This document shows positions 1 to 64,000 of a stretch of 64,000 bases of DNA, one piece after another. The stretch is from Bacteroidota bacterium. Lineage in GTDB: Bacteria > Bacteroidota > Bacteroidia > Bacteroidales > Prolixibacteraceae. The position numbers and the translations under genes are program-made. Positions within the stretch are counted from its first letter, which is position 1. Each line of letters begins with the position of its first letter. The stretch spans positions 1 to 64,000 of the forward strand of contig JAJUGZ010000008.1 in assembly GCA_029265715.1 (NCBI GenBank), read 5' to 3'. Under the pieces are notes generated by a model. That model worked only from the letters and a program-made list of their open reading frames with translations, did no database searches and had not been told where the DNA came from.

Positions 1-85
1 ATATCACCGTTCCGTTCCGATACTCAGTTTTCAGGTATTCCTGATCAGTTAAACCGAATCCATGATAGAGTAAACTCGTTGACAT
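1..85 (-). CDS. ISL3-family-like transposase, N-terminal fragment (cut by window edge)
   Basis: Reading leftwards from an ATG at 85 gives 28 codons without a stop to the window edge, starting MSTSLLYHGFGL. This opening resembles, from memory, the first residues of ISL3-family transposases, which mobilise simple insertion sequences by a DDE mechanism. Only the extreme N-terminus is present, so no zinc-finger or catalytic residues can be checked. The element's inverted repeat should lie between 86 and about 200, but I could not recognise one. The call rests on one short similarity and is tentative. Confidence 0.55.
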   Translation of the reverse strand, partial: MSTSLLYHGFGLTDQEYLKTEYRNGTVI

Positions 86-201
86 TTTTTATTCTAAATT
101 TACTGCTTTATTTATTCAGGTACGCATTTCTGTGAAGAACCTTGATTATTTAACCGGAACTAAGCAACAATTACCTCGGGAATAAACATCGGAATTCGGT
201 T

Positions 202-2658
202 TTGTATTCCACTTTTAATAACTATTTTCGCCCTAATTTTGAAGAATTTAGAGATATGTGGCTTAGGGCTTCCCGGATTATCCTGCGTAACAGGACCTTA
301 TTACTTGTTGTTTTAGCGCTTATTACGGCATTCATGGCATTCAATGCCCGAAAAGTTGAAATGTCGTATGAATACGCCTCCCTTCTTCCAAAAAAAGACA
401 GCGCGTACATTGATTACCAACAATTCCTGAAGACATTTGGCGAAGAGGGAAATTTAATTGTTGTCGGAATCCATGATCCGAACTTTTTTAAACTTGAAAA
501 ATTCAATGCATGGGAGCAGTTGTGCCAGGATCTGTCGAAAATAGAAGGCGTTGAAAACCTGCTTTCCATATCAAACTCTTATAACCTGGTGAAAGATACG
601 GCTGCCCGACAATTTCGTATCGAACCGATTTTCCCGGGGCAACTCAAGTCCCAAGTCGAGCTCGACAGTCTTGCCAGAGTTTTTCAGTCATTGCCTTTCT
701 ATAAACACCTGTTGTATAACCCGGACTCAAGCGCCTATTTGCTTGCCATCACAGTCAACAAAGATAAAATGCGGTCGAAGGCCCGCGAGAAACTTGTCAT
801 GGCCATTCAAGGCGATTGTGAAACTTTTGCAGCCCAAGAAAATGTACAGCTCCATTATTCCGGGCTGCCTTATATCCGGGTCATCAATTCGATCCGGATC
901 AAAAATGAAATATACATGTTCAGCGCACTGGCCCTTGGTTTGTGCATGCTGATCCTATACCTGTTTTTCCGTTCGTTCAAAGCGGTTTTTATACCTATAT
1001 CCATTGTACTGATTGGTGTAATCTGGGCCTTGGGGACCATGGCCCTGTTCGGCTATAAAATCACGCTGCTTACCGGCATGATCCCAACCTTACTGATTGT
1101 AATCGGGATCCCGAACAGCATCTACATGCTGAACAAGTATCACCACGAGTTTAAAGATCATGGAAATAAAATTAAATCGTTGCAACGGGTTATCTTAAGG
1201 ATTGGCAAAGCAACTTTTCTTACCAACCTGACCACTGCCGCCGGATTTGGTACCTTTATTATAACCAACAGCGAAATTTTGAAGGAGTTTGGGGTCATCG
1301 CCTCAACCAACATCATGGGATTGTTTTTGCTGTCGCTTATCCTTATCCCCATCTTTTTTAGTTTTGTCCCGGCTCCGGATAAACGACACATCCGCCATCT
1401 CGACAATAAGCACATTGCCCGGACCATTGAACGACTGGTAAAAATCACCGTTGAACACCGCCGTGCCATTTATATTTCCGCTGTTATTGTTATCACGGTT
1501 GGGATTTATGGCATTACCCGGATCAAAACATCGGGCTATATGGTCGACGACATTCCCAAACACGATGTAATTTATAAAGACCTGAAATTTTTCGAGTCAA
1601 ACTTCGATGGATTGATGCCGCTCGAGATTATTGTCGATACAAAGAAACCCAACGGCGTAATGAACCTTTCGACGTTTAAAGTCATGGACATGCTGGAAAA
1701 CAAGCTTACCGAATATACTGAATTATCCCCGTCGTTGTCGTTGCTCAACCTCCTGAAGTTTGCTAAACAATCTTATTACAATGGCAAGGAACAATATTAT
1801 GCCCTGCCCAACAATATGGAGAAAAACTTTATCCTGGCTTATGCGACCAAAGGCGAGGGAAATGCCAACATGCTCCATTCGTTTATGGACAGCACCCGCC
1901 AGGTTACGCGCATCAACATCCGCATGAAAGATGTTGGAACCGTGCGCATGGAAGAACTTTACAAAAGCTTTAAAGCCGATGTAGATTCAATCTTCCCGGC
2001 TGAACAATACAAGGTAACCGTCACCGGTTCAAGCGTCACCTCATTCAAAGGCAACCAGTACCTAATGAAAAACCTGTTCTCGAGCCTGGCGTTGGCCATT
2101 TTCCTGATCTCGTTATTCATGGCCTTCATGTTCTTCTCGTGGCGGATGGTTGTCATGTCGCTCATACCCAACGTAATTCCGCTGATATTTACGGCCGCGC
2201 TGATGGGATTCACCGGTATCCCGATAAAAGCGTCAACGATTTTGGTTTTCAGCATTGCATTCGGCATTTCAGTTGACAACACGATTCACTTCCTGGCCAA
2301 ATATCGTCAGGAACTGAAACAGACCGGGTGGAAAATCAAAAAATCGGTTATTCATGCCATCCGCGAAACCGGAGTCAGCATGATGTACACCTTTGTTGTG
2401 CTTTTCTTCGGATTTGGAATTTTCAGCCTTTCAAAATTTGGAGGTACCGTTGCCCTGGGAGTTTTGGTTTCGCTGACGTTATTGGTCGCGGTTATGTCGA
2501 ACCTTATTTTGCTCCCGTCCCTGCTGATTGGATTGGAAAAACTGACAACCACCAAATCATTCAGCGAACCGATGATTGAGGTATTCAATGTTGAATCGGA
2601 ATTTGAAGAAATTACAGTTCCGGAAAGCGAAGAGTTAACTTCTGAGAATATAAAGTAA
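202..2658 (+). CDS. RND/MMPL-family transporter (predicted exporter)
   Basis: An 818-residue inner-membrane protein with the two-fold RND/MMPL layout: a first membrane helix near residues 33-48, a large periplasmic loop to about 235, a helix bundle near 238-400, then the same pattern repeated, with a second loop at about 430-665 and a final bundle. Each half carries the family's helix-4 signature: GIPNSIYMLNKYHHE in the first and ISVDNTIHFLAKY in the second. Such proteins use the proton gradient to move lipids or hydrophobic compounds; the substrate cannot be read here. No adaptor or outer-membrane partner is adjacent. The prenyl synthase starts 7 bases after its stop, so the two are probably cotranscribed. 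The start used is TTG; an ATG 18 codons later (256) would keep all membrane segments and is equally possible. Confidence 0.85.
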   Translation: MYSTFNNYFRPNFEEFRDMWLRASRIILRNRTLLLVVLALITAFMAFNARKVEMSYEYASLLPKKDSAYIDYQQFLKTFGEEGNLIVVGIHDPNFFKLEKFNAWEQLCQDLSKIEGVENLLSISNSYNLVKDTAARQFRIEPIFPGQLKSQVELDSLARVFQSLPFYKHLLYNPDSSAYLLAITVNKDKMRSKAREKLVMAIQGDCETFAAQENVQLHYSGLPYIRVINSIRIKNEIYMFSALALGLCMLILYLFFRSFKAVFIPISIVLIGVIWALGTMALFGYKITLLTGMIPTLLIVIGIPNSIYMLNKYHHEFKDHGNKIKSLQRVILRIGKATFLTNLTTAAGFGTFIITNSEILKEFGVIASTNIMGLFLLSLILIPIFFSFVPAPDKRHIRHLDNKHIARTIERLVKITVEHRRAIYISAVIVITVGIYGITRIKTSGYMVDDIPKHDVIYKDLKFFESNFDGLMPLEIIVDTKKPNGVMNLSTFKVMDMLENKLTEYTELSPSLSLLNLLKFAKQSYYNGKEQYYALPNNMEKNFILAYATKGEGNANMLHSFMDSTRQVTRINIRMKDVGTVRMEELYKSFKADVDSIFPAEQYKVTVTGSSVTSFKGNQYLMKNLFSSLALAIFLISLFMAFMFFSWRMVVMSLIPNVIPLIFTAALMGFTGIPIKASTILVFSIAFGISVDNTIHFLAKYRQELKQTGWKIKKSVIHAIRETGVSMMYTFVVLFFGFGIFSLSKFGGTVALGVLVSLTLLVAVMSNLILLPSLLIGLEKLTTTKSFSEPMIEVFNVESEFEEITVPESEELTSENIK

Positions 2659-2665
2659 GCTCCTG

Positions 2666-3649
2666 ATGAAGTCATTCAAAGAATTGCAGGTATTTATCGA
2701 ACAACAAATTCAGGAAGAATCCCGACGAATCAAGACATTCAGCCCGGCAAACCTGTATGAACCAATCGGGTACACCCTCGACATGGGTGGGAAACGGCTG
2801 AGGCCGGTATTGGCGCTGCTTGCCTACAACATGTTCCGCGACAACCTGGAACAGGTAATTCCGGCAGCCCTGGCCATCGAAATATTCCACAATTTCACCC
2901 TGCTACACGACGACATCATGGACAAAGCCGATGTTCGTCGCAATCAGCCAACGGTGCACAAAAAATATTCGGAGAACGTCGCCATCCTTTCCGGCGACGC
3001 TATGTCTATTCTGGCCTATCAGTATCTGCTGAAATCTCCTTCAGGGAATCTGCGTCAAATGGGCGAGCTATTCTCGAAAACAGCAATCGAAATCTGCGAA
3101 GGGCAGCAATACGACATGGATTTCGAAACACGCGACAATGTCTCAATCGACGAATACCTGAATATGATCCGGCTGAAGACTGCCGTTTTGCTGGCCTGTA
3201 GCCTGAAAATTGGCGCGCTGGCCGCTGAAGCCCCGACACAGACAGCCGATCAGTTGTACGACTTTGGAATTAACCTGGGCCTGGCCTTTCAGCTTCAGGA
3301 CGACTGGCTCGACGTGTTTGCCGATCAAAAGAAATTTGGGAAACGTATTGGCGGCGACATCGTTTCGAACAAAAAAACCTTCCTGCTCCTTAAAGCGCTC
3401 GAACTATCGAAAGGCACCACCAACCAATCGCTTCAGGAATGGATCAAAAAAGAAAATTTCGATCCGGAAGAAAAAATCGCAGCCATCACAGCAATCTATC
3501 AACAGTTAGACATCTCAGAAATAACCCTTCAGACGATTGAAACTTATTACCAATCGGCGCTAAAGATCTGGAAAGAACTTGATCTGCACATTTCCCAGAA
3601 ATCGGAGTTACTGATTTTGGCCAAACGGGTTATTGAACGCGACCGCTAA
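2666..3649 (+). CDS. Polyprenyl (short-chain isoprenyl) diphosphate synthase
   Basis: A 327-residue trans-isoprenyl diphosphate synthase, which condenses isopentenyl diphosphate onto an allylic diphosphate in the cytosol. Visible landmarks are GGKRLRP (41-47), the first Asp-rich motif DDIMD (82-86) and the second DDWLD (212-216), both needed for magnesium and diphosphate binding. Phe77 sits five residues before the first motif, where an aromatic residue limits chain length in GGPP-type enzymes; octaprenyl synthases carry small residues there. I therefore infer a C15-C20 product, but this is not proven. It follows the RND exporter by 7 bases. The isoprenoid precursor gene dxs is in the same window at 15.5 kb. 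Confidence 0.9.
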   Translation: MKSFKELQVFIEQQIQEESRRIKTFSPANLYEPIGYTLDMGGKRLRPVLALLAYNMFRDNLEQVIPAALAIEIFHNFTLLHDDIMDKADVRRNQPTVHKKYSENVAILSGDAMSILAYQYLLKSPSGNLRQMGELFSKTAIEICEGQQYDMDFETRDNVSIDEYLNMIRLKTAVLLACSLKIGALAAEAPTQTADQLYDFGINLGLAFQLQDDWLDVFADQKKFGKRIGGDIVSNKKTFLLLKALELSKGTTNQSLQEWIKKENFDPEEKIAAITAIYQQLDISEITLQTIETYYQSALKIWKELDLHISQKSELLILAKRVIERDR

Positions 3650-3745
3650 TCGGGAGGGAGATGGGCCCCGGAACTCGAGGTCGTTTCGGACGAAAACAAG
3701 CGGCAAATTGAGTTAACACCCCATTTGTAAACAAGGGGTTATGTA

Positions 3746-3762
3746 TTCCGGATTCTCCGGAA
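3746..3762 (+). promoter_or_regulatory. Perfect dyad in the atpD leader
   Basis: TTCCGG and CCGGAA arms of six bases are separated by five bases, ending 65 bases before the atpD start. It could form a small hairpin in the atpD 5' untranslated region or be a protein-binding site. No T-run follows, so it is not a clear terminator for the upstream prenyl synthase gene. Confidence 0.3.
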
Positions 3763-3794
3763 AATTATTTGCCCAATTAAGAGGCTTTTTGTAA

Positions 3795-5330
<1,536 letters not shown>

Positions 5331-5386
5331 ACAAAAAAAGTGGTCCGGCAATAATTCACACCGGATGCATACTAAATACACTGACC

Positions 5387-5629
5387 ATGATTGTAGAAAT
5401 TATAACGCCCGATAAAAAGGTTTTCGCCGGAGAAGCCAATCTGGTACTGGTTCCGGGGACAAAAGGCGCTTTCGAGATATTAAACAACCATGCCCCCATT
5501 ATCTCAACGTTGGGAAAAGGACGAGTTAAAGTGATTGACTCGGGCAATACCGAACATTTTTTTGATATCGATGGCGGTTTGGTCGAAAATAAAGGAAACA
5601 AAATCATTATCCTGGCCGAGTCGGTATAA
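5387..5629 (+). CDS. atpC: F1 ATP synthase subunit epsilon, short form
   Basis: An 80-residue epsilon subunit of the central stalk. It begins MIVEIITPDKKVFAGEA and matches the N-terminal beta-sandwich, which binds gamma and the c-ring. The C-terminal two-helix domain found in typical 130-140 residue epsilons is absent; the gene ends with its own stop and a terminator, so this is not a frameshift. Short epsilons are known in Bacteroidota. The missing domain is the part that inhibits ATP hydrolysis in other bacteria, so that control is probably lacking here. It is the last gene of the atpD-atpC unit. Confidence 0.93.
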   Translation: MIVEIITPDKKVFAGEANLVLVPGTKGAFEILNNHAPIISTLGKGRVKVIDSGNTEHFFDIDGGLVENKGNKIIILAESV

Positions 5630-5657
5630 ACTGATACCATAAAAACTCCTTATATTT

Positions 5658-5687
5658 AAACCCTGAAGCAATGCTTTGGGGTTTTTC
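5658..5687 (+). terminator. Terminator after atpC
   Basis: A 12-base stem (5658-5669 with 5673-5684, including G-T pairs) with a three-base loop runs into a T-rich stretch 30 bases after the atpC stop. It closes the atpD-atpC transcript, separating it from the GT9 gene. Confidence 0.7.
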
Positions 5688-5733
5688 ATTGATTCCGGAA
5701 CAAAAACTGAGTGTTTATCAAAATTGACAGCGA

Positions 5734-6711
5734 GTGAAAATCTTAGTTATACGTTTTAGTTCGATTGGCGATATTGTTTTGACCTCTCCGGTTCTGCGCT
5801 GTCTGAAAAAACAAATGCCCCAGGCCCGGGTGCATTACCTGACAAAAAAAAGAAATGCCGACCTGCTCGAGGCCAATCCGTACATCGACCACATTCATTT
5901 GTTTGACAACGATCTCGACGCCACAATTAATGAACTCCGGAAAGAACGGTTTGATCTGATCATCGACTTACACCACAACCTCCGAACGCTACAGGTCAAA
6001 CGAAAGCTGAGGGTCTGGGCTTATTCGTTTCGAAAACTGAATTTCCTGAAATTCTTGTTTGCATCGCTAAAAATAAACCTGTTGCCGAAAATGCACATTG
6101 TCGACAGGTATCTGGATACCGTAAAGCACTTAGACATTAAAAATGATGAACAAGGCTTGGATTATTTCATCCCCGAATACGAAGAGTTCCCGTTAGAAAC
6201 ACTTCCCGAAGCATATAAAAACGGTTTTATCGCCCTGGTCCTGGGAGGGACTTATTTTACCAAACGGTTGCCCGCCTCCAAATACCGTTCAATCCTGGAC
6301 ATGCCCAATAAAAAGTTCATTCTTCTTGGCGGAAAACACGAAAAAGAAATTGCCACCGAGATCATAAACTGGCAAACAGGCAATGTACTCGATTATGTCG
6401 GGAAACTGACAATCAACCAATCGGCGACACTCATCCGCGAATCCAGCCTGGTCATTACCAACGACACGGGACTGATGCATATAGCCGCTGCATTTCGCAA
6501 AAAGATCCTTTCGGTATGGGGGAATACAGTCCCGGAATTCGGCATGGTCCCCTACTTCCCGGATCCCCAATCGGAAATCCTGGAAGTAAAAAACCTTTCG
6601 TGCCGCCCGTGTTCAAAACTTGGCTATCATAAATGCCCGAAAAAACATTTTCGGTGCATGAACGATATCCCGGAGCAGAAAATTATAGAATGGATTGAGC
6701 GACAATCCTGA
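5734..6711 (+). CDS. Glycosyltransferase family 9 (heptosyltransferase-like)
   Basis: A 325-residue GT9 (GT-B fold) enzyme of the ADP-heptose:LPS heptosyltransferase group, which adds sugars to the lipopolysaccharide core at the inner face of the membrane. The N-terminus MKILVIRFSSIGDIVLTSPV is the typical GT9 opening, and TNDTGLMHIAAAF (242-254) is the nucleotide-sugar binding loop. Four cysteines cluster near the C-terminus (290, 293, 301, 308). The start is GTG; no ATG gives the conserved N-terminus. Donor and acceptor cannot be assigned from sequence. It ends 3 bases before the convergent PatB-type gene. Confidence 0.88.
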   Translation: MKILVIRFSSIGDIVLTSPVLRCLKKQMPQARVHYLTKKRNADLLEANPYIDHIHLFDNDLDATINELRKERFDLIIDLHHNLRTLQVKRKLRVWAYSFRKLNFLKFLFASLKINLLPKMHIVDRYLDTVKHLDIKNDEQGLDYFIPEYEEFPLETLPEAYKNGFIALVLGGTYFTKRLPASKYRSILDMPNKKFILLGGKHEKEIATEIINWQTGNVLDYVGKLTINQSATLIRESSLVITNDTGLMHIAAAFRKKILSVWGNTVPEFGMVPYFPDPQSEILEVKNLSCRPCSKLGYHKCPKKHFRCMNDIPEQKIIEWIERQS

Positions 6712-6714
6712 TTT

Positions 6715-7890
6715 TCACAAGCCGCCTAAAGCCTTTTCAATTCGTTCCAGGGCTTCCATCAGGACAGAACGCGGACAGCCCATATTCAGGCGCATGTAAC
6801 CGCTACCCTGCTTCCCAAACTGAATCCCCCGGTTCAGGCCAACACCGTACTCGATTAATCGCTGGTTGAGTTCATCATCATTCAGCCCATACGCTGAAAA
6901 ATCAAGCCAGATCAGATAAGTTCCTTCCGGCTTCATCACCTTTACTTTCGGCATTTTCTGAGCAACGAACTTTTGCAGCTCGTTGAAACTATCCCGAAGA
7001 TATATCATCAACTGATCAACCCAGTCGGCCCCATTGTTGTAAGCAGCCTCGAGGGCAACAGTCCCAAAAAGATTGCCCATGTGCAAATGAGGAACGTGCA
7101 ACTCCCGTTCATACCGGACTAAATGCCGTTTATTCGGGATTACCAAAAATGAAGTCGTCAATCCGGCCATATTAAATGTCTTGCTGGGCGCCATACAGGT
7201 TACAGTATTGGCTGCAATGGCTTCGGAAAGCGAAGCCATCGGGGTATGTTTGTTCCCGGGATAAATCAGGTCGGAGTGTATTTCGTCTGAAATGATCAGG
7301 ATCTTATTCTGCAGACAAATATCGGCCAAGCCAAGTAATTCGTCTGGCGTCCAAACCATACCGCCCGGGTTTTGGGGATTACAAAGCAACAACAAACGGG
7401 TCCTTGCATCGATTTTTCCCCGGAGATCTTCCAGGTCGAACGTATAACGTCCGTCAACCAGTTTTAGCGGATTTTCGACCATTCTTCGGTTTGTGCCTTT
7501 TACCGCATCGAAAAAAGGGTTATACACCGGCGTTTGAACAATTACACCGTCGCCTTCGTCCGAGAAAGCCTTGATTGCCAGAGTCAATCCGGCAACTACC
7601 CCGGGGCTGAATGAAATCCACTCCGGCTTCACCGACCAGTCATGACGCCTTTTTAGCCAGGAAACAATCGCATTAGAATAGGATTCCGGACGAAAAGTAT
7701 ATCCGTAAACAGGATGTTCGGCCCGTTGCCTGACAGCATCCACGATAAAATCAGGTGTTTTAAAATCCATATCGGCGACCCACAACGGCATGACATTCGC
7801 ATTGCCAAAGAACTTTTGGCGGCCATCGTATTTGATACAGTTGGTATGGGTCCGGTCAATTATTTCATCAAAATTGTAATCCATAGTCAT
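6715..7890 (-). CDS. patB: PatB/MalY-type PLP-dependent C-S lyase (cystathionine beta-lyase)
   Basis: A 391-residue fold-type I aminotransferase-like enzyme of the MalY/PatB group, which cleaves the C-S bond of cystathionine or cysteine conjugates to give homocysteine or thiol, pyruvate and ammonia. Seen are MPLWVADMDFKTP (34-46), NPQNPGG (171-177), the PLP-contacting SDEIHSDL (201-208) and the Schiff-base lysine in SKTFNMAGL (Lys237). It is cytosolic. The length fits the family. It may be cotranscribed with the ComB-like gene just upstream (46 bases). Patchy specificity in this group means that an aminotransferase role cannot be excluded. Confidence 0.88.
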   Translation of the reverse strand: MTMDYNFDEIIDRTHTNCIKYDGRQKFFGNANVMPLWVADMDFKTPDFIVDAVRQRAEHPVYGYTFRPESYSNAIVSWLKRRHDWSVKPEWISFSPGVVAGLTLAIKAFSDEGDGVIVQTPVYNPFFDAVKGTNRRMVENPLKLVDGRYTFDLEDLRGKIDARTRLLLLCNPQNPGGMVWTPDELLGLADICLQNKILIISDEIHSDLIYPGNKHTPMASLSEAIAANTVTCMAPSKTFNMAGLTTSFLVIPNKRHLVRYERELHVPHLHMGNLFGTVALEAAYNNGADWVDQLMIYLRDSFNELQKFVAQKMPKVKVMKPEGTYLIWLDFSAYGLNDDELNQRLIEYGVGLNRGIQFGKQGSGYMRLNMGCPRSVLMEALERIEKALGGL

Positions 7891-7936
7891 CGAAAGATTA
7901 ATTTTTTACTCGAACCATCCCGACAATTAAACCCGT

Positions 7937-8626
7937 TTAAAGTTCAATCCGTCGCAAAAAATTTAAGCCATTTTCCTGTTCCACTTTCAAAACAAAGTCA
8001 AACCGGTCGAGCGACAAACACAACTCAAAGTCAGCCGCCGGAGCCCAAGATTGCTTATCGTCCTCAAAAAAACGAGCCCCGTCCGTTTGCCTGATTTGCC
8101 CGACCATCCTCGGAAAATCGACCGGTTTATTTTCCAATACATTCTTAATATAGACCGCCAGCAGCGTGTCTTCGTCGGTTGGGCGCATGCAGCTGTAGCC
8201 CATGCATACCAGCGAAACAATCTCCGGATTTTCTTTCTGTATGTACTTAATAATAGCGCCGGCATTCACAAAACTGCCCGTGATGATCTGCCCGGCATTT
8301 TGGGCGTTGGCAATACCCTGGGTCCCGGAACTGGTCGTATGGACGATGGTTTTGCCTTTCAGATCGGCATCGACAAGCTGCGAAGGCGAATTGCCGAAAT
8401 CAAATCCTGCCGGCTTCTGTTCCTGACGCTCTCCCATCAGGATATAATCAGGATGCTCTGCTTTTAACTGATAAGCCAGATTAATGTCGCCAACCGGATA
8501 AATTCGCACAGCTCCTTTCGCAAACGCATAACAAGCGGTAGAAAATGCCCGAAAGACATCAATCACCACGGTTAACCCCCTGGCCTGTTTTGCTCCCTCG
8601 AGCAGTTGAAGTATTTGAATGTTCAT
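7937..8626 (-). CDS. comB: ComB-like 2-phosphosulfolactate phosphatase family protein
   Basis: A 229-residue protein of the ComB family, named for the magnesium-dependent phosphatase that makes sulfolactate in coenzyme M synthesis. Family motifs are VIDVFRAFSTA (21-31), MGERQ, GFDFGNSP, TTSSGTQG and the CMGYSCMRPTDEDTLLA segment. Bacteria without coenzyme M often have this family, so the physiological substrate here is unknown and could be another sulfonate or phosphate ester. It is transcribed divergently from the secreted protein at 8803 and towards the PatB-type gene. Confidence 0.82.
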   Translation of the reverse strand: MNIQILQLLEGAKQARGLTVVIDVFRAFSTACYAFAKGAVRIYPVGDINLAYQLKAEHPDYILMGERQEQKPAGFDFGNSPSQLVDADLKGKTIVHTTSSGTQGIANAQNAGQIITGSFVNAGAIIKYIQKENPEIVSLVCMGYSCMRPTDEDTLLAVYIKNVLENKPVDFPRMVGQIRQTDGARFFEDDKQSWAPAADFELCLSLDRFDFVLKVEQENGLNFLRRIEL

Positions 8627-8703
8627 TTAGTTAGAATGTTTACACAAAAACTTAAAAACCAATCATTTAGACATTTAATTAACATGGCATATGTTGCATA
8701 ACA

Positions 8704-8711
8704 CAAACTTA
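8704..8711 (-). promoter_or_regulatory. Candidate -7 element for the comB-like gene
   Basis: TAAGTTTG on the minus strand fits the Bacteroidota -7 consensus TAnnTTTG, 78 bases upstream of the ATG. No clear -33 TTG is found at the usual spacing, so confidence is limited. Confidence 0.4.
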
Positions 8712-8757
8712 ACGATCGCTTAATTCATGTTTTACGGCATATCCAACCGAATGCCTT

Positions 8758-8765
8758 TACATTTG
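8758..8765 (+). promoter_or_regulatory. Candidate -7 element for the secreted protein at 8803
   Basis: TACATTTG fits the Bacteroidota -7 consensus TAnnTTTG exactly and lies 37 bases before the ATG. A TTG at -33 is missing; a T-rich stretch is present instead. Confidence 0.5.
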
Positions 8766-8802
8766 TAGCGTAAATGATGTTTAACTTTAAGTATCGAGAA
8801 CT

Positions 8803-9402
8803 ATGAAAACAATTAAAAGTATCGCAAAAGTAACAATGTTGGTTGCATTTGTAGCATTTGCAAACACATTAATGGCAACAGGAAACCTTCGTGTGAACAT
8901 TCTACCTCTAAATGCCAATAAAGCAGTTGTGGCTATTTCAAACGCTGCTGCAAGCAATTTCGAAATCAGCGTCGAAAACGCAAACGGAGAAATTCTCTAC
9001 TACAAAGAAACCGGCGCCGACTCGAAAGATTTCCGCAAAGTATTTGATTTTTCAAGACTCGACAAGGGGGCATACCGGTTGATCGTTACAGCCGAAGGTA
9101 CCACGACAGAACGCGAATTCACAATCGACAACAAGAACATTGCAGTTGGAAAAGAAAAAAGCGTGATGGAGCCATTCTTCGCGTACAAAGACGGTATTCT
9201 GAAAGTATCGTACCTGAATTTTCCTGAAGAAGCCATGAGCATCAACTTCTACGATAAAAACGATTTATTGTACAAAAAAGAGCTTGGCAAAAAATTCAAC
9301 GTGAACGAAGGATTTGACCTTTCGAAACTTGCAAAAGGTTCATACGATGTGGTTTTGTCAACCGAAGACAATTCATACTCCTTCAACTTTGAAGTAAAAT
9401 AA
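8803..9402 (+). CDS. Secreted protein with two repeated Ig-like domains, function unknown
   Basis: A 199-residue protein with a signal peptide (about 1-26, ending in LMATG) and no lipobox, so probably periplasmic or exported. The mature part consists of two related units, about 27-110 and 118-199. Each ends in a similar pattern: FDFSRLDKGAYRLIVTAEG in the first and FDLSKLAKGSYDVVLSTED in the second, followed by a beta strand. This recalls the small beta-sandwich (DUF3244-like, Ig-like) secreted proteins of Bacteroidetes. No catalytic residues or sorting tail are visible. It stands alone between a promoter and a strong terminator and is monocistronic. Its role is unknown. Confidence 0.75.
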   Translation: MKTIKSIAKVTMLVAFVAFANTLMATGNLRVNILPLNANKAVVAISNAAASNFEISVENANGEILYYKETGADSKDFRKVFDFSRLDKGAYRLIVTAEGTTTEREFTIDNKNIAVGKEKSVMEPFFAYKDGILKVSYLNFPEEAMSINFYDKNDLLYKKELGKKFNVNEGFDLSKLAKGSYDVVLSTEDNSYSFNFEVK

Positions 9403-9431
9403 CCTGTTAATTAGTATTTCTCTTCATAAAT

Positions 9432-9470
9432 AAAAGATGGCTTCAGATTTGGGGCCATCTTTTTATTTTT
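9432..9470 (+). terminator. Terminator after the secreted protein gene
   Basis: A perfect ten-base stem (9432-9441 with 9454-9463) with a 12-base loop is followed by a run of T, 30 bases after the stop at 9402. Confidence 0.85.
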
Positions 9471-9534
9471 ATCCCCCGCTTAAAATAATTCAAGACGTTT
9501 TCGTCTGAATTTTTCAAACGTACTGAATTCGGAT

Positions 9535-9542
9535 TAACTTTG
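9535..9542 (+). promoter_or_regulatory. Candidate -7 element for the U32 family gene
   Basis: TAACTTTG matches TAnnTTTG and lies 20 bases before the ATG at 9563. No convincing -33 TTG is present. Confidence 0.5.
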
Positions 9543-9562
9543 CACCCGCTTAAAAACGAATC

Positions 9563-10819
9563 ATGAACAGAAATGAGGTTGAAATAATGGCGCCGGTTGG
9601 TTCGTACGAATCGTTGATGGCTGCTATTCAAGCTGGAGCGGGATCGGTCTATTTTGGCGTTGAACAGTTAAACATGCGCGCGCGTTCGTCGAACAATTTT
9701 ACGCTTGGCGACCTGCACGAAATTACCCGCATTGCACATGCCCGGCAAGTTAAGACCTACCTCACTGTCAATACCGTAATCTTCGACAACGAAATTGAAC
9801 AACTTCATTCCATCATCGATGCGGCGAAAGAAGCTGGTGTCTCGGCAATCATAGCAGCCGATATTGCAGCTATCACGTATGCGCGGTCAATTGGCGTCGA
9901 AGTGCACATCTCAACACAGGTGAACATTACCAACATCGAAGCGGTCCGGTTCTACGCCCAATTTGCCGATGTTGTGGTCCTCGCCCGAGAAATGACACTG
10001 GACCGGGTTGCTGAAATATCCCGACAAATTCAGGAACAGCAAATCAAAGGCCCCTCCGGAAGTTTAGTCCGAATCGAAATGTTTGTGCACGGCGCCTTGT
10101 GCATGGCTATTTCCGGGAAGTGTTACCTGAGCCTGGGCGAAATGAACTCATCGGCTAACCGCGGAAGTTGCATGCAGACCTGCCGCCGGGCCTACATTGT
10201 TACCGACAAGGAAACTGGCGCCGAGCTGGAGATCGACAACGAATACATCATGTCTCCCAAAGACCTGAAAACCATTCACTTTCTAAATAAAATACTCGAT
10301 TCTGGCGTTTCGGTCTTGAAAATTGAAGGGCGCGCCCGTTCAGCCGAATATGTTTATACGGTTGTTGAATGTTACAAAGAAGCCATAGCTGCCTATTTCG
10401 ACCATACCTTCTCCGACGAAAAAGTTGAAAACTGGAACAAACGCTTAAGCACCGTTTTTAACCGCGGATTTTGGGACGGCTACTACCTCGGACAGCGGCT
10501 GGGTGAATGGAGCCACAATTACGGGTCGCTGGCCACCAAACGAAAAATATACATCGGAAAAGGGATGAACTACTTTGAGAACCTGAAAGTGGCCGAATTT
10601 AAACTGGAAAGTGGTTCGCTAAAGGTGGGCGACGAGATTTACATTACCGGCCCAACGACCGGCCTTATCCAGACAACGGTCACCGAAATCAGGGTCGACC
10701 TGCAACCGGTCGGCGAAGCGCAAAAAGGAGTCCGTTTTTCGATGCCGCTCGACACGAAGATACGCCGGTCGGATAAGTTGTTTAAAGTGGTCGACGCCAG
10801 CCAGGTTCGAAAACAATAG
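9563..10819 (+). CDS. U32 peptidase-family protein (tRNA/rRNA hydroxylation, TrhP/RlhA-like)
   Basis: A 418-residue member of the U32 family. It opens with EIMAPVGSYESLMAAIQAGA, the TIM-barrel start of the family, and carries the signature around FVHGALCMAISGKCYLS (174-190). Cys180, Cys187, Cys203 and Cys207 fit the iron-sulfur cluster ligands of this family. Characterised members (TrhP/YegQ, RlhA) use prephenate to hydroxylate tRNA uridine 34 or 23S rRNA cytidine, so RNA modification is more likely than proteolysis. A C-terminal beta-barrel (about 340-415) is present, as in YegQ. TrhP and RlhA cannot be told apart here. It runs convergent to the GNAT gene, with 6 bases between the stops. Confidence 0.88.
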   Translation: MNRNEVEIMAPVGSYESLMAAIQAGAGSVYFGVEQLNMRARSSNNFTLGDLHEITRIAHARQVKTYLTVNTVIFDNEIEQLHSIIDAAKEAGVSAIIAADIAAITYARSIGVEVHISTQVNITNIEAVRFYAQFADVVVLAREMTLDRVAEISRQIQEQQIKGPSGSLVRIEMFVHGALCMAISGKCYLSLGEMNSSANRGSCMQTCRRAYIVTDKETGAELEIDNEYIMSPKDLKTIHFLNKILDSGVSVLKIEGRARSAEYVYTVVECYKEAIAAYFDHTFSDEKVENWNKRLSTVFNRGFWDGYYLGQRLGEWSHNYGSLATKRKIYIGKGMNYFENLKVAEFKLESGSLKVGDEIYITGPTTGLIQTTVTEIRVDLQPVGEAQKGVRFSMPLDTKIRRSDKLFKVVDASQVRKQ

Positions 10820-10825
10820 ACGACT

Positions 10826-11335
10826 TTAGCCAATATGTTTCTCGAGAAAAACCAACGTCAGGGAATCGGGTAGCTGGACCCTACGAAACTCACGGTATCC
10901 GAGCTTTTGGTAGAGATACAGATTCTTCAGACTAAAACTGCCGGTAAACAATTCAGCTCGTTTGGCATCCGGAAATTCCTTTTCAACAGCATCCATCAAC
11001 CGTTGGCCAATACCCTGATTTTGAAATAAATCATCAACAATCAACTTTCCGATCAGGATTGTGGATTCAGAAAGACATCCTCGAACAGATCCAACGATCT
11101 GATCATTCCAGACGGCTTTCAAAAAAACATGGCTGCGAAACTCATTCCGGATAGAGTTAATTGTTTGCAAGAGCGGAGGAATGGAATAATCGTTATAAAT
11201 CCGGGCTTCGGATAAATAACTTCGTTTTTGAAGTTCAAGGATAACCTCGAGGTCACGTTCATCAGCTCGTTGAATCGATACTGAAAAATTTTTCGGCCCA
11301 GCTAATTCCACTGAAATGAAGTTATTGTTTCGCAA
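10826..11335 (-). CDS. GNAT-family N-acetyltransferase
   Basis: A 169-residue acetyltransferase of the GNAT fold. The acetyl-CoA binding motif A is seen as DDLFQNQGIGQRLMDAVE (about 97-114), matching the Q/RxxGxG/A pattern, followed by a C-terminal YQKLGYREFRRVQL strand-helix typical of the family. It transfers an acetyl group from acetyl-CoA to an amine; the acceptor is not predictable. It is divergent from the DUF3352 gene, sharing a 90-base intergenic region. Confidence 0.8.
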   Translation of the reverse strand: MRNNNFISVELAGPKNFSVSIQRADERDLEVILELQKRSYLSEARIYNDYSIPPLLQTINSIRNEFRSHVFLKAVWNDQIVGSVRGCLSESTILIGKLIVDDLFQNQGIGQRLMDAVEKEFPDAKRAELFTGSFSLKNLYLYQKLGYREFRRVQLPDSLTLVFLEKHIG

Positions 11336-11376
11336 GCTATTACCGCGAATTTACAAAAGTATCGAATCGGGCAACA

Positions 11377-11406
11377 TTGCAGCATATTTGAAACTTTATA
11401 AATTTG
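11377..11406 (+). promoter_or_regulatory. Promoter for the DUF3352/propeller gene
   Basis: TTG at 11377-11379 and TAAATTTG at 11399-11406 are separated by 19 bases, an exact fit to the Bacteroidota consensus TTG-N19-TAnnTTTG. The start codon is at 11425. Confidence 0.7.
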
Positions 11407-11424
11407 ATTCAAAATTTATGATTT

Positions 11425-14187
11425 ATGCGCAAATACTTCTTTATCGCCGGGTTGCTGGTAATAGCAGGGCTAGTTGCTTTGTATTTTCTTTTTCCACAGG
11501 AGAAAACGGTAAAAAATATAACAGGCGCAGAAAATCCGGCTTTTGCGGCTGTCCCGTTAAAAAGTCCGTTCATCGTTGAAATTACCGACTTTCACAAACT
11601 TTATACTGCTACCGCATCCGGCAATCCGATGATTGACGAACTGAAGCTCATTCCGGCAGTAAATCAACTTACCAACCAGTTGGCCCGATTTGAAGAACTG
11701 GGTACCTCCAACCCCAATATCTGGAAGCTGCTGGACAAAAAGCCAATCCTGATCTCAGTTAATCCCAGCAGAAAGAATAGTCTGGCCACATTGTTCCTGG
11801 CCCCGCTAAGAAACTCAGCCGAAAAAACAGAAATATCCGACCTTATACGCAAAGGAATTGACCACCCATTCTCGGTCAGCAGTAAAACCTATGACAATAC
11901 CGAGGTTTTTACTGCCAAATCCGATTCTCTGACCTTCTATTTTTCTTATAATAACGATATCTTCATGGCCTGCACCGATGCCATCCTGCTCGATGAAGCG
12001 GTACGTCAGTCAAACACCAGCAACCTGCTCAATAAATCAGATTTCCGGAACCTGTATAATACCGTAAATGCCAACTCGTATGCCAACATTTATATCAATC
12101 ACCGGACTTTCAATCAGTTGCTTTCCAGGATAATAAATCCGGAGCTCCGGAAACGAATTTCGGGCCTGTCGAACTACGCCAACTGGACCGAGCTGGACCT
12201 GACATTTAAACCGAACGAACTACTGATAAACGGCTTCAGCTACGCCAGCGATTCGACCGACAACTACCTAAATATTTTCAAAAAACAACAATTGCAAAAA
12301 GTTACAATCGATGCGGCTTGCCCAATAAATACATCATATCTGGCCGTTGTAAGCCTGAGCGATTCGAAAACGTTCCTTACCGACTACGAAACATATCTGC
12401 GGGCACAGGGGGTTGAATTTTACCAGCGCCAATCGCGACTAATGGAAATTCAAAAACAGTGCGCTACAAACTTTGCCGAGGTTCTTCTGTCTGTTACCGA
12501 TAACGAATTTGCTTCCGCTTTTACAACCATTAATAAAAGCAATCCGGAAGCAAACAGGTTCTTCATGGCCCGCGCACGGAGCATTTCCGAAAGTAAAGAA
12601 AAACTGCTGAAAGTTATGCAAACAGCAGCCCCCGATACAAAAAACGATCCGTACAAGACCAAAACCGATCTCAAATTTGATCAGAAAAACTCGTTCGAAA
12701 TTTATAAATTCCCGTTCCCCGACTTCCCCTCAGTTCTTTTCGGACGGCTTTTTTCGGGCATCGACTGCAATTACCTAACATTCTACCAAGACTACCTAAT
12801 CTGGGGAGATAACCTGCCGGCCATGAAAGAATACCTTTCAAACATGGTACGCCAGTCGATACTAAAAAAAGACCCGGCTTACCAGAAATTTTGCGAAAAT
12901 TTGAATGAACGGACCAACTTCTACTTGTACGCCAACATATCGAAGATCATCCCACTCCGGACAACACTCTTAAAATCAGCTATCGATTCAACGCTTTCCA
13001 CCTCCGAAGAGAGCCTGCGTAAATTCAAGAGTTTTGGCTGGCAGTTCTCGTACACCAACCAGATGTTCCTGAATAACATGATCCTCAAATACGACCCTGT
13101 TGAAAAAGAAGAACCACAAACGGTATGGCAAAGCAAGCTCGACAGCACGCTGGCAACAAAACCACTGCTTGTGACCAACCACCGCGATCCGCAAAACAAG
13201 GAAATAATCACTCAGGACCAGGCGAATAATTTATACCTGATTAATAAAGACGGCGTCGCATTGTGGAAAATAGACCTTGGAGAACCAATCATCTCCGACA
13301 TCCAGCAAATCGATTTGTACCGGAATAACAAACTGCAATACCTGTTCAACACACGCAGCAAAATTTATATAGTTGACCGCAATGGCGAAATGGTGAAACG
13401 CTTCCCGATCAGTCTGAAATCGAAAGCAACCAACGGAGTTTCGGCGCTCGATTACGACAACAACCGCGATTACCGGTTTGCCGTTTGCTGCGAAGATAAA
13501 AACCTATACCTGTTTGACCGCGACGGAAAGCCTGTCAGCGGATTAAAATTCAAAGGGACCGAACATGAAGTAACCCATCCGGTACATCATGTCCGGATCA
13601 ACAAAAAAGATTATCTGGTCTTTGCCGACAAGTACAAAACATACTTTATCGATCGTCAGGGCGCAACCCGGCTCGAAAGCAACCAGCATTTTGAACACTC
13701 CGGAAACGACCTGATTATTGAAACCGGAGGCAAACCACGTGTACTGGCAACCGATAATTCTGGGCAAGTGCAAATACAATATTTCGACGGGAAATCTGAA
13801 ACACTCTCGTTTGGCAAATTCTCGCCCAATCACTTTTTCGAAGTGGCCGACTTAGATGGCAACGGAATTTCTGATTTCATTTTTGCAGACAATTCGACCC
13901 TGAGTGTTTTCACTCCGGACAAGAAAAAAATAACTGAACGAAAATTCACGGCCCCTATCACCGCAAAACCCAATGTCTATTCATTCAACAAAGGCAACAA
14001 AATTGGCGTAGTGACCGCCGCCGACAATCACATCTACCTGATTGAGCGCAATGGAAAAGATTACGACGGATTCCCGCTTCAGGGACAAACAGCATTTACT
14101 ATTGGCAAACTAAACCCGGGCAACAATTACCTGAACCTGATCGTCGGGGATTCGGATGGTAATTTACTAAATTACCGGGTTGAATAA
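11425..14187 (+). CDS. Membrane-anchored DUF3352-like protein with C-terminal beta-propeller-like repeats
   Basis: A 920-residue protein with one N-terminal membrane helix (about 5-24, no lipobox) and the rest outside the cytosol. Residues about 35-560 resemble the DUF3352 type of Bacteroidetes surface or periplasmic proteins. From about 570 on, repeats pair a short hydrophobic strand with a following D/N-G turn, as in NLYLINKDGVALWKIDL, IYIVDRNGEMVKRFPI, LYLFDRDGKPVSG and IYLIERNGKDYDGFPL, which look like PQQ/WD-type propeller blades. No catalytic residues are recognised. It is monocistronic with its own promoter. The function is unknown; a periplasmic scaffold or a ligand-binding role is only a guess. 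Confidence 0.75.
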   Translation: MRKYFFIAGLLVIAGLVALYFLFPQEKTVKNITGAENPAFAAVPLKSPFIVEITDFHKLYTATASGNPMIDELKLIPAVNQLTNQLARFEELGTSNPNIWKLLDKKPILISVNPSRKNSLATLFLAPLRNSAEKTEISDLIRKGIDHPFSVSSKTYDNTEVFTAKSDSLTFYFSYNNDIFMACTDAILLDEAVRQSNTSNLLNKSDFRNLYNTVNANSYANIYINHRTFNQLLSRIINPELRKRISGLSNYANWTELDLTFKPNELLINGFSYASDSTDNYLNIFKKQQLQKVTIDAACPINTSYLAVVSLSDSKTFLTDYETYLRAQGVEFYQRQSRLMEIQKQCATNFAEVLLSVTDNEFASAFTTINKSNPEANRFFMARARSISESKEKLLKVMQTAAPDTKNDPYKTKTDLKFDQKNSFEIYKFPFPDFPSVLFGRLFSGIDCNYLTFYQDYLIWGDNLPAMKEYLSNMVRQSILKKDPAYQKFCENLNERTNFYLYANISKIIPLRTTLLKSAIDSTLSTSEESLRKFKSFGWQFSYTNQMFLNNMILKYDPVEKEEPQTVWQSKLDSTLATKPLLVTNHRDPQNKEIITQDQANNLYLINKDGVALWKIDLGEPIISDIQQIDLYRNNKLQYLFNTRSKIYIVDRNGEMVKRFPISLKSKATNGVSALDYDNNRDYRFAVCCEDKNLYLFDRDGKPVSGLKFKGTEHEVTHPVHHVRINKKDYLVFADKYKTYFIDRQGATRLESNQHFEHSGNDLIIETGGKPRVLATDNSGQVQIQYFDGKSETLSFGKFSPNHFFEVADLDGNGISDFIFADNSTLSVFTPDKKKITERKFTAPITAKPNVYSFNKGNKIGVVTAADNHIYLIERNGKDYDGFPLQGQTAFTIGKLNPGNNYLNLIVGDSDGNLLNYRVE

Positions 14188-14264
14188 TTCTCAGGGTTAG
14201 TCACAGCCATCAGTTGATACACTCCCACACACAACTGATGACTGTGACCGAAGACTGCAATTTC

Positions 14265-15230
14265 TTAATTCGTTTCCAGCAACTTGAATATTTCATCCAA
14301 ACGCGGAGTCAGAATAATCTCGGTCCGGCGGTTTTTCTGGCGGGCTTCAGGAGTCTTGGCCTCATCAATCGGGAAGAATTCGCCACGCCCGGCCGAAGTT
14401 ATTCTCTTGGGGTCAATGGCTTTATTTTTCAACAGAATTTTGGTTACTGCGGTCGAGCGCATCACGCTCAAATCCCAGTTATCTTTTACCGCACCAGTTC
14501 CCCGCATCGGGACATCGTCGGTATGCCCTTCTACCAGCACATTAATATCCGGGTTTTGAGCCAACACAGTTCCTAAATCGGCCAATGCCTGCTGCCCTTT
14601 CGGATCCACTTCCCACTGCCCGGTTTTAAACAGCAACTGCTCTTCAAGCGAAACATATACCTTCCCGTTCTTTTCGTAAATAGTCAACCCTTTATTGTTG
14701 AATCCGGTCAAAGCGGCCATTACTTTTTGCTTCAGGGCAGCGACTGCATCTTCTTTTTGCTTCAGGGCTTCCTGCAGTTCCATCAACCGGACATTTCGTT
14801 GCGCCAGTTCGCCTTCGGCCTGTTTTAGCTTATTCTCCCGACTTTGAAGGTCATTTTCGGTTTGTTGCAGCTTTTCGAGCAAACGAGAGATTTCTTCAGA
14901 GCTGCCTTTCTTCAGGGCTGTCAACTGTTTTTCCAGGTCGTCGTTTGTCCCGGAAAGAATTTTATTCCGGCTGACAGCTTCATCCAGTTTCGCCGATGTA
15001 GCCCCAAGCCGGCCGTTCAAATCGGCAACCGAGCCGTTCAGCTTCTCTACTGATGCTTTCAATTCCGTATTTTCAACAGCCAACCCCCGGTTCTGAGCTT
15101 TCAACTGAGCAACCTCCTGACGACAATTGCTCAGATTTCCGGTAGCTTCCTTATACTTCTTTGACGACACACACGAAACGGCCATCGCCACGACAATTGC
15201 AAAAACAAATACTTTTTTCATGGTCTTCAT
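14265..15230 (-). CDS. OmpA-family lipoprotein with coiled coil
   Basis: From the ATG at 15230 the protein has 321 residues. It starts with a lipoprotein signal (FVFAIVVAMAVSC, Cys20), so it is lipidated and membrane-anchored. Residues about 25-165 form a long coiled coil rich in K, E, Q and L. The C-terminal 130 residues are an OmpA/MotB peptidoglycan-binding domain, with VLVEGHTDDVP, NWDLSVMRSTAV and NRRTEI motifs. It probably ties the outer membrane to the cell wall. In-frame codons extend upstream to 15326 but would place the signal peptide internally, so 15230 (or the ATG at 15221) is preferred. It stands alone on the minus strand between genes on the plus strand. Confidence 0.9.
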   Translation of the reverse strand: MKTMKKVFVFAIVVAMAVSCVSSKKYKEATGNLSNCRQEVAQLKAQNRGLAVENTELKASVEKLNGSVADLNGRLGATSAKLDEAVSRNKILSGTNDDLEKQLTALKKGSSEEISRLLEKLQQTENDLQSRENKLKQAEGELAQRNVRLMELQEALKQKEDAVAALKQKVMAALTGFNNKGLTIYEKNGKVYVSLEEQLLFKTGQWEVDPKGQQALADLGTVLAQNPDINVLVEGHTDDVPMRGTGAVKDNWDLSVMRSTAVTKILLKNKAIDPKRITSAGRGEFFPIDEAKTPEARQKNRRTEIILTPRLDEIFKLLETN

Positions 15231-15400
15231 ATGATTAATTTTACGTAAAAAGCCTGATCTTAATTGACAGTTCTGCCCGTCATTTCTTTTATCCGGAATT
15301 AAAGTTTCTTCGCCCCTTGCGCCCAACCTCCGGCATGAAATTCATTTTAATAATTCAGAAAAGCCTGACTTACGGCGCATGCGCATATAAAAACAATTTT

Positions 15401-15408
15401 TAGCTTTG
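15401..15408 (+). promoter_or_regulatory. Upstream candidate -7 element for dxs
   Basis: TAGCTTTG fits TAnnTTTG 106 bases before the dxs start. A second candidate lies nearer the gene. Confidence 0.3.
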
Positions 15409-15485
15409 CCCTCCGTTCAAAAAACAGACCAAATCAGGCACGTTGGTCCTCTCTGACAGAAAACTTATAAAAAGCAAATTAGTTT

Positions 15486-15493
15486 TATCTTTG
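15486..15493 (+). promoter_or_regulatory. Proximal candidate -7 element for dxs
   Basis: TATCTTTG fits TAnnTTTG and ends 21 bases before the ATG, giving a short leader. There is no clear -33 TTG. Confidence 0.5.
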
Positions 15494-15514
15494 AACTTAT
15501 TTTTTTGACATTGA

Positions 15515-17419
15515 ATGGACGAGCAACCGGAAAGATTATTGGACCACATAAACGACCCTTCAGATTTACGCAAATTAACTGTTGATCAATTACCCCAGGT
15601 TTGTGAAGAACTCAGGCAATTTATTATTGACGAAGTTTCGCATAACCCCGGGCATTTTGGAGCGAGCCTTGGCGTAGTCGATTTGACTGTGGCCCTGCAC
15701 TACACCTACCAAACCCCTTACGATTTACTGGTCTGGGATGTCGGGCATCAGGCTTATGGGCACAAAATCCTGACCGGACGAAGAGATGTTTTCCACACAA
15801 ACCGAAAATACAAAGGCATCAGTGGGTTTCCCAAACCGTCGGAAAGCGAATACGACACCTTTGGCGTCGGACATTCAAGCACATCTATTTCGGCAGCACT
15901 GGGCATGTCGGTTGCTGCCCGATTAAAAGGCGAAACCGACCGGAAAATTGTTGCCGTCATTGGCGATGGCGCAATGACTGGCGGAATGGCTTTCGAAGGA
16001 TTGAACAATGCCGCAGTCAATAAATCCGATCTGCTGGTTATCCTGAACGACAACAACATGGCCATCGACCCCAATGTCGGCGGGATGAGCAATTACCTGC
16101 TCAACATTTCCAAATCGAAAACCTACAACAAACTAAAAAACGAGGTTTGGGAAGGACTTGGCAAATTAAACGGCTTTGGGCCCAAAGCCCGCCGCTGGGT
16201 CCAGAAAACCGAAAATGCCCTGAAATCGATGTTGCTCAAACAGTCGAACCTGTTCGAAGGGATGGGCCTGCGCTATTTTGGCCCGGTAGATGGACACAAT
16301 GTCAAATACCTGACAGAAGTACTGGAAAGCCTTCGCCAAATTCCGGGCCCCAAATTATTGCACGTTATTACAAAAAAAGGGAAAGGCTTTAAACAGGCAG
16401 AAATCAACCAGACACAGTTTCATGCACCAGGACCGTTCAATAAGGAAACCGGAGAACTTCTCGAATGCGAATGTGCCGTAAACAAGCCACCAAAATTCCA
16501 AAACGTATTTGGACAAACAATCATTGAGTTAGCCGAACAAAATGAAAAAATAGTGGCTATTACCCCTGCCATGCCATCAGGATGTTCGCTAAACCTGATG
16601 ATGGAAAAAATGCCACACCGTACATTTGATGTTGGCATTGCCGAACAACACGCCGTAACGTTTTCCGCCGGACTGGCCAAACAGGGAATGCTCCCTTTCT
16701 GCAACATATACTCTACATTCATGCAACGCGCTTACGACCAGATTATCCACGACGTAGCCCTGCAAAACCTGAATGTGGTTTTCTGCCTCGACCGTGGCGG
16801 AATTGTCGGGGCCGACGGCCCAACCCACCACGGCGTGTTCGACCTGGCCTATATGCGATCGATCCCGAACATGACCGTTGCTGCCCCTATGGACGAAGTT
16901 GAACTCCGGAACATGATGTACACAGCCCAACTCGAAAACATGGGCCCGTTCTCGATCCGATACCCCCGCGGTTGTGGCTGCATCGTAAACTGGCAGCAGC
17001 CCATGGAAAAAATAGAACCCGGGAAAGGACGGCAGTTAAGCGAAGGGGATGACATGGCTATTTTAAGCATCGGCACGACCGGAATCTACGCCAGCCGCGC
17101 GGTAAAAATGCTGGCCAAAGACGGGTTCAGCGTCGCACATTTCGACCTTCGTTTTGTCAAACCATTAGACGAAGAAATGTTGCACACAATTTTCCGGAAA
17201 TACCAAAAGGTTTTAACCGTTGAAGACGGGGTCATTCTGGGTGGCTTTGGAAGCGCCATTATCGAGTTCATGATACACAACGGTTATTGTTCGAAAGTTG
17301 TTACGCTGGGTGTTCCCGACCGTTTTATCGAACAAGGCAAGGTAGAAGAGCTGCACCGCGAATGTGGTTACGACCAGCAGGGAATTTATCATTCATCGCT
17401 CGAGCTGCTTCAAAAATAA
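15515..17419 (+). CDS. dxs: 1-deoxy-D-xylulose-5-phosphate synthase
   Basis: A 634-residue thiamine-diphosphate enzyme that condenses pyruvate and glyceraldehyde 3-phosphate, the first step of the MEP isoprenoid pathway. Seen are [20 protein letters not shown] near the N-terminus, the ThDP/magnesium motif [17 protein letters not shown] (about 151-167) followed by NDNNMAI, the central [15 protein letters not shown] loop of the pyrimidine domain, and a C-terminal transketolase-like domain. The length is normal. It supplies precursors for the prenyl synthase encoded at 2.7 kb and for quinones and undecaprenyl carriers. It precedes a histidine kinase gene in the same direction. Confidence 0.97.
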
Positions 17420-17500
17420 TCATCGTCACCAAATACTATTTGTTTTTTCGATGCGTTTTGAAATTTCGGTCCCGGATTTCAATCAAACCGATTGCCCAAA

Positions 17501-17531
17501 CCCGGATGTTCGTTAAATTTACACATCCGGG
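17501..17531 (+). promoter_or_regulatory. Nine-base inverted repeat upstream of the histidine kinase
   Basis: CCCGGATGT (17501-17509) and ACATCCGGG (17523-17531) form a perfect dyad with a 13-base spacer. It lies where a far-upstream TTG start of the kinase would code for an unremarkable peptide, so I read this as non-coding. It could be a hairpin in the leader or a regulator site. Confidence 0.4.
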
Positions 17532-17572
17532 ATCCGGAGATCCGAAACTTCAAACTAAATTTTGAAAACGAA

Positions 17573-18724
17573 TTGGACTTCTATTTTAAAAAGCGTCGCT
17601 GGAAAATTCTCCTGTTTCTTGCAGCTATTGCAATCGCAATGGGTTCGTTTTACTACACCAACTGGCTGATTTCAAGAATGGCCATCGAAGAACGCAAAAA
17701 CGTTGAGCTTTGGGCCGATGCTACACGGAAAATCGCCGGATACGACGTGATGTCGTCCGAAGATATGACATTCCTTTCGTCCATTCTGGAACGGAATACA
17801 ACCATCCCCATCATCCTGACAGATAGTATTGGCGAAATTATTACAGACAAAAACATCGCATACGAGCCCAACCGGAAACAACAAATTCTGGAACGGGAAC
17901 TCCGGCACATGAAAGATGAAAATGCTCCGATTATCGTTGATACAGGGATTGAAAAGCAATACCTATATTATCGCGACTCCTATTTGCTCCGGAACCTGAA
18001 ATATTACCCGATCGTGCAATTCGCCGTTATTGTCCTGTTTATCATGGTTTCGTACTTCGCGTTCAGTTCATCGAGAAAGGCCGAACAAAACCAAGTTTGG
18101 GTCGGAATGTCGAAAGAAACAGCCCATCAACTGGGAACGCCAATCTCCTCGCTCATGGCATGGGTCGAGTTGCTGAAAATGCAAAACATTGACGAATCAC
18201 TCATCCGCGAATTTGAAAAAGACACCCAACGATTAGAAAAAATAACCGAGCGTTTCTCAAAAATTGGGTCGATGCCTGAACTGGTAAAAACCGATGTGGC
18301 CGAGTCAATCCGGAATACGATCAGCTATCTGAGAACGCGTTCGTCGGACAAAGTTAAATTCGTCGAAGACTTCACTCCGGATGCCGTATTTTTTGCACCA
18401 CTGAATGCTTCTCTTTTTAGCTGGGTCATCGAAAACCTGTGCAAAAATGCCATCGACGCCATGGACAATCATGGTTCTATTACGATTTCCATCCATGAAA
18501 AGCCCAATCAGCTCCAGATCGATGTGACCGACACCGGAAAAGGTATCCCGAAATCGTTCCAAAAATCCGTGTTTAACCCGGGGTTTACCACCAAAAAACG
18601 TGGATGGGGGCTTGGGCTCTCGCTTGCCAAACGAATCATCGAGAATTATCACCGAGGTAAGATTGTTTTGAAGCATTCAGAAATCGGCAAAGGCACAACG
18701 TTCCGGATCACGCTCCGAAAGTAA
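17573..18724 (+). CDS. Membrane sensor histidine kinase
   Basis: With the TTG start at 17573 this is 383 residues; an in-frame TTG at 17492 adds 27 residues that overlap an inverted repeat, and no suitable ATG exists. Two membrane helices (about 12-31 and 146-164) enclose a periplasmic sensor loop of some 110 residues. The phosphorylated histidine lies in KETAHQLGTPISS (His185), a variant H-box common in Bacteroidota kinases. The ATPase domain has the N box ENLCKNAIDAMD, G1 DTGKGIP and G2 GWGLGLSLAKRI. No HAMP or PAS domain is visible, and no response regulator is adjacent, so it is an orphan kinase. The signal is unknown. Confidence 0.85.
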   Translation: MDFYFKKRRWKILLFLAAIAIAMGSFYYTNWLISRMAIEERKNVELWADATRKIAGYDVMSSEDMTFLSSILERNTTIPIILTDSIGEIITDKNIAYEPNRKQQILERELRHMKDENAPIIVDTGIEKQYLYYRDSYLLRNLKYYPIVQFAVIVLFIMVSYFAFSSSRKAEQNQVWVGMSKETAHQLGTPISSLMAWVELLKMQNIDESLIREFEKDTQRLEKITERFSKIGSMPELVKTDVAESIRNTISYLRTRSSDKVKFVEDFTPDAVFFAPLNASLFSWVIENLCKNAIDAMDNHGSITISIHEKPNQLQIDVTDTGKGIPKSFQKSVFNPGFTTKKRGWGLGLSLAKRIIENYHRGKIVLKHSEIGKGTTFRITLRK

Positions 18725-18846
18725 TTTTTCAACAAAGAACCCAACAGGAACCATCTCACTCCACAGTCACTTACAATAATTTAGAACCACCCCCGAATAT
18801 ATCTGTTAAAAAAATCGATATATTTTCGGCAATTACAGATTTTTTA

Positions 18847-18854
18847 TACTTTTG
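18847..18854 (+). promoter_or_regulatory. Candidate -7 element for yceD-rpmF
   Basis: TACTTTTG fits TAnnTTTG and ends 17 bases before the ATG at 18872. At the -33 position TTC is found in place of TTG. Confidence 0.5.
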
Positions 18855-18871
18855 CAAAACTTTTTCAGAAT

Positions 18872-19414
18872 ATGGGCATTAAGTCTCAATATAACATTGC
18901 GTTTAAAGGACTTGGACAGGGCAAACACGAGTTTGAATACGAAATTGACCGAAAGTTCTTTGAAGCGTTTGACAGCGACATTGTTGACGACGGCAATGTA
19001 ACTGTTAAAGTGATTTTGGAAAAGCAAAGTTCACTGATGGTTCTTTGGTTTTATGTCAACGGGACTATTCGCATTCAATGTGGGCGTTGCCTGGAGCTTT
19101 ACGACCAACCCATTAAAAACCAAGGTCGTATCTTCGTTAAGGTTGGAGACGAAGAATTTGAAGAAGGCGACGACGTGATCTGGATTGATGAGAATGATTA
19201 CCAGATCAATGTTGCACAATTGATTTACGAATTTATTTGCCTGGCTATCCCAATCCGGCAAGTACATCCCGACAATCCAGACGGCAGCAGCTCCTGTAAT
19301 CCGGAGATGTTGGCAAAACTGAAAGAATACGAGACTAACGACAGCGCTGAACCGGAGAAAAAACCAACAGACAGCCGCTGGGATGATTTGAAAAAATTAT
19401 TAGATAACGAATAA
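18872..19414 (+). CDS. yceD: YceD/DUF177-family protein
   Basis: A 180-residue member of the DUF177 (YceD) family, almost always encoded in front of rpmF as here (12 bases apart). The family is linked to 23S rRNA accumulation and ribosome assembly in plants and bacteria. The conserved CGRCL pair (about 70-74), followed by a long acidic segment, DEEFEEGDDVIWID, matches the family layout. It is cytosolic. The exact molecular function is not known. Confidence 0.88.
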   Translation: MGIKSQYNIAFKGLGQGKHEFEYEIDRKFFEAFDSDIVDDGNVTVKVILEKQSSLMVLWFYVNGTIRIQCGRCLELYDQPIKNQGRIFVKVGDEEFEEGDDVIWIDENDYQINVAQLIYEFICLAIPIRQVHPDNPDGSSSCNPEMLAKLKEYETNDSAEPEKKPTDSRWDDLKKLLDNE

Positions 19415-19426
19415 AGAAAAGTTAAG

Positions 19427-19612
19427 ATGGCACATCCAAAACACCGAATTTCGAAATCAAGAAGGGACAAAAGACGTACCCACTATAAAGCAACACCAGC
19501 AACCCTGGCTTCTTGCTCTAACTGTGGGACCACTGTTAAATACCATACTGTATGCCCGGAATGTGGTTACTACAGAGGTAAATTAGCAATTGAAAAAGAC
19601 GTTACTGTTTAA
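19427..19612 (+). CDS. rpmF: 50S ribosomal protein L32
   Basis: A 61-residue ribosomal protein starting MAHPKHRISKSRRDKRRTH, a typical bL32 N-terminus. It keeps four cysteines as CxxC near 30-33 and CxxC near 43-46, so it is the zinc-binding form. It is cotranscribed with yceD and followed by a terminator. A zinc-free L32 paralogue, if any, would be elsewhere in the genome. Confidence 0.97.
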   Translation: MAHPKHRISKSRRDKRRTHYKATPATLASCSNCGTTVKYHTVCPECGYYRGKLAIEKDVTV

Positions 19613-19630
19613 TCATTTACCCCTTTATAT

Positions 19631-19663
19631 GATCAGAAGACTCCGTTCTTCTGATCTTTTTTT
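19631..19663 (+). terminator. Terminator after rpmF
   Basis: A perfect ten-base stem (19631-19640 with 19647-19656) with a six-base loop and a run of T, 18 bases after the rpmF stop. It separates yceD-rpmF from fabH. A second weaker hairpin (six-base stem, 19716-19732) precedes another T-rich stretch further on. Confidence 0.88.
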
Positions 19664-19741
19664 ATTTGTTTAGTTTAATTTTCGAACGATCTAATTGATT
19701 GTTTTAAAATGAGTTAGGCGACAATTTCGCCTGATATTTTT

Positions 19742-19770
19742 TTGTCGTTCGGATTTTTCCTCCTATCTTG
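19742..19770 (+). promoter_or_regulatory. Candidate promoter for fabH
   Basis: TTG at 19742-19744 and TATCTTG at 19764-19770 are spaced by 19 bases. The -7 box has one T fewer than the consensus. The fabH start is at 19850, implying a leader of about 70 bases. Confidence 0.45.
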
Positions 19771-19849
19771 CCCACCAAAATTTAATCTTTCATTTAATTA
19801 GTTATCCTGACACGTTTTCGGGTCGGGTTTGTTGTAAAAAAAACGTTCT

Positions 19850-20848
19850 ATGGACAAAATACATGCTGCAATTACTGGAGTTGGAGCATTTTTGCCGGAA
19901 TACCGGCTGACAAACGATGAGATCAGTAAACTCGTCGATACCACTGATGAGTGGATCATGCAACGCATAGGCATCAAAGAGCGGAGGATATTAAAAGAAG
20001 AAGGGAAAGCCACATCGGACATGGCAGCAGAAGCCGTCCTCCAGTTATTGAAGAAAACAGGAACTTCTCCCGAGGAAGTTGACCTGCTGATCTGCGCAAC
20101 CATTACGGCCGATAACCCGTTCCCGGCAACTGCCAACATCATTTCAGACAAGGCCGGACTCAAGAATGCATGGAGTTTCGATCTTAGTGCAGCATGTTCC
20201 GGATTTATTTTTGCGTTAACAACCGGGTCAAAATTCATTGAAAGCGGACAATATAAAAAAGTAATCGTCGTTGGAGCAGATATGATGTCTGCAATCACCA
20301 ATTACAGCGACCGCACAACCTGCCCGCTTTTTGGCGACGGCGCGGCCGCCGTCATGCTGGAACCAACGCTCGAAGATATTGGCGTTATAGACCACATCAA
20401 CCGCGTTGATGGCTCCGGACGGTTTTATCTCCAGCAAAAAGCAGGAGGCTCGGCGCGCCCCGCGTCTTACAAAACAATTGACAACCAAGAACATTTTGTC
20501 TATCAGGAAGGACAAACGGTTTTCAAATTTGCGGTATCGAATATGGCCGATGTTGCTGTCGAAATGATGAACAAGCACGGAATCCAGTCTGAAGATCTGG
20601 CCTGGCTTGTGCCCCATCAGGCAAACATGCGAATCATTGATGCCGTGGCCCGCCGCATGGGCATCAGCCGCGACCAGGTCATGATCAACATACAGAAATA
20701 TGGCAACACGACAGCCGCTACCATCCCACTCTGCTTGTACGATTATGAAAGTCAACTCAAGAAAGGAGATAAAATCATTCTGGCAGCATTTGGTGCCGGC
20801 TTTACCTGGGGGGCAATCTACCTGAAATGGGCCTACGACCCTAAATAA
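19850..20848 (+). CDS. fabH: Beta-ketoacyl-ACP synthase III
   Basis: A 332-residue thiolase-fold enzyme that starts fatty acid synthesis by condensing an acyl-CoA with malonyl-ACP. The catalytic triad is complete: Cys116 in LSAACSGF, His256 in WLVPHQANM and Asn286 in KYGNTTAA. The C-terminal FGAGFTWGA is also typical. It lies downstream of yceD-rpmF, as is common, but without plsX between them, and it has a terminator and a candidate promoter of its own. The priming acyl-CoA (acetyl or branched) cannot be read from sequence. Confidence 0.95.
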
Positions 20849-20884
20849 TGAAAAAACAACTAATCATCAGACAATCAAAAAAAT

Positions 20885-21349
20885 ATGAGCCGTTTAATAA
20901 TTCGCAGTCACGATGAATTTGCCTCCTATGTAGGCCAAAAGTTAGGCGTTTCTGAATATCACACTGTCACGCAGGAACAAATCAACCAATTTGCAGATGC
21001 GACAATTGACCATCAGTGGATTCACACAGATCCGGAACGGGCAAAAACAGAAGGCGCATTCGGATCGACCATTGCACATGGTTACCTTACCTTGTCGCTC
21101 CTTCCGTACATGTGGGAACAGGTAGCACAGGTCGAAAACGTCAAAATGCTCGTAAATTACGGCATCGATCAATTTAAGTTTGGACAGCCTGTTTTGGTCA
21201 ATAGCCGCATTCGGACACACGTCACCCTGAAATCAATTGCCAATTTGCGTGGCATAAGCAAAGTTCAGCTTTTTGTCCAGATGGAAATTGAAGGAAATAA
21301 AAAACCGGCATTTGAAGGAATTGTGACTTTCCTGTATCATTTTAATTAA
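20885..21349 (+). CDS. MaoC-family (R)-specific enoyl-CoA hydratase-like protein
   Basis: A 154-residue single hot-dog protein of the MaoC-like dehydratase family. The hydratase-2 motif is visible with the catalytic Asp and His in DATIDHQWIHTDPERA (about 38-53), followed by GSTIAHGYLTLSLLPYM (about 60-76). Such enzymes hydrate trans-2-enoyl-CoA to (R)-3-hydroxyacyl-CoA. It follows fabH by 36 bases and is closed by a strong terminator, so fabH and this gene may form one transcript, which suits a role in acyl-chain metabolism. The natural substrate is unknown. Confidence 0.87.
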   Translation: MSRLIIRSHDEFASYVGQKLGVSEYHTVTQEQINQFADATIDHQWIHTDPERAKTEGAFGSTIAHGYLTLSLLPYMWEQVAQVENVKMLVNYGIDQFKFGQPVLVNSRIRTHVTLKSIANLRGISKVQLFVQMEIEGNKKPAFEGIVTFLYHFN

Positions 21350-21367
21350 ATCCGCCCCTATCATCCT

Positions 21368-21416
21368 GAAAGCCGTCGGGTTGCCAAACAAGAACAATCC
21401 GACGGCTTTCGTTTTT
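21368..21416 (+). terminator. Terminator after the MaoC-family gene
   Basis: A twelve-base perfect stem (21368-21379 with 21399-21410), extended by further pairs, is followed by GTTTTTC. It ends the fabH-maoC transcript. Confidence 0.85.
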
Positions 21417-21494
21417 CACAACAAACACGCTGAATGTTTTGATTTTTTAACAATTTTGAATCCGCCAACATTTCATCCGGAGAAAGGACTTTAC

Positions 21495-21502
21495 TATATT
21501 TG
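21495..21502 (+). promoter_or_regulatory. Candidate -7 element for bactofilin and the distal ATP synthase genes
   Basis: TATATTTG fits TAnnTTTG and ends 20 bases before the bactofilin ATG. It is the first promoter candidate after the terminator at 21.4 kb, so it may drive the whole bactofilin-atp operon. Confidence 0.55.
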
Positions 21503-21522
21503 ATGCTTATTCAAAAAAAAGT

Positions 21523-21888
21523 ATGGCAAAAGTTATTAATGAAGTTGACACGAAAACAATCAATTTATTTGGAAAAGGGACAACTATTACCGGAGACATC
21601 GTTTCAGACGGAGACATTCGCATTGATGGCGAATTAAAAGGCAACCTTCATCTAAAAGGCCGTCTGGTTATTGGGCCAACCGGGTTGGTTGTTGGAGATA
21701 TCAACTGCCGCAGTTGCGAAATTGCCGGCCAGGTTACCGGGAAAGTGATTGTCTCGGAACTTTTGTCGCTTAAATCAACCTCTTCTATTTCCGGAGAAAT
21801 AACAACCAATAAGTTATCAATTGAACCCGGGGCTATTTTCAGCGGGACCTGTTCGATGGAAAATGGCTTAGAGAAAAATGATCAATAA
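21523..21888 (+). CDS. Bactofilin (polymer-forming cytoskeletal protein)
   Basis: A 121-residue bactofilin (DUF583). The core, about 15-110, shows the repeating short hydrophobic and glycine pattern of a right-handed beta-helix: GTTITGDIVSDGDIRIDGEL, GRLVIGPTGLVVGDINC, CEIAGQVTGKVIVSE. Bactofilins polymerise without nucleotide and act as scaffolds for cell shape or envelope enzymes, usually on the inner face of the membrane. Its last 11 bases overlap the atpZ start, so the two are translationally coupled. No M23 peptidase or other known bactofilin partner is next to it. Confidence 0.92.
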   Translation: MAKVINEVDTKTINLFGKGTTITGDIVSDGDIRIDGELKGNLHLKGRLVIGPTGLVVGDINCRSCEIAGQVTGKVIVSELLSLKSTSSISGEITTNKLSIEPGAIFSGTCSMENGLEKNDQ

Positions 21889-22093
21889 GCCTCCGGATAA
21901 AAAGCAGAAATTCGACAATTTCATCCGCTACTCCAGCCTGGGATTCGAAATGGTTGCCATCATGGCATTGGGGGCCTGGGGCGGAATTAAACTGGACGCA
22001 TGGCTCCAAACCAATTTCCCATACTTTAGCCTGGGGCTGATCATCCTTTCGGTTATCGCTGCAATTTACCATGCTGTGAAAAACTTTCTTTGA
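21878..22093 (+). CDS. atpZ: AtpZ/AtpI-type ATP synthase assembly protein
   Basis: A 71-residue protein with two membrane helices (about 27-46 and 50-70) and a short basic N-terminus, MINKPPDKKQKFDNF. The pattern GFEMVAIMALGAWGGIKLDAWL is typical of AtpZ-like proteins, which with AtpI are thought to help magnesium/calcium uptake or c-ring assembly. The gene heads the distal ATP synthase block, which fits. It overlaps the bactofilin gene by 11 bases. Confidence 0.82.
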   Translation: MINKPPDKKQKFDNFIRYSSLGFEMVAIMALGAWGGIKLDAWLQTNFPYFSLGLIILSVIAAIYHAVKNFL

Positions 22094-22177
22094 CTGCTTG
22101 CCCGAATTTTATTACCTTGTTAACTGTTAAAACTTGATTTCGCCATTGGGCGGAACCAGCCCTGTTACAACAACCCA

Positions 22178-22552
22178 ATGAAACAGTTTTTAATTAAAAG
22201 CAGCATCCTTACATTCAGCATTTTCATTATCGGATCAGTTCTTTTTGGAACAATTTTACAGGAATGGTACAGTCACTCGCTCCCGGCAGTTCTTCTGTTC
22301 TTTTATCTGCTCACCAATCTCATGCATGCCTATTTTTTGAGGATCATCAAAACACAGTTATCAACATTCAATTCGTTATACCTGGCCATGAATTTCCTGA
22401 AGATGTTTATTTATCTGATTGTGGCAATTCTGGTAATCGTATTGGATAAAGAAAAAGTTAAGAGTTTCTTAATCTTCTATTTTGTGCTATATCTCTCATT
22501 TTCAATACTCGAAGTAACTGAAATAACCAAGGCGGTCCGGAACAACAAGTAG
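22178..22552 (+). CDS. Four-helix membrane protein in the ATP synthase operon (subunit I position)
   Basis: A 124-residue protein with four predicted membrane helices, about 9-28, 35-54, 68-86 and 94-112, and a short basic tail. It sits between atpZ and atpB where many bacteria encode AtpI, the UncI assembly factor, and I infer an equivalent role. Direct similarity to AtpI is weak, so other possibilities remain. It is 84 bases after atpZ and 73 bases before atpB. Confidence 0.65.
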   Translation: MKQFLIKSSILTFSIFIIGSVLFGTILQEWYSHSLPAVLLFFYLLTNLMHAYFLRIIKTQLSTFNSLYLAMNFLKMFIYLIVAILVIVLDKEKVKSFLIFYFVLYLSFSILEVTEITKAVRNNK

Positions 22553-22600
22553 CCATCGGCATAAAATCAGACATGCTGGTTCATTTTTTCAAAAAAAAAT

Positions 22601-22608
22601 TAAATTTG
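22601..22608 (+). promoter_or_regulatory. Candidate internal -7 element before atpB
   Basis: TAAATTTG fits TAnnTTTG and ends 17 bases before the atpB ATG. It may give atpB and later genes a transcript separate from bactofilin-atpZ. Confidence 0.5.
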
Positions 22609-22625
22609 TGGATGTCTGAAATTCT

Positions 22626-23723
22626 ATGAAAATTACCATGTTAAATATTATCCGTTCATCATTGCTCGTATGTGCTTTTTTAACATCCTGGATGTTCACT
22701 GTTCAGGCAGAAGAAACTCAGGCAGAAGAAGCTCATCAGGAAACCGCAACGTCGGAATTCGAACCGGGCAAGTTTGTCATGGAACACGTTTCTGACGCAT
22801 TCGAATGGCATTTATTTACCGTTGGTGAAACTGAAGTCAGCATCCCTCTCCCAATAATTCTTTACAGCAAGAACAGCGGATTAAATGTGTTCATGTCTTC
22901 AAAATTTCATCACGGGCACGAATCCTACAAAAACTTCAGGATTGAACACGAAGGCAAAAACGAAGGCAAAATTGTAGAACTTAACGAGGCCGGCGAAGTT
23001 ATCGGCCTTCCGGTCGATTTGTCGATCACCAAAGCAGTCGCAGGGATTTTTCTGTGTGTCTTTCTGCTTCTTTTCATTTTTCTGAAGATCGCCAAATCTG
23101 CCAGAAGTTCGGTTGACAAAGCCCCTTCCGGGCTTTTAAACCTACTTGAACCAGTTATTATTTTCATCCGAGATGAAGTGGCAAAACCAGCCATTGGGGC
23201 CCAAAAGTACGAGCGCTTTATGCCCTTCCTGCTGACAGTATTTTTCTTTATCCTTTTTGAAAATTTATTGGGCCTGATATTGCCCTTGGGCATCAATGTG
23301 ACCGGGAACATTGCAGTGACCATGGTTTTGGCGCTTTTTACATTTTTTATCACCACATTCAGCGCAAACAAACATTACTGGAAAGAAATTTACAACCCCG
23401 ATGTTCCATGGTGGTTGAAATATCCACTTCCCCTGATGCCCATCGTTGAACTTACAGGCGTTTTTACCAAACCGTTTGTATTGATGGTCCGTTTGTTTGC
23501 AAACATGATGGCCGGACACATGATTGTTACCGTATTTGTCAGCCTCATATTCATATTCGCAAAAATGGGCGGCCCGGTTATTGGCTACTCCGTTGCCCCG
23601 GTGTCGCTGCTCTTTTCTGTCTTTATGGTTCTTCTCGATGTGCTTGTTTCCTTCATCCAGGCGTATGTTTTTACCCTCTTGTCGGCACTTTACTTCGGGA
23701 TGGCAACATCAGAACATCATTAG
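22626..23723 (+). CDS. atpB: F0 ATP synthase subunit a
   Basis: A 365-residue subunit a, longer than the usual 230-270 because of an N-terminal region with a signal-peptide-like segment (about 1-28, ending VQAEE) and an acidic, His-rich stretch (29-130) before the first core helix at about 134-153. Such long forms are typical of Bacteroidota. The essential arginine that faces the c-ring is Arg289 in PFVLMVRLFANMMAGHM. Five or six membrane helices follow the N-terminal region. It forms the two half-channels for proton entry and exit. Confidence 0.95.
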   Translation: MKITMLNIIRSSLLVCAFLTSWMFTVQAEETQAEEAHQETATSEFEPGKFVMEHVSDAFEWHLFTVGETEVSIPLPIILYSKNSGLNVFMSSKFHHGHESYKNFRIEHEGKNEGKIVELNEAGEVIGLPVDLSITKAVAGIFLCVFLLLFIFLKIAKSARSSVDKAPSGLLNLLEPVIIFIRDEVAKPAIGAQKYERFMPFLLTVFFFILFENLLGLILPLGINVTGNIAVTMVLALFTFFITTFSANKHYWKEIYNPDVPWWLKYPLPLMPIVELTGVFTKPFVLMVRLFANMMAGHMIVTVFVSLIFIFAKMGGPVIGYSVAPVSLLFSVFMVLLDVLVSFIQAYVFTLLSALYFGMATSEHH

Positions 23724-23729
23724 TTTTAA

Positions 23730-24011
<282 letters not shown>

Positions 24012-24025
24012 CGAAATTTTTAATG

Positions 24026-24065
24026 TCAACCCAAGCATCCCGGGATTGCCGGGTTGCCGGGTTGA
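24026..24065 (+). promoter_or_regulatory. Hairpin between atpE and atpF
   Basis: TCAACCC (24026-24032) pairs with GGGTTGA (24059-24065), with a GC-rich interior including CCCGGG. There is no T-run, so it is unlikely to stop transcription. It may stabilise the atpE message or tune c-subunit output against b, since c is needed in many copies. Confidence 0.4.
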
Positions 24066-24087
24066 TTGAAACAAAAAACATTGAACC

Positions 24088-24582
24088 ATGGGATTTGTAA
24101 CTCCTGATTACGGTACGATATTTTGGATGGTCATCATTTTCGGGCTGGTTTTATTCATCCTGAAAAAATTTGCGTGGGGACCAATCCTGAAAGCATTGAA
24201 AGACCGCGAGTCATCAATTGCCGACGCGCTAAGTTCGGCCGAAAGAGCCCGGAAAGAAGTTGCCGGATTAAAATCTGACAACGAAAAAATTATAGCCGAA
24301 GCACGTCGCGAAAAAGATGTTATCCTGAAAGAAGCACGCGAGATAAAAGATAAAATTATTGCTGAAGCCAAACAGCAAGCCGCCGCCGAAGCCCAAAAAA
24401 GCATCGAAAGCGCACGCCAGCAAATCGCAGCTGAAAAAACCGCAGCCATCAACGATATCAAAAAACAGGTGGCCGAACTTTCAGTCATGATTGCCGAAAA
24501 AGTGGTACAAAAAGAACTCGAAAAACAAAAAGACCAGGAAGCCCTGGTTGAAGGCCTGCTGAAAGACCTCAAGCTTAAATAG
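24088..24582 (+). CDS. atpF: F0 ATP synthase subunit b
   Basis: A 164-residue subunit b with one N-terminal membrane helix, about 7-26 (IFWMVIIFGLVLFILKKFAW), followed by a long alanine- and charge-rich coiled coil to the C-terminus, typical of the peripheral stalk. It ties a to the F1 head through delta. The start codon is in CCATGG 77 bases after atpE. The stop is 3 bases before atpH, so the pair is likely translationally coupled. Confidence 0.94.
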   Translation: MGFVTPDYGTIFWMVIIFGLVLFILKKFAWGPILKALKDRESSIADALSSAERARKEVAGLKSDNEKIIAEARREKDVILKEAREIKDKIIAEAKQQAAAEAQKSIESARQQIAAEKTAAINDIKKQVAELSVMIAEKVVQKELEKQKDQEALVEGLLKDLKLK

Positions 24583-24585
24583 ACC

Positions 24586-25131
24586 ATGAATCAGAGCAAG
24601 ATAACCGTTCGGTACGCCAAAGCATTTATTGCGCTGGGAAAAGAGAAAAACCTTCTCCCTGAGTTTCATCAGGATGCAGAACTGGTAGCATCGGTATGCT
24701 CCTCAAGCACTGATTTTATCCTTTTACTGGAAAGCCCGGTAATTAAAACTTCGCAAAAAATAAATGCCATTCAAAAAGTATTCTCCGGAAAGGTAAACGA
24801 CCTGACCCTGAAATTTTTGATGTTGATTGCCCAAAACAAACGCGAAATCTATATCCCGGGAATTTTCAGAAATTTTCTGGATTATTACCGTAAAGATCAG
24901 GGAATCCGATCGGCAATCATTACAAGCGCACAACCGCTCAATGACACCATCCTGTCCCAAATCAGGAAAATTCTTGAAAAAGAACTGAATGCAACAATTG
25001 AGTTAAAACAGCAAGTAAAAAAAGAACTAATTGGTGGGTTCATCCTGAGGGTTGACGACCAGCAATACGACGCCAGCCTTTCGACCCAATTGAAAAAAAT
25101 AAAAGAATCGTTGTTACAAACTGAAGTTTAA
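24586..25131 (+). CDS. atpH: F1 ATP synthase subunit delta
   Basis: A 181-residue delta/OSCP subunit, which caps the alpha-beta head and binds subunit b. It has an N-terminal helical domain (about 1-105, beginning [20 protein letters not shown]) and a C-terminal domain with the conserved [20 protein letters not shown] (about 145-164), the family signature. It starts 3 bases after atpF and ends 20 bases before atpA. Confidence 0.94.
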
Positions 25132-25151
25132 GACAGAAAAAACAAGATACA

Positions 25152-26732
25152 ATGGCTGATATAAAACCTGCAGAAGTTTCCGAAATCTTAAAAAAACAAC
25201 TGGAAGGATTTAAAACACAGGCCGAACTCGAAGAAGTTGGCACTGTTCTCCAGGTAGGCGACGGAATTGCCCGCATATACGGTTTGTCGAATGTCGAATC
25301 GAACGAAATGATCGAGTTTGATTGCGGATTAAAAGGGATCGTTTTGAACCTTGAAGAAGACAACGTCGGCGCCGTTATACTGGGGCCAACCGATCTGATT
25401 AAAGAAGGCGACACGGTAAAAAGGCTCCGGAAAATTGCGTCGATCGAAGTAGGCGAAGGGTTATTAGGCCGCGTTATCAACACCATTGGCGAGCCACTGG
25501 ATGGCAAAGGCGCTATCCAGGGAACCAAGTACGAAATGCCGCTCGAGCGCAAAGCACCGGGCGTTATTTTCCGCCAACCGGTAAACGAACCATTGCAAAC
25601 AGGTATCAAGGCCATCGACGCAATGATCCCAATTGGCCGCGGGCAACGTGAGCTGATCATTGGCGACCGCCAAACGGGTAAAACAGCCGTTGCCATCGAC
25701 ACCATTATCAATCAGCGTGAAAACTTCGAAAAAGGCAAGCCCGTGTATTGTATTTATGTGGCTGTCGGGCAGAAAGGATCGACCGTTGCTAACCTGGCCC
25801 ATATACTCGAAAAACACGGAGCAATGGCATACACGGTAATTGTGATGGCTACGGCTTCCGATCCGGCGGCCCTGCAATTTTACGCGCCTTATGCCGGAGC
25901 TGCAATTGGTGAGTATTTCCGAGATACAGGCCGCAATGCCTTGATCATTTACGACGACTTGTCGAAACAGGCTGTTTCATACCGCGAAGTATCCCTGCTG
26001 CTTCGTCGTCCCCCGGGCCGTGAAGCTTATCCGGGCGACGTATTCTACCTGCACTCCCGGTTGCTCGAACGCGCAGCTAAAATCATCAACTCCGATGAAA
26101 TTGCCAAAAACATGAACGACCTTCCGGAAAGTCTGAAAGGCGTGGTTAAAGGCGGAGGTTCGCTCACTGCTTTGCCGATCATCGAAACTCAGGCGGGCGA
26201 CGTTTCGGCTTATATCCCAACCAACGTAATCTCGATTACCGACGGGCAGATCTTCCTGGAATCAAACCTGTTTAACGCCGGGGTGCGCCCTGCCATTAAC
26301 GTCGGGATCTCCGTGTCGCGTGTAGGGGGTAACGCGCAGATTAAAGCCATGAAGAAAATTGCAGGCACCCTGAAACTCGACCAAGCCCAGTTCCGTGAAC
26401 TGGAAGCTTTCTCAAAATTCGGCTCCGACCTGGACGCAGCCACCATGCGCGTTTTGGACAAAGGCCGTAAAAACGTTGAAATCCTGAAACAAGGCCAATA
26501 TACTCCCATGAAAGTTGAGCACCAGATTGCCATCATTTACTGCGGGGTAAAAGAATTGTTGCGAGAAGTTCCGATCGAAAAAGTAAAAGCGTTTGAGCAT
26601 GATTTCATCGAACTGATGGAAATGCAATATCGCCCGGTACTCGACCAGCTCCAGAAAGGAATTCTGACAGACAATGAAACCCAGACGATCGAAAAAGTCG
26701 CGGCTGAAGTTGCCGAACGTTTCAGGGAATAA
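25152..26732 (+). CDS. atpA: F1 ATP synthase subunit alpha
   Basis: A 526-residue non-catalytic alpha subunit. The nucleotide-binding P-loop is GDRQTGKT (171-178), with the [13 protein letters not shown] lead-in typical of alpha; the arginine finger lies in the conserved VSRVGGNAQ region. It alternates with beta in the hexamer. It lies between atpH and atpG in the usual order, with 62 bases before atpG. Length and domains are normal. Confidence 0.98.
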
Positions 26733-26794
26733 TTGACCAATCATAAAATTGAAGACCGTAGGTTAACAACTGTCTCCAGTAATTTAGGATATAA

Positions 26795-27676
26795 ATGGCA
26801 AATTTAAAAGAAATACGAACCCGCATCTCTTCGGTAAAAACGACCCGACAGGTAACCAGTGCCATGAAAATGGTATCGGCGGCCAAATTAAAAAAGGCGC
26901 AGGATGCCATACTGCAAATCAGGCCATACGCTGAAAAACTGTCGGAGGTACTTAGCTCGCTGAGCGCCAACCTCGAAATGGAGGAATGCTCTGTTTATAC
27001 CCAGAACCGTGTTCCGGAAAAAGTTTTGATTATTGCAATCAGTTCCAATCGCGGGCTGTGTGGTGCGTTTAACTCAAATATTGCCAAAAAAGCCATCGAC
27101 CTGGCCCGCAAAAAATACGACAAACAACTAAAAAACGGCAAAGTTGATTTCTGGGCTATTGGGAAACAGGGCGAAAAAATGCTCCGTTCTTACCGCATGC
27201 CGGTTGCAGGAAGCACAAACGAGCTTTTTGATAATTTGACGTTTAATACGGCGAATATTTTCGTTTCCGGAGTAATGGAAGAATTTATCCGCGGAAACTA
27301 CGACCGGGTAGAACTGGTTTATAACAAGTTTATCAACGCAGCCTCTCAGGAACAAGTTGCCGAGCAATTTTTACCCATTGTAGCGCAGAAAAAAGACCGA
27401 AAAAAAGTTGTAAACCTAAATTATCTGTTCGAGCCTTCAATCGAATCGATTGTCGAAGATTTGATCCCCCGCTCACTGAAAATACAATTCTACAAGGCAA
27501 TGCTCGACTCTAATGCTGCCGAACACGGCGCCCGCATGACATCCATGCATAAAGCAACCGACAATGCCACCGAATTAATCCGTGAACTGACCCTGACGTT
27601 TAACAAAGCACGCCAGGCCGCCATTACCAACGAAATTTTGGAAGTTACCAACGGAGCCGAAGCCTTAAACGGTTAG
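26795..27676 (+). CDS. atpG: F1 ATP synthase subunit gamma
   Basis: A 293-residue gamma subunit, the rotating shaft that links c-ring turning to catalysis. The N-terminal helix ANLKEIRTRISSVKTTRQV and the C-terminal helix, with ATDNATELIRELTLTFNKAR (about 250-270), form the coiled coil. The SSNRGLCGAFN motif (about 80-90) is also typical. It is the last gene of the distal ATP synthase operon and is followed by a strong terminator. Confidence 0.97.
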   Translation: MANLKEIRTRISSVKTTRQVTSAMKMVSAAKLKKAQDAILQIRPYAEKLSEVLSSLSANLEMEECSVYTQNRVPEKVLIIAISSNRGLCGAFNSNIAKKAIDLARKKYDKQLKNGKVDFWAIGKQGEKMLRSYRMPVAGSTNELFDNLTFNTANIFVSGVMEEFIRGNYDRVELVYNKFINAASQEQVAEQFLPIVAQKKDRKKVVNLNYLFEPSIESIVEDLIPRSLKIQFYKAMLDSNAAEHGARMTSMHKATDNATELIRELTLTFNKARQAAITNEILEVTNGAEALNG

Positions 27677-27699
27677 TTTGCCCCCCTGAAAAAATATTA

Positions 27700-27740
27700 A
27701 AAAGGCTCCGGTCTCCCACAAAAGACCGGAGCCTTTTCTT
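27700..27740. terminator. Bidirectional terminator between atpG and the PHP phosphatase gene
   Basis: A perfect 15-base stem (27700-27714 with 27723-27737) with an eight-base loop has A-runs on its left and T-runs on its right. It can therefore end both atpG and the convergent minus-strand gene, whose stop is at 27756. Confidence 0.9.
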
Positions 27741-27755
27741 TGAAGCGCCATTGTT

Positions 27756-28538
27756 TTACAACCGGACCATCCGGCGTTCCCTTTTTTGAAAAGCTACAAT
27801 ATCGGTATAGCCAATGCGTTGCAGAACATCGACCGCCGTTTCGTAATGCCGGGCCACATGAATCGCCCGGTGCGCATCGGAACTGAGCGTTACAGGAATA
27901 TTGTGTTTGTGGCACATCTCCAGAATCTTCGGGCTGGGCGTCATTTCAGCACACGGGCGATCAATTCCGCCGGTATTCAGCTCGACCACCACATTGTTTT
28001 GCTGAATAAGTTTGAGCGTATCTTCAATGAGTTTATCCTGGTTTGTTTCCGGATAAACCCTGAATTTTTTGATGATATCTAAGTGCCCGATCACATCAAA
28101 CAGGTTTGACCTGACAGCTTGCTGGATTAAATCGAAATACATTCCATACAAATGATCGTTCGACCATTTCCCGTAAAGCGATTTATCTGTATCAAAATTC
28201 CAGTCGCCAATAAAATGGACCGACCCAATCACATAGTCCAACGGGATGGACGCAATAATATCCTTAATTTCAGGTTCATATCCGGGGAAATAATCCACTT
28301 CAATCCCATACCGGATATGAATCCGCGATTTATACTTTTCCTGAAGATCAGTTATCTGAGCCGTCATCACCGGGATGTCAACCAGATTAATGGCCCAATC
28401 AACAGGCTTCAAACAAACATGATCGGTAAACCCAATCTCTGCCAATCCCTTTTCGATTGCCACCTTAATCATCTCTTCGTACGAATCTTTTCCGTCAGAA
28501 AGGACCGTGTGCATATGATAATCAACCAAACCGATCAT
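27756..28538 (-). CDS. PHP-domain phosphatase (histidinol-phosphatase-like)
   Basis: A 260-residue protein of the PHP superfamily, HisK/HisJ type. Metal ligands are visible in DYHMHTVLSDG (about 6-16), in the IGFTDH segment (about 36-41) and in the C-terminal LSSDAH motif. The family uses two or three metal ions to remove phosphate, and HisK-type members complete histidine synthesis from histidinol phosphate. No other his genes are nearby, so the substrate is uncertain. It is downstream of the DUF1080 gene by 12 bases and probably cotranscribed with it. Confidence 0.85.
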   Translation of the reverse strand: MIGLVDYHMHTVLSDGKDSYEEMIKVAIEKGLAEIGFTDHVCLKPVDWAINLVDIPVMTAQITDLQEKYKSRIHIRYGIEVDYFPGYEPEIKDIIASIPLDYVIGSVHFIGDWNFDTDKSLYGKWSNDHLYGMYFDLIQQAVRSNLFDVIGHLDIIKKFRVYPETNQDKLIEDTLKLIQQNNVVVELNTGGIDRPCAEMTPSPKILEMCHKHNIPVTLSSDAHRAIHVARHYETAVDVLQRIGYTDIVAFQKRERRMVRL

Positions 28539-28550
28539 AGCTTTTTCTGA

Positions 28551-29261
28551 TTATAAAACACGGATCTTCATGTTGCGAAATTGAGTCAGGCCTCCATGGT
28601 CCTGCAACCCAATATGGCCGGTAGGAGAAACTCCATAGAAACGGGCATCTTTCCACTTGCCGGCTTCTTTCCGGGCCTGCCAGTCGGCATCCCACAAATT
28701 GTATTCAACTACCTTTACCCCATTCAGGTAATGTTCAACATGAGGCCCTTTTACTATAATCCGGGTCTCATTCCACTCATCAATTGGTTTTACCCGGGCA
28801 TTCCGGGGTGCATTCATCGCATAATTTGCCCCGGAATATTGGTCATCATGCAATTTATCGGGCCAACCCTTATCGTCGATCAGCTGATATTCAGGACCCG
28901 ACTCATAGATCGCATCTACGCTGTCTTCCTGAACATGGTAAAAAATTCCGCTGTTACTTTGCGGGGCAATCTTCCATTCCAGATACAATTCAAAATCCTG
29001 ATACTCTCCGACCGTAATGATATCGCCTCCATGGTCACTTCCGGTCCCGGAGTTATTTAAAATACCATCGACAACCTTCCATCCGGTTATTGTATCGCCT
29101 TGAAAAGCGCGCCAACCATCCAGGTTCTGTCCATTAAAAAGCAGTTGCCAGCCTTCCTGTTTTTCCTGATCAGTCAGGACATTTAGGGTAACAACAACCG
29201 GTTTGGGCTTGCAGGCAATGAGCCCGAATAAAATAAATATGAAGAAGTAGTACTTTCCCAT
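28551..29261 (-). CDS. DUF1080 (3-keto-disaccharide hydrolase-like) lipoprotein
   Basis: A 236-residue lipoprotein. The signal ends in a lipobox FGLIAC (Cys17), so it is anchored in a membrane outside the cytosol. The rest is one DUF1080 domain of concanavalin-like fold, with GWQLLFNGQNLDGWRAF near residue 40, NSGIFYHV and a C-terminal GLQDHGG stretch. Known members hydrolyse 3-keto-glycosides in the periplasm or bind glycans, so this is a candidate for sugar use. No keto-forming dehydrogenase is beside it. It is the first gene of a two-gene minus-strand unit. Confidence 0.88.
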   Translation of the reverse strand: MGKYYFFIFILFGLIACKPKPVVVTLNVLTDQEKQEGWQLLFNGQNLDGWRAFQGDTITGWKVVDGILNNSGTGSDHGGDIITVGEYQDFELYLEWKIAPQSNSGIFYHVQEDSVDAIYESGPEYQLIDDKGWPDKLHDDQYSGANYAMNAPRNARVKPIDEWNETRIIVKGPHVEHYLNGVKVVEYNLWDADWQARKEAGKWKDARFYGVSPTGHIGLQDHGGLTQFRNMKIRVL

Positions 29262-29432
29262 GTGTCTTTTTTTTGTTTGATTAATATTTTCCCGGATTCA
29301 TGTCCTAAAATTAGCTATTCGAATGCAGATCCGGAAGCAGAGTTTCTGTTTTATGCACTTCCCTAACAAATAAAATCTTCACAGCCAAGCATACTGCAAG
29401 TTTGTTCAGAATACAGTAATTTTATTACCATT

Positions 29433-30254
29433 ATGAAGAATATCAAATTCAAATCGCCGGGAAAGAAAATTATCGGAATGGTGCATGTGGCAGCGCTTCC
29501 CGGGACGCCGGCCCATTCTCTGCCGGTCGAGCAAATTATTAAACAGGCGCTTGCCGAAGCTCAAACATTGCGAGAGGCAGGAGTCGATGCTATCCTGATT
29601 GAAAACATGCACGATGTGCCTTACCTGAAACGAAATGTCGGTCCGGAAATCGTTTCTTCGATGACTGCCATATGTTCTGAAATCAGACATCAGATCGACC
29701 TGCCGATGGGCGTTCAGATCCTGGCCGGGGCCAATCGCGAAGCGCTGGCTGTAGCGTTGGCAGCCGATCTGGATTTTATCCGTGCCGAAGGCTTTGTCTT
29801 CGGGCATCTGGCCGACGAAGGCTACATGGACAGTTGCGCCGGCAAATTGTTGCGTTACCGGAAACAGATTGGAGCCGAACACATCCTCATATTTACCGAC
29901 ATTTTGAAAAAACATTCATCGCATGCCATCACGTCCGACCTGAGTTTGCGCGAACATGTTGAAACCGCCGAATATTTCCGGAGCGACGGGATTATCATTA
30001 CCGGCAGTTCGACCGGCAAAGAACCGCAACCAGAAGATGTGGCCGTAGCAAAAAAATCGACCACCCTGCCTGTAATGATTGGCTCAGGCATAACGACTGA
30101 CAACCTCAGTAAATACTGGCATCTGGCCGATGCTTTCATTGTAGGGTCGTGGTTGAAGGAAGAAGGCAATTGGGAAAACCCGGTATCTCCGGAACGAGCC
30201 AGGCTGTTTATGCAGCAAGTGGCTAAACTAAGAAATAACTTAAAGGCTGTTTAA
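29433..30254 (+). CDS. BtpA/SgcQ-family protein
   Basis: A 273-residue TIM-barrel protein of the BtpA family. Family motifs seen are IIGMVHVAALPGTP (13-26), DAILIENMHDVPYLK and the C-terminal IGSGITTDNLSKYWHLADAF phosphate-binding region. The namesake BtpA is needed for photosystem I stability in cyanobacteria, but in non-photosynthetic bacteria relatives (SgcQ) lie in sugar-use clusters and the reaction is unknown. The last two codons and the stop are part of an inverted-repeat element, so an insertion may have replaced the original end. Confidence 0.83.
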   Translation: MKNIKFKSPGKKIIGMVHVAALPGTPAHSLPVEQIIKQALAEAQTLREAGVDAILIENMHDVPYLKRNVGPEIVSSMTAICSEIRHQIDLPMGVQILAGANREALAVALAADLDFIRAEGFVFGHLADEGYMDSCAGKLLRYRKQIGAEHILIFTDILKKHSSHAITSDLSLREHVETAEYFRSDGIIITGSSTGKEPQPEDVAVAKKSTTLPVMIGSGITTDNLSKYWHLADAFIVGSWLKEEGNWENPVSPERARLFMQQVAKLRNNLKAV

Positions 30255-30411
30255 AATTAGTTCACCGAAAAATTTTAGACTCAATTTTATCAGTCGTCAC
30301 TCACCCCAAGCCCGGTAAACCGTTCTTTTCTCCGCTCTATGTTACAGAGCGGGGAAACGCATCGAAGATGCGACGGGGGTGAACATGGGGGACAAATAAA
30401 ATTTAAACAGT
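30246..30411. mobile_element. Small inverted-repeat element without genes (MITE-like)
   Basis: About 165 bases bounded by imperfect inverted ends: the left reads GCTGTTTAAAATTAG and the right, on the other strand, GACTGTTTAAATTTT. Inside are two hairpins, CCGCTCT/AGAGCGG (30332-30352) and CGCATC/GATGCG with a GAA loop (30358-30372). No open frame of note is present. The left end supplies the stop codon of the BtpA gene. A target-site duplication was not clearly found. A terminator function for btpA is an alternative. Confidence 0.45.
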
Positions 30412-30505
30412 CAATAACCTCTGCAATTTATTTCATGCTGATTGTCCGTTGACAATGCTTTTTTAGCCTATGTGATTTCAAAAATTCACGCGATATTTGC
30501 CCCGC

Positions 30506-31786
30506 ATGAAGAAACTTCTGATTATAACCTACTATTGGCCTCCATCGGGCGGTGCCGGCGTGCAGCGCTGGCTCAAGTTTACCAAATATCTGCCGGAATT
30601 TGGCTGGCAACCTGTCGTCTTAACGGTTTCGCCCGAAGATGCCAGCTATCCGCAGATCGACGAAAGTTTAGCCGCAGAAGTTTCTCCGGAAGTGAACGTA
30701 TTCCGGACCCCCAGCTTCGAATTGTATCAGTTGTATAAGTGGTTTTCCGGAAAGAAGGAAGTGCCATACGGAGGGTTCGCCAACGAATCGCGCGAATCGG
30801 CCGGACAAAAACTTTCCAAGTTTGTTCGCGGAAACCTGCTCCTCCCCGACCCCCGTCGCGGCTGGAACCGCTATGCGCTGAAAAAAGCTGCCGCGCTGAT
30901 CCGGGAATTTCAGATCGACACAATCGTAACAACAAGTCCGCCCCACTCGACCCAACTGATCGGGCTCGAACTAAAAAAACGGTTCAACGTCCGCTGGATT
31001 GCCGACCTGCGCGACCCGTGGACCGACATTTACTATTACAACCAGTTCCGCCACACGGCGCTGGCCTTGCGAATCGACCGCAACTACGAACGGCAGGTGA
31101 TTGAAAAAGCTGACCAGCTGATTACCGTCAGCGAAGATGTAAAACGCCTGCTGGCAGCCAAGTCGAAACAACCTGTTGCCGATAAAATCCACGTCATCCC
31201 GAACGGATACGACGACGAAGATTTTGCCAATCCACTTCCGCCAGACGATGCTAAAATAACGCTGACATATACCGGAACGATTTCCGAATCGTATGATATA
31301 ACCGGGCTGATTGAAGCGCTATCCGGCTTGGATGAAAAACAGAGAACCCAATTAAAACTTCGTTTTGTTGGGAAAATCCCGGGAACCATTGTCGAGAAAA
31401 TCAGACAGACAGTCCCCGACATTGATCTGGATTTAGTTGGATACGTTGATCACGCCAAATCAATTGAATATTTGTTCCGGAGCCACTTGCTGTTATTGGT
31501 CATTCCGAAAGTGCCCAACAACCGGGGAATTATTACCGGCAAATTTTTCGAATACCTGGCCTCGGGACGGCCGGTACTGGCCATCGGGCCAACCGATGGC
31601 GATTTGGCTGATTTAATTGCAGAAACCAGCTGTGGACAATTGTTTGACTATGCTGACGCAGCCGGCATGCAAGTGTTTATTGAAAAGTGCGCAACCGGAA
31701 AATTTGCCGTTAACTCAGCAGACAAAGCACAGCGCTATTCGCGCCGGAACCTGAGCCAGGAGCTCGCAAAAATGCTTGAACAATGA
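30506..31786 (+). CDS. Glycosyltransferase family 4
   Basis: A 426-residue GT-B enzyme. The N-terminus MKKLLIITYYWPPSGGAGVQ is typical of GT4 enzymes that act on envelope or capsular sugars. The donor-binding domain has the HVIPNGYDDEDF loop at about 225-236 and the late GKFFEYLASGRPVLAIGP motif (about 345-362), with the conserved E. The ATG at 30506 is preferred; a TTG three codons earlier exists. It overlaps the next GT4 gene by 4 bases (ATGA), indicating one operon. Sugar and linkage are not predictable. Confidence 0.88.
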   Translation: MKKLLIITYYWPPSGGAGVQRWLKFTKYLPEFGWQPVVLTVSPEDASYPQIDESLAAEVSPEVNVFRTPSFELYQLYKWFSGKKEVPYGGFANESRESAGQKLSKFVRGNLLLPDPRRGWNRYALKKAAALIREFQIDTIVTTSPPHSTQLIGLELKKRFNVRWIADLRDPWTDIYYYNQFRHTALALRIDRNYERQVIEKADQLITVSEDVKRLLAAKSKQPVADKIHVIPNGYDDEDFANPLPPDDAKITLTYTGTISESYDITGLIEALSGLDEKQRTQLKLRFVGKIPGTIVEKIRQTVPDIDLDLVGYVDHAKSIEYLFRSHLLLLVIPKVPNNRGIITGKFFEYLASGRPVLAIGPTDGDLADLIAETSCGQLFDYADAAGMQVFIEKCATGKFAVNSADKAQRYSRRNLSQELAKMLEQ

Positions 31787-32967
31787 GAATAGGCATGATC
31801 CTCGACTCGACCTTCCCTCCCGACCCCCGGGTTGAAAATGAAGCTGTTTCCCTGATTGAAAAAGGGCATGAAGTTTTTCTGTTTTGCCTGAATTATAACA
31901 GTCGGCCGGCCCGGGAAACGATTCGTGGTATCCATGTTTACCGAGCTTCGGCCGGCAAGCTGCTCTATAAGCTTTCGGCCCTGGCTTACACGGTCCCGTT
32001 TTACCATCAGATGTTGGCTCGAAAAGTCAGGAAATTTTTGCAGGAAACACCGGTCGATGCCCTGCATGTTCACGATATCCAATCGGCCCGCGCCGTGGTC
32101 TGGGCCAACCGGAAACTGCAACGGCCACTGGTGCTCGACCTGCACGAAAACCGCCCCGAAATCATGAAATATTACCAGCATGTCTGTCGATTCCCCGGGA
32201 ACCTCCTGATCTATCCTTCACTATGGAAGCGCAGGGAACACCAGCTGGTAAAAAAAGCCAACCACGTGGTAGTTGTAACCCGCGAAGCCAAACAACATCT
32301 GGTTACAGAAACCGGCATTTCTCCGGAAAAAGTTTCGGTCGTCCCCAATACGGTTTTGCCTTCGTTTTACAAGGATTACAAACCCGATCACCGTTTTCAG
32401 GAACGGTTCCGGAACCGGTTTGTGTTGTTCTATTTTGGAGAAACCGGATTGCGTCGCGGCCTTGAATCAGCCGTTCGCGCGGTAGCTTTACTGAAAAAAG
32501 ACATTCCGGATATTTTGCTGCTGATTGTAGGAAAAAGTAAAACTGACGGCTATTTAAAAGAACTGGCCCGCCGGTTGGACATTGAAGACAACGTTTGTCT
32601 GGATGGTTGGCAAGACCCGTCGTTGCTGCATGCCTACATCGAAGCCAGCGACGTGTGTATTTCACCGCTGCTGCGAAATATTCACCACGACACCACGTAT
32701 GCCAACAAATTGTTTCAGTACATGGCTTTAGGCAAACCGGTTCTGGTGAGCGACTGCCCGGCCCAGCAAACCATTGTCGAAGAAGCTCATGCCGGGCTGG
32801 TGCACAAAGCCGGCGACGAGACCGACCTGGCAACCAAAGTAAAAATACTCTACCTTTCAGCCGAAGACCGCCGCACGATGGGACAAAACGGACAAAAATT
32901 TGTCCGCAAGTACTTTAACTGGACCCTTTGCAGCCGCGAACTTCAACAACTTTACGACAACCTGTAA
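31783..32967 (+). CDS. Glycosyltransferase family 4
   Basis: A 394-residue GT4 enzyme starting MRIGMILDSTFPPDPRVENE, a common GT4 opening. The C-terminal half has the VSVVPNTVLPSFY loop and NKLFQYMALGKPVLVSDCPA, with the catalytic acidic position replaced by Q in FQYM where most members have FEYM; Q occurs in some family branches. Its start overlaps the stop of the previous gene by 4 bases. It is followed 13 bases later by a methyltransferase, suggesting one glycan-synthesis group. Confidence 0.87.
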   Translation: MRIGMILDSTFPPDPRVENEAVSLIEKGHEVFLFCLNYNSRPARETIRGIHVYRASAGKLLYKLSALAYTVPFYHQMLARKVRKFLQETPVDALHVHDIQSARAVVWANRKLQRPLVLDLHENRPEIMKYYQHVCRFPGNLLIYPSLWKRREHQLVKKANHVVVVTREAKQHLVTETGISPEKVSVVPNTVLPSFYKDYKPDHRFQERFRNRFVLFYFGETGLRRGLESAVRAVALLKKDIPDILLLIVGKSKTDGYLKELARRLDIEDNVCLDGWQDPSLLHAYIEASDVCISPLLRNIHHDTTYANKLFQYMALGKPVLVSDCPAQQTIVEEAHAGLVHKAGDETDLATKVKILYLSAEDRRTMGQNGQKFVRKYFNWTLCSRELQQLYDNL

Positions 32968-32980
32968 TTCACAACCTGCG

Positions 32981-33502
32981 ATGTACGAAAATTCATTCCC
33001 GCATAAACGATACGCCCAGACCCTGGCCTTCATTCAAAAGCACATTTCACCGGGAAGCCGCATTCTGGACCTAGGCCCTGAAAATCCGTTTGCCGAAGTT
33101 TTACAAAAGCAAAATTTCTCCGTACAAAATACCGGGATGACCGACCTGGATTTAAACCCGGAAATTGTATGTACTAAAGATGCGGATGTGGTGACTGCCC
33201 TCGAAATTCTGGAACATCTGGTTTCACCCTATCCGGTTTTGAAAAACCTGCCGGCGAAAAAGCTCATCGCCACGGTTCCGCTAAAATTGTGGTTTGCACC
33301 GGCCTACCGCAGCAAAACCGATCTGTGGGACCGCCACTATCACGAATTTGAAGACTGGCAGTTTGATATGTTGCTCGAAAAGGCCGGATGGAAAATCATC
33401 GCCCGCGAAAAATGGATATCCCCTTCCAACAAATTGGGTATCCGCCCGTTTCTCCGGAAAATCACCCCGCGTTATTATGCGGTGTATGCCGAACGAGTCT
33501 GA
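32981..33502 (+). CDS. Class I SAM-dependent methyltransferase
   Basis: A 173-residue methyltransferase. Motif I is SRILDLGPENPFA (about 23-35), motif II is near DADVVTALEILEHL, and post-motif strands end in PRYYAVYAERV. The SAM-binding GxGxG loop is reduced to DLGPENP, as in some small sugar or lipid methyltransferases. The ATG at 32981 begins the recognisable domain; an upstream in-frame start at 32900 would lie inside the GT4 gene. Its last 41 bases overlap the 3' end of the flippase gene on the other strand. Likely it modifies the glycan made by the adjacent GT4 enzymes. Confidence 0.83.
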   Translation: MYENSFPHKRYAQTLAFIQKHISPGSRILDLGPENPFAEVLQKQNFSVQNTGMTDLDLNPEIVCTKDADVVTALEILEHLVSPYPVLKNLPAKKLIATVPLKLWFAPAYRSKTDLWDRHYHEFEDWQFDMLLEKAGWKIIAREKWISPSNKLGIRPFLRKITPRYYAVYAERV

Positions 33503-34970
33503 GTTTTTTCAGAATAAAAAAGATGGTATGGTTCACGTCGGCTGACACCTTGAGAAGATAAATCAGCACGACAAAAACCAAACCGGCTACTACACTGCGA
33601 ATGACGGCATCAACGTATGGGTTCAGTATAAATGGAATAATCATTCCGGCAAGAACTGCAACAACCGAAACAAGCAACGTCGTTAAATGTGCCCGGCGGT
33701 AAGGATACAGGTTCATCACCCGCTTCATGTATATAACCCGGATCAGCGAATACAAGCCCATTGAAAATAAAGTTGCCACAGCTGCCCCGGTCATTCCCAT
33801 GAGCGGAATACAAACCATGTTCGAAATAACCGACAATACAATCAGGAGCGCCATAAACAATGTGTAGATCTTATACTTATGCGAAGTCGCCAAAATCTGA
33901 AGGCTCACCCCGGTTGAGACCGCAACCAGGTTAGCAGCCGAGATAAAAACAATAACCCATTTCCCGTCAGAGTAAGCTGGCGGCAATATTTTAAAAATGT
34001 TATCAAAATTTGCGATCAAAAGCACGCACAAAAAACATCCGGCGATAAACTGGGTAATGCTGCTCTTGTAAAAAATATCGTTAATCGTTTTATGATCATT
34101 CTCTTTCCATGCATCGGCAATCACAGTTGAAGATATTTTCGAGATCGCCCGGTTAGGGACCAGAATAATAGATCCGAACATAAAGCTCACCGAATAAATC
34201 CCGGTCAACGACAGGTTGAAATATTCGTTGATCATGATCTTGTCGATGCTCATCACGGCTACTCCGGAAAGGCCGCCAATGATCCCGTAAAAACCCATGC
34301 TCACCATCTCTTTTTTCAGGGATGGACTGATAAAAGAAAGTTCCGGCTTCAGGCTGAACTGCTTTCGGGAAATTAAAAGAATCAGGAGGTACACCGCCGG
34401 GAAACTGAGCGCAACAACATATCCGGTCACATACTGCTGAAAGTTAATCCAGTGCACAAAATATGCCCCCAACAGGAGCAAGTTCCCAAACCGATAAGCA
34501 AAATCGGAAAGAAAAGTTCCGGTTGTCGCATCGTACAACATTTTGTTGTAGGTATCGAAAATCAGGAAAAACATCCGGAAGAAAATCAGGGGGATCAGGA
34601 AGTAAATATATTCGACCAAAAGTGGCGAATCAGCCTCGTTACTGGCAATGATATACGGTTTCAGAACAAAAAAACTAATCATCGCCAAAGTAAAGCCTAC
34701 CAACCCGACAACAACCGAGATAAACACAAACCCGTGATGTTTGCTTTCTGCATCCCGAAAATAGCTGAAAAGCCGGGCTGTAACATTGGTAAACCCGAGA
34801 TTGGAAAACTGGGCGTAAACCGCCGATACCGCCACCAAAATGTTCACCAGCCCGATTTCGTCGGTCGTCATGAGCTTCGGCATAATCAGTACCGTATTTA
34901 CAAAACCGATCAGCACACCCAAATAGGAGTAGATACTCCCGACGATGCTTTGCTTTTTGATGACGCCCAT
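33462..34970 (-). CDS. Polysaccharide flippase (Wzx-like, MATE/MOP superfamily)
   Basis: A 502-residue integral membrane protein with about 12-14 helices. It opens KKQSIVGSIYSYLGVLIGFV, the start seen in Wzx/RfbX-type polysaccharide biosynthesis proteins, and carries further helices to the end, including the MVCIPLMGMTGAAVATLFS motif found in such transporters. It is thought to flip lipid-linked oligosaccharides across the inner membrane. It sits next to the GT4 and methyltransferase genes, with which it shares a 41-base convergent overlap. Confidence 0.87.
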   Translation of the reverse strand: MGVIKKQSIVGSIYSYLGVLIGFVNTVLIMPKLMTTDEIGLVNILVAVSAVYAQFSNLGFTNVTARLFSYFRDAESKHHGFVFISVVVGLVGFTLAMISFFVLKPYIIASNEADSPLLVEYIYFLIPLIFFRMFFLIFDTYNKMLYDATTGTFLSDFAYRFGNLLLLGAYFVHWINFQQYVTGYVVALSFPAVYLLILLISRKQFSLKPELSFISPSLKKEMVSMGFYGIIGGLSGVAVMSIDKIMINEYFNLSLTGIYSVSFMFGSIILVPNRAISKISSTVIADAWKENDHKTINDIFYKSSITQFIAGCFLCVLLIANFDNIFKILPPAYSDGKWVIVFISAANLVAVSTGVSLQILATSHKYKIYTLFMALLIVLSVISNMVCIPLMGMTGAAVATLFSMGLYSLIRVIYMKRVMNLYPYRRAHLTTLLVSVVAVLAGMIIPFILNPYVDAVIRSVVAGLVFVVLIYLLKVSADVNHTIFFILKKLRLVRHTPHNNAG

Positions 34971-35002
34971 GCTTTTCTTTTAGATTATGAACTAAAAAGG
35001 TT

Positions 35003-35010
35003 TAATTTTG
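35003..35010 (+). promoter_or_regulatory. Candidate -7 element for the YfhO-family gene
   Basis: TAATTTTG fits TAnnTTTG, 44 bases before the ATG at 35055, in the 84-base divergent region shared with the flippase gene. There is no TTG at -33. Confidence 0.45.
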
Positions 35011-35054
35011 TCCGGTGACGAAATTACAAATTAATAAGTTACTCCGTTTGCGCT

Positions 35055-37523
35055 ATGGACACAAAAGCTTTGCTCCGGAAAGCGGGGCCCTACCTCGCTG
35101 CTATTCTGTTATTTCTCCTGATCAGTGTCATTTATTTCTCTCCGGTTCTCGAAGGAAAACAACTGCAAAGTTCCGACGGCACGTTGTTTAAAGGAATGGC
35201 CAAAGAAATTACCGATTACCGCGAGGCAACCGGCAAAGAGGCACTTTGGACCAACAGCGCGTTCGGCGGAATGCCATCTTTCCTGATTTCGACCCTGTAC
35301 CCCGGCGAGTTTTTTGCCTCCATCCAACGAGCTGTCATGTCGGTTTCGAGGCCGGTGATGATCCTGACGCTCAGTTTTGCCTTTTTCCTTGTGCTTTGCC
35401 TGCTGCTTGAAATGCCGCTTTGGCCCGCTTTCGCAGCAAGTTTGGCCTACGGAATGATGACATTCACCTTTGTCGTGATGGTAACCGGGCACATGACCAA
35501 AGCACACACACTGGCTTACACCGGACTGGTTGTCGGGGGCGTGTTGTATGCCTTCCGGAAAAACCGGCTTGGCGGAAGTATCCTGGCCGCCATCGGCCTT
35601 TCGTGGATGCTGAGCGCCAACCACCTGCAAATGACCTACTATGTGGCAATCCTGATTTTAATCCTGGCAATCACCTATTTTGTTTATGCCGTTAAAGAAA
35701 AAACGCTTCCCGATTTTATAAAAACGTCAGCTTTTTTATTAGTAGCCCTGATATTGGCTGTCGGCACCAACTTCTCGCGCCTTTACACCACGTATGAATA
35801 CGGGAAATACTCGATGCGCGGAAAATCAGAACTAACACTGAATAACGAAAATAAAACCACCGGGCTCGACCGCGACTATATTCTGGATTACAGCTACGAC
35901 TGGGGAGAAGCGCTGACTGCGTTCATCCCGCGGTTTAAAGGCGGCGGCATGAACGAACCGCTCGGTGAAAGTTCAGAGACGTACAAGTGGCTTGAAAAAA
36001 GCCAGGGGGCAGCCAAGGCCAAAGAAATTGTAAAAGGCGGCATGCCCATGTACTGGGGAAGTCAGCCCATTTCCGGGGCGCCGTTTTATTTCGGGGCTGT
36101 TTTGTGCTATTTGTTTGTATTTGGGCTGTTTGTTGTTAAAGGCAAAGACAAATGGTGGCTGGCGGCTGTTTTTGTCGTGTCGCTGCTGTTGTCGCTCGGC
36201 AAAAACTTTTCGGTCCTGACTAACCTGATGCTCGACTATTTCCCCGGGTACAACAAGTTCCGCGACGTTAAGAACATTATTGTCATCGAGCAATTCTCGA
36301 TGGCTTTGCTCGGAGCTTTGGCTATCAAAGAAATTGCCCAGCGCAAGATCAGCGACCCTGAGTTCATGAAGGGGCTGAAATACGCTACCGGAATCGTCGG
36401 CGGACTGGCGCTTATTTTTGCCATTATGCCCGGGCTGGCAGGCAATTTCTCCGGAAATACCGACGCGCAATACATGCAGATGGGCTGGCCCAAAGATTTG
36501 ATCGATGCCCTGGTTGCCGACCGAAAATCGATGTTACATACCGATGCGTTCCGGTCGCTGGTATTTGTACTTCTGGCAGCACTTGGACTATGGGCTTTCT
36601 GGACAAAAAAAATCAAAGCAAGCTATGCCATAACGCTCTGGGTTATTCTGATCATGGTCGACATGTGGCCGGTCAATAAGAAATATTTCAACAACGACAA
36701 TTTCACCTCGAAAAAAGAAGCAACAATCCCATTCCCGGAAACAACCATAACAAAAGAAATTGGCAAAGACACAGACCCGTATTTCAGGGTTTTAAACCTG
36801 AACAACCCATTTGCCGATTCAAGGACCTCGTATTTCTTCAAGTCGCTGGGCGGTTATCACGGGGCAAAAATGAAACGGTACAACGAACTGGCAACTTACC
36901 AGATCACCCCGGAAATGCAAAAACTGATTGCCGGGTTTAAAACACCGGATGCCATCGATTCGATCATGGGAACACTTCCGGTGATCAATATGCTGAACAC
37001 GAAATATTACATTTACGACTGGAACAGTCCGCCCTTAGTCAATCAACATGCGCTGGGCAATGCCTGGTTTGTACAGTCTGTGAAACTGGTCGACAATGCC
37101 GATCAGGAAATCAAAGCGCTGGACAATTTCGATCCGAAAACAACGGCGGTTGTTGATAAACGTTTTGAAAAAGAACTGTCCGGCTTTACATCCGCTTCCG
37201 GAGAAGGCGAAATCAGGCTAACGCAATATGATCCGAATTTCCTGAAATACCAAGCCTCGGCGAACAACGGGACACAGCTCGCTGTTTTTTCCGAGATTTA
37301 TTATCCGAAAGGCTGGAAGGCTTTCATCGATGGAAAAGAGGCTGACATTTTGCAGGCAAACTATGTGTTGCGTGCCTTGGTCGTTCCGCAGGGAACACAC
37401 GAAATCGAGTTCCGGTTCGAACCGCGATCCTATTTTGTGGGCAATAAAATTTCGATGGCAAGTTCAATCTTGTTACTTTTGGCCTTCGCCGGATATCTGT
37501 ATTTCGAATTCAAAAAAAAGTAA
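35055..37523 (+). CDS. YfhO-family membrane protein
   Basis: An 822-residue membrane protein with a dozen or so helices and a soluble C-terminal part (about 565-795) before a final helix. The N-terminus AAILLFLLISVIYFSPVLEG, then LFKGMAKEITDYREATG and ALWTNSAFGGMPSF, is typical of Bacteroidetes YfhO proteins, a GT-C-like family. In firmicutes YfhO glycosylates lipoteichoic acid; the substrate in Bacteroidetes is unknown. ftsX follows 6 bases downstream, so they are likely cotranscribed. Confidence 0.85.
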   Translation: MDTKALLRKAGPYLAAILLFLLISVIYFSPVLEGKQLQSSDGTLFKGMAKEITDYREATGKEALWTNSAFGGMPSFLISTLYPGEFFASIQRAVMSVSRPVMILTLSFAFFLVLCLLLEMPLWPAFAASLAYGMMTFTFVVMVTGHMTKAHTLAYTGLVVGGVLYAFRKNRLGGSILAAIGLSWMLSANHLQMTYYVAILILILAITYFVYAVKEKTLPDFIKTSAFLLVALILAVGTNFSRLYTTYEYGKYSMRGKSELTLNNENKTTGLDRDYILDYSYDWGEALTAFIPRFKGGGMNEPLGESSETYKWLEKSQGAAKAKEIVKGGMPMYWGSQPISGAPFYFGAVLCYLFVFGLFVVKGKDKWWLAAVFVVSLLLSLGKNFSVLTNLMLDYFPGYNKFRDVKNIIVIEQFSMALLGALAIKEIAQRKISDPEFMKGLKYATGIVGGLALIFAIMPGLAGNFSGNTDAQYMQMGWPKDLIDALVADRKSMLHTDAFRSLVFVLLAALGLWAFWTKKIKASYAITLWVILIMVDMWPVNKKYFNNDNFTSKKEATIPFPETTITKEIGKDTDPYFRVLNLNNPFADSRTSYFFKSLGGYHGAKMKRYNELATYQITPEMQKLIAGFKTPDAIDSIMGTLPVINMLNTKYYIYDWNSPPLVNQHALGNAWFVQSVKLVDNADQEIKALDNFDPKTTAVVDKRFEKELSGFTSASGEGEIRLTQYDPNFLKYQASANNGTQLAVFSEIYYPKGWKAFIDGKEADILQANYVLRALVVPQGTHEIEFRFEPRSYFVGNKISMASSILLLLAFAGYLYFEFKKK

Positions 37524-37529
37524 ACGAGA

Positions 37530-38405
37530 ATGGCGGGAAATAAGCAAAAGCTTAAAACACGTATTTTCAGATCATACCTGACTTCAACGGTAAGCATTTC
37601 GATGGTTTTGTTCCTGATCGGGATGTTTGGTGTTGTGGTTTTAAACGCCGAACGGCTGGCAACCTACGTGCGGGAAAATATTGGTTTTACATTAATCCTG
37701 AACGATAATGTCAAGGAAATTGAAGTCATCCGCCTGCAAAAAATGCTGGATGCAACTCCTTCTGTAAAATCTTCGACTTATGTTGACAAGGAAACCGCCG
37801 CCAAACAATTACAGAAAGAACTGGGCGAAGATTTCACCGGGTTCCTGGGCTTCAACCCGCTGCTGGCATCGATTGATGTAAAATTGTATGCCGCCTACAC
37901 CAACCCCGACAGCCTGGCCGTGCTTGAAAAGAATTTTCTGCAATATCCGCAGGTAAAAGAAGTGACCTACCAGCGCGACCTGGTCAACATCATCAACGAG
38001 AATGTCCGGAAAATCGGACTTTTCCTGATTGTTTTTTCCGGGTTGTTGCTGCTGATTTTCTCGGCATTGATCAACAATACGATCCGCATGTCGATCTACT
38101 CGCAACGATTTGTTATTAATACCATGCAACTGGTTGGTGCAACCCGCAGTTTCATCCGGCGCCCGTTTGTCATGCGCAGTATTCTGTATGGTTTGGCAGG
38201 AGCCTTGGTGGCAAACATACTGCTGTTTGCCTTGATTTTATCGTATTCATCTGAGTTGAACGGCGTCATCGACCTGGCTAACCTGAACATTTTTATGTCT
38301 GTTTTCATTTTTGATGTGGCCTTAGGCATCATCATTTCGTGGGGATCGACCGTTTTGGCGGTCAATAAATTCCTCCGGATGAAATTTGACGAATTGTTTT
38401 ATTAG
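37530..38405 (+). CDS. ftsX: Cell division protein FtsX
   Basis: A 291-residue FtsX with the usual layout: a short cytosolic N-terminus, helix 1 (about 20-42), a periplasmic domain to about 170, and three C-terminal helices (about 172-190, 220-245, 260-280). With FtsE it couples cytosolic ATP hydrolysis to periplasmic cell-wall hydrolases. ftsE is not adjacent, which is usual in Bacteroidota. It is followed by the DUF3098 gene after 24 bases. Confidence 0.92.
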   Translation: MAGNKQKLKTRIFRSYLTSTVSISMVLFLIGMFGVVVLNAERLATYVRENIGFTLILNDNVKEIEVIRLQKMLDATPSVKSSTYVDKETAAKQLQKELGEDFTGFLGFNPLLASIDVKLYAAYTNPDSLAVLEKNFLQYPQVKEVTYQRDLVNIINENVRKIGLFLIVFSGLLLLIFSALINNTIRMSIYSQRFVINTMQLVGATRSFIRRPFVMRSILYGLAGALVANILLFALILSYSSELNGVIDLANLNIFMSVFIFDVALGIIISWGSTVLAVNKFLRMKFDELFY

Positions 38406-38429
38406 TTATTTTCACAAAAAAATTCAAGT

Positions 38430-38699
38430 ATGGCAACAAACGAAAGTCCAGATAAATTTGAAGGTTTTGCATTAGGCAAAGAAAACTATAAACTTTTGCT
38501 GATTGGTTTTGGGATTATCGTATTGGGTTTTATCCTGATGGTCGGAGGAAAAGAGTCTGATCCGAACAAATTCAGCAGCGATATTTTTAGTTTTCGCCGC
38601 ATTACCTTAGCGCCAGTTGTGGTTCTGATCGGATTTTTGTTCGAGATTTATGCCATTATGAAAAAGCCCAAATCGGACAAAGAAGATAAAAAAGAATAG
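38430..38699 (+). CDS. DUF3098 membrane protein
   Basis: An 89-residue protein with two membrane helices (about 22-42 and 57-76) and a charged C-terminus. The spacing FALGKENYKLLLIGFGIIVL, then SFRRITLAPVVVLIGFL, matches the DUF3098 family, which in Bacteroidota sits right after ftsX as here. The function is unknown; the location suggests a part in division or wall synthesis. Confidence 0.85.
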   Translation: MATNESPDKFEGFALGKENYKLLLIGFGIIVLGFILMVGGKESDPNKFSSDIFSFRRITLAPVVVLIGFLFEIYAIMKKPKSDKEDKKE

Positions 38700-38795
38700 C
38701 ACCCAATCATCGTTTCCTGATTTTCCCGGAAGTCCTTTTTCCTACTCATAAAGTTTAACGGGTTCAGAAGGAAGCATTTTTCTTTACTGCCCCTC

Positions 38796-38827
38796 TTGTT
38801 TTTTTGCAGGTCTAATTACTATCTTTG
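38796..38827 (+). promoter_or_regulatory. Candidate promoter for truB-queA
   Basis: TTG at 38796-38798 and TATCTTTG at 38820-38827, spaced by 21 bases, fit the Bacteroidota consensus. The truB ATG is 59 bases downstream. Confidence 0.55.
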
Positions 38828-38886
38828 CGCCCTGATTTTTAGATCAGTATTCCTTTTTACAAACATTTTTAAAAATTTCGTCCCCG

Positions 38887-39600
38887 ATGGGAGAACCTTT
38901 TATGGATTTGGATTTTCAAAAGGGGCAAATACTGCTTTTTGACAAAGAGCTCGACTGGACTTCTTTTGATTTAGTAAACAAATTGCGAAATATACTTTGC
39001 CGACACCTGCGGATAAAAAAGCTCAAGGTAGGTCATGCTGGGACATTAGACCCCAAAGCAACCGGGCTCATGATCATTTGCACTGGCAAAGCAACCAAGC
39101 TTATCGAATCGCTGCAAGCTGAAGAAAAAGAATATATCGCCACTCTGAAATTAGGGGCAACGACCCCTTCTTTTGATCTGGAATCAGAAGAAGATTATGC
39201 ATTCCCGGTCGATCACATAACCCGTGATCTGATAACGCAAACTTTGGGAAAATTTATCGGCGAACAGAATCAGGTACCCCCCCTGTTCAGCGCAGTAAAA
39301 ATTGATGGGAAACGAGCCTATTCACATGCCCGCAAAGGAGAACAAATCGAACTAAGGCCTAAACCGGTTTTTATCCGCGAAATTGAGCTGTTAAGTTTTA
39401 ACGGGCAGGAAATTGAAATCCGGGTCGTTTGCAGTAAAGGAACTTACATCCGGGCATTGGCCCGCGATATTGGGCTGGCACTAAACAGTGGCGCATACCT
39501 GACAGCCTTGAGACGAACCCAAATTGGCGATCGCCGGGTAGAACAGGCCTGGAAACTGGAAGATTTTATAAAATTTTTACACCCAGATGAAACTAATTGA
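38887..39600 (+). CDS. truB: tRNA pseudouridine(55) synthase
   Basis: A 237-residue TruB that converts uridine 55 in the T-arm of tRNAs to pseudouridine. The catalytic aspartate is Asp55 in HAGTLDPKATGLM, and the KGTYIRALARDIG signature lies at about 182-194. It has the shorter C-terminus typical of Bacteroidota TruB. An ATG five codons later is a possible alternative start. It is followed by queA 126 bases on. Confidence 0.96.
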   Translation: MGEPFMDLDFQKGQILLFDKELDWTSFDLVNKLRNILCRHLRIKKLKVGHAGTLDPKATGLMIICTGKATKLIESLQAEEKEYIATLKLGATTPSFDLESEEDYAFPVDHITRDLITQTLGKFIGEQNQVPPLFSAVKIDGKRAYSHARKGEQIELRPKPVFIREIELLSFNGQEIEIRVVCSKGTYIRALARDIGLALNSGAYLTALRRTQIGDRRVEQAWKLEDFIKFLHPDETN

Positions 39601-39726
39601 AAAATGCGCCGTAAAACGGGGGTCTTGAACCAATTGCTCGCAGAAAAAATGATCAAAAAACCGGATTGAAGCAGTTTAAACACCGTTTCAGTAAATAAAA
39701 AACAGAAAATATAAATACACATACAG

Positions 39727-40776
39727 ATGAAATTATCGAAGTTTAAGTACGACTTACCTGAAGAACTGATTGCCCTGCAACCGGCTCACAACAGAGATGA
39801 ATCGAGGTTGATGGTTGTTCACAAAAGCACCGGACAAATCGAACACAGAGTATTTAAAGACATCATCGATTACTTTGAAGACCGCGATGTCATGGTATTC
39901 AACGACACCAAAGTTTTTCCGGCGCGTTTGTTTGGGAATAAAGAAAAGACAGGCGCTGAGATTGAGGTATTTCTGCTTCGGGAATTAAATCGGGAACAAC
40001 GGTTATGGGATGTATTGGTTGATCCCGCCCGGAAAATCCGTATCGGAAACAAACTTTATTTTGGAGACGATGACCTGTTGGTTGCCGAGGTTATTGACAA
40101 TACAACCTCTCGCGGCCGCACCTTACGTTTCCTTTTCGACGGACCGTACGATGAATTCAAAAAAACGCTGTTTGGATTGGGAGAAACTCCGCTCCCAAAA
40201 TTCATTAAACGCCCGGTCCAGCCTGACGATAAAGACCGCTACCAAACCATTTTTGCCCGGCACGAAGGCGCTGTAGCTGCCCCGACTGCCGGTCTGCACT
40301 TCAGCCGCGAATTAATGAAACGCCTTGAAATCATTGGCGTTGACTTTAGTTACATCACCCTGCACGTGGGACTTGGAAACTTCCGGAGTGTGGATGTAGA
40401 AGACCTGACCAAACACAAAATGGATTCGGAACAAATCTGGATCTCGGAAGAAGCCTGCGAGATAGTTAACCGAGCCAAGGACCTGAAAAAGAATGTTTGT
40501 GCTGTTGGCACAACCGTTATGCGCACGCTGGAAAGTTCCGTCTCGACCCAGGGACATTTAAAACCGTACGAAGGATGGACCAACAAGTTCATTTTCCCTC
40601 CGTACGACTTCAGTGTTGCCAACCGGATGATCACCAATTTTCACTTGCCATTATCAACTTTGTTAATGATGGTAGCGGCATTCTGTGGTTACGATCTACT
40701 TATGAAAGCCTACAAAGAAGCAATTAAAGAAAAATACCGCTTCGGAACTTATGGCGATGCCATGCTAATCCTGTAA
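39727..40776 (+). CDS. queA: S-adenosylmethionine:tRNA ribosyltransferase-isomerase
   Basis: A 349-residue QueA, which adds the ribosyl part of SAM to preQ1 in tRNA during queuosine synthesis. Motifs are [19 protein letters not shown] (10-28), [22 protein letters not shown] and [17 protein letters not shown] near the C-terminus. Length is standard. It follows truB and is ended by a terminator before the convergent kinase gene. Confidence 0.97.
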
Positions 40777-40820
40777 TTAAACATCCTCCTTTTAAACAGG
40801 TGTTCCTGTAGCAAGATACA

Positions 40821-40868
40821 GAGGGCAGCGATCAAAACACATGGATTGATCCTGCCCGTTCTTTTTTT
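40821..40868 (+). terminator. Terminator after queA
   Basis: GGGCAGCGATCAA (40823-40835) pairs with TTGATCCTGCCC (40846-40857) with one bulged base, followed by GTTCTTTTTTT. It closes truB-queA against the convergent histidine kinase gene. Confidence 0.85.
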
Positions 40869-40905
40869 GCAGAATTTCTTACAGATAGAAAAAATAACCC
40901 CGGAT

Positions 40906-42258
40906 TCAAAAACTCATGCAAAACACGGTTTCGCGGTTAGGGACCGATCTCACTTTCAGGCTGCCCCCATGCATCCGCATAATTTGTTTCGAGATGCTGA
41001 GCCCGATACCGGAACCCTTTTCCCGCGTGGTGAAAAACGGGACAAAAATTTCTTCCATCAAATTTTCCGGAATCCCCGGTCCGTTATCAGCGACACAAAT
41101 CTCCGGACGTTGATTCTGGTTCAGAGCCGCAATTATCCTGATCTTCCCGTTCGGGTTATTCTCGTTTGCCTGAAGCGCATTTTTAACTAAGTTTATCAAC
41201 ACCAGCGAAATCTGGTTCTCGTCAGCAAACAGTTCCAGTCCGATGGGCGACAAAGAAACCGAAAGTTCCACTTTCTCGCTGTTTTCGAGCGCCTGGTACA
41301 ATACCCTGACACGGTCGACCAGGTCCGAAACCCTGAAGGTTTTCTTATCGGGCTTGGGCAGGCGTGTCAGTTTGCGGTACGATTCGACAAACGACATCAA
41401 TCCGTGCCCTTGTTCTTTGATGACATTCAATCCGCGCAATGTGGTTTCAATGGTTTTCTCGCTCACTTCTTCCGGATGTGCCGGACGGCCATCGATTGTA
41501 TAAACCTTGTACAGGCTTTCGGATAAAGAAGTAATCGGGGCAATCGAATTCATAATTTCGTGCATCAGCACACGGATCAGCCTGATCCAGGAATCCAGTT
41601 CCTTTTCGTCCAGCTCATTTTTTATATCCTGAATGGCAAGAATGGTCAATTCGTCGCTTTTTGTTTTAAAAGAAGTTGCCTTTAACGAAAGTTGAACAGT
41701 CCCCCGTTCGGTTTGGATGGAGATGAGCCGTTGCTCAGATGGTTTAATACCTTGAATGGCTTGACACAATTTGTGGTTGACCCGTTCAACCTGTTTAATG
41801 TGTGTCAATACATCCATTCCCAGCATTTTTTTTGCAGCAGAGTTGGCATGCAGAATGAACCCTCCGGCGTTAAACGTTACTATTCCGGTAGCTGCATGCT
41901 CAAGCAGGGCCTGGAAATATTGTTCTTTCTGCTGGTTATCGATTTTCAGCTTTTGGATTTGCTGGTTTACCTTATTAAGGCTTTGATTCAGCTCCATAAT
42001 GGTCTTATTCTGGGCAACTACCGGGAATGAAAGGGTTGAGTCTTCATTCTGGATCGATTCGAAGAAATAACTCAACCGCCGGTTGGTCATGTTCATGAAA
42101 TAAATCAGGTTGACGGTTACTATAGGAATGGCTGAAATACAGGCCGAAACCAATAATAGCGACTGTTGTACAGCGATCAGCCAGCCGGACAAAACAGCAA
42201 AGAAAACAATCAGCAAAACTCTGACAATAATGTTTATATACAGGTTTTTGCTGATCAT
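40906..42258 (-). CDS. NtrY-like sensor histidine kinase with PAS domain
   Basis: A 450-residue membrane kinase. Two helices (about 10-31 and 35-56) are nearly adjacent, so there is almost no periplasmic sensor. They are followed by a linker with a coiled coil (about 85-115), a PAS domain (about 115-210, HAATGIVTFNAGGFILHANS) and the H-box VLMHEIMNSIAPITSL with His233. The ATPase part has NLVKNALQA, DNGPGIPE and KGSGIGLSISKQI. It starts inside the stop of the response regulator (ATGA overlap, 42255-42258). The pair forms a sigma-54-linked two-component system. The signal probably arises in the cytosol or the membrane. Confidence 0.92.
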   Translation of the reverse strand: MISKNLYINIIVRVLLIVFFAVLSGWLIAVQQSLLLVSACISAIPIVTVNLIYFMNMTNRRLSYFFESIQNEDSTLSFPVVAQNKTIMELNQSLNKVNQQIQKLKIDNQQKEQYFQALLEHAATGIVTFNAGGFILHANSAAKKMLGMDVLTHIKQVERVNHKLCQAIQGIKPSEQRLISIQTERGTVQLSLKATSFKTKSDELTILAIQDIKNELDEKELDSWIRLIRVLMHEIMNSIAPITSLSESLYKVYTIDGRPAHPEEVSEKTIETTLRGLNVIKEQGHGLMSFVESYRKLTRLPKPDKKTFRVSDLVDRVRVLYQALENSEKVELSVSLSPIGLELFADENQISLVLINLVKNALQANENNPNGKIRIIAALNQNQRPEICVADNGPGIPENLMEEIFVPFFTTREKGSGIGLSISKQIMRMHGGSLKVRSVPNRETVFCMSF

Positions 42259-43619
42259 AGATCAAATTTTTTGATTTTGTTGTAAAGTGTTTGGCGTGTT
42301 ATTCCAAGTTGCCCGGCAGCAGCGCTAAAGTTACCGTCATTCTTTTCAATCGCCATGGCAATCATCTGTTTTTCCATTTCTTCGAGTGTTTGGGCCGAAT
42401 CACTGACCCTGCCAGATACAATCGGGCGCATAAAAAAGTCTTCGGCCTTCAAAATTGAATTCTCGCTCAAAATAACTGCTTTTTCAATGGTGTGCTGCAA
42501 TTCGCGAATGTTCCCTGGCCAACTGTATTTCAATAGCTTATCCTGTGCCTGCTGATTGATCTTCAGGTTCGGTTTGTCGTATTTAAAAGCGTACTTTTTC
42601 AGGAAGAAATCAGCCAGAACGAGGATGTCATTTCCGCGTTCACGTAATGGCGGCACCTCGATCTGAATGGTATTGATCCGGTACAGAAGGTCTTCTCGGA
42701 ACAGGCCCTCCCGAACCATTGCTTCGAGATTTTTATTGGTTGCGCAAATCAACCGAATGTCAATGGGGATTTGCTGATTGGAGCCAATCCGGGAAATCTG
42801 CCGATTTTGGATGGCTGCCAACAATTTGGCCTGAAGATGAAACGACAGGTTCCCAATTTCGTCCAGGAAAAGTGTTCCCTTGTTGGCCGTTTCGAATTTC
42901 CCGGGGCGGTTTTCGCGGGCATCGGTGAACGCGCCTTTCATGTGGCCGAAAAGTTCGCTTTCAAAAAGCGTTTCGCTGATAGCGCCCATATCAACACTTA
43001 CCATTATTTCTTCGGAACGGTTGGATAGACGGTGTATTTCGCGGGCAATCAGCTCTTTGCCTGTCCCGTTCTCGCCCGTGATCAAAACATTGGCGTCGGT
43101 TTTGGCAACTTTGCGTACCAGGTTTAGTACATGCATCAGCTGGGGCGACGAGCCGATGATGAATTTCTGGTCGCGGTTGAGTTCATTTTTCAATCCCTGC
43201 TCTTTTTCTTTCAGTTGCGACACTTCCTGTTTCGATAAGTTTAGCTGAAGGGCCGATTTCAGGGTTGCCAGCATTTTTTCATTATCCCAGGGTTTTAAAA
43301 CGAAGTCGGTAGCTCCCATTTTTAAAGCTTTTACGGCCAGATCGATATCGCCATAAGCCGTAATCATGACTACCGAAATTTCCGGGTTGGTCTCTTTGAT
43401 CCGGCCGAGCCAGTAAATGCCTTCGTTGCCGGTATTGATCCCCGCGTTGAAATTCATGTCCAGCACAACTAAGTTGTAATCTTTCTTCCGCAGTTCCGAT
43501 GGAATTTGGTTGGGATTTGAAATGGTTGTTACCGTCTGGAATTCCGGAGACAAGAAAATCTCTAACGCACTCAGGATGCTTTTGTTGTCGTCAACGATCA
43601 GGATGTTTCCTTTCGCCAT
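42255..43619 (-). CDS. NtrC-family sigma-54-dependent response regulator
   Basis: A 454-residue activator in three parts: a receiver (about 1-120, phosphorylated Asp54 in VVLDMNF, conserved Lys108), an AAA+ domain (about 150-390) and a Fis-type HTH at the end (GITRQTLYNKIKKF). The AAA+ part has Walker A GENGTGKE (181-188), the sigma-54 contact loop GAFTDA (228-233; the usual last-but-one residue is Gly) and Walker B LFLDEIG (249-255). It remodels sigma-54 RNA polymerase using ATP. It heads the kinase operon and faces, divergently, the tolC gene, whose upstream region holds a sigma-54 promoter. Confidence 0.94.
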   Translation of the reverse strand: MAKGNILIVDDNKSILSALEIFLSPEFQTVTTISNPNQIPSELRKKDYNLVVLDMNFNAGINTGNEGIYWLGRIKETNPEISVVMITAYGDIDLAVKALKMGATDFVLKPWDNEKMLATLKSALQLNLSKQEVSQLKEKEQGLKNELNRDQKFIIGSSPQLMHVLNLVRKVAKTDANVLITGENGTGKELIAREIHRLSNRSEEIMVSVDMGAISETLFESELFGHMKGAFTDARENRPGKFETANKGTLFLDEIGNLSFHLQAKLLAAIQNRQISRIGSNQQIPIDIRLICATNKNLEAMVREGLFREDLLYRINTIQIEVPPLRERGNDILVLADFFLKKYAFKYDKPNLKINQQAQDKLLKYSWPGNIRELQHTIEKAVILSENSILKAEDFFMRPIVSGRVSDSAQTLEEMEKQMIAMAIEKNDGNFSAAAGQLGITRQTLYNKIKKFDL

Positions 43620-43682
43620 AGCTTTTTTTGACCAAATGTAACCGGCTTGGCATCAGAAGTCAATAGCATGTAAAAATATTAG

Positions 43683-43694
43683 ACAAATATTTGT
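43683..43694. promoter_or_regulatory. Candidate upstream activator site
   Basis: ACAAATATTTGT is a perfect 12-base palindrome in the divergent region, 67 bases upstream of the sigma-54 promoter. Its position suits an enhancer for the NtrC-family regulator; it could also serve the regulator's own promoter. A palindrome in AT-rich DNA may arise by chance. Confidence 0.35.
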
Positions 43695-43760
43695 AAATCT
43701 TTTTTACTAATACGAATAATCACAACACACAAACATCAGTAATACTGCACTTTACACACA

Positions 43761-43776
43761 TGGCACTATTCTGGCA
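43761..43776 (+). promoter_or_regulatory. Sigma-54 promoter of the efflux operon
   Basis: TGGCAC (43761-43766), five bases, then TGGCA (43772-43776) matches TGGCAC-N5-TTGCA with one mismatch, keeping the essential GG at -24 and GC at -12 exactly ten bases apart. Transcription would begin near 43787, 14 bases before the tolC ATG. The adjacent NtrC-family regulator gene supports the assignment. Confidence 0.75.
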
Positions 43777-43800
43777 TGGTACCCGGAAAAGGAATAAAAA

Positions 43801-45147
43801 ATGATTACCAGAAAAGGAATATTCGTTTGGTTAATGATGGTAACAGGCAGCCTGGCAACTGAGGCTCAAAAAACCTGGACATTGAATGATTGTATTGCCT
43901 ATGCAATCCAAAATAACCTGAGCGTTTACGAAGCAAAATTAGCAGAAGAGAGTGCCATACAAAACTACCGACAATCCAAATGGAATTTGCTGCCCGGCGT
44001 TAGCGGCAACACAAGCGCCGGAATGAATTACGGACGTTCGGTTGACCCCAACACCAGCGGGATTGTGAATACGTCATTTTTCAGTAACTCGTATTCGGTG
44101 GGCGCCTCGCTGGATGTTTTTAACGGCTTCGCATTGCAGAACCAAATCAGCTATCAGAAGTTCAGAAAAGAGGCTGCCGAAAACAACCGGCTGAATGCCG
44201 TTGACGATTTGGCGTTCAGCGTGATGAGAGCTTTTTTTGATGTTATTTATTATCAGGAGTTGTTAAAAATTGCCAACGAGCAAAAAGACGTTTCTGTCCT
44301 GAATGTGAAAAAAACAGAGGTTTTGGTTGCAACCGGGCTGAAAGCCCAGACTGACCTGCTGGAGGTAAAGGCAAACCTTGAAAAAGACGAACTGTTTTGC
44401 ATCCAAACGGCCAATAACCTCGAAACATCGTGGATTAACCTCCGGAAAGCCATGAACATAGGACCAGAAGAACGGATGGAGCTTGACAACCCGGCCAGCC
44501 AGGTTGTCGTTGGAGATGAGATGAATGTGAATATCCCTGAATTATTTCAGCAACATATTCAGTGGTCCCCATACATCCGGTCGTATGAAAACGAGTACCT
44601 GGCCAGCCGAAAGAACATTGCCGCAAGCAGGGGTAACTTCTTTCCGTCTCTATCATTAAAAGCATCGTACGGAACAGGTTACTACGAAACCAATACCAAC
44701 GAGCTGGGCGATATCATCGGGTTCGGGGAACAGATAAAAAATAACCGGAGCGAATATCTTGGCGCCTCGCTGAGTATCCCGATCTTCGGCAGGAACGCTG
44801 TCAGGTTTAATGTCAAACGCGCACAAATTGCTTCGGACGACGCAAAGGCCCGGCTTGAACTGGCAAAACAGACAGTGCTGTACGAAATGGTCGGGAACTG
44901 GAATGAACTGTCGGCTTCCTGGAAAGAATTTCAACAGGCTGAAAAACAGATGGCGGCCGATACACTTGCCTTTCAGGCTGCGCAAAAAAAATACGACCAG
45001 GGGATGATTAACGTGGTTGAATTTTATACGACAAAAAACCGGTTGGCAACAACTGCCGGACAGGTTTTGCGTTCGAAACTGACACTTGAAATTAAAAAGC
45101 GGATAATTGACTTTTACTCCGGGATTCGTTTCTGGGAGCAGCAATAG
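43801..45147 (+). CDS. TolC-family outer membrane efflux protein
   Basis: A 448-residue outer membrane factor with a signal peptide (about 1-22, ending in TEA). The mature part begins TWTLNDCIAYAIQNNLSV, the standard OEP start, and has two repeats of long helices (OEP domains about 25-215 and 235-435). It forms a trimeric channel that spans the outer membrane and periplasm and works with the HlyD-type adaptor and the ABC transporter encoded next. It is the first gene of the sigma-54-driven operon; hlyD follows after 45 bases. Confidence 0.92.
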   Translation: MITRKGIFVWLMMVTGSLATEAQKTWTLNDCIAYAIQNNLSVYEAKLAEESAIQNYRQSKWNLLPGVSGNTSAGMNYGRSVDPNTSGIVNTSFFSNSYSVGASLDVFNGFALQNQISYQKFRKEAAENNRLNAVDDLAFSVMRAFFDVIYYQELLKIANEQKDVSVLNVKKTEVLVATGLKAQTDLLEVKANLEKDELFCIQTANNLETSWINLRKAMNIGPEERMELDNPASQVVVGDEMNVNIPELFQQHIQWSPYIRSYENEYLASRKNIAASRGNFFPSLSLKASYGTGYYETNTNELGDIIGFGEQIKNNRSEYLGASLSIPIFGRNAVRFNVKRAQIASDDAKARLELAKQTVLYEMVGNWNELSASWKEFQQAEKQMAADTLAFQAAQKKYDQGMINVVEFYTTKNRLATTAGQVLRSKLTLEIKKRIIDFYSGIRFWEQQ

Positions 45148-45192
45148 ACGTGAATATGATATCTGAATTTAAAAATCTGAAAATATACAATC

Positions 45193-46449
45193 ATGGGAAT
45201 GGATAAAGTAATAGAACCCAAACGCGGATTAAAGAAAAAACACATTTATTGGGGTTTGGGAGGGGCATTGGTCATTTTTGTGGTACTGAAACTCGCTTTT
45301 GGCGATCACAGTTCGGTATTTCGTGCCGAGAAAGACAAGCTGACCATTAGTCCGGTTGAAGAAGGAATGTTTAATGACTATATCACCGTCATCGGGCAGG
45401 TCGAGCCAATTACAACAATCTATTTGGATGCTGTTGAGGGTGGCCGGGTTGAGGAACGTTTGATCGAAGAAGGTGCGATGGTGAAGGAAGGCGACGTGAT
45501 CCTGAAACTCGAAAACCGTCAGCTGTACCAAAACATCCTTGACAGCGAGGCTGCTTTAGCCGAAAAGGAAAACTATTTGCGTAATACCCGGATCAATTTT
45601 GAAACAGAACTGATCCAATCCCGTCGTAATATCCTGGATAGCGAATACAAGGTTACCCGTAAGAAACGGACATTTGACCAGTATACAACCTTGTACAAGG
45701 AAAACCTGGTCTCGAAGGAAGACTATCTGCAGGCAAAAGAAGATTACGAATATGAAGTTAATCTGCTAAAAATTAACAAACTAAAAGCAAAAAACGACTC
45801 AATTATTCGTGCCACGTCGATGATTACCCTGGAAACCGACTTAACCAAGATGAGGCAGATGCTCCAGTTGGTCCGCGAGCGGTTGGATAACCTGAACGTG
45901 AAAGCCCCTGTTGATGGCCAGTTGGGAATGCTCGATGCCGAGATTGGCCAATCGATCAGCGCCGGACAGCGGATCGGACAAATCAACGTACTGACCAACT
46001 TTAAGGTAAATGCAAAGATCGACGAGCATTATATCGACCGGGTTGAGCGTGGATTACTTGCCTCGTTTGAGCGCAACGGAACAAATTTCAGGATGACTGT
46101 GAAAAAAGTTTATCCGGACGTTCGTGACGGACAATTTAAGATTGACATGGTTTTCGACGGACAAAACCCTGATAACATCCGTACAGGGCAGACCTATCAC
46201 ATAAAACTGGAACTGGGCGAATCGCAAAAAGCAATCATGGTTCCCCGTGGCGGGTTCTTCCAGAGCACCGGCGGACAGTGGGTGTTTGTTGTGAACGATG
46301 CCGGAACCGAAGCCGTGAAACGCCAAATAAAAATCGGGAAACAAAATCCGCAATATTACGAAGTTCTTGAAGGCCTTCAGCCCGGCGAAAAGGTCATTAC
46401 TTCAGGATACGAACTCTTTGGAAATAACGATAAACTGCTGTTAAAATAG
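45193..46449 (+). CDS. HlyD/MacA-family periplasmic adaptor
   Basis: A 418-residue membrane fusion protein with one N-terminal helix (about 17-36) and the rest periplasmic. It shows the lipoyl-like half GGRVEERLIEEGAMVKEGDV (about 88-107), a long alpha-hairpin (about 115-225, rich in E, K, L), the second lipoyl half LNVKAPVDGQLGML (about 234-247) and beta-barrel domains. It bridges the inner-membrane ABC transporter to TolC. A terminator-like hairpin lies after its stop, before the ATPase gene. Confidence 0.92.
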   Translation: MGMDKVIEPKRGLKKKHIYWGLGGALVIFVVLKLAFGDHSSVFRAEKDKLTISPVEEGMFNDYITVIGQVEPITTIYLDAVEGGRVEERLIEEGAMVKEGDVILKLENRQLYQNILDSEAALAEKENYLRNTRINFETELIQSRRNILDSEYKVTRKKRTFDQYTTLYKENLVSKEDYLQAKEDYEYEVNLLKINKLKAKNDSIIRATSMITLETDLTKMRQMLQLVRERLDNLNVKAPVDGQLGMLDAEIGQSISAGQRIGQINVLTNFKVNAKIDEHYIDRVERGLLASFERNGTNFRMTVKKVYPDVRDGQFKIDMVFDGQNPDNIRTGQTYHIKLELGESQKAIMVPRGGFFQSTGGQWVFVVNDAGTEAVKRQIKIGKQNPQYYEVLEGLQPGEKVITSGYELFGNNDKLLLK

Positions 46450-46481
46450 CGCGTAGTATTTTTCACATAATGTTTGGTTTG

Positions 46482-46518
46482 GAAACCGGCGAAGGGTTTA
46501 GAGTAGCCGGTTTCTTTT
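46482..46518 (+). terminator. Terminator-like hairpin between the adaptor and ATPase genes
   Basis: GAAACCGGC (46482-46490) pairs perfectly with GCCGGTTTC (46506-46514), followed by TTTT. Because the ATPase and permease genes continue in the same direction, it probably works as a partial terminator that lowers downstream expression, or marks a separate promoter for the ABC genes. Confidence 0.65.
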
Positions 46519-46560
46519 AAACGAACAGATAGAAAAACAACACATTTAAAACGATATAAA

Positions 46561-47253
46561 ATGATTAAAACAGTAAATCTAACCCGTGTATTCCGCACCG
46601 AAGAAATCGAAACCAGTGCGCTGAATAATGTAAACATCCATATCAAAGCAGGTGAGTTTGTTGCCATCATGGGCCCTTCCGGGTGTGGTAAATCTACTCT
46701 CCTGAATATCATTGGACTGCTCGACAATCCATCCGGAGGCGAATATTATTTCGACGGACAGGAAGTTGGCCGATTAAAAGAACGCAACCGCACTCAGCTC
46801 CGGAAAGGGAACATCGGGTTTGTGTTCCAGAGTTTTAACCTGATTGACGAGCTGAACGTGTATGAGAATGTCGAGCTTCCGCTGATTTACCTAAAACTGA
46901 AAGCCCGCGAACGAAAAGAAATGGTAGATGCAGTACTGGAGCAAATGAAAATCAGCCACCGCAAAAAACACTTCCCACAGCAATTGTCCGGAGGTCAGCA
47001 GCAGCGTGTGGCCATTGCCCGTGCCGTGGTTGCCAGCCCCAAGCTGATACTGGCCGATGAGCCTACCGGCAACCTCGACTCGAAAAATGGCCTCGAAGTT
47101 ATGAACCTTCTGACCGAGCTGAACCGCACCGGAACAACCATTGTGATGGTTACCCACTCGATGCGCGATGCCGGATATGCCCACCGGGTCATTAACCTGT
47201 TCGACGGACAGGTGATAACCGAAAATGCCCAGGTCATGGAGGCCGTACTCTAA
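46561..47253 (+). CDS. ABC transporter ATPase (MacB/LolD type)
   Basis: A 230-residue ATPase with Walker A GPSGCGKST (38-46), the Q-loop FQSFN, signature LSGGQQQRV (142-150) and Walker B with D-loop ADEPTGNLDS (165-174), all intact. The family (MacB, LolD, FtsE) powers mechanotransmission by FtsX-type permeases rather than a transport channel. It is followed by four such permeases in a row. One ATPase must serve all of them, unless the second ATPase at 58.6 kb shares the work. Confidence 0.94.
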   Translation: MIKTVNLTRVFRTEEIETSALNNVNIHIKAGEFVAIMGPSGCGKSTLLNIIGLLDNPSGGEYYFDGQEVGRLKERNRTQLRKGNIGFVFQSFNLIDELNVYENVELPLIYLKLKARERKEMVDAVLEQMKISHRKKHFPQQLSGGQQQRVAIARAVVASPKLILADEPTGNLDSKNGLEVMNLLTELNRTGTTIVMVTHSMRDAGYAHRVINLFDGQVITENAQVMEAVL

Positions 47254-47333
47254 AGATGTCGGACTGCCCAAAGCCATGAAGCAGTCAGAATGTATTCTGA
47301 AAACAGAAATTCACCACGAGAAAAGCATCAGCC

Positions 47334-49715
47334 ATGATCTGGCATTTTTTCAAAAGCAGCTATCGCAATATTGTCCACAACAAGGTTTTCACCGTGATCA
47401 ACCTTTTAAACCTGGTTGTCGGTCTCACCGTCTTTATTCTCTTCAGCGAAGTAATCAATTACGAGTTGGATTACGACAAGTTCAACACGAATTACGATCA
47501 GATTTACCGGGTACAAACCCGTCAGGAAGATTCTTACCCCATCAACTATTGCACCTACAGTCCGCCAGCATTTCGGTACCACCTGATGGCCGATGTTCCG
47601 GAGGTGGACAAGGTGTTGCTGATGCGCGAAGTTTCGGGCGGGGCCAAAGGTTCGGGCCAGTTTTTTACGCTCCCCGACGGCAGCCAGTTGAACGAAAAGG
47701 ACGGCTACTGGAGCGAAAATACCGTCTTCGACATTTTTACCGTGAAGCTGGTTGAAGGAAATAAAGCAAACGCGCTGACAGAGCCGGGCACTATTGCTCT
47801 TTCGGAAACACTCTCGAAAAAGATTTTCCCAAACGGAAATGCGCTGGGTAAACTGGTTACCATCGGCAAGCACTATCCGTTGACCGTTTCGGCCGTGTAT
47901 GCCGATTTTCCGCAAAACTCATCGCTCAGGCCCACCTACATGGTGTCGATGCCCACTTACGAAGTTCTCGCTGAAGGGCCTGCCTACCGCGATAACTGGA
48001 CAAGCATCCAGTTTGATAATTTTGTGTTGCTGAAAAAAGGCGCCGACCCGGAGCTGGTGAATGCAAAAATCAAGGACGCGTTCAAAAATGTGAAGGATTA
48101 CGAAAAGTCGTTCCCGTATTTACACCCGCTTTCCAAGCACCACATTTCGCCCAATAGTCAGCCGGATATGCTTGTCGGGTTGGCGATTCTTTCGCTGGCG
48201 ACTATTTTGGTGCTCGTCCTTTCGTGTGTCAACTACGTCAATCTTTCGCTGGCCAATTCCACGCAGCGTTCCACCGAAATCGGCATTAAAAAAGTAATCG
48301 GTTTCTCGAAGAAACTAATTGCCAGCCAGTTCATCGCCGAAACGGTTTTGCACACACTTTTTGCCACTATTTTGGGCTTGTTTGTTGCCCAGGCCGCTCT
48401 GCCGCTGATGAACCGCATTCTCCAAAAGAATATCGATCTTTCGGTTTGGAGTAACAGCCGGCTCCTGGTTTTCATTTTTTTGGTCAGCCTGCTGGTTGGT
48501 GTACTTTCCGGCTTGTATCCGGCCACGGTCATTTCAGCCTATAATCCGGTGAAGGTATTGAAAGGCAAACTGTTCAGCAACGGGAGAAATTCGCTCAACG
48601 TGAAGAAAATATTGGTCGTCGCCCAGTTTTCCATTTCGCTGTTCATGCTCGTGGTCAGTTTCATCCTGTTCGGCCACGTGAGTTTTATCCTGAACAAAGA
48701 CCTGGGTTTCGACAGCAAAAACATCCTTTACACCGAAATCAACGTGCACGATACCACCCGGTTCGAAACCATTAAAGCCAAGCTGTTGCAATATCCTGAA
48801 ATTTCGGATGCCACATTTTCGTCCACCATCCCGTTCATCGGGAACATTGGCGGATACATCACCTGGGAAGGCGCCGCGCCCGACGAGCGCGAAATGGTCA
48901 GCCGCAATTATGTGAATTACGATTTTATCCCGACCTACAACCTGAAATTGGTTTATGGCCGCAATTTCTCGAAAGAATATCCGGCCGACAACCAGGCTTG
49001 TATCATCAACGAAACGGCCCTGAAAGTTTTCGGTTGGGACGACCCGATTGGCAAGCAAATTACACTGTACGGAAGAAAATACCCGGTAATTGGCGTGGTC
49101 AAAGATTTCCACCCGTTTTCGGTGCACAACCCCATTCCAACCTATGTAATGTTCCTGAACAACAATGTCATTTCCGGATCGAGCCTGATCAGCGTGCGGT
49201 TTACCGACGGCAACGAGCAGAAAGCCAAAGCCATTGTTACCCGCGAACTGGAAAACCTTTTACCGAAAGATCCCTTTGAGTTCAAGGATTTTGGCGTGGC
49301 TTTTTACCTCGACATGGCCATAGGGTTCTGGCAATCGATGAAGCGCATGTTCCTGTTTTTTGCGGTGGTTACCCTGTTCATTTCCACCATCGGTCTGTTC
49401 GGGCTGATCCTCTTCACCGTGAAACGCCGGACCAAAGAAATTGGTATCCGAAAAGTACTGGGCAGCTCGGTGGCATCGGTTTACTGGCAGCTTTCATCCG
49501 AAGTGGTTCAGATGCTCGGAATCGCCATCATGATTGGCTGTCCGGCTGCCTGGTACATCTACAAAACCATGCCCGGCGCTTACAAAGAACCCCTTTCGGC
49601 CTTGGTTTTTGTTGCCGGCATTATCCTCATCGCTGTCATCGCGCAGCTCACCATCAGTTACCACGTACTGAAAATTGCGGTGAGCAATCCGGTGAAAGCG
49701 CTGAGGTACGAATAA
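47334..49715 (+). CDS. FtsX/MacB-type ABC permease, first of four
   Basis: A 793-residue permease with the double arrangement common in Bacteroidota: helix (about 20-42), a periplasmic MacB-PCD-like domain, three helices (about 285-400), then a second helix (about 428-450), a second periplasmic domain and three more helices to the end (about 670-780). The tail is SNPVKALRYE, close to those of its three neighbours. It starts 80 bases after the ATPase. Substrates in this group include macrolides, lipids and peptides; none can be assigned. It differs from the other three in lacking the ATRNPVE tail. Confidence 0.9.
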   Translation: MIWHFFKSSYRNIVHNKVFTVINLLNLVVGLTVFILFSEVINYELDYDKFNTNYDQIYRVQTRQEDSYPINYCTYSPPAFRYHLMADVPEVDKVLLMREVSGGAKGSGQFFTLPDGSQLNEKDGYWSENTVFDIFTVKLVEGNKANALTEPGTIALSETLSKKIFPNGNALGKLVTIGKHYPLTVSAVYADFPQNSSLRPTYMVSMPTYEVLAEGPAYRDNWTSIQFDNFVLLKKGADPELVNAKIKDAFKNVKDYEKSFPYLHPLSKHHISPNSQPDMLVGLAILSLATILVLVLSCVNYVNLSLANSTQRSTEIGIKKVIGFSKKLIASQFIAETVLHTLFATILGLFVAQAALPLMNRILQKNIDLSVWSNSRLLVFIFLVSLLVGVLSGLYPATVISAYNPVKVLKGKLFSNGRNSLNVKKILVVAQFSISLFMLVVSFILFGHVSFILNKDLGFDSKNILYTEINVHDTTRFETIKAKLLQYPEISDATFSSTIPFIGNIGGYITWEGAAPDEREMVSRNYVNYDFIPTYNLKLVYGRNFSKEYPADNQACIINETALKVFGWDDPIGKQITLYGRKYPVIGVVKDFHPFSVHNPIPTYVMFLNNNVISGSSLISVRFTDGNEQKAKAIVTRELENLLPKDPFEFKDFGVAFYLDMAIGFWQSMKRMFLFFAVVTLFISTIGLFGLILFTVKRRTKEIGIRKVLGSSVASVYWQLSSEVVQMLGIAIMIGCPAAWYIYKTMPGAYKEPLSALVFVAGIILIAVIAQLTISYHVLKIAVSNPVKALRYE

Positions 49716-49733
49716 AAAAAGGTAGCCTCTCCC

Positions 49734-49845
49734 GCCCCCTCCAAAGGAAGGGCGGAAAATGAGGCCAATTACAAATGAGCAAATGAAGAAATTATGCACA
49801 GATATAAAAGTCTCCCCGAAGGGGAGATTTAGAGGGGCTTGTCAG
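49734..49845. repeat. GC-rich palindromic intergenic repeat (copy 1)
   Basis: After the first permease gene, two hairpins are found: CCGCCC/GGGCGG (about 49739-49763) and TCTCCCC-GAA-GGGGAGA (about 49813-49829), the latter followed by TTTAGAGGGGCTT. The same type of C-run/GAA or TTC/G-run palindrome recurs after the second and fourth permeases. It resembles dispersed palindromic repeats of Bacteroidota rather than coding sequence. Confidence 0.5.
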
Positions 49846-49870
49846 ATTAAACTTTAACACCATCAATTAT

Positions 49871-52261
49871 ATGAATTTCATCAACATCCGATCAACGTTC
49901 AACCATTTAAAAAACAACAAGTTCCACTCGCTGCTCAACATTGTCGGGCTGGCTGTCGGGTTGCTGTTTTTCTTCCAGTTGATCAGCTACATAAGCTACG
50001 AAAAAAGTTATGACTCCGGGTTCAGTAACTCAGACCGGATATACCGGGTAAACTACGATGTGGAGCAAAATGGCCAAAATGTCCTTCATTCGGCCAAAAC
50101 TCCCGATCGCCTTTTCCGTGTTCTAAAAGATGAAATTCCTGAAGTGGAATACAGTGCGGTGGCTTACCTCGAAAATGTGCTACTGCGTTATGGCGATAAA
50201 CAATACTGCGACCAGCCAGACCTGTGGGTCAATGGCGACTTCGCAAAAATTTTCAATTTCGAAATGGTTGCCGGAAGGGCGCGATTAGAGGATAAACTAA
50301 CCTGCATCATTTCCAAATCGATGGCCGACAAGATCTTCGGGAAAGAGGACCCGGTTGGCAGAACGGTTTACATCAATGAAGGAATGCCCCATGAAGTGAC
50401 CGGAGTATTTAAGGATTTGCCAGCCAACTCGCACATCCACTTCAATATTTTCATGTCGATGGCAACCTTTATCCATTACGGTTGGATGAGCCCGGAAGGT
50501 GGTTGGCAAGGCGATTTTTGCTGGACATACCTTAAATTAAAAGAAGGCGCTGACCCAAAGAAACTCGATGCCGGTTTGAAAAGCCTGTCGGATAAATACC
50601 TCACCCACCTGGCCAACCAGCAACGCAAAGGGACTTTTGTTTCGCAACCGCTTTCGATGGTACACTACGCTTCGGGCCGGACAGGCGAATTGGGCATCAG
50701 CACCCGCGAAAAAACGGTATCGGCGCTCATGCTTATTACCGGACTGATTTTGATCGTTATCTGGATGAATTACGTCAATCTATCAACGGCCCTTTCGCGG
50801 AAACGGGTGAATGTTTTTGCCACTTTCAGAAAACTGGGGGCCAGCAGGTTCGAGTTGGTTAAGCTCTCACTGGTTGAGAGTGCGATGATTAACATTGCGG
50901 CTGTGGCTTGTTCGGTTGTGTTTTATTTCCTCACCCGGGACCTGTTTACCCGGTTAATCGGCCTCAACCTTTCGGAAGGGTTTATCAATTTCCCGGTAAT
51001 CATCGGAATCACTGCTTTCATGATATTGGCAGGGGTTGTGGTAACCTCGTTCATCAGTTCGGTTCCGGCCCTGAAAGTGAATCCGGCTTTGCTTCAGCAG
51101 AAAAAGATATCGAAAAAAAGTGGTACCCAATTTTTGGTTGGGCTGCAGTTTTTCATGTCGTGTTTTCTGGTTCTCTGCTCGCTGATGGTCACCAAACAAA
51201 TTAATTTCATGCAGAAGGCTGATTTGGGCGTAAAACTCGATCAGGTAATTGTGCTGAAAGGCGCTGCATCAACCAATATCCATCCGCAACGCCGCGAACT
51301 GTTTAATGCTTTTCGCGATGAAGTGCTCCGGAACTCGGGGTTCGTGAGCGGAACGGCCACCATGAACGTTCCCGGACAACCGTTGCGGTTCAGGAACAAC
51401 AATATTTCGGTTCCCGGCAAGCAAGGTGATCTGAAGCAGTCGATTACCATCGGAAACATCGACAATGGCTACATCGAAACTTACGGGCTTAAATTGCTGG
51501 CAGGCGAAAACTTCGATGCTTTACCCCAGCTCGATTCTGCCAAAGTATTGGTCAGCGAATCGACAGTGAAAATCCTGGGGTACCATTCTCCCGCCGAGGC
51601 CATTGGTCAGCAAATACGCATGGATGGCCGGAACCGCACCATCAAAGGGGTTGTGAACGATTTCCATCACGAAGGTCTGAAAAAAGCCACCGAGCCCATG
51701 CTGTTTACCCATGAACACCCCTATGAATTTGGGTTTTATTCGTTTCGTATCAAAGGAGATGCGCAACAGGCGCTTGCCACTTTGCCGAAAATCTGGCCAA
51801 AACATTACCCCAACGATCCGCTCGACACCTTTTTCAGCGACGAATACTTTAACCAGCAATACAACGAAGAGATGCGGTTGAGTAAAATTCTCACCGCCTT
51901 TACCTTGTTTGCCATCATTGTGGCCTCGCTTGGCTTGTTTGGGCTGGTTAGCTTTATCGCACAGCAACGCACCAAAGAAATTGGCGTTCGCAAAGTCAAC
52001 GGAGCCACGGTCGGCGACATTGTGCTGATGGTTTTCTCGTATTTCACGCGGTTCGAAGTTGCCGCGTTCCTGCTTGCTTGTCCGCTGGCCTGGTTTATTA
52101 TCGAAAGGTGGTTGCAGGGCTTTGCCTACAAAACATCGTTTAGCTGGTGGATATTTCTCCTGACAGGAGTGATTGCTTTCCTGATTTCGGTTGTTTCGGT
52201 GGTGTCACAAACTTATAAGGCAGCCACACGCAACCCGGTGGAGGCGCTGCGGTATGAATAA
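49871..52261 (+). CDS. FtsX/MacB-type ABC permease, second of four
   Basis: A 796-residue paralogue with the same two-fold order of helices and periplasmic domains. The N-terminus NNKFHSLLNIVGLAVGLLFF forms the first helix (about 18-40); the tail TYKAATRNPVEALRYE is shared with its neighbours. The conserved QQRTKEIGVRKVNGA motif (about 696-710) precedes the last helix group, as in FtsX-type permeases. Divergence from the first copy is high outside the motifs, so the duplication is old. Confidence 0.9.
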   Translation: MNFINIRSTFNHLKNNKFHSLLNIVGLAVGLLFFFQLISYISYEKSYDSGFSNSDRIYRVNYDVEQNGQNVLHSAKTPDRLFRVLKDEIPEVEYSAVAYLENVLLRYGDKQYCDQPDLWVNGDFAKIFNFEMVAGRARLEDKLTCIISKSMADKIFGKEDPVGRTVYINEGMPHEVTGVFKDLPANSHIHFNIFMSMATFIHYGWMSPEGGWQGDFCWTYLKLKEGADPKKLDAGLKSLSDKYLTHLANQQRKGTFVSQPLSMVHYASGRTGELGISTREKTVSALMLITGLILIVIWMNYVNLSTALSRKRVNVFATFRKLGASRFELVKLSLVESAMINIAAVACSVVFYFLTRDLFTRLIGLNLSEGFINFPVIIGITAFMILAGVVVTSFISSVPALKVNPALLQQKKISKKSGTQFLVGLQFFMSCFLVLCSLMVTKQINFMQKADLGVKLDQVIVLKGAASTNIHPQRRELFNAFRDEVLRNSGFVSGTATMNVPGQPLRFRNNNISVPGKQGDLKQSITIGNIDNGYIETYGLKLLAGENFDALPQLDSAKVLVSESTVKILGYHSPAEAIGQQIRMDGRNRTIKGVVNDFHHEGLKKATEPMLFTHEHPYEFGFYSFRIKGDAQQALATLPKIWPKHYPNDPLDTFFSDEYFNQQYNEEMRLSKILTAFTLFAIIVASLGLFGLVSFIAQQRTKEIGVRKVNGATVGDIVLMVFSYFTRFEVAAFLLACPLAWFIIERWLQGFAYKTSFSWWIFLLTGVIAFLISVVSVVSQTYKAATRNPVEALRYE

Positions 52262-52280
52262 AAAGGAAAGCCTCCCCCAA

Positions 52281-52401
52281 GAGAAAACAAAAGCCCCCTC
52301 TAACTCCCCCGAAGGGGGGAGAACTTGAGGCAGAAGATAAAATGAGCGAAAGAAAAAATATGCAACGGCTCCAAAGTCCCCCTTCGGGGGATTAGGGGGC
52401 T
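52281..52401. repeat. 121-base direct repeat, left copy
   Basis: From GAGAAAACAAAAGCC to TTAGGGGGCT this stretch recurs almost unchanged at 57411-57531, with about four differences. It contains palindromes CTCCCCC-GAA-GGGGGGAG and CCCCC-TTC-GGGGG. It follows the second permease. The two copies point the same way and enclose the third and fourth permeases. A related palindrome (CTCTCC/GGGAGA) follows at about 52409-52425. Confidence 0.85.
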
Positions 52402-52457
52402 TTCCAAAAAACTCTCCTTCAGGGAGATTTAGAGGGACTTTTAGAATCGAATATAAT

Positions 52458-54956
52458 ATGAATACAACCAATCTAAAAACCACCTTCAGGAGCATCCTGA
52501 ATCAAAAGTTTTCCAGCTTACTGAGCATCCTGGTTTTGACGGCCGGGATGGCATCGTTCATGCTCATTTTCTTTTACATTAACTACGAAAAGGGTTTCGA
52601 CCGTTCGTGGACGGATGCCGACCGTATTTACCGTGTAGCGCTGAGTAAAACACTTCCCGATGGAAAGGTTACAAAAACGGCCAGCAACTATGTGGCATTG
52701 GGTTGGGTTATGCCCGATGAAATACCGGGAGTTGAGTGTTCAACCAGCTTGTGGGAAGACAAAGTAATGGCCTACACTACCGAGAATTACATGACCGATG
52801 TACGTTTTTACTGGGGAGATGCCTCTTTTTTCAAAGTGTTCGACCGTCCGTTTTTAGCTGGCGATGTGCAAAACCCATTTCCAACTATCCAGTCGATGGT
52901 TATTTCCGAATCGGCAGCCCGGCAGTTGTTCGGCTCGCAAAATGCCTTGGGAAAAAGCTTTAAAATCAACGAAGGCTGGGAGTTTGTCGTTTCGGGCATT
53001 TTCCCCGATTTCCCTGAAGACAGCCATGTCAAAGTTGATATACTGGGTACTTGTAACCAATTGTTTTATTACTTGGGGCACTTCGATAATGCGACTTCCA
53101 GCCTAAGGCTTGATCCAACGGTCAAATCGTCATTGCCCGATGCCTCGCAATCATGGCTGTGGACCGGCTCTGATGCTTATGTTTATACAAAACTCAAAAA
53201 AGACATTTCCCTGGCCGATATTACAGCAGGGTTCGGGACTATTTACAAAAAATACACCGGCCACCTGTTGGCCTCGAACCAAAAGTCAGAGTTTGTCATG
53301 CAGCCGATATCATCGATCCACACCGGGCCCAACCTCGAACACGAAATGTCGGCCAATATCGACAGCCGGATCATTTCGGCGCTATGGGTGGTGGCCATCC
53401 TCGCGCTGCTGATGAGTTGGGTCATTTTCATCAATTTCCAGATCACCCAAAGTGTTGAACGGGCAAAGGAAGTGGGGCTGAAGAAAGTGGTTGGAGCCAG
53501 TTCGTCGAGCCTCTCGGTTCAAATTGTATTACAATCGGTACTGATGAATGCTGTGGGGATGGGTTTGGCTTTCGTCGTGTTTTTTGTTCTCCGAAAATCG
53601 CTTAGCAGTTACCTCGACCTGAAACACCTGATTCCTGTTGAACCCGCCAGTTTGATGGTATTTCTGCTGGTATTTCTGGGTGGTTCGGTGGCGAGTGGCC
53701 TTTACCCGGCTTTTATCATCGTCCCCCGGAAAGCGCAACTGCTGTTATCGAAAAATTTTGTCCAGAAAAACGATGGTTTCAGCTTACGCCGCACACTGAT
53801 TGTTTTCCAGTTTGCCGCTTCCATTGGCCTGCTCATCGCGACTTCGGTGATTGTAAGGCAGGTCTCGTTCATGAAAAATAAAGATGTTGGCCTGTCGATC
53901 GACCAAACAGTCTATTCAAACATACCTCTCAGCAACCTCAAGAAACCCGGGTCGGCCGAAAAACTGAGGGCATTCATGGAAGAGGTCAACCGTATGCCGG
54001 GCTTCAGGAGTTCAACTTTAACATCGAGCATCCCGGGGAAAGCAATCACTTTCCACAGCAACCAGATTTTCCCGGTTGATGCTCCTGAAAAGGTAGGTTC
54101 GAATTATGGGCTGTTGACTGTCGAGAATCATTTCGACGAAGTGTACCAGCCCCGGCTTTTGTCCGGAAGGCTGTTTGCCGAAGACGACAGAGCGGGAGGA
54201 AATTTGGTGGTGCTGAACCGAGAGGCTTGCATCCAACTGGGATTGAGCTCGCCGGAAACCGCCATTGGCAAATTTATCAATGTCAGTGTACACGATTACA
54301 TTGGCATTGACAAAGTAATTTACCAGGTTTGTGGGGTTATCGAAAATTTTCATCAGGAATCGCCCCGGAAAGCGATTGAGCCACTGCTCATCATCAACGA
54401 TTTGCGTTGGAAATATGATGTTGGCTTTATATCCGTGGGATTTAACCAACAGGCCGGGAGCAATGTCCTGGCGGCATTGAAAGAAAAATGGGAACGTTTT
54501 TATCCTGCCGACCCGTTCTCGTTCAGGTTTACCAACCAAACCTACCAGATGCAGATGAAAGCCGACGAAAAGCTGGCTGGCCTTTTCTCGGCTTACACGG
54601 GTTTGTCGGTGTTACTGGCTGCTCTTGGCCTGCTCGGGCTGGCATCGAACGCCACGCGAAAAAGGGTGAAGGAAATCGGCATCCGTAAAGTGAACGGAGC
54701 CCGTATTTCGGAAGTCATGGTGATGCTTAACCGCGATTTTGTGGTTTGGATCGCCATGGCTTTTGTGATAGCAACCCCCATCGCTTACTTCGCCATGAGT
54801 AAATGGCTCGAAAATTATGCTTACAAAGCCGAACTAAATTGGTGGATTTTCGCCCTGGCGGGTTTGCTGGCATTGGGAATCGCGCTGCTCACCGTAAGCT
54901 GGCAAAGCTGGAAAGCGGCCACGCGCAACCCGGTGGAGGCGCTGAGGTACGAATAG
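52458..54956 (+). CDS. FtsX/MacB-type ABC permease, third of four
   Basis: An 832-residue paralogue, the longest of the four. The first helix lies at about 20-42 (LLSILVLTAGMASFMLIFFY), followed by a large periplasmic domain, the first helix group (about 308-425) and the second half. RKRVKEIGIRKVNGA and the tail SWKAATRNPVEALRYE are as in the other copies. The tail of the lost permease at 57.5 kb resembles this gene most. It lies between the two 121-base repeats with the fourth permease. Confidence 0.9.
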   Translation: MNTTNLKTTFRSILNQKFSSLLSILVLTAGMASFMLIFFYINYEKGFDRSWTDADRIYRVALSKTLPDGKVTKTASNYVALGWVMPDEIPGVECSTSLWEDKVMAYTTENYMTDVRFYWGDASFFKVFDRPFLAGDVQNPFPTIQSMVISESAARQLFGSQNALGKSFKINEGWEFVVSGIFPDFPEDSHVKVDILGTCNQLFYYLGHFDNATSSLRLDPTVKSSLPDASQSWLWTGSDAYVYTKLKKDISLADITAGFGTIYKKYTGHLLASNQKSEFVMQPISSIHTGPNLEHEMSANIDSRIISALWVVAILALLMSWVIFINFQITQSVERAKEVGLKKVVGASSSSLSVQIVLQSVLMNAVGMGLAFVVFFVLRKSLSSYLDLKHLIPVEPASLMVFLLVFLGGSVASGLYPAFIIVPRKAQLLLSKNFVQKNDGFSLRRTLIVFQFAASIGLLIATSVIVRQVSFMKNKDVGLSIDQTVYSNIPLSNLKKPGSAEKLRAFMEEVNRMPGFRSSTLTSSIPGKAITFHSNQIFPVDAPEKVGSNYGLLTVENHFDEVYQPRLLSGRLFAEDDRAGGNLVVLNREACIQLGLSSPETAIGKFINVSVHDYIGIDKVIYQVCGVIENFHQESPRKAIEPLLIINDLRWKYDVGFISVGFNQQAGSNVLAALKEKWERFYPADPFSFRFTNQTYQMQMKADEKLAGLFSAYTGLSVLLAALGLLGLASNATRKRVKEIGIRKVNGARISEVMVMLNRDFVVWIAMAFVIATPIAYFAMSKWLENYAYKAELNWWIFALAGLLALGIALLTVSWQSWKAATRNPVEALRYE

Positions 54957-55048
54957 AAAATCATCAGGGTTTCGCTCCAAGTAAAGCCCTGACTAAACCG
55001 AGATTATCGTATGAGCAATACTCTTAAAACAAGAATAGAACGATAACC

Positions 55049-57376
55049 ATGAAAACAATTTTATTGACATTCAGAAAACTAAAAAAGAACAAAACTGCGG
55101 CTTCGCTGGGAATTGCCGGGCTGGTGGTTGGATTGGTGTGTGTGGTTTACATCTTCTTTTGGGTAAACGATGAAGCAAGTTACGACCGCTTTCATACAAA
55201 CATCGACCGTATTTTTGTGGTTCATGCTTATCTCGAAGGGGGGACTAAAAAAATAGATTTCAGGGGCTGTCCGCCTGCAGTGGCCCCAGCCCTGAAAGAT
55301 GAATACCCCGAAGTGGAAAATACCTGCCGTTACCTGCCTGGCGAATATTTCGAGCATCTTGTTTCCTTCGGCGACAAAAAAAGTATCCTTAAAACGGCTT
55401 ATGCCGATGTTTCGTTGTTCGACATTTTCTCGTTCCCGTTTGTATATGGGAACAAGGGCAATCCCGACGATCCGAACCAGATTATTCTTACACAAACCGT
55501 TGCCGCAAGGTATTTTGGCGACACAGATCCCGTTGGGAAGATTGTACGTTTCAACAATACGACCAATCTGACAGTTGCCGGCGTGGTTAAAGATATTCCG
55601 CATAACTCGTCTATCCAATTCGATGCCGTAGTGCCCCTTCAAAATCTTGTTGCACTATGGGGCCGCAACGATATATTAACTACTTGGTATAACAATGCCT
55701 TTACCACTTTTGGGTTGTTGAAATCGCCTGCCGGGTTCGACAAAATTGCTTCGACTATCACACGACGCATACAAAAAGAGATGCCCGAATCGACCAACTT
55801 TCTGAGGGCTTATCAATTTAAAAACGGGTATTTATATGAACAGAATAACATTCGTAATGTAAAAATATTCAGTCTGATTGGGTTAATGGTTTTGCTTGCG
55901 GCAACCCTTAATTTCATCAACCTTACCACAGCCCGGTCGACCAAACAGGCCAAAGAAACAGGGCTCCGGAAATCGATTGGGGCAACACGCGGCAACATTA
56001 TCAAGCTCATTTATTCCGATGTGGCTATTATATGTCTGCTCGCATTTGGCGCCGCATTGCTGATTGCTATAGCAGGGCTGCCGTTTTTCAATAACCTGAT
56101 TGGGAAACAAATAGGTCTTTCATCGTTATTCTCGGTAGCCCCCCTCGGTATTTTTATTCTGATTTATCTGTGCACTGTGTTGCTGGCCGGAAGTTATCCT
56201 GCTTTTTTCCTCTCGTCGTTTTCGGTAAGTGAGACGTTAAGATCAGGTTTCCACTCGGTAAAAAATAAAGGGGTCCTGCGAAACTCGCTGGTAATAACCA
56301 TTTTTGTAGTTTCTATCATTTTGTTTACATCAACACTAATTATTACCAAACAAACCTTGTTTCTTCAAAAAATGGACATCGGGTTCAACAAGGAACAATT
56401 GATCTATATAACCCTTGAAGGCAAACTCAAAGAGAGAGTTAAAACACTAAAAGAGGAAATTAAACGCTCGCCCGAGGTCACTTCGGCCACTGCAACCTCA
56501 TTTCTGCCTGTTGTGGTTGGGAACAATGGCGAAGGATGGGAATGGGAAGGGAAAGACCCGAACTTTAAACCGTTGGTCACCGACTGGGGAACCGATGAAG
56601 ACATGGTAAAAACGCTTGAAGCCAGACTAATCGAAGGCAACTACTTTAGCAACGACCGTCAGGGAATTGTGATCAACAAAGCATTTGCCGAGGTAATTGG
56701 CTGGGACAGCTTTGTAGGGAAAACACTAAGTGCGTATGGGCAAAGCCATCAGATTGTCGGGGTAATCGACAACATTCAATACAACTCACTTTCGGAAACG
56801 TGCCGCCCAATGGTCATTCAGCAGGTAGGTGACTGGGCAACACGTTATCTGATCATAAGGGTAAATACCAATCAATTCGACAAAACCATAAAAAGCATCA
56901 GCAAAATATGTGAAACAATAGAACCCGATTTCCCGGTTCAATACGGATTTGTTAACGATGAATTTGCAAAGCTGACTAAAGCAGAAGCCAACCTGAAAAA
57001 GCTGGTCAGTATTTTTTCAGTGTTTGCCCTGATCGTTTTGTGTTTGGGTTTACTGGGGGTGGTTATGTTCCTCACCGAGCAGAAAACCAAGGAGATTGGT
57101 GTTCGTAAATGCCTGGGCGAAAACGTGTCGTCGATCGTTGTGAAACTGATAAAACCCTTTGTGGTTTCCGGATTGGTTGCCAGCGCCATTGCCATTCCGG
57201 CCACATGGTACCTTATGAACCGCTGGCTACAAAATTACACCAACCGTATTGACCTTGATGGATGGATTTTCCTTTTTTCCATAGTTATTTCTATTGCCAT
57301 TGCCGTGGCGACCGTAAGCTGGCAAAGCTGGAGGGCGGCCACCAGAAACCCGGTAGAAGCGCTGAAGTATGAATAG
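55049..57376 (+). CDS. FtsX/MacB-type ABC permease, fourth of four
   Basis: A 775-residue paralogue with the same layout: first helix about 19-40, a periplasmic domain to about 270, three helices (about 275-395), second helix about 413-435, a second periplasmic domain and three final helices. The motif EQKTKEIGVRKCLGE precedes the final helices and the tail is SWRAATRNPVEALKYE. It is the last intact permease of the array, and the right copy of the 121-base repeat starts 34 bases after its stop. Confidence 0.9.
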   Translation: MKTILLTFRKLKKNKTAASLGIAGLVVGLVCVVYIFFWVNDEASYDRFHTNIDRIFVVHAYLEGGTKKIDFRGCPPAVAPALKDEYPEVENTCRYLPGEYFEHLVSFGDKKSILKTAYADVSLFDIFSFPFVYGNKGNPDDPNQIILTQTVAARYFGDTDPVGKIVRFNNTTNLTVAGVVKDIPHNSSIQFDAVVPLQNLVALWGRNDILTTWYNNAFTTFGLLKSPAGFDKIASTITRRIQKEMPESTNFLRAYQFKNGYLYEQNNIRNVKIFSLIGLMVLLAATLNFINLTTARSTKQAKETGLRKSIGATRGNIIKLIYSDVAIICLLAFGAALLIAIAGLPFFNNLIGKQIGLSSLFSVAPLGIFILIYLCTVLLAGSYPAFFLSSFSVSETLRSGFHSVKNKGVLRNSLVITIFVVSIILFTSTLIITKQTLFLQKMDIGFNKEQLIYITLEGKLKERVKTLKEEIKRSPEVTSATATSFLPVVVGNNGEGWEWEGKDPNFKPLVTDWGTDEDMVKTLEARLIEGNYFSNDRQGIVINKAFAEVIGWDSFVGKTLSAYGQSHQIVGVIDNIQYNSLSETCRPMVIQQVGDWATRYLIIRVNTNQFDKTIKSISKICETIEPDFPVQYGFVNDEFAKLTKAEANLKKLVSIFSVFALIVLCLGLLGVVMFLTEQKTKEIGVRKCLGENVSSIVVKLIKPFVVSGLVASAIAIPATWYLMNRWLQNYTNRIDLDGWIFLFSIVISIAIAVATVSWQSWRAATRNPVEALKYE

Positions 57377-57410
57377 GAAGAAAGCCTCCCCCGACCCCTC
57401 CGAAAGAGGG

Positions 57411-57531
57411 GAGAAAACAAAAGCCCCCTCTAACTCCCCCGAAGGGGGAGAACTTGAGGCGGAAGATAAAATGAGCGAAAGAAGAAATATGCAACGGCTC
57501 CAAAGTCCCCCTTCGGGGGGATTAGGGGGCT
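57411..57531. repeat. 121-base direct repeat, right copy
   Basis: Nearly identical to 52281-52401. Directly at its right end a fragment of a permease gene begins, with no spacer, which places the breakpoint of a deletion at this repeat. The preceding 30 bases contain another small palindrome (CCCCTCC and GAGGGG, about 57394-57411). Confidence 0.85.
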
Positions 57532-57532
57532 C

Positions 57533-57580
57533 TGGAAGACGGCCACGCGCAACCCGGTGGAAGTCCTGAGGTACGAATAA
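57533..57580 (+). pseudogene. C-terminal remnant of a lost FtsX-type permease
   Basis: Fifteen codons and a stop read WKTATRNPVEVLRYE, the shared tail of the permease family in this array (compare WKAATRNPVEALRYE of the third permease). There is no upstream coding part; the sequence before it is the 121-base repeat. I read it as what remains of a fifth permease after a deletion ending at the repeat. As a chance match it would be very unlikely. Confidence 0.85.
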
Positions 57581-57661
57581 AAGTCTTTTTAAAGATAGAA
57601 CCCGGGTTAACCGTCTCTTTGCAGATAAAAACAGACTAACTCTATTTACAACTATAGCTTC

Positions 57662-58482
57662 ATGAACCTGATAAGACTTGGGCCCGTTATTTTGAGCCTG
57701 GCTTGTACCGGCTTGGCTTACCCGCAAAACAACCAGATGGTAAAAGATGAAAATCAACCCGAAAAAATACGCACTTACGCCACGAAACGCTTAGTAACCG
57801 CCAAACCGGTTATTGATGGAAAACTTGACGATGCCTGCTGGGAAACCGGCGAATGGGCCGGCAATTTTGTACAGTGGATACCGAAAGAAGGGGCAGCCCC
57901 CTTCCCGGAATAACTTACCGGCCAATTAATACATTGAAATTTACAGCGGGAGCTGATTATTCTGAAAACAGGGATGAACTGCAATATGTCAGGGGCACCC
58001 TGGTTGATGGGCAGCCGCGCTATTTGTTAGGCCGTATCGACCAGAAAACGCTGGGGGCCACTTTCAGGATCGATTATAATATTACCCCTGAATTATCGCT
58101 CCAGTACTATGGGAGCCCGTTTGCCTCGGTTGGGCGTTATTCCGGGTTTAAATCTGTTGCTGCTCCAAAGGCTGATCATTACAGCGACCGGTTCGAATTG
58201 TCTGGTGCCGAAAGGGTAGGAGGCCGGATTGTGTTGACTGAACCATCCGGACAATCTTATGAGATCGGGAACCCCGACTTTCAGTTTTCGCAGTTCCGGT
58301 CGAACATGGTATTTCGCTGGGAATATAAGCCTGGCTCACAGTTGTTCCTGGTCTGGTCGAACGAGCGGACCGGCTTCGAAAATGTCTCCGGATCACATTT
58401 ACACGATGCTTTTTCCGGGTTGCGAAAAGTATTTCCCAATAATTTGTTCCTGATAAAACTGAATTACTGGTTCTCCCTGTAA
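57662..58482 (+). pseudogene. DUF5916-family protein with internal deletion
   Basis: Two parts of one gene lie in different frames. The first (57662-57913) has a signal peptide and the start of a CBM9-like domain, with KPVIDGKLDDACWETGEWAG. The second (from about 57904 to 58482) is the outer-membrane-barrel-like C-terminus, with SENRDELQYV, YLLGRIDQKTLGATFRIDYN, NPDFQFSQFRSNMVFRWEY and an end in LIKLNYWFSL. DUF5916 proteins usually have 700-900 residues; about 275 codons remain. The junction is near 57895-57910 and causes a frame change with an early stop. The gene is therefore dead unless the short N-terminal piece has a role. Confidence 0.85.
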
Positions 58483-58639
58483 ACGGTCGTTTGGTGTTTG
58501 ATATGCCAAATAAATAAACAGTTGGTGTAAAATAATTTAACACAGCGTAATGAGGTTTTTGTTTGTAATTAATTGGAAAAGAGGTGTTATATTCCCAAGG
58601 CATGTTTCTTGAAACTTTATCCGGAATAAATTTTGAGCT

Positions 58640-59338
58640 ATGATAAAGTTATCCAACATCGACCGTTACTATCAAAGTAAATTTCAGCGTTCGTTTGTCC
58701 TCAAAGCCGTGAATCTTGAAATTCAACAAGGAGAATTTGTAAGCATCATGGGCCCCAGCGGGGCCGGGAAATCAACCCTGCTGAACATTATCGGGTTGCT
58801 TGATGAACCTTCGGCCGGAACGTATACTTTTCTGGGCAATGATATGCTGAGCCTGACGGAGAAGAAGAAAATTGAATATCACCGCAATGCGATCGGGTTT
58901 ATCTTCCAGGCTTTTCACCTGATTGAAGAACTGACCGTGTATGAAAATATTGAAACCCCGCTCGTTTATAAAGGTGTAAAGTCGAAAGAACGGAAAGCCA
59001 TGGTCGCCGACCTTCTGGACCAGTTTAATATGGTGGCAAAGAAAGACCTGTTCCCAAGTCAGCTTTCGGGCGGGCAACAACAACTGGTGGCCATTGCCCG
59101 TGCCATTATTGGGAAACCCATGTTGCTGCTGGCCGACGAGCCTACCGGGAACCTTCATTCCGATCAGGGGAAACAAATCATGGAACTGCTGTCGGGGCTC
59201 AATAAAGAAGGAATGACAATCATTCAGGTCACGCATTCCGAGACCAATGCGATGTACGGGAACCGTGTCATCCGGTTGGTTGACGGAATTATTCGTGAAG
59301 AAAACGTACAGCCGGCATTTTTTATCCAGCCCAATTAG
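58640..59338 (+). CDS. ABC transporter ATPase (MacB/LolD type), without adjacent permease
   Basis: A 232-residue ATPase with Walker A GPSGAGKST (38-46), signature LSGGQQQLV (142-150) with Leu149 where most relatives have Arg, and Walker B ADEPTGNLHS (165-174), where His replaces the usual D-loop Asp. The NLHS variant is seen in a Bacteroidota branch of MacB-type ATPases. No permease follows; the nearest are the array upstream, whose distal end is damaged. It may serve those permeases or have lost its own partner. The hairpin at 59372-59404 follows. Confidence 0.9.
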   Translation: MIKLSNIDRYYQSKFQRSFVLKAVNLEIQQGEFVSIMGPSGAGKSTLLNIIGLLDEPSAGTYTFLGNDMLSLTEKKKIEYHRNAIGFIFQAFHLIEELTVYENIETPLVYKGVKSKERKAMVADLLDQFNMVAKKDLFPSQLSGGQQQLVAIARAIIGKPMLLLADEPTGNLHSDQGKQIMELLSGLNKEGMTIIQVTHSETNAMYGNRVIRLVDGIIREENVQPAFFIQPN

Positions 59339-59371
59339 ACTGCTGACTTTAAATTTTCTGAACCAGGAAAA

Positions 59372-59404
59372 GGGGCTATCCTTAATACACGGAAGGATAG
59401 CCCC
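59372..59404. terminator. Terminator between the second ATPase and the PspC gene
   Basis: A perfect twelve-base stem (59372-59383 with 59393-59404) with a nine-base loop. The T-run is on the minus-strand side (TTTTCC), so it mainly ends the minus-strand PspC transcript; it can also block read-through from the ATPase gene. Confidence 0.75.
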
Positions 59405-59431
59405 ATTCTGCAAATAAGCATTGTGTGTTTT

Positions 59432-61030
59432 TTATTTCTTCAGGGCCAGGCCGTCGGGGGTCATTGTCCAAGTTTTACCGACCATGTCGCCATCCCACAT
59501 ATTTTCAACGTTTTCAATATCGTAGATGATATCGCTCATTTGCTCGTCGAGATAAACCGACTTGCCTTCCGGAACTTTCAGGATCAGCGAAATTTCCTGG
59601 TCCCGCCACTTACCTTCCTCCTTCAGCGTGTAATACGGGTCGAACACCAGGCTCGAGTCTTTCTGACTGAAGTTATAAACGATCTTTTCGATATTTTCCT
59701 GGGCATCGGCCATCGTTTTCCCGCGTGCTTTCTTGCGGGTAATCAGAGTAAATTCGGTTCCGTTGGCTTTTTCAATAGTTAAACGCGGGTGACCCAGCAG
59801 AATTTCCTTCCCGTCGACCGAGATAAGTTTCATGTTGTTCAGATCGACCGACTCTTCGCGGTACTGGTCATAGGGATTATCGGCCATCTTCAGGTAAATG
59901 GTCTTGCAGGTTTCGCAGGCCACCGGCACCGAACTGGTCGTGGTGGTCCGTTTACTAAAGTTACCGACCTGTCCGACGCTCACCGTGATCAGCACGATCA
60001 GGGCTACCAGCCACAAGCCGAATGCTCCCAGCCCGATCATCCGGTTGTTGGTCTTATACCGGAAAACCAGTTTGGTCCCGATAAACAGCACGGCCAGGAT
60101 CGGGATACCGACCAGAAAGGCGATACAGAACAAGGCGGTAGTCAGGGCGCCCGAGTGTACAAAGTGCCCCAGGAAGCCTGGCATATGGAACTCGTTGTTA
60201 ATTCCCCAGAAGAATGGCCCGCCACTCATCACGGAATGGCCGACAATCATCGAGGCAATAAAGCTGATCAGGGCAACAAACCCGCCAATAATCAGAGCAG
60301 CTCCGAACAGCAGGACCACAATCCGTAAGAAGACTTTCAGGGCATCACCCACAAAATCGGCAAAACGCGACATCCGGGACTGATTTTTTTCAGAACCCGG
60401 CGAACTGACAAACTTGTTGTAGCTTTCGCCCAGGTCTTTCATCTCTTCGCGAATCGATTTCTGGATGTTCGATACCGTGGCCTCCTCTCCTCTCATTTCT
60501 AAGCGTTGGGCCGTAGTCCGGGCTTTGGGCACGGCAATCCAGAGAACTAAGTAAATCAGGAAGGAGGTTCCGGCCCCCAGAAAGAATACCAGAACAAAGA
60601 TGACCCGCAAAATTACCGGGTCGATATTGAAATAAGCGCCCATCCCCGAACAAACGCCACCGATAACCCGGTTATCCGGATCACGGTACAGCCGGCGCCG
60701 TACTTTACCTGCGGTTGTCCCGACCGGCTCTTCTCTGACTGAACGGCCTTCGTCCTGTTCCTCTCCGGCTTCCATAAAATCTTCGGGTTTCCCCATTCGG
60801 GCTATCACCTCATCAACCCAGGGATCGATGATCACATCTTTCCCATCTGACATTTTTTCTAAAAACAACTCGGCGATCCGGCTTTCAATATCCTGCAAAA
60901 TTTCCGGGCCTTCAGGCATCGGGCCAAAATGCCGGTTCAGCATTTGCAAGTAGCCTTTCAGTTTTTCGTATGCATCTTCGTCGATGTGAAAAACACTGCC
61001 GCTTATATTGATGGTGAATGTCTTTTTCAT
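59432..61030 (-). CDS. PspC-domain membrane protein
   Basis: A 532-residue protein. Residues 1-90 form a soluble region starting MKKTFTINISGSVFHID, common in Bacteroidota PspC proteins. The PspC domain is at about 112-172, with RDPDNRVIGGVCSGMGAYF and a first helix. Further helices lie at about 235-268, 300-330 and 345-367. The last 150 residues are likely outside the membrane. PspC proteins take part in envelope stress responses, but no PspA or PspB is near. It is the last gene of a three-gene unit with padR and a secreted protein. Confidence 0.88.
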   Translation of the reverse strand: MKKTFTINISGSVFHIDEDAYEKLKGYLQMLNRHFGPMPEGPEILQDIESRIAELFLEKMSDGKDVIIDPWVDEVIARMGKPEDFMEAGEEQDEGRSVREEPVGTTAGKVRRRLYRDPDNRVIGGVCSGMGAYFNIDPVILRVIFVLVFFLGAGTSFLIYLVLWIAVPKARTTAQRLEMRGEEATVSNIQKSIREEMKDLGESYNKFVSSPGSEKNQSRMSRFADFVGDALKVFLRIVVLLFGAALIIGGFVALISFIASMIVGHSVMSGGPFFWGINNEFHMPGFLGHFVHSGALTTALFCIAFLVGIPILAVLFIGTKLVFRYKTNNRMIGLGAFGLWLVALIVLITVSVGQVGNFSKRTTTTSSVPVACETCKTIYLKMADNPYDQYREESVDLNNMKLISVDGKEILLGHPRLTIEKANGTEFTLITRKKARGKTMADAQENIEKIVYNFSQKDSSLVFDPYYTLKEEGKWRDQEISLILKVPEGKSVYLDEQMSDIIYDIENVENMWDGDMVGKTWTMTPDGLALKK

Positions 61031-61088
61031 TGTTTTACTGTTTTTACTGTTTTCGATTGATTCGACCTTATGTTTTCTTTTCTGATAC

Positions 61089-61424
61089 TTATTTATGCGA
61101 TTTGATCATTCTTACGGCAGTTTCCAACTCATCCCAGGCTTCGCCAAGGCCTTCCAGAAATTCTTTCCCGCTGTCGGTGAGTTCGTAGTATTTACGGGGC
61201 GGGCCCTGGGTCGATTCTTCCCAGCGATAGCCCAGCAGTCCGTCATTCTTCAGTCGGGTCAGCAGCGGGTACAGTGTTCCCTCCACTACGATCAACTTCG
61301 AGTTTCTCAACTCTTCGATGATGTCGCTCGCGTACAGGGGCTTCCCGTCCAGTACCAGCAAGATACAATATTCGAGTACCCCTTTACGCATTTGTGCTTT
61401 TGTATTTTCAACATTCAGTGCCAT
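61089..61424 (-). CDS. PadR-family transcriptional regulator
   Basis: A 111-residue winged-helix regulator of the short PadR type. The N-terminus MALNVENTKAQMRKGVLEYC and the HTH and wing, with ASDIIEELRNSKLIVVEGTL and LLTRLKNDGLLGYRWEES, are typical. The ATG at 61424 is chosen because the family domain begins there; the in-frame codons upstream overlap the previous gene. PadR proteins repress genes next to their own and respond to envelope-active or toxic compounds. It is placed between the secreted protein and the PspC genes and most probably controls this unit. Confidence 0.92.
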   Translation of the reverse strand: MALNVENTKAQMRKGVLEYCILLVLDGKPLYASDIIEELRNSKLIVVEGTLYPLLTRLKNDGLLGYRWEESTQGPPRKYYELTDSGKEFLEGLGEAWDELETAVRMIKSHK

Positions 61425-61486
61425 TTCCTTACCTTTTAATTTGTTTGCGTTCCAACTCTTAACTCCTCCGGTTTTATCCCCGGCTT

Positions 61487-61981
61487 TTACATGCCCCATA
61501 TCTTACCTTCGTGCATCCAGGCTTCTACTTCAAGCGGCTGTTCCTGCTCGGTTGAAACGACTGCTTCTTCAAAAAATGTACTATTTATCATCCAGTCTTC
61601 AATCTCCAGTTCTTCATCGGCATCTACTTTTGTTGAAATTGCTGATTCCTTTGTATTCAGGTTTTTAACCATCCAAGCCTCGATGGTCAGTTCCGGGTCG
61701 GTGGCCGGTTCTATAACCATAGCTTTGCCCTTGGCTTCAAGGCGGGCTTCGGCGGCAACCGGGTTCGTTGTATAATGCACTTCCGTTGCCGGGTTTTCCT
61801 GTTCAACCATCAGACTGGCCATTTTGCCAAAACTGCTGTTGGTCAATAGTTGCTCCCAGAAACCCTGGGCGCTTACCGTAAAGCTGATTAATACAAAACA
61901 TCCAATTGCGGCTGCAAAACGGCTCAAGTTTGTTCTGATCTGAGTTTTTGCTGTTTTCTGAACATTGTTTGTTGTTTTCAT
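61487..61981 (-). CDS. Secreted protein with three ExWM motif repeats, function unknown
   Basis: A 164-residue protein with a signal peptide (about 1-38, cleavage near SA-QG). Three octapeptides recur at regular spacing: ELTIEAWM (97-104), ELEIEDWM (124-131) and PLEVEAWM (149-156). The linkers are acidic and low in structure; there is no lipobox and no recognised domain. Tryptophan-centred motifs of this type often act as peptide ligands for a partner. It is the first gene of a unit with PadR and PspC genes, suggesting a part in envelope stress signalling. The function is unknown. Confidence 0.75.
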   Translation of the reverse strand: MKTTNNVQKTAKTQIRTNLSRFAAAIGCFVLISFTVSAQGFWEQLLTNSSFGKMASLMVEQENPATEVHYTTNPVAAEARLEAKGKAMVIEPATDPELTIEAWMVKNLNTKESAISTKVDADEELEIEDWMINSTFFEEAVVSTEQEQPLEVEAWMHEGKIWGM

Positions 61982-62124
61982 GACTTTGTCCTCCTGTTTT
62001 CTGTTTATTTGTTTTCGTGTTTCTTTTTGTTTTCTGTTCTTAAGACGCTCAACTTTTAGTTTGGTTGCATCTGTATAGAACTTTTTTTAAACTACTTCTA
62101 TTTTTTACATTGTTTTCTGCATTA

Positions 62125-62156
62125 CAAATATATATCTAAAAAATGGTTCTATGCAA
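62125..62156 (-). promoter_or_regulatory. Promoter for the secreted protein-padR-pspC unit
   Basis: On the minus strand TTG (62154-62156) and TATATTTG (62125-62132) are spaced by 21 bases, matching the Bacteroidota consensus. The ATG is at 61981, so the leader is about 135 bases long. Confidence 0.6.
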
Positions 62157-62163
62157 TACATAG
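62149..62163. promoter_or_regulatory. Dyad over the -33 box, candidate PadR operator
   Basis: CTATG-CAATA-CATAG has perfect five-base arms and covers the -33 TTG of the promoter. PadR operators often contain ATGT/ACAT-type half-sites; this dyad is similar but not identical. Autoregulation by the PadR protein is the inference. Confidence 0.4.
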
Positions 62164-62349
62164 TACTATTTTTTTAGAGATTTTAATTTATTTTTTCCAT
62201 CATTCTGATATACAAATCATTAACTAAGTAAATTTTCAGAAGAAATGGTTCCTAGATTTCGGAAGAGTGGCTTTTTGATGGGAAAAAATACCAAATGAAG
62301 CTCTTTCCTGGGTCGAGAAAAGAAAAGAAAAGAAAACATCGGATCTTTG

Positions 62350-62398
62350 AGAAAAACAAAAAAAATAGGTGAACCAGGTAGTTTTGGCTCACCTATTT
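62350..62398 (-). terminator. Terminator of the TonB-dependent receptor gene
   Basis: A 14-base stem with one mismatch (62363-62376 with 62385-62398) and an eight-base loop is followed on the minus strand by a long T-run. It lies 48 bases after the receptor stop. Confidence 0.85.
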
Positions 62399-62446
62399 GT
62401 AACCGAGCAGCAAGCCTTGAAAAAATCAAGACTTTCTATCTAAGTT

Positions 62447-64000
62447 TTAATTAAAAATGTAGCGGATCGAGAATTGCATTGAGTATGTCGACGAATAACC
62501 AATCGTCTTGGTAAAATCATCATCCAATGTATTTACGCCATTCCGAACATAGTTATAAATTGGGACAGTCGTACCACCTTGTGTCCGTTTATTGGTTTGT
62601 TTCAGAATTGCGCTTTGGGTATACGACCACTTAGCACCCCAATCGCTGTTAAGCAAATTACCAATATTCTTAATATCAAGGCCGATCTGCAATGTATTTC
62701 GCTTTCCGGCAATATTGGTAAAAATGTCCTGGGTAATTTTGAGATCGAACGAATGAGCCCATGGATAAACCAAGCCATTTCGCTCAGCATAGCGGCCTTT
62801 TCTTGTTTTCAGGTACTCATTGCTATTCACAAACGCCCAAAAATCGGCAGCTTGCTGTGATGCTGTGTACGTCTGGGTAGCTCCGTTCACATCTTTGTAG
62901 GTATAATCGGCAAATGTCAGTTCATCTTCTGCTTTGGGGACATAAATCAAATTATAAGCGCCCCCGTCGCCCAATACTGCAGAAGTATATGTATACGAAA
63001 GACGACCAGAAGGACCGCCTTCGTAAAATACAGAGACTGTGGTTGCAAAGCGTTTAAGATATTCTTTGCGGTAGCTTACCGAACCAATTACCCGATCAGG
63101 CATAACATAACTTGCATAGCTCAATTCCTGAATGTTCGCTCCATTTGTATTGTACGGAGTATACCAGGCCGATGCAATTTGGTCCCCAACGCCGTCAGTT
63201 ACATTCTTGGCTCCACTGTGGGTCCAGGCAATCATCGTCTCCAACCCGAAATCGAAATTCTTTTCCAATTTGGTGGTTACGGAGTAATAATAACCTGCTT
63301 TTGCTGCATTGGTAAGCAGGTATGCATTTTTCAGGGTTGCATCATAATAAGTCCCATACACAGGCCGGTTATCGGCATAATTAGGAATCGCTGTATAAAC
63401 GCCCGGTTTAAGGCCAACATTCGTCACAACAGCCGGCGCAATATCTTTGTTATAAATTCCTTCGATACTTCCTTTAATCCCAGCCGGAAGTTTTGCATCT
63501 AAAGCTAGCGAAGTTTTCCAGGTTTGCGGTAATTTCAGGTCTTCATCTATTAACGTTACCGACGAAATTGACGCAGTTGATGCCGTAACCCCGTTCGGAT
63601 AAATTTGATTCAACATCTCAATCCGGTCGGACGTGAATGAGGGGATTGTTTTTCCACTGGCTTTGGTAGCCGTATAGGTGGTTTGAAGCACACCGGCATC
63701 TCCGGCTTGGGCTACAATCCAAACAAACGGGATACGCCCTGTAAACAAGCCGCTACCACCACGCAATACCAGAGCCCGGTTCCCTAAAATATCATAATTG
63801 AACCCGATCCTCGGGGAAACCATGAGCTTTGTGCTCGGCAAAACAGTTGTGTCGTATTTTTTCAACAAGGTCGGATAATCATAATCGCCAGCGCTCAGGT
63901 AGGTATTGGCAACCTGTTCGTTATAGGTGTCTAAATCAGGGTACATTGGCAATTCGAAACGGATCCCTGATTGGAGTTTAAAACGTTCACTCAGAACAAC
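62447..64000 (-). CDS. TonB-dependent receptor, C-terminal part (cut by window edge)
   Basis: About 517 residues of the C-terminal barrel. The frame is open to the window edge, starting there with VVLSERFKLQSGIRFELPMY, so the start lies outside. Recognisable are PSTKLMVSPRIGFNYDILGN, LRGGSGLFTGRIPFVWI and the last strand MQFSIRYIFN, with the aromatic C-terminus needed for outer-membrane insertion. It matches the carboxypeptidase-regulatory-domain type of TonB receptor (OmpA-beta-barrel-like), which lacks a fixed substrate. No SusD partner is within the window. The plug domain is outside the window and cannot be checked. Confidence 0.85.
   Translation of the reverse strand, partial: VVLSERFKLQSGIRFELPMYPDLDTYNEQVANTYLSAGDYDYPTLLKKYDTTVLPSTKLMVSPRIGFNYDILGNRALVLRGGSGLFTGRIPFVWIVAQAGDAGVLQTTYTATKASGKTIPSFTSDRIEMLNQIYPNGVTASTASISSVTLIDEDLKLPQTWKTSLALDAKLPAGIKGSIEGIYNKDIAPAVVTNVGLKPGVYTAIPNYADNRPVYGTYYDATLKNAYLLTNAAKAGYYYSVTTKLEKNFDFGLETMIAWTHSGAKNVTDGVGDQIASAWYTPYNTNGANIQELSYASYVMPDRVIGSVSYRKEYLKRFATTVSVFYEGGPSGRLSYTYTSAVLGDGGAYNLIYVPKAEDELTFADYTYKDVNGATQTYTASQQAADFWAFVNSNEYLKTRKGRYAERNGLVYPWAHSFDLKITQDIFTNIAGKRNTLQIGLDIKNIGNLLNSDWGAKWSYTQSAILKQTNKRTQGGTTVPIYNYVRNGVNTLDDDFTKTIGYSSTYSMQFSIRYIFN

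What the first reader, a model, noticed from the sequence alone, without database searches (positions are those of the whole stretch)
61089..62163. Secreted ExWM-repeat protein in an apparent operon with PadR and PspC genes
Seen: a 164-residue signal-peptide protein has three regularly spaced octapeptides (ELTIEAWM, ELEIEDWM, PLEVEAWM) and is followed by a PadR regulator and a PspC membrane protein on the same strand with gaps of about 60 bases. Known: PadR proteins often repress neighbouring envelope genes and PspC acts in envelope stress. Inference: the repeat motif could be a short ligand recognised by a periplasmic partner, perhaps the PspC protein's extracytoplasmic domain, forming an undescribed stress-sensing unit.
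Basis: partly seen in the sequence, partly recalled or inferred. Interest (0 to 1): 0.6.

Follow-up and report, generated by a model that had tools for sequence, protein, structure and literature searches.

The report
Secreted repeat protein under stress control
A small secreted, probably unstructured bacterial protein with a repeated Trp-Met motif heads a membrane-stress operon and carries two stress-type promoters, marking it as part of a so far unnamed family of stress-induced secreted proteins in one group of bacteria.

Summary
In detail: a 164-aa signal-peptide protein with three octapeptides precedes padR and a PspC-LiaF-toastrack gene (gaps 62 and 58 bp). The padR-pspC pair is a known envelope-stress module, seen beyond the order. 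The repeat protein is not part of that core. It belongs to a family without Pfam, NCBIfam or PDB match, found in 95 of 140 genomes of the window's family, 23 of 393 of the order and 1 of 392 of a phylum sample (its own genome). The unit is wider than reported: ExxLx[IVL]ExWM, then an aromatic residue six positions on.

A dyad (consensus GTACTATGTATTGCATAGTAC), matching a published PadR site, overlaps the -33 element of a Bacteroidota promoter. An ECF-sigma-type promoter (TGYAAC-N16-CGTCWTA) lies between it and the gene; its strict pattern has three copies in the whole genome: this operon, an ECF sigma gene and a DUF6249 gene (reversed control: one). Some other family members carry a variant ECF or sigma-54-like promoter.

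Best reading: an envelope-stress operon with two inputs whose first product is a disordered, acidic, multivalent secreted effector. The motif as a PspC ligand is not supported. PadR binding, sigma dependence and the effector's action are inferred, not shown.

The parts
61487..61981 (-). secreted ExWM-repeat protein, 164 aa (signal sequence about 1-38, acidic tail with three units)
   Evidence: no Pfam, NCBIfam or PDB relative of note
61649..61702 (-). repeat unit 1 (ELTIEAWM...)
   Evidence: E 2.4e-5 in the whole genome
61568..61621 (-). repeat unit 2 (ELEIEDWM...)
   Evidence: E 1.2e-5
61490..61546 (-). repeat unit 3 (PLEVEAWM...), up to the C-terminus
   Evidence: E 3.0e-6
61089..61424 (-). 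padR regulator gene, 111 aa
59432..61030 (-). pspC: HAAS (just under its cut-off), PspC, LiaI-LiaF-TM, Toast-rack C-terminal
62146..62165 (-). predicted PadR operator TACTATGTATTGCATAGAAC, containing the TTG of a -33 element (62154-62156)
   Evidence: only match in the own genome with up to 2 mismatches (reversed control: 2)
62125..62132 (-). -7 element TATATTTG of the Bacteroidota-type promoter P1
62041..62069 (-). second promoter P2, ECF-sigma type: TGCAAC-N16-CGTCTTA

Best explanation
The window holds an envelope-stress operon, repeat protein - padR - pspC, with two inputs. Promoter P1 is a vegetative Bacteroidota promoter whose -33 element lies inside a dyad that PadR most likely binds, so the operon represses itself; the membrane protein (HAAS-PspC-LiaF-toastrack) probably relays membrane damage to PadR, as proposed for this module elsewhere. 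Promoter P2 is most likely read by an ECF sigma factor that carries the same promoter on its own gene, so extracytoplasmic stress turns the operon on independently. The first product is a secreted, acidic, largely disordered protein bearing three copies of a Trp-Met motif. It is most likely an effector of the stress response that binds a partner or damaged material in the envelope through several weak copies of one motif. Shown here: genes, conservation, the two promoter-like elements, their placement and their small number in the genome, predicted disorder. Inferred: PadR binding, sigma dependence, relay by PspC, and what the motif binds.
For: Operator: within 3 of 15 mismatches in 26 of 30 distinct upstream regions of padR-adjacent repeat genes and in 17 of 19 padR loci with no recognised repeat gene; shuffle means 4.8-6.0 mismatches. 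Ten whole genomes hold 44 matches at up to 2 mismatches (22 of them at 0-1) against 19 for the reversed pattern; the own genome's single match is at this operon. Among 29 best-scoring padR loci of a class sample, 27 could be read and 21 carry the dyad within 5 of 21 mismatches, all 21 with TAnnTTTG downstream. It has the form of the PadR site TACT(N11-12)AGTA found by gel shift for cdPadR1 (PMC5050560, passages). Elizabethkingia mutants with a truncated PadR overexpress vsr1-ORF551 (PMC10812688, passages). P2: 27 of 30 padR-adjacent repeat genes and 15 of 36 others, against 6 of 644 other genes, all six at padR loci. Own-genome hits are this operon, an ECF sigma gene (start codon about 28 bp downstream) and a DUF6249 gene; 31 hits in 8 genomes against 2 for the reversed pattern. 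Effector: AlphaFold mean pLDDT 49.9; 25 D/E against 8 K/R in residues 39-164.
Against: No binding, expression or phenotype data exist for this organism. The window's right half-site reads AGAA, one base off AGTA, and the second, reversed copy of the dyad seen at -7 in some loci is weak here (by eye). In the own genome alone the reversed controls do not favour the patterns strongly: dyad 1 match against 2, P2 3 against 1; the case rests on placement and conservation. 6 of the 27 class loci lack the dyad within 5 mismatches. HAAS scores 26.5 bits, just under its cut-off of 27. Disorder rests on a 10-sequence alignment, which also gives a poor model for other reasons. That the secreted protein acts by multivalent binding is only a reading of its composition and repeats.
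Confidence: 0.62

Rival explanations
1. One reading: the octapeptide is a ligand bound by the extracytoplasmic domain of PspC, so the repeat protein is a dedicated signal or brake of the PadR-PspC sensor.
For: Conserved adjacency (33 of 53 family padR loci); hydropathy plus charge suggests the toastrack end lies outside: the loop 256-298 has 0 K/R, the loops 162-236 and 318-331 have 13 and 4 (four hydrophobic segments were scored, and the outside reading assumes the first is a hairpin).
Against: No repeat protein was seen at 29 padR-pspC loci of the class sample; 39 of 72 relatives are away from padR; six loci pair it with a PspC of 209-213 aa; some padR loci have another secreted protein or none in that place (L155, L154). 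The PSP survey predicts toastrack to be intracellular.
Confidence: 0.1
2. The repeat proteins are bulk secreted or surface material (a shield, adhesin or decoy, for example for cationic peptides), made under many kinds of stress, with no specific receptor; the repeats evolve freely.
For: Several paralogues in many genomes; acidic composition, mean 24.3 D/E against 4.1 K/R beyond residue 45 in 72 proteins; promoters of several classes; in one genome two slots that carry the same promoter elements encode secreted proteins with a different repeat (L164, L206).
Against: In 98 distinct units, found with a pattern that fixes W and allows M/L after it and E/D/Q before it, all have M and 97 have E, and 90 have an aromatic residue six positions on, which argues for a specific contact rather than bulk charge.
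Confidence: 0.3
3. The dyad is bound by another regulator, or is only an extended promoter, and PadR acts elsewhere.
For: The dyad sits on the -33 element, so part of its conservation is promoter function; in the own genome it is no rarer than its reversed control.
Against: It is found at padR loci of the class also without the repeat gene (21 of 27) and has the form of a published PadR site.
Confidence: 0.13

Closest known systems
HAAS-PadR / PspC-LiaI-LiaF-TM-Toastrack modules (PMC11237479, passages read)
   Same: Stand-alone PadR next to a multi-domain PspC membrane protein.
   Different: The passages read name no secreted repeat protein, operator or second promoter; they predict an intracellular toastrack, while charges here favour outside.
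Elizabethkingia vsr1-ORF551 operon (PMC10812688, passages read)
   Same: PadR of 112 aa with a 551-aa membrane protein holding a phage-shock domain; mutants with truncated PadR overexpress both.
   Different: Described as bicistronic, no repeat gene; the authors found no PadR site. Whether our dyad is present there was not checked.
cdPadR1 operator of Clostridioides difficile (PMC5050560, passages read)
   Same: TACT(N11-12)AGTA inverted repeat over its own promoter.
   Different: Here the centre is nearly fixed (TGTNTTGCA) and holds the TTG of a Bacteroidota -33 element; the window's right arm is AGAA.
ECF sigma envelope-stress regulons (promoter type recalled)
   Same: -35 with AAC, -10 with CGTC, 16 bp apart; the sigma gene carries the same promoter.
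   Different: Across the eight genomes scanned the hits include DUF6249, DUF4252, DUF2807, ABC transporter genes and this repeat family; the window's genome shows only the sigma gene, DUF6249 and this operon.

Membership tests
HAAS-PadR-PspC-Toastrack module | stand-alone PadR-like winged helix gene | tested here: met
   PF03551 70.1 bits, cut-off 27
HAAS-PadR-PspC-Toastrack module | HAAS domain in the partner | tested here: inconclusive
   PF22564 26.5 bits, cut-off 27, residues 27-85
[quoted passage not shown]
   PF04024 80.5, PF22571 66.3, PF22744 98.9 bits
HAAS-PadR-PspC-Toastrack module | HAAS passes a signal to PadR | not testable with these tools
   proposal of PMC11237479
HAAS-PadR-PspC-Toastrack module | no pspA in the neighbourhood | not tested
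   no dedicated search was made
PadR-controlled promoter, TACT(N11-12)AGTA type | inverted repeat TACT-N11-AGTA over the promoter | tested here: inconclusive
   the consensus of 55 sites has it; the window copy is TACT-N11-AGAA, one base off
PadR-controlled promoter, TACT(N11-12)AGTA type | bound by PadR | not testable with these tools
   needs a gel shift
ECF sigma regulon | -35/-10 of ECF type at 16-17 bp, shared with the sigma gene | tested here: met
   window 62041-62069; own-genome sigma gene L185
ECF sigma regulon | transcription depends on that sigma factor | not testable with these tools
   needs a deletion strain
known protein family for the repeat protein | match to Pfam, NCBIfam, PHROGs or PDB sequences | tested here: not met
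   no significant match (best NCBIfam 14.1 bits, cut-off 537; best PHROG E 0.77)

The most novel reading that the evidence does not exclude
The ExWM proteins are a new class of envelope-stress effector: disordered, multivalent periplasmic proteins that gather damaged proteins or lipids through arrays of one Trp-Met motif, and that several unrelated stress regulators (PadR, two ECF promoter types, sigma-54) have independently come to control.
Probability: 0.25. Interest if true: 0.78.

Novelty: new variant of a known kind. Interest (0 to 1): 0.55.

Why it matters
padR relatives of this kind occur in 148 of 197 genomes of a class sample, and such an operon has been tied to drug tolerance in one genus, whose report found no binding site (PMC10812688, passages). 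The dyad described here is a concrete candidate well beyond this family. The repeat proteins give the module a lineage-specific output: a secreted protein family without database match, many of whose genes lie behind stress-type promoters. Both can be tested with simple experiments in a cultured relative.

Tried and rejected
AlphaFold of the repeat protein gave no usable fold, so no fold search was run. An earlier regular expression missed most units (corrected). A narrow palindrome search found few sites and was replaced by a mismatch search. A second palindrome (TACTTTGTATTTCAAAGTAC) upstream of an operon with a CreD-like gene was set aside as probably belonging to another winged-helix regulator. 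Independent gain of the operator by the solitary repeat genes beside the Cpn10-like gene was considered and rejected: the second padR operon of relatives in the window's genus lies next to a gene of the same size (127 aa), read as the same Cpn10-like gene in L156 (L132, L140, L156), so the solitary gene probably keeps the promoter of an operon that lost padR-pspC. Sorting error: L007/L114 was counted as not padR-adjacent because my ORF choice missed its padR; with it moved, operator and P2 counts become 27 and 28 of 31 adjacent, and 15 and 14 of 35 others. One of those 15 is a 60-aa ORF in L143 that may be spurious. A looser sigma-54 pattern gave 7 of 36 against 10 of 644. Rfam gave nothing in 61400-62450. 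The sigma-70 consensus scan was uninformative. Literature searches listed no paper that I recognised as describing this repeat family; listings, one outline and passages were read.

Full report
1. The observation. The 164-aa ORF at 61487-61981 (-) contains the three octapeptides exactly as written, and is followed on the same strand by padR (61089-61424) and pspC (59432-61030), with gaps of 62 and 58 bp. None of 100,000 shuffles of residues 39-164 reached three motif matches. Of three minus-strand terminator-like hits, one lies upstream of the operon (62398-62363) and two weak ones inside pspC.

2. The protein family. Related proteins were found in 32 of 61 genomes chosen as relatives, the own genome included, at E up to 0.1, and in nine GTDB contigs, seven of them titled Draconibacterium or Prolixibacteraceae. 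A profile of the repeat unit alone, at E up to 0.001, found it in 95 of 140 genomes of the family, 23 of 393 of the order and 1 of 392 of the phylum, the own genome; samples were drawn evenly, so rare holders can be missed. The unit is longer than the octapeptide. In 98 distinct units, collected with a pattern that fixes W and allows M or L after it and E, D or Q before it, all have M, 97 have E, 96 have D or E three positions before the Leu (Leu in 80), and 90 have F, W or Y six positions after M. The spacing is mostly 25-27 residues. The own genome has a second copy, 87 aa, on another contig. There is no Pfam, NCBIfam, PHROGs or PDB match of note. AlphaFold on ten sequences gives mean pLDDT 49.9 and no residue at 70 or above. 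Residues 39-164 have 25 D/E and 8 K/R. I read this as a disordered, acidic protein carrying several copies of one linear motif.

3. Neighbourhoods. Of 72 relatives in the 61 genomes, 33 lie within 1.5 kb of a padR relative; of 53 padR loci in the family's genomes 33 have such a neighbour, of 13 in other families none. The other copies I looked at sit in many places: beside a Cpn10-like gene and an M24 peptidase, near EF-P, shikimate kinase, phosphofructokinase, a MacB-type permease, an outer-membrane efflux gene with a response regulator of the sigma-54 activator type, and a GHMP kinase. The place between operator and padR is itself variable: mostly the repeat protein, but a different secreted protein in L155 and nothing in L154. 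Six loci combine the repeat protein with a PspC of 209-213 aa.

4. The PadR operator. Upstream of the gene lies a dyad with consensus GTACTATGTATTGCATAGTAC (55 distinct sites). It is present within 3 of 15 mismatches in 26 of 30 padR-adjacent repeat genes, 16 of 36 other repeat genes and 17 of 19 padR loci without a recognised repeat gene. Among 594 background genes 30 have it; many of these are divergent neighbours sharing the same intergenic stretch (the 127-aa gene) or first genes at padR loci, but two, L068 and L071, are neither. In ten whole genomes the 20-base pattern has 44 matches at up to 2 mismatches, 22 of them at 0-1, against 19 for the reversed pattern; the own genome has one match, here, against two for the control. 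A TATATTTG-like element follows at the same distance in nearly all 55 sites, so the TTG inside the dyad is read as the -33 element of a Bacteroidota promoter (element names recalled, not from a call). In a class sample 148 of 197 genomes have a padR relative. Of the 29 best-scoring loci outside the own genome all have a pspC relative, 27 directly downstream by my rule; 27 could be read for the upstream region, 21 of them have the dyad within 5 of 21 mismatches, 19 within 3. The published cdPadR1 site TACT(N11-12)AGTA has the same form. The window's own right arm is AGAA.

5. The second promoter. Between the dyad and the start codon lies TGCAAC-N16-CGTCTTA, an ECF-sigma type promoter (type recalled). 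It is found in 27 of 30 padR-adjacent repeat genes, 15 of 36 others, and 6 of 644 other genes, all six at padR loci. A strict scan of eight genomes gives 31 hits against 2 for the reversed pattern. The own genome has three (control one): this operon, an ECF sigma gene followed by a 328-aa ORF that may be its anti-sigma factor (no such Pfam match in its first 150 residues), and a DUF6249 gene. In other genomes the hits include sigma genes, DUF6249, DUF4252, DUF2807 and ABC transporter genes. None of the 27 class loci has it within 700 bp, and none of the 29 shows a repeat protein, so the repeat gene and this promoter look like additions made in this lineage.

6. Other copies. Five of the 36 other copies, including the own genome's second copy, have a variant GTAAC-N16-AGTCT, and eight have a sigma-54-like TGGCAY-N5-HTGY (H = A, C or T); among 644 other genes one each. 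The eight come from two genomes only, and a looser sigma-54 pattern is less telling (7 of 36 against 10 of 644). The strict AGTC variant occurs once in the own genome, before the second copy; in two relatives it also marks a repeat gene, in a third a secreted protein with another repeat, and in a fifth genome it is absent. Here the reversed controls gave more hits than the pattern, so only the position is telling. Of 21 further ORF rows examined, 15 (14 genes, as L041 and L048 are one) come from other families; of these 14 genes five have the strict sigma-54-like form, one the AGTC form (also counted in the five) and one the CGTC form; eight have none of the strict forms.

7. How it most likely works. 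Shown: gene order, conservation, two promoter-like elements, predicted disorder. Inferred from published work on the module: PspC senses membrane trouble and relieves PadR repression. Inferred from the shared promoter: the ECF sigma factor gives a second input. Inferred from composition: the secreted product acts through several weak contacts of the Trp-Met motif with a partner or with damaged material.

8. Novelty. The padR-pspC core is known. The repeat family, its double promoter and the operator were not recognised in the papers searched (listings, one outline and passages only). I file the whole as a new variant of a known kind of stress operon, with a secreted protein family that has no database match.

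Noticed in passing
window 57662-58482 (+): Two short ORFs look like the start and end of one gene whose middle is missing (a CBM9-like start and an outer-membrane-like end, as in DUF5916 proteins); a decayed gene, judged by eye.
   Followed up: no
window 55049-57376 and 58640-59338 (+): MacB-type FtsX permease and ABC ATPase genes near the operon on the other strand; ABC transporter genes carry the ECF promoter in other genomes.
   Followed up: partly
L165 1501, L166 1501 and 2474: A near-perfect palindrome TACTTTGTATTTCAAAGTAC, twice 973 bp apart in one genome, upstream of a membrane protein, an 83-aa winged-helix protein (HTH_34) and a CreD-like gene (by eye); probably another autoregulated operon.
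   Followed up: partly
L164 470-1333 (-), L206 974-1447 (-): In one closed genome two genes that carry the operator or the AGTC promoter encode secreted proteins with a different repeat (EAxLVTKxIADxEEAK type) instead of ExWM units.
   Followed up: partly
L066-L071, upstream of the repeat genes: Sigma-54-like promoters preceded by dyads such as GTACGAAATCGAACA, possible enhancer-binding-protein sites (by eye).
   Followed up: no
start codon region of the repeat genes: The first nine residues MKTTNNVQK are the same in ten sequences, though these were partly found with that peptide and other relatives vary (MKTKNN, MKTQNN); still unusual for a signal sequence.
   Followed up: no
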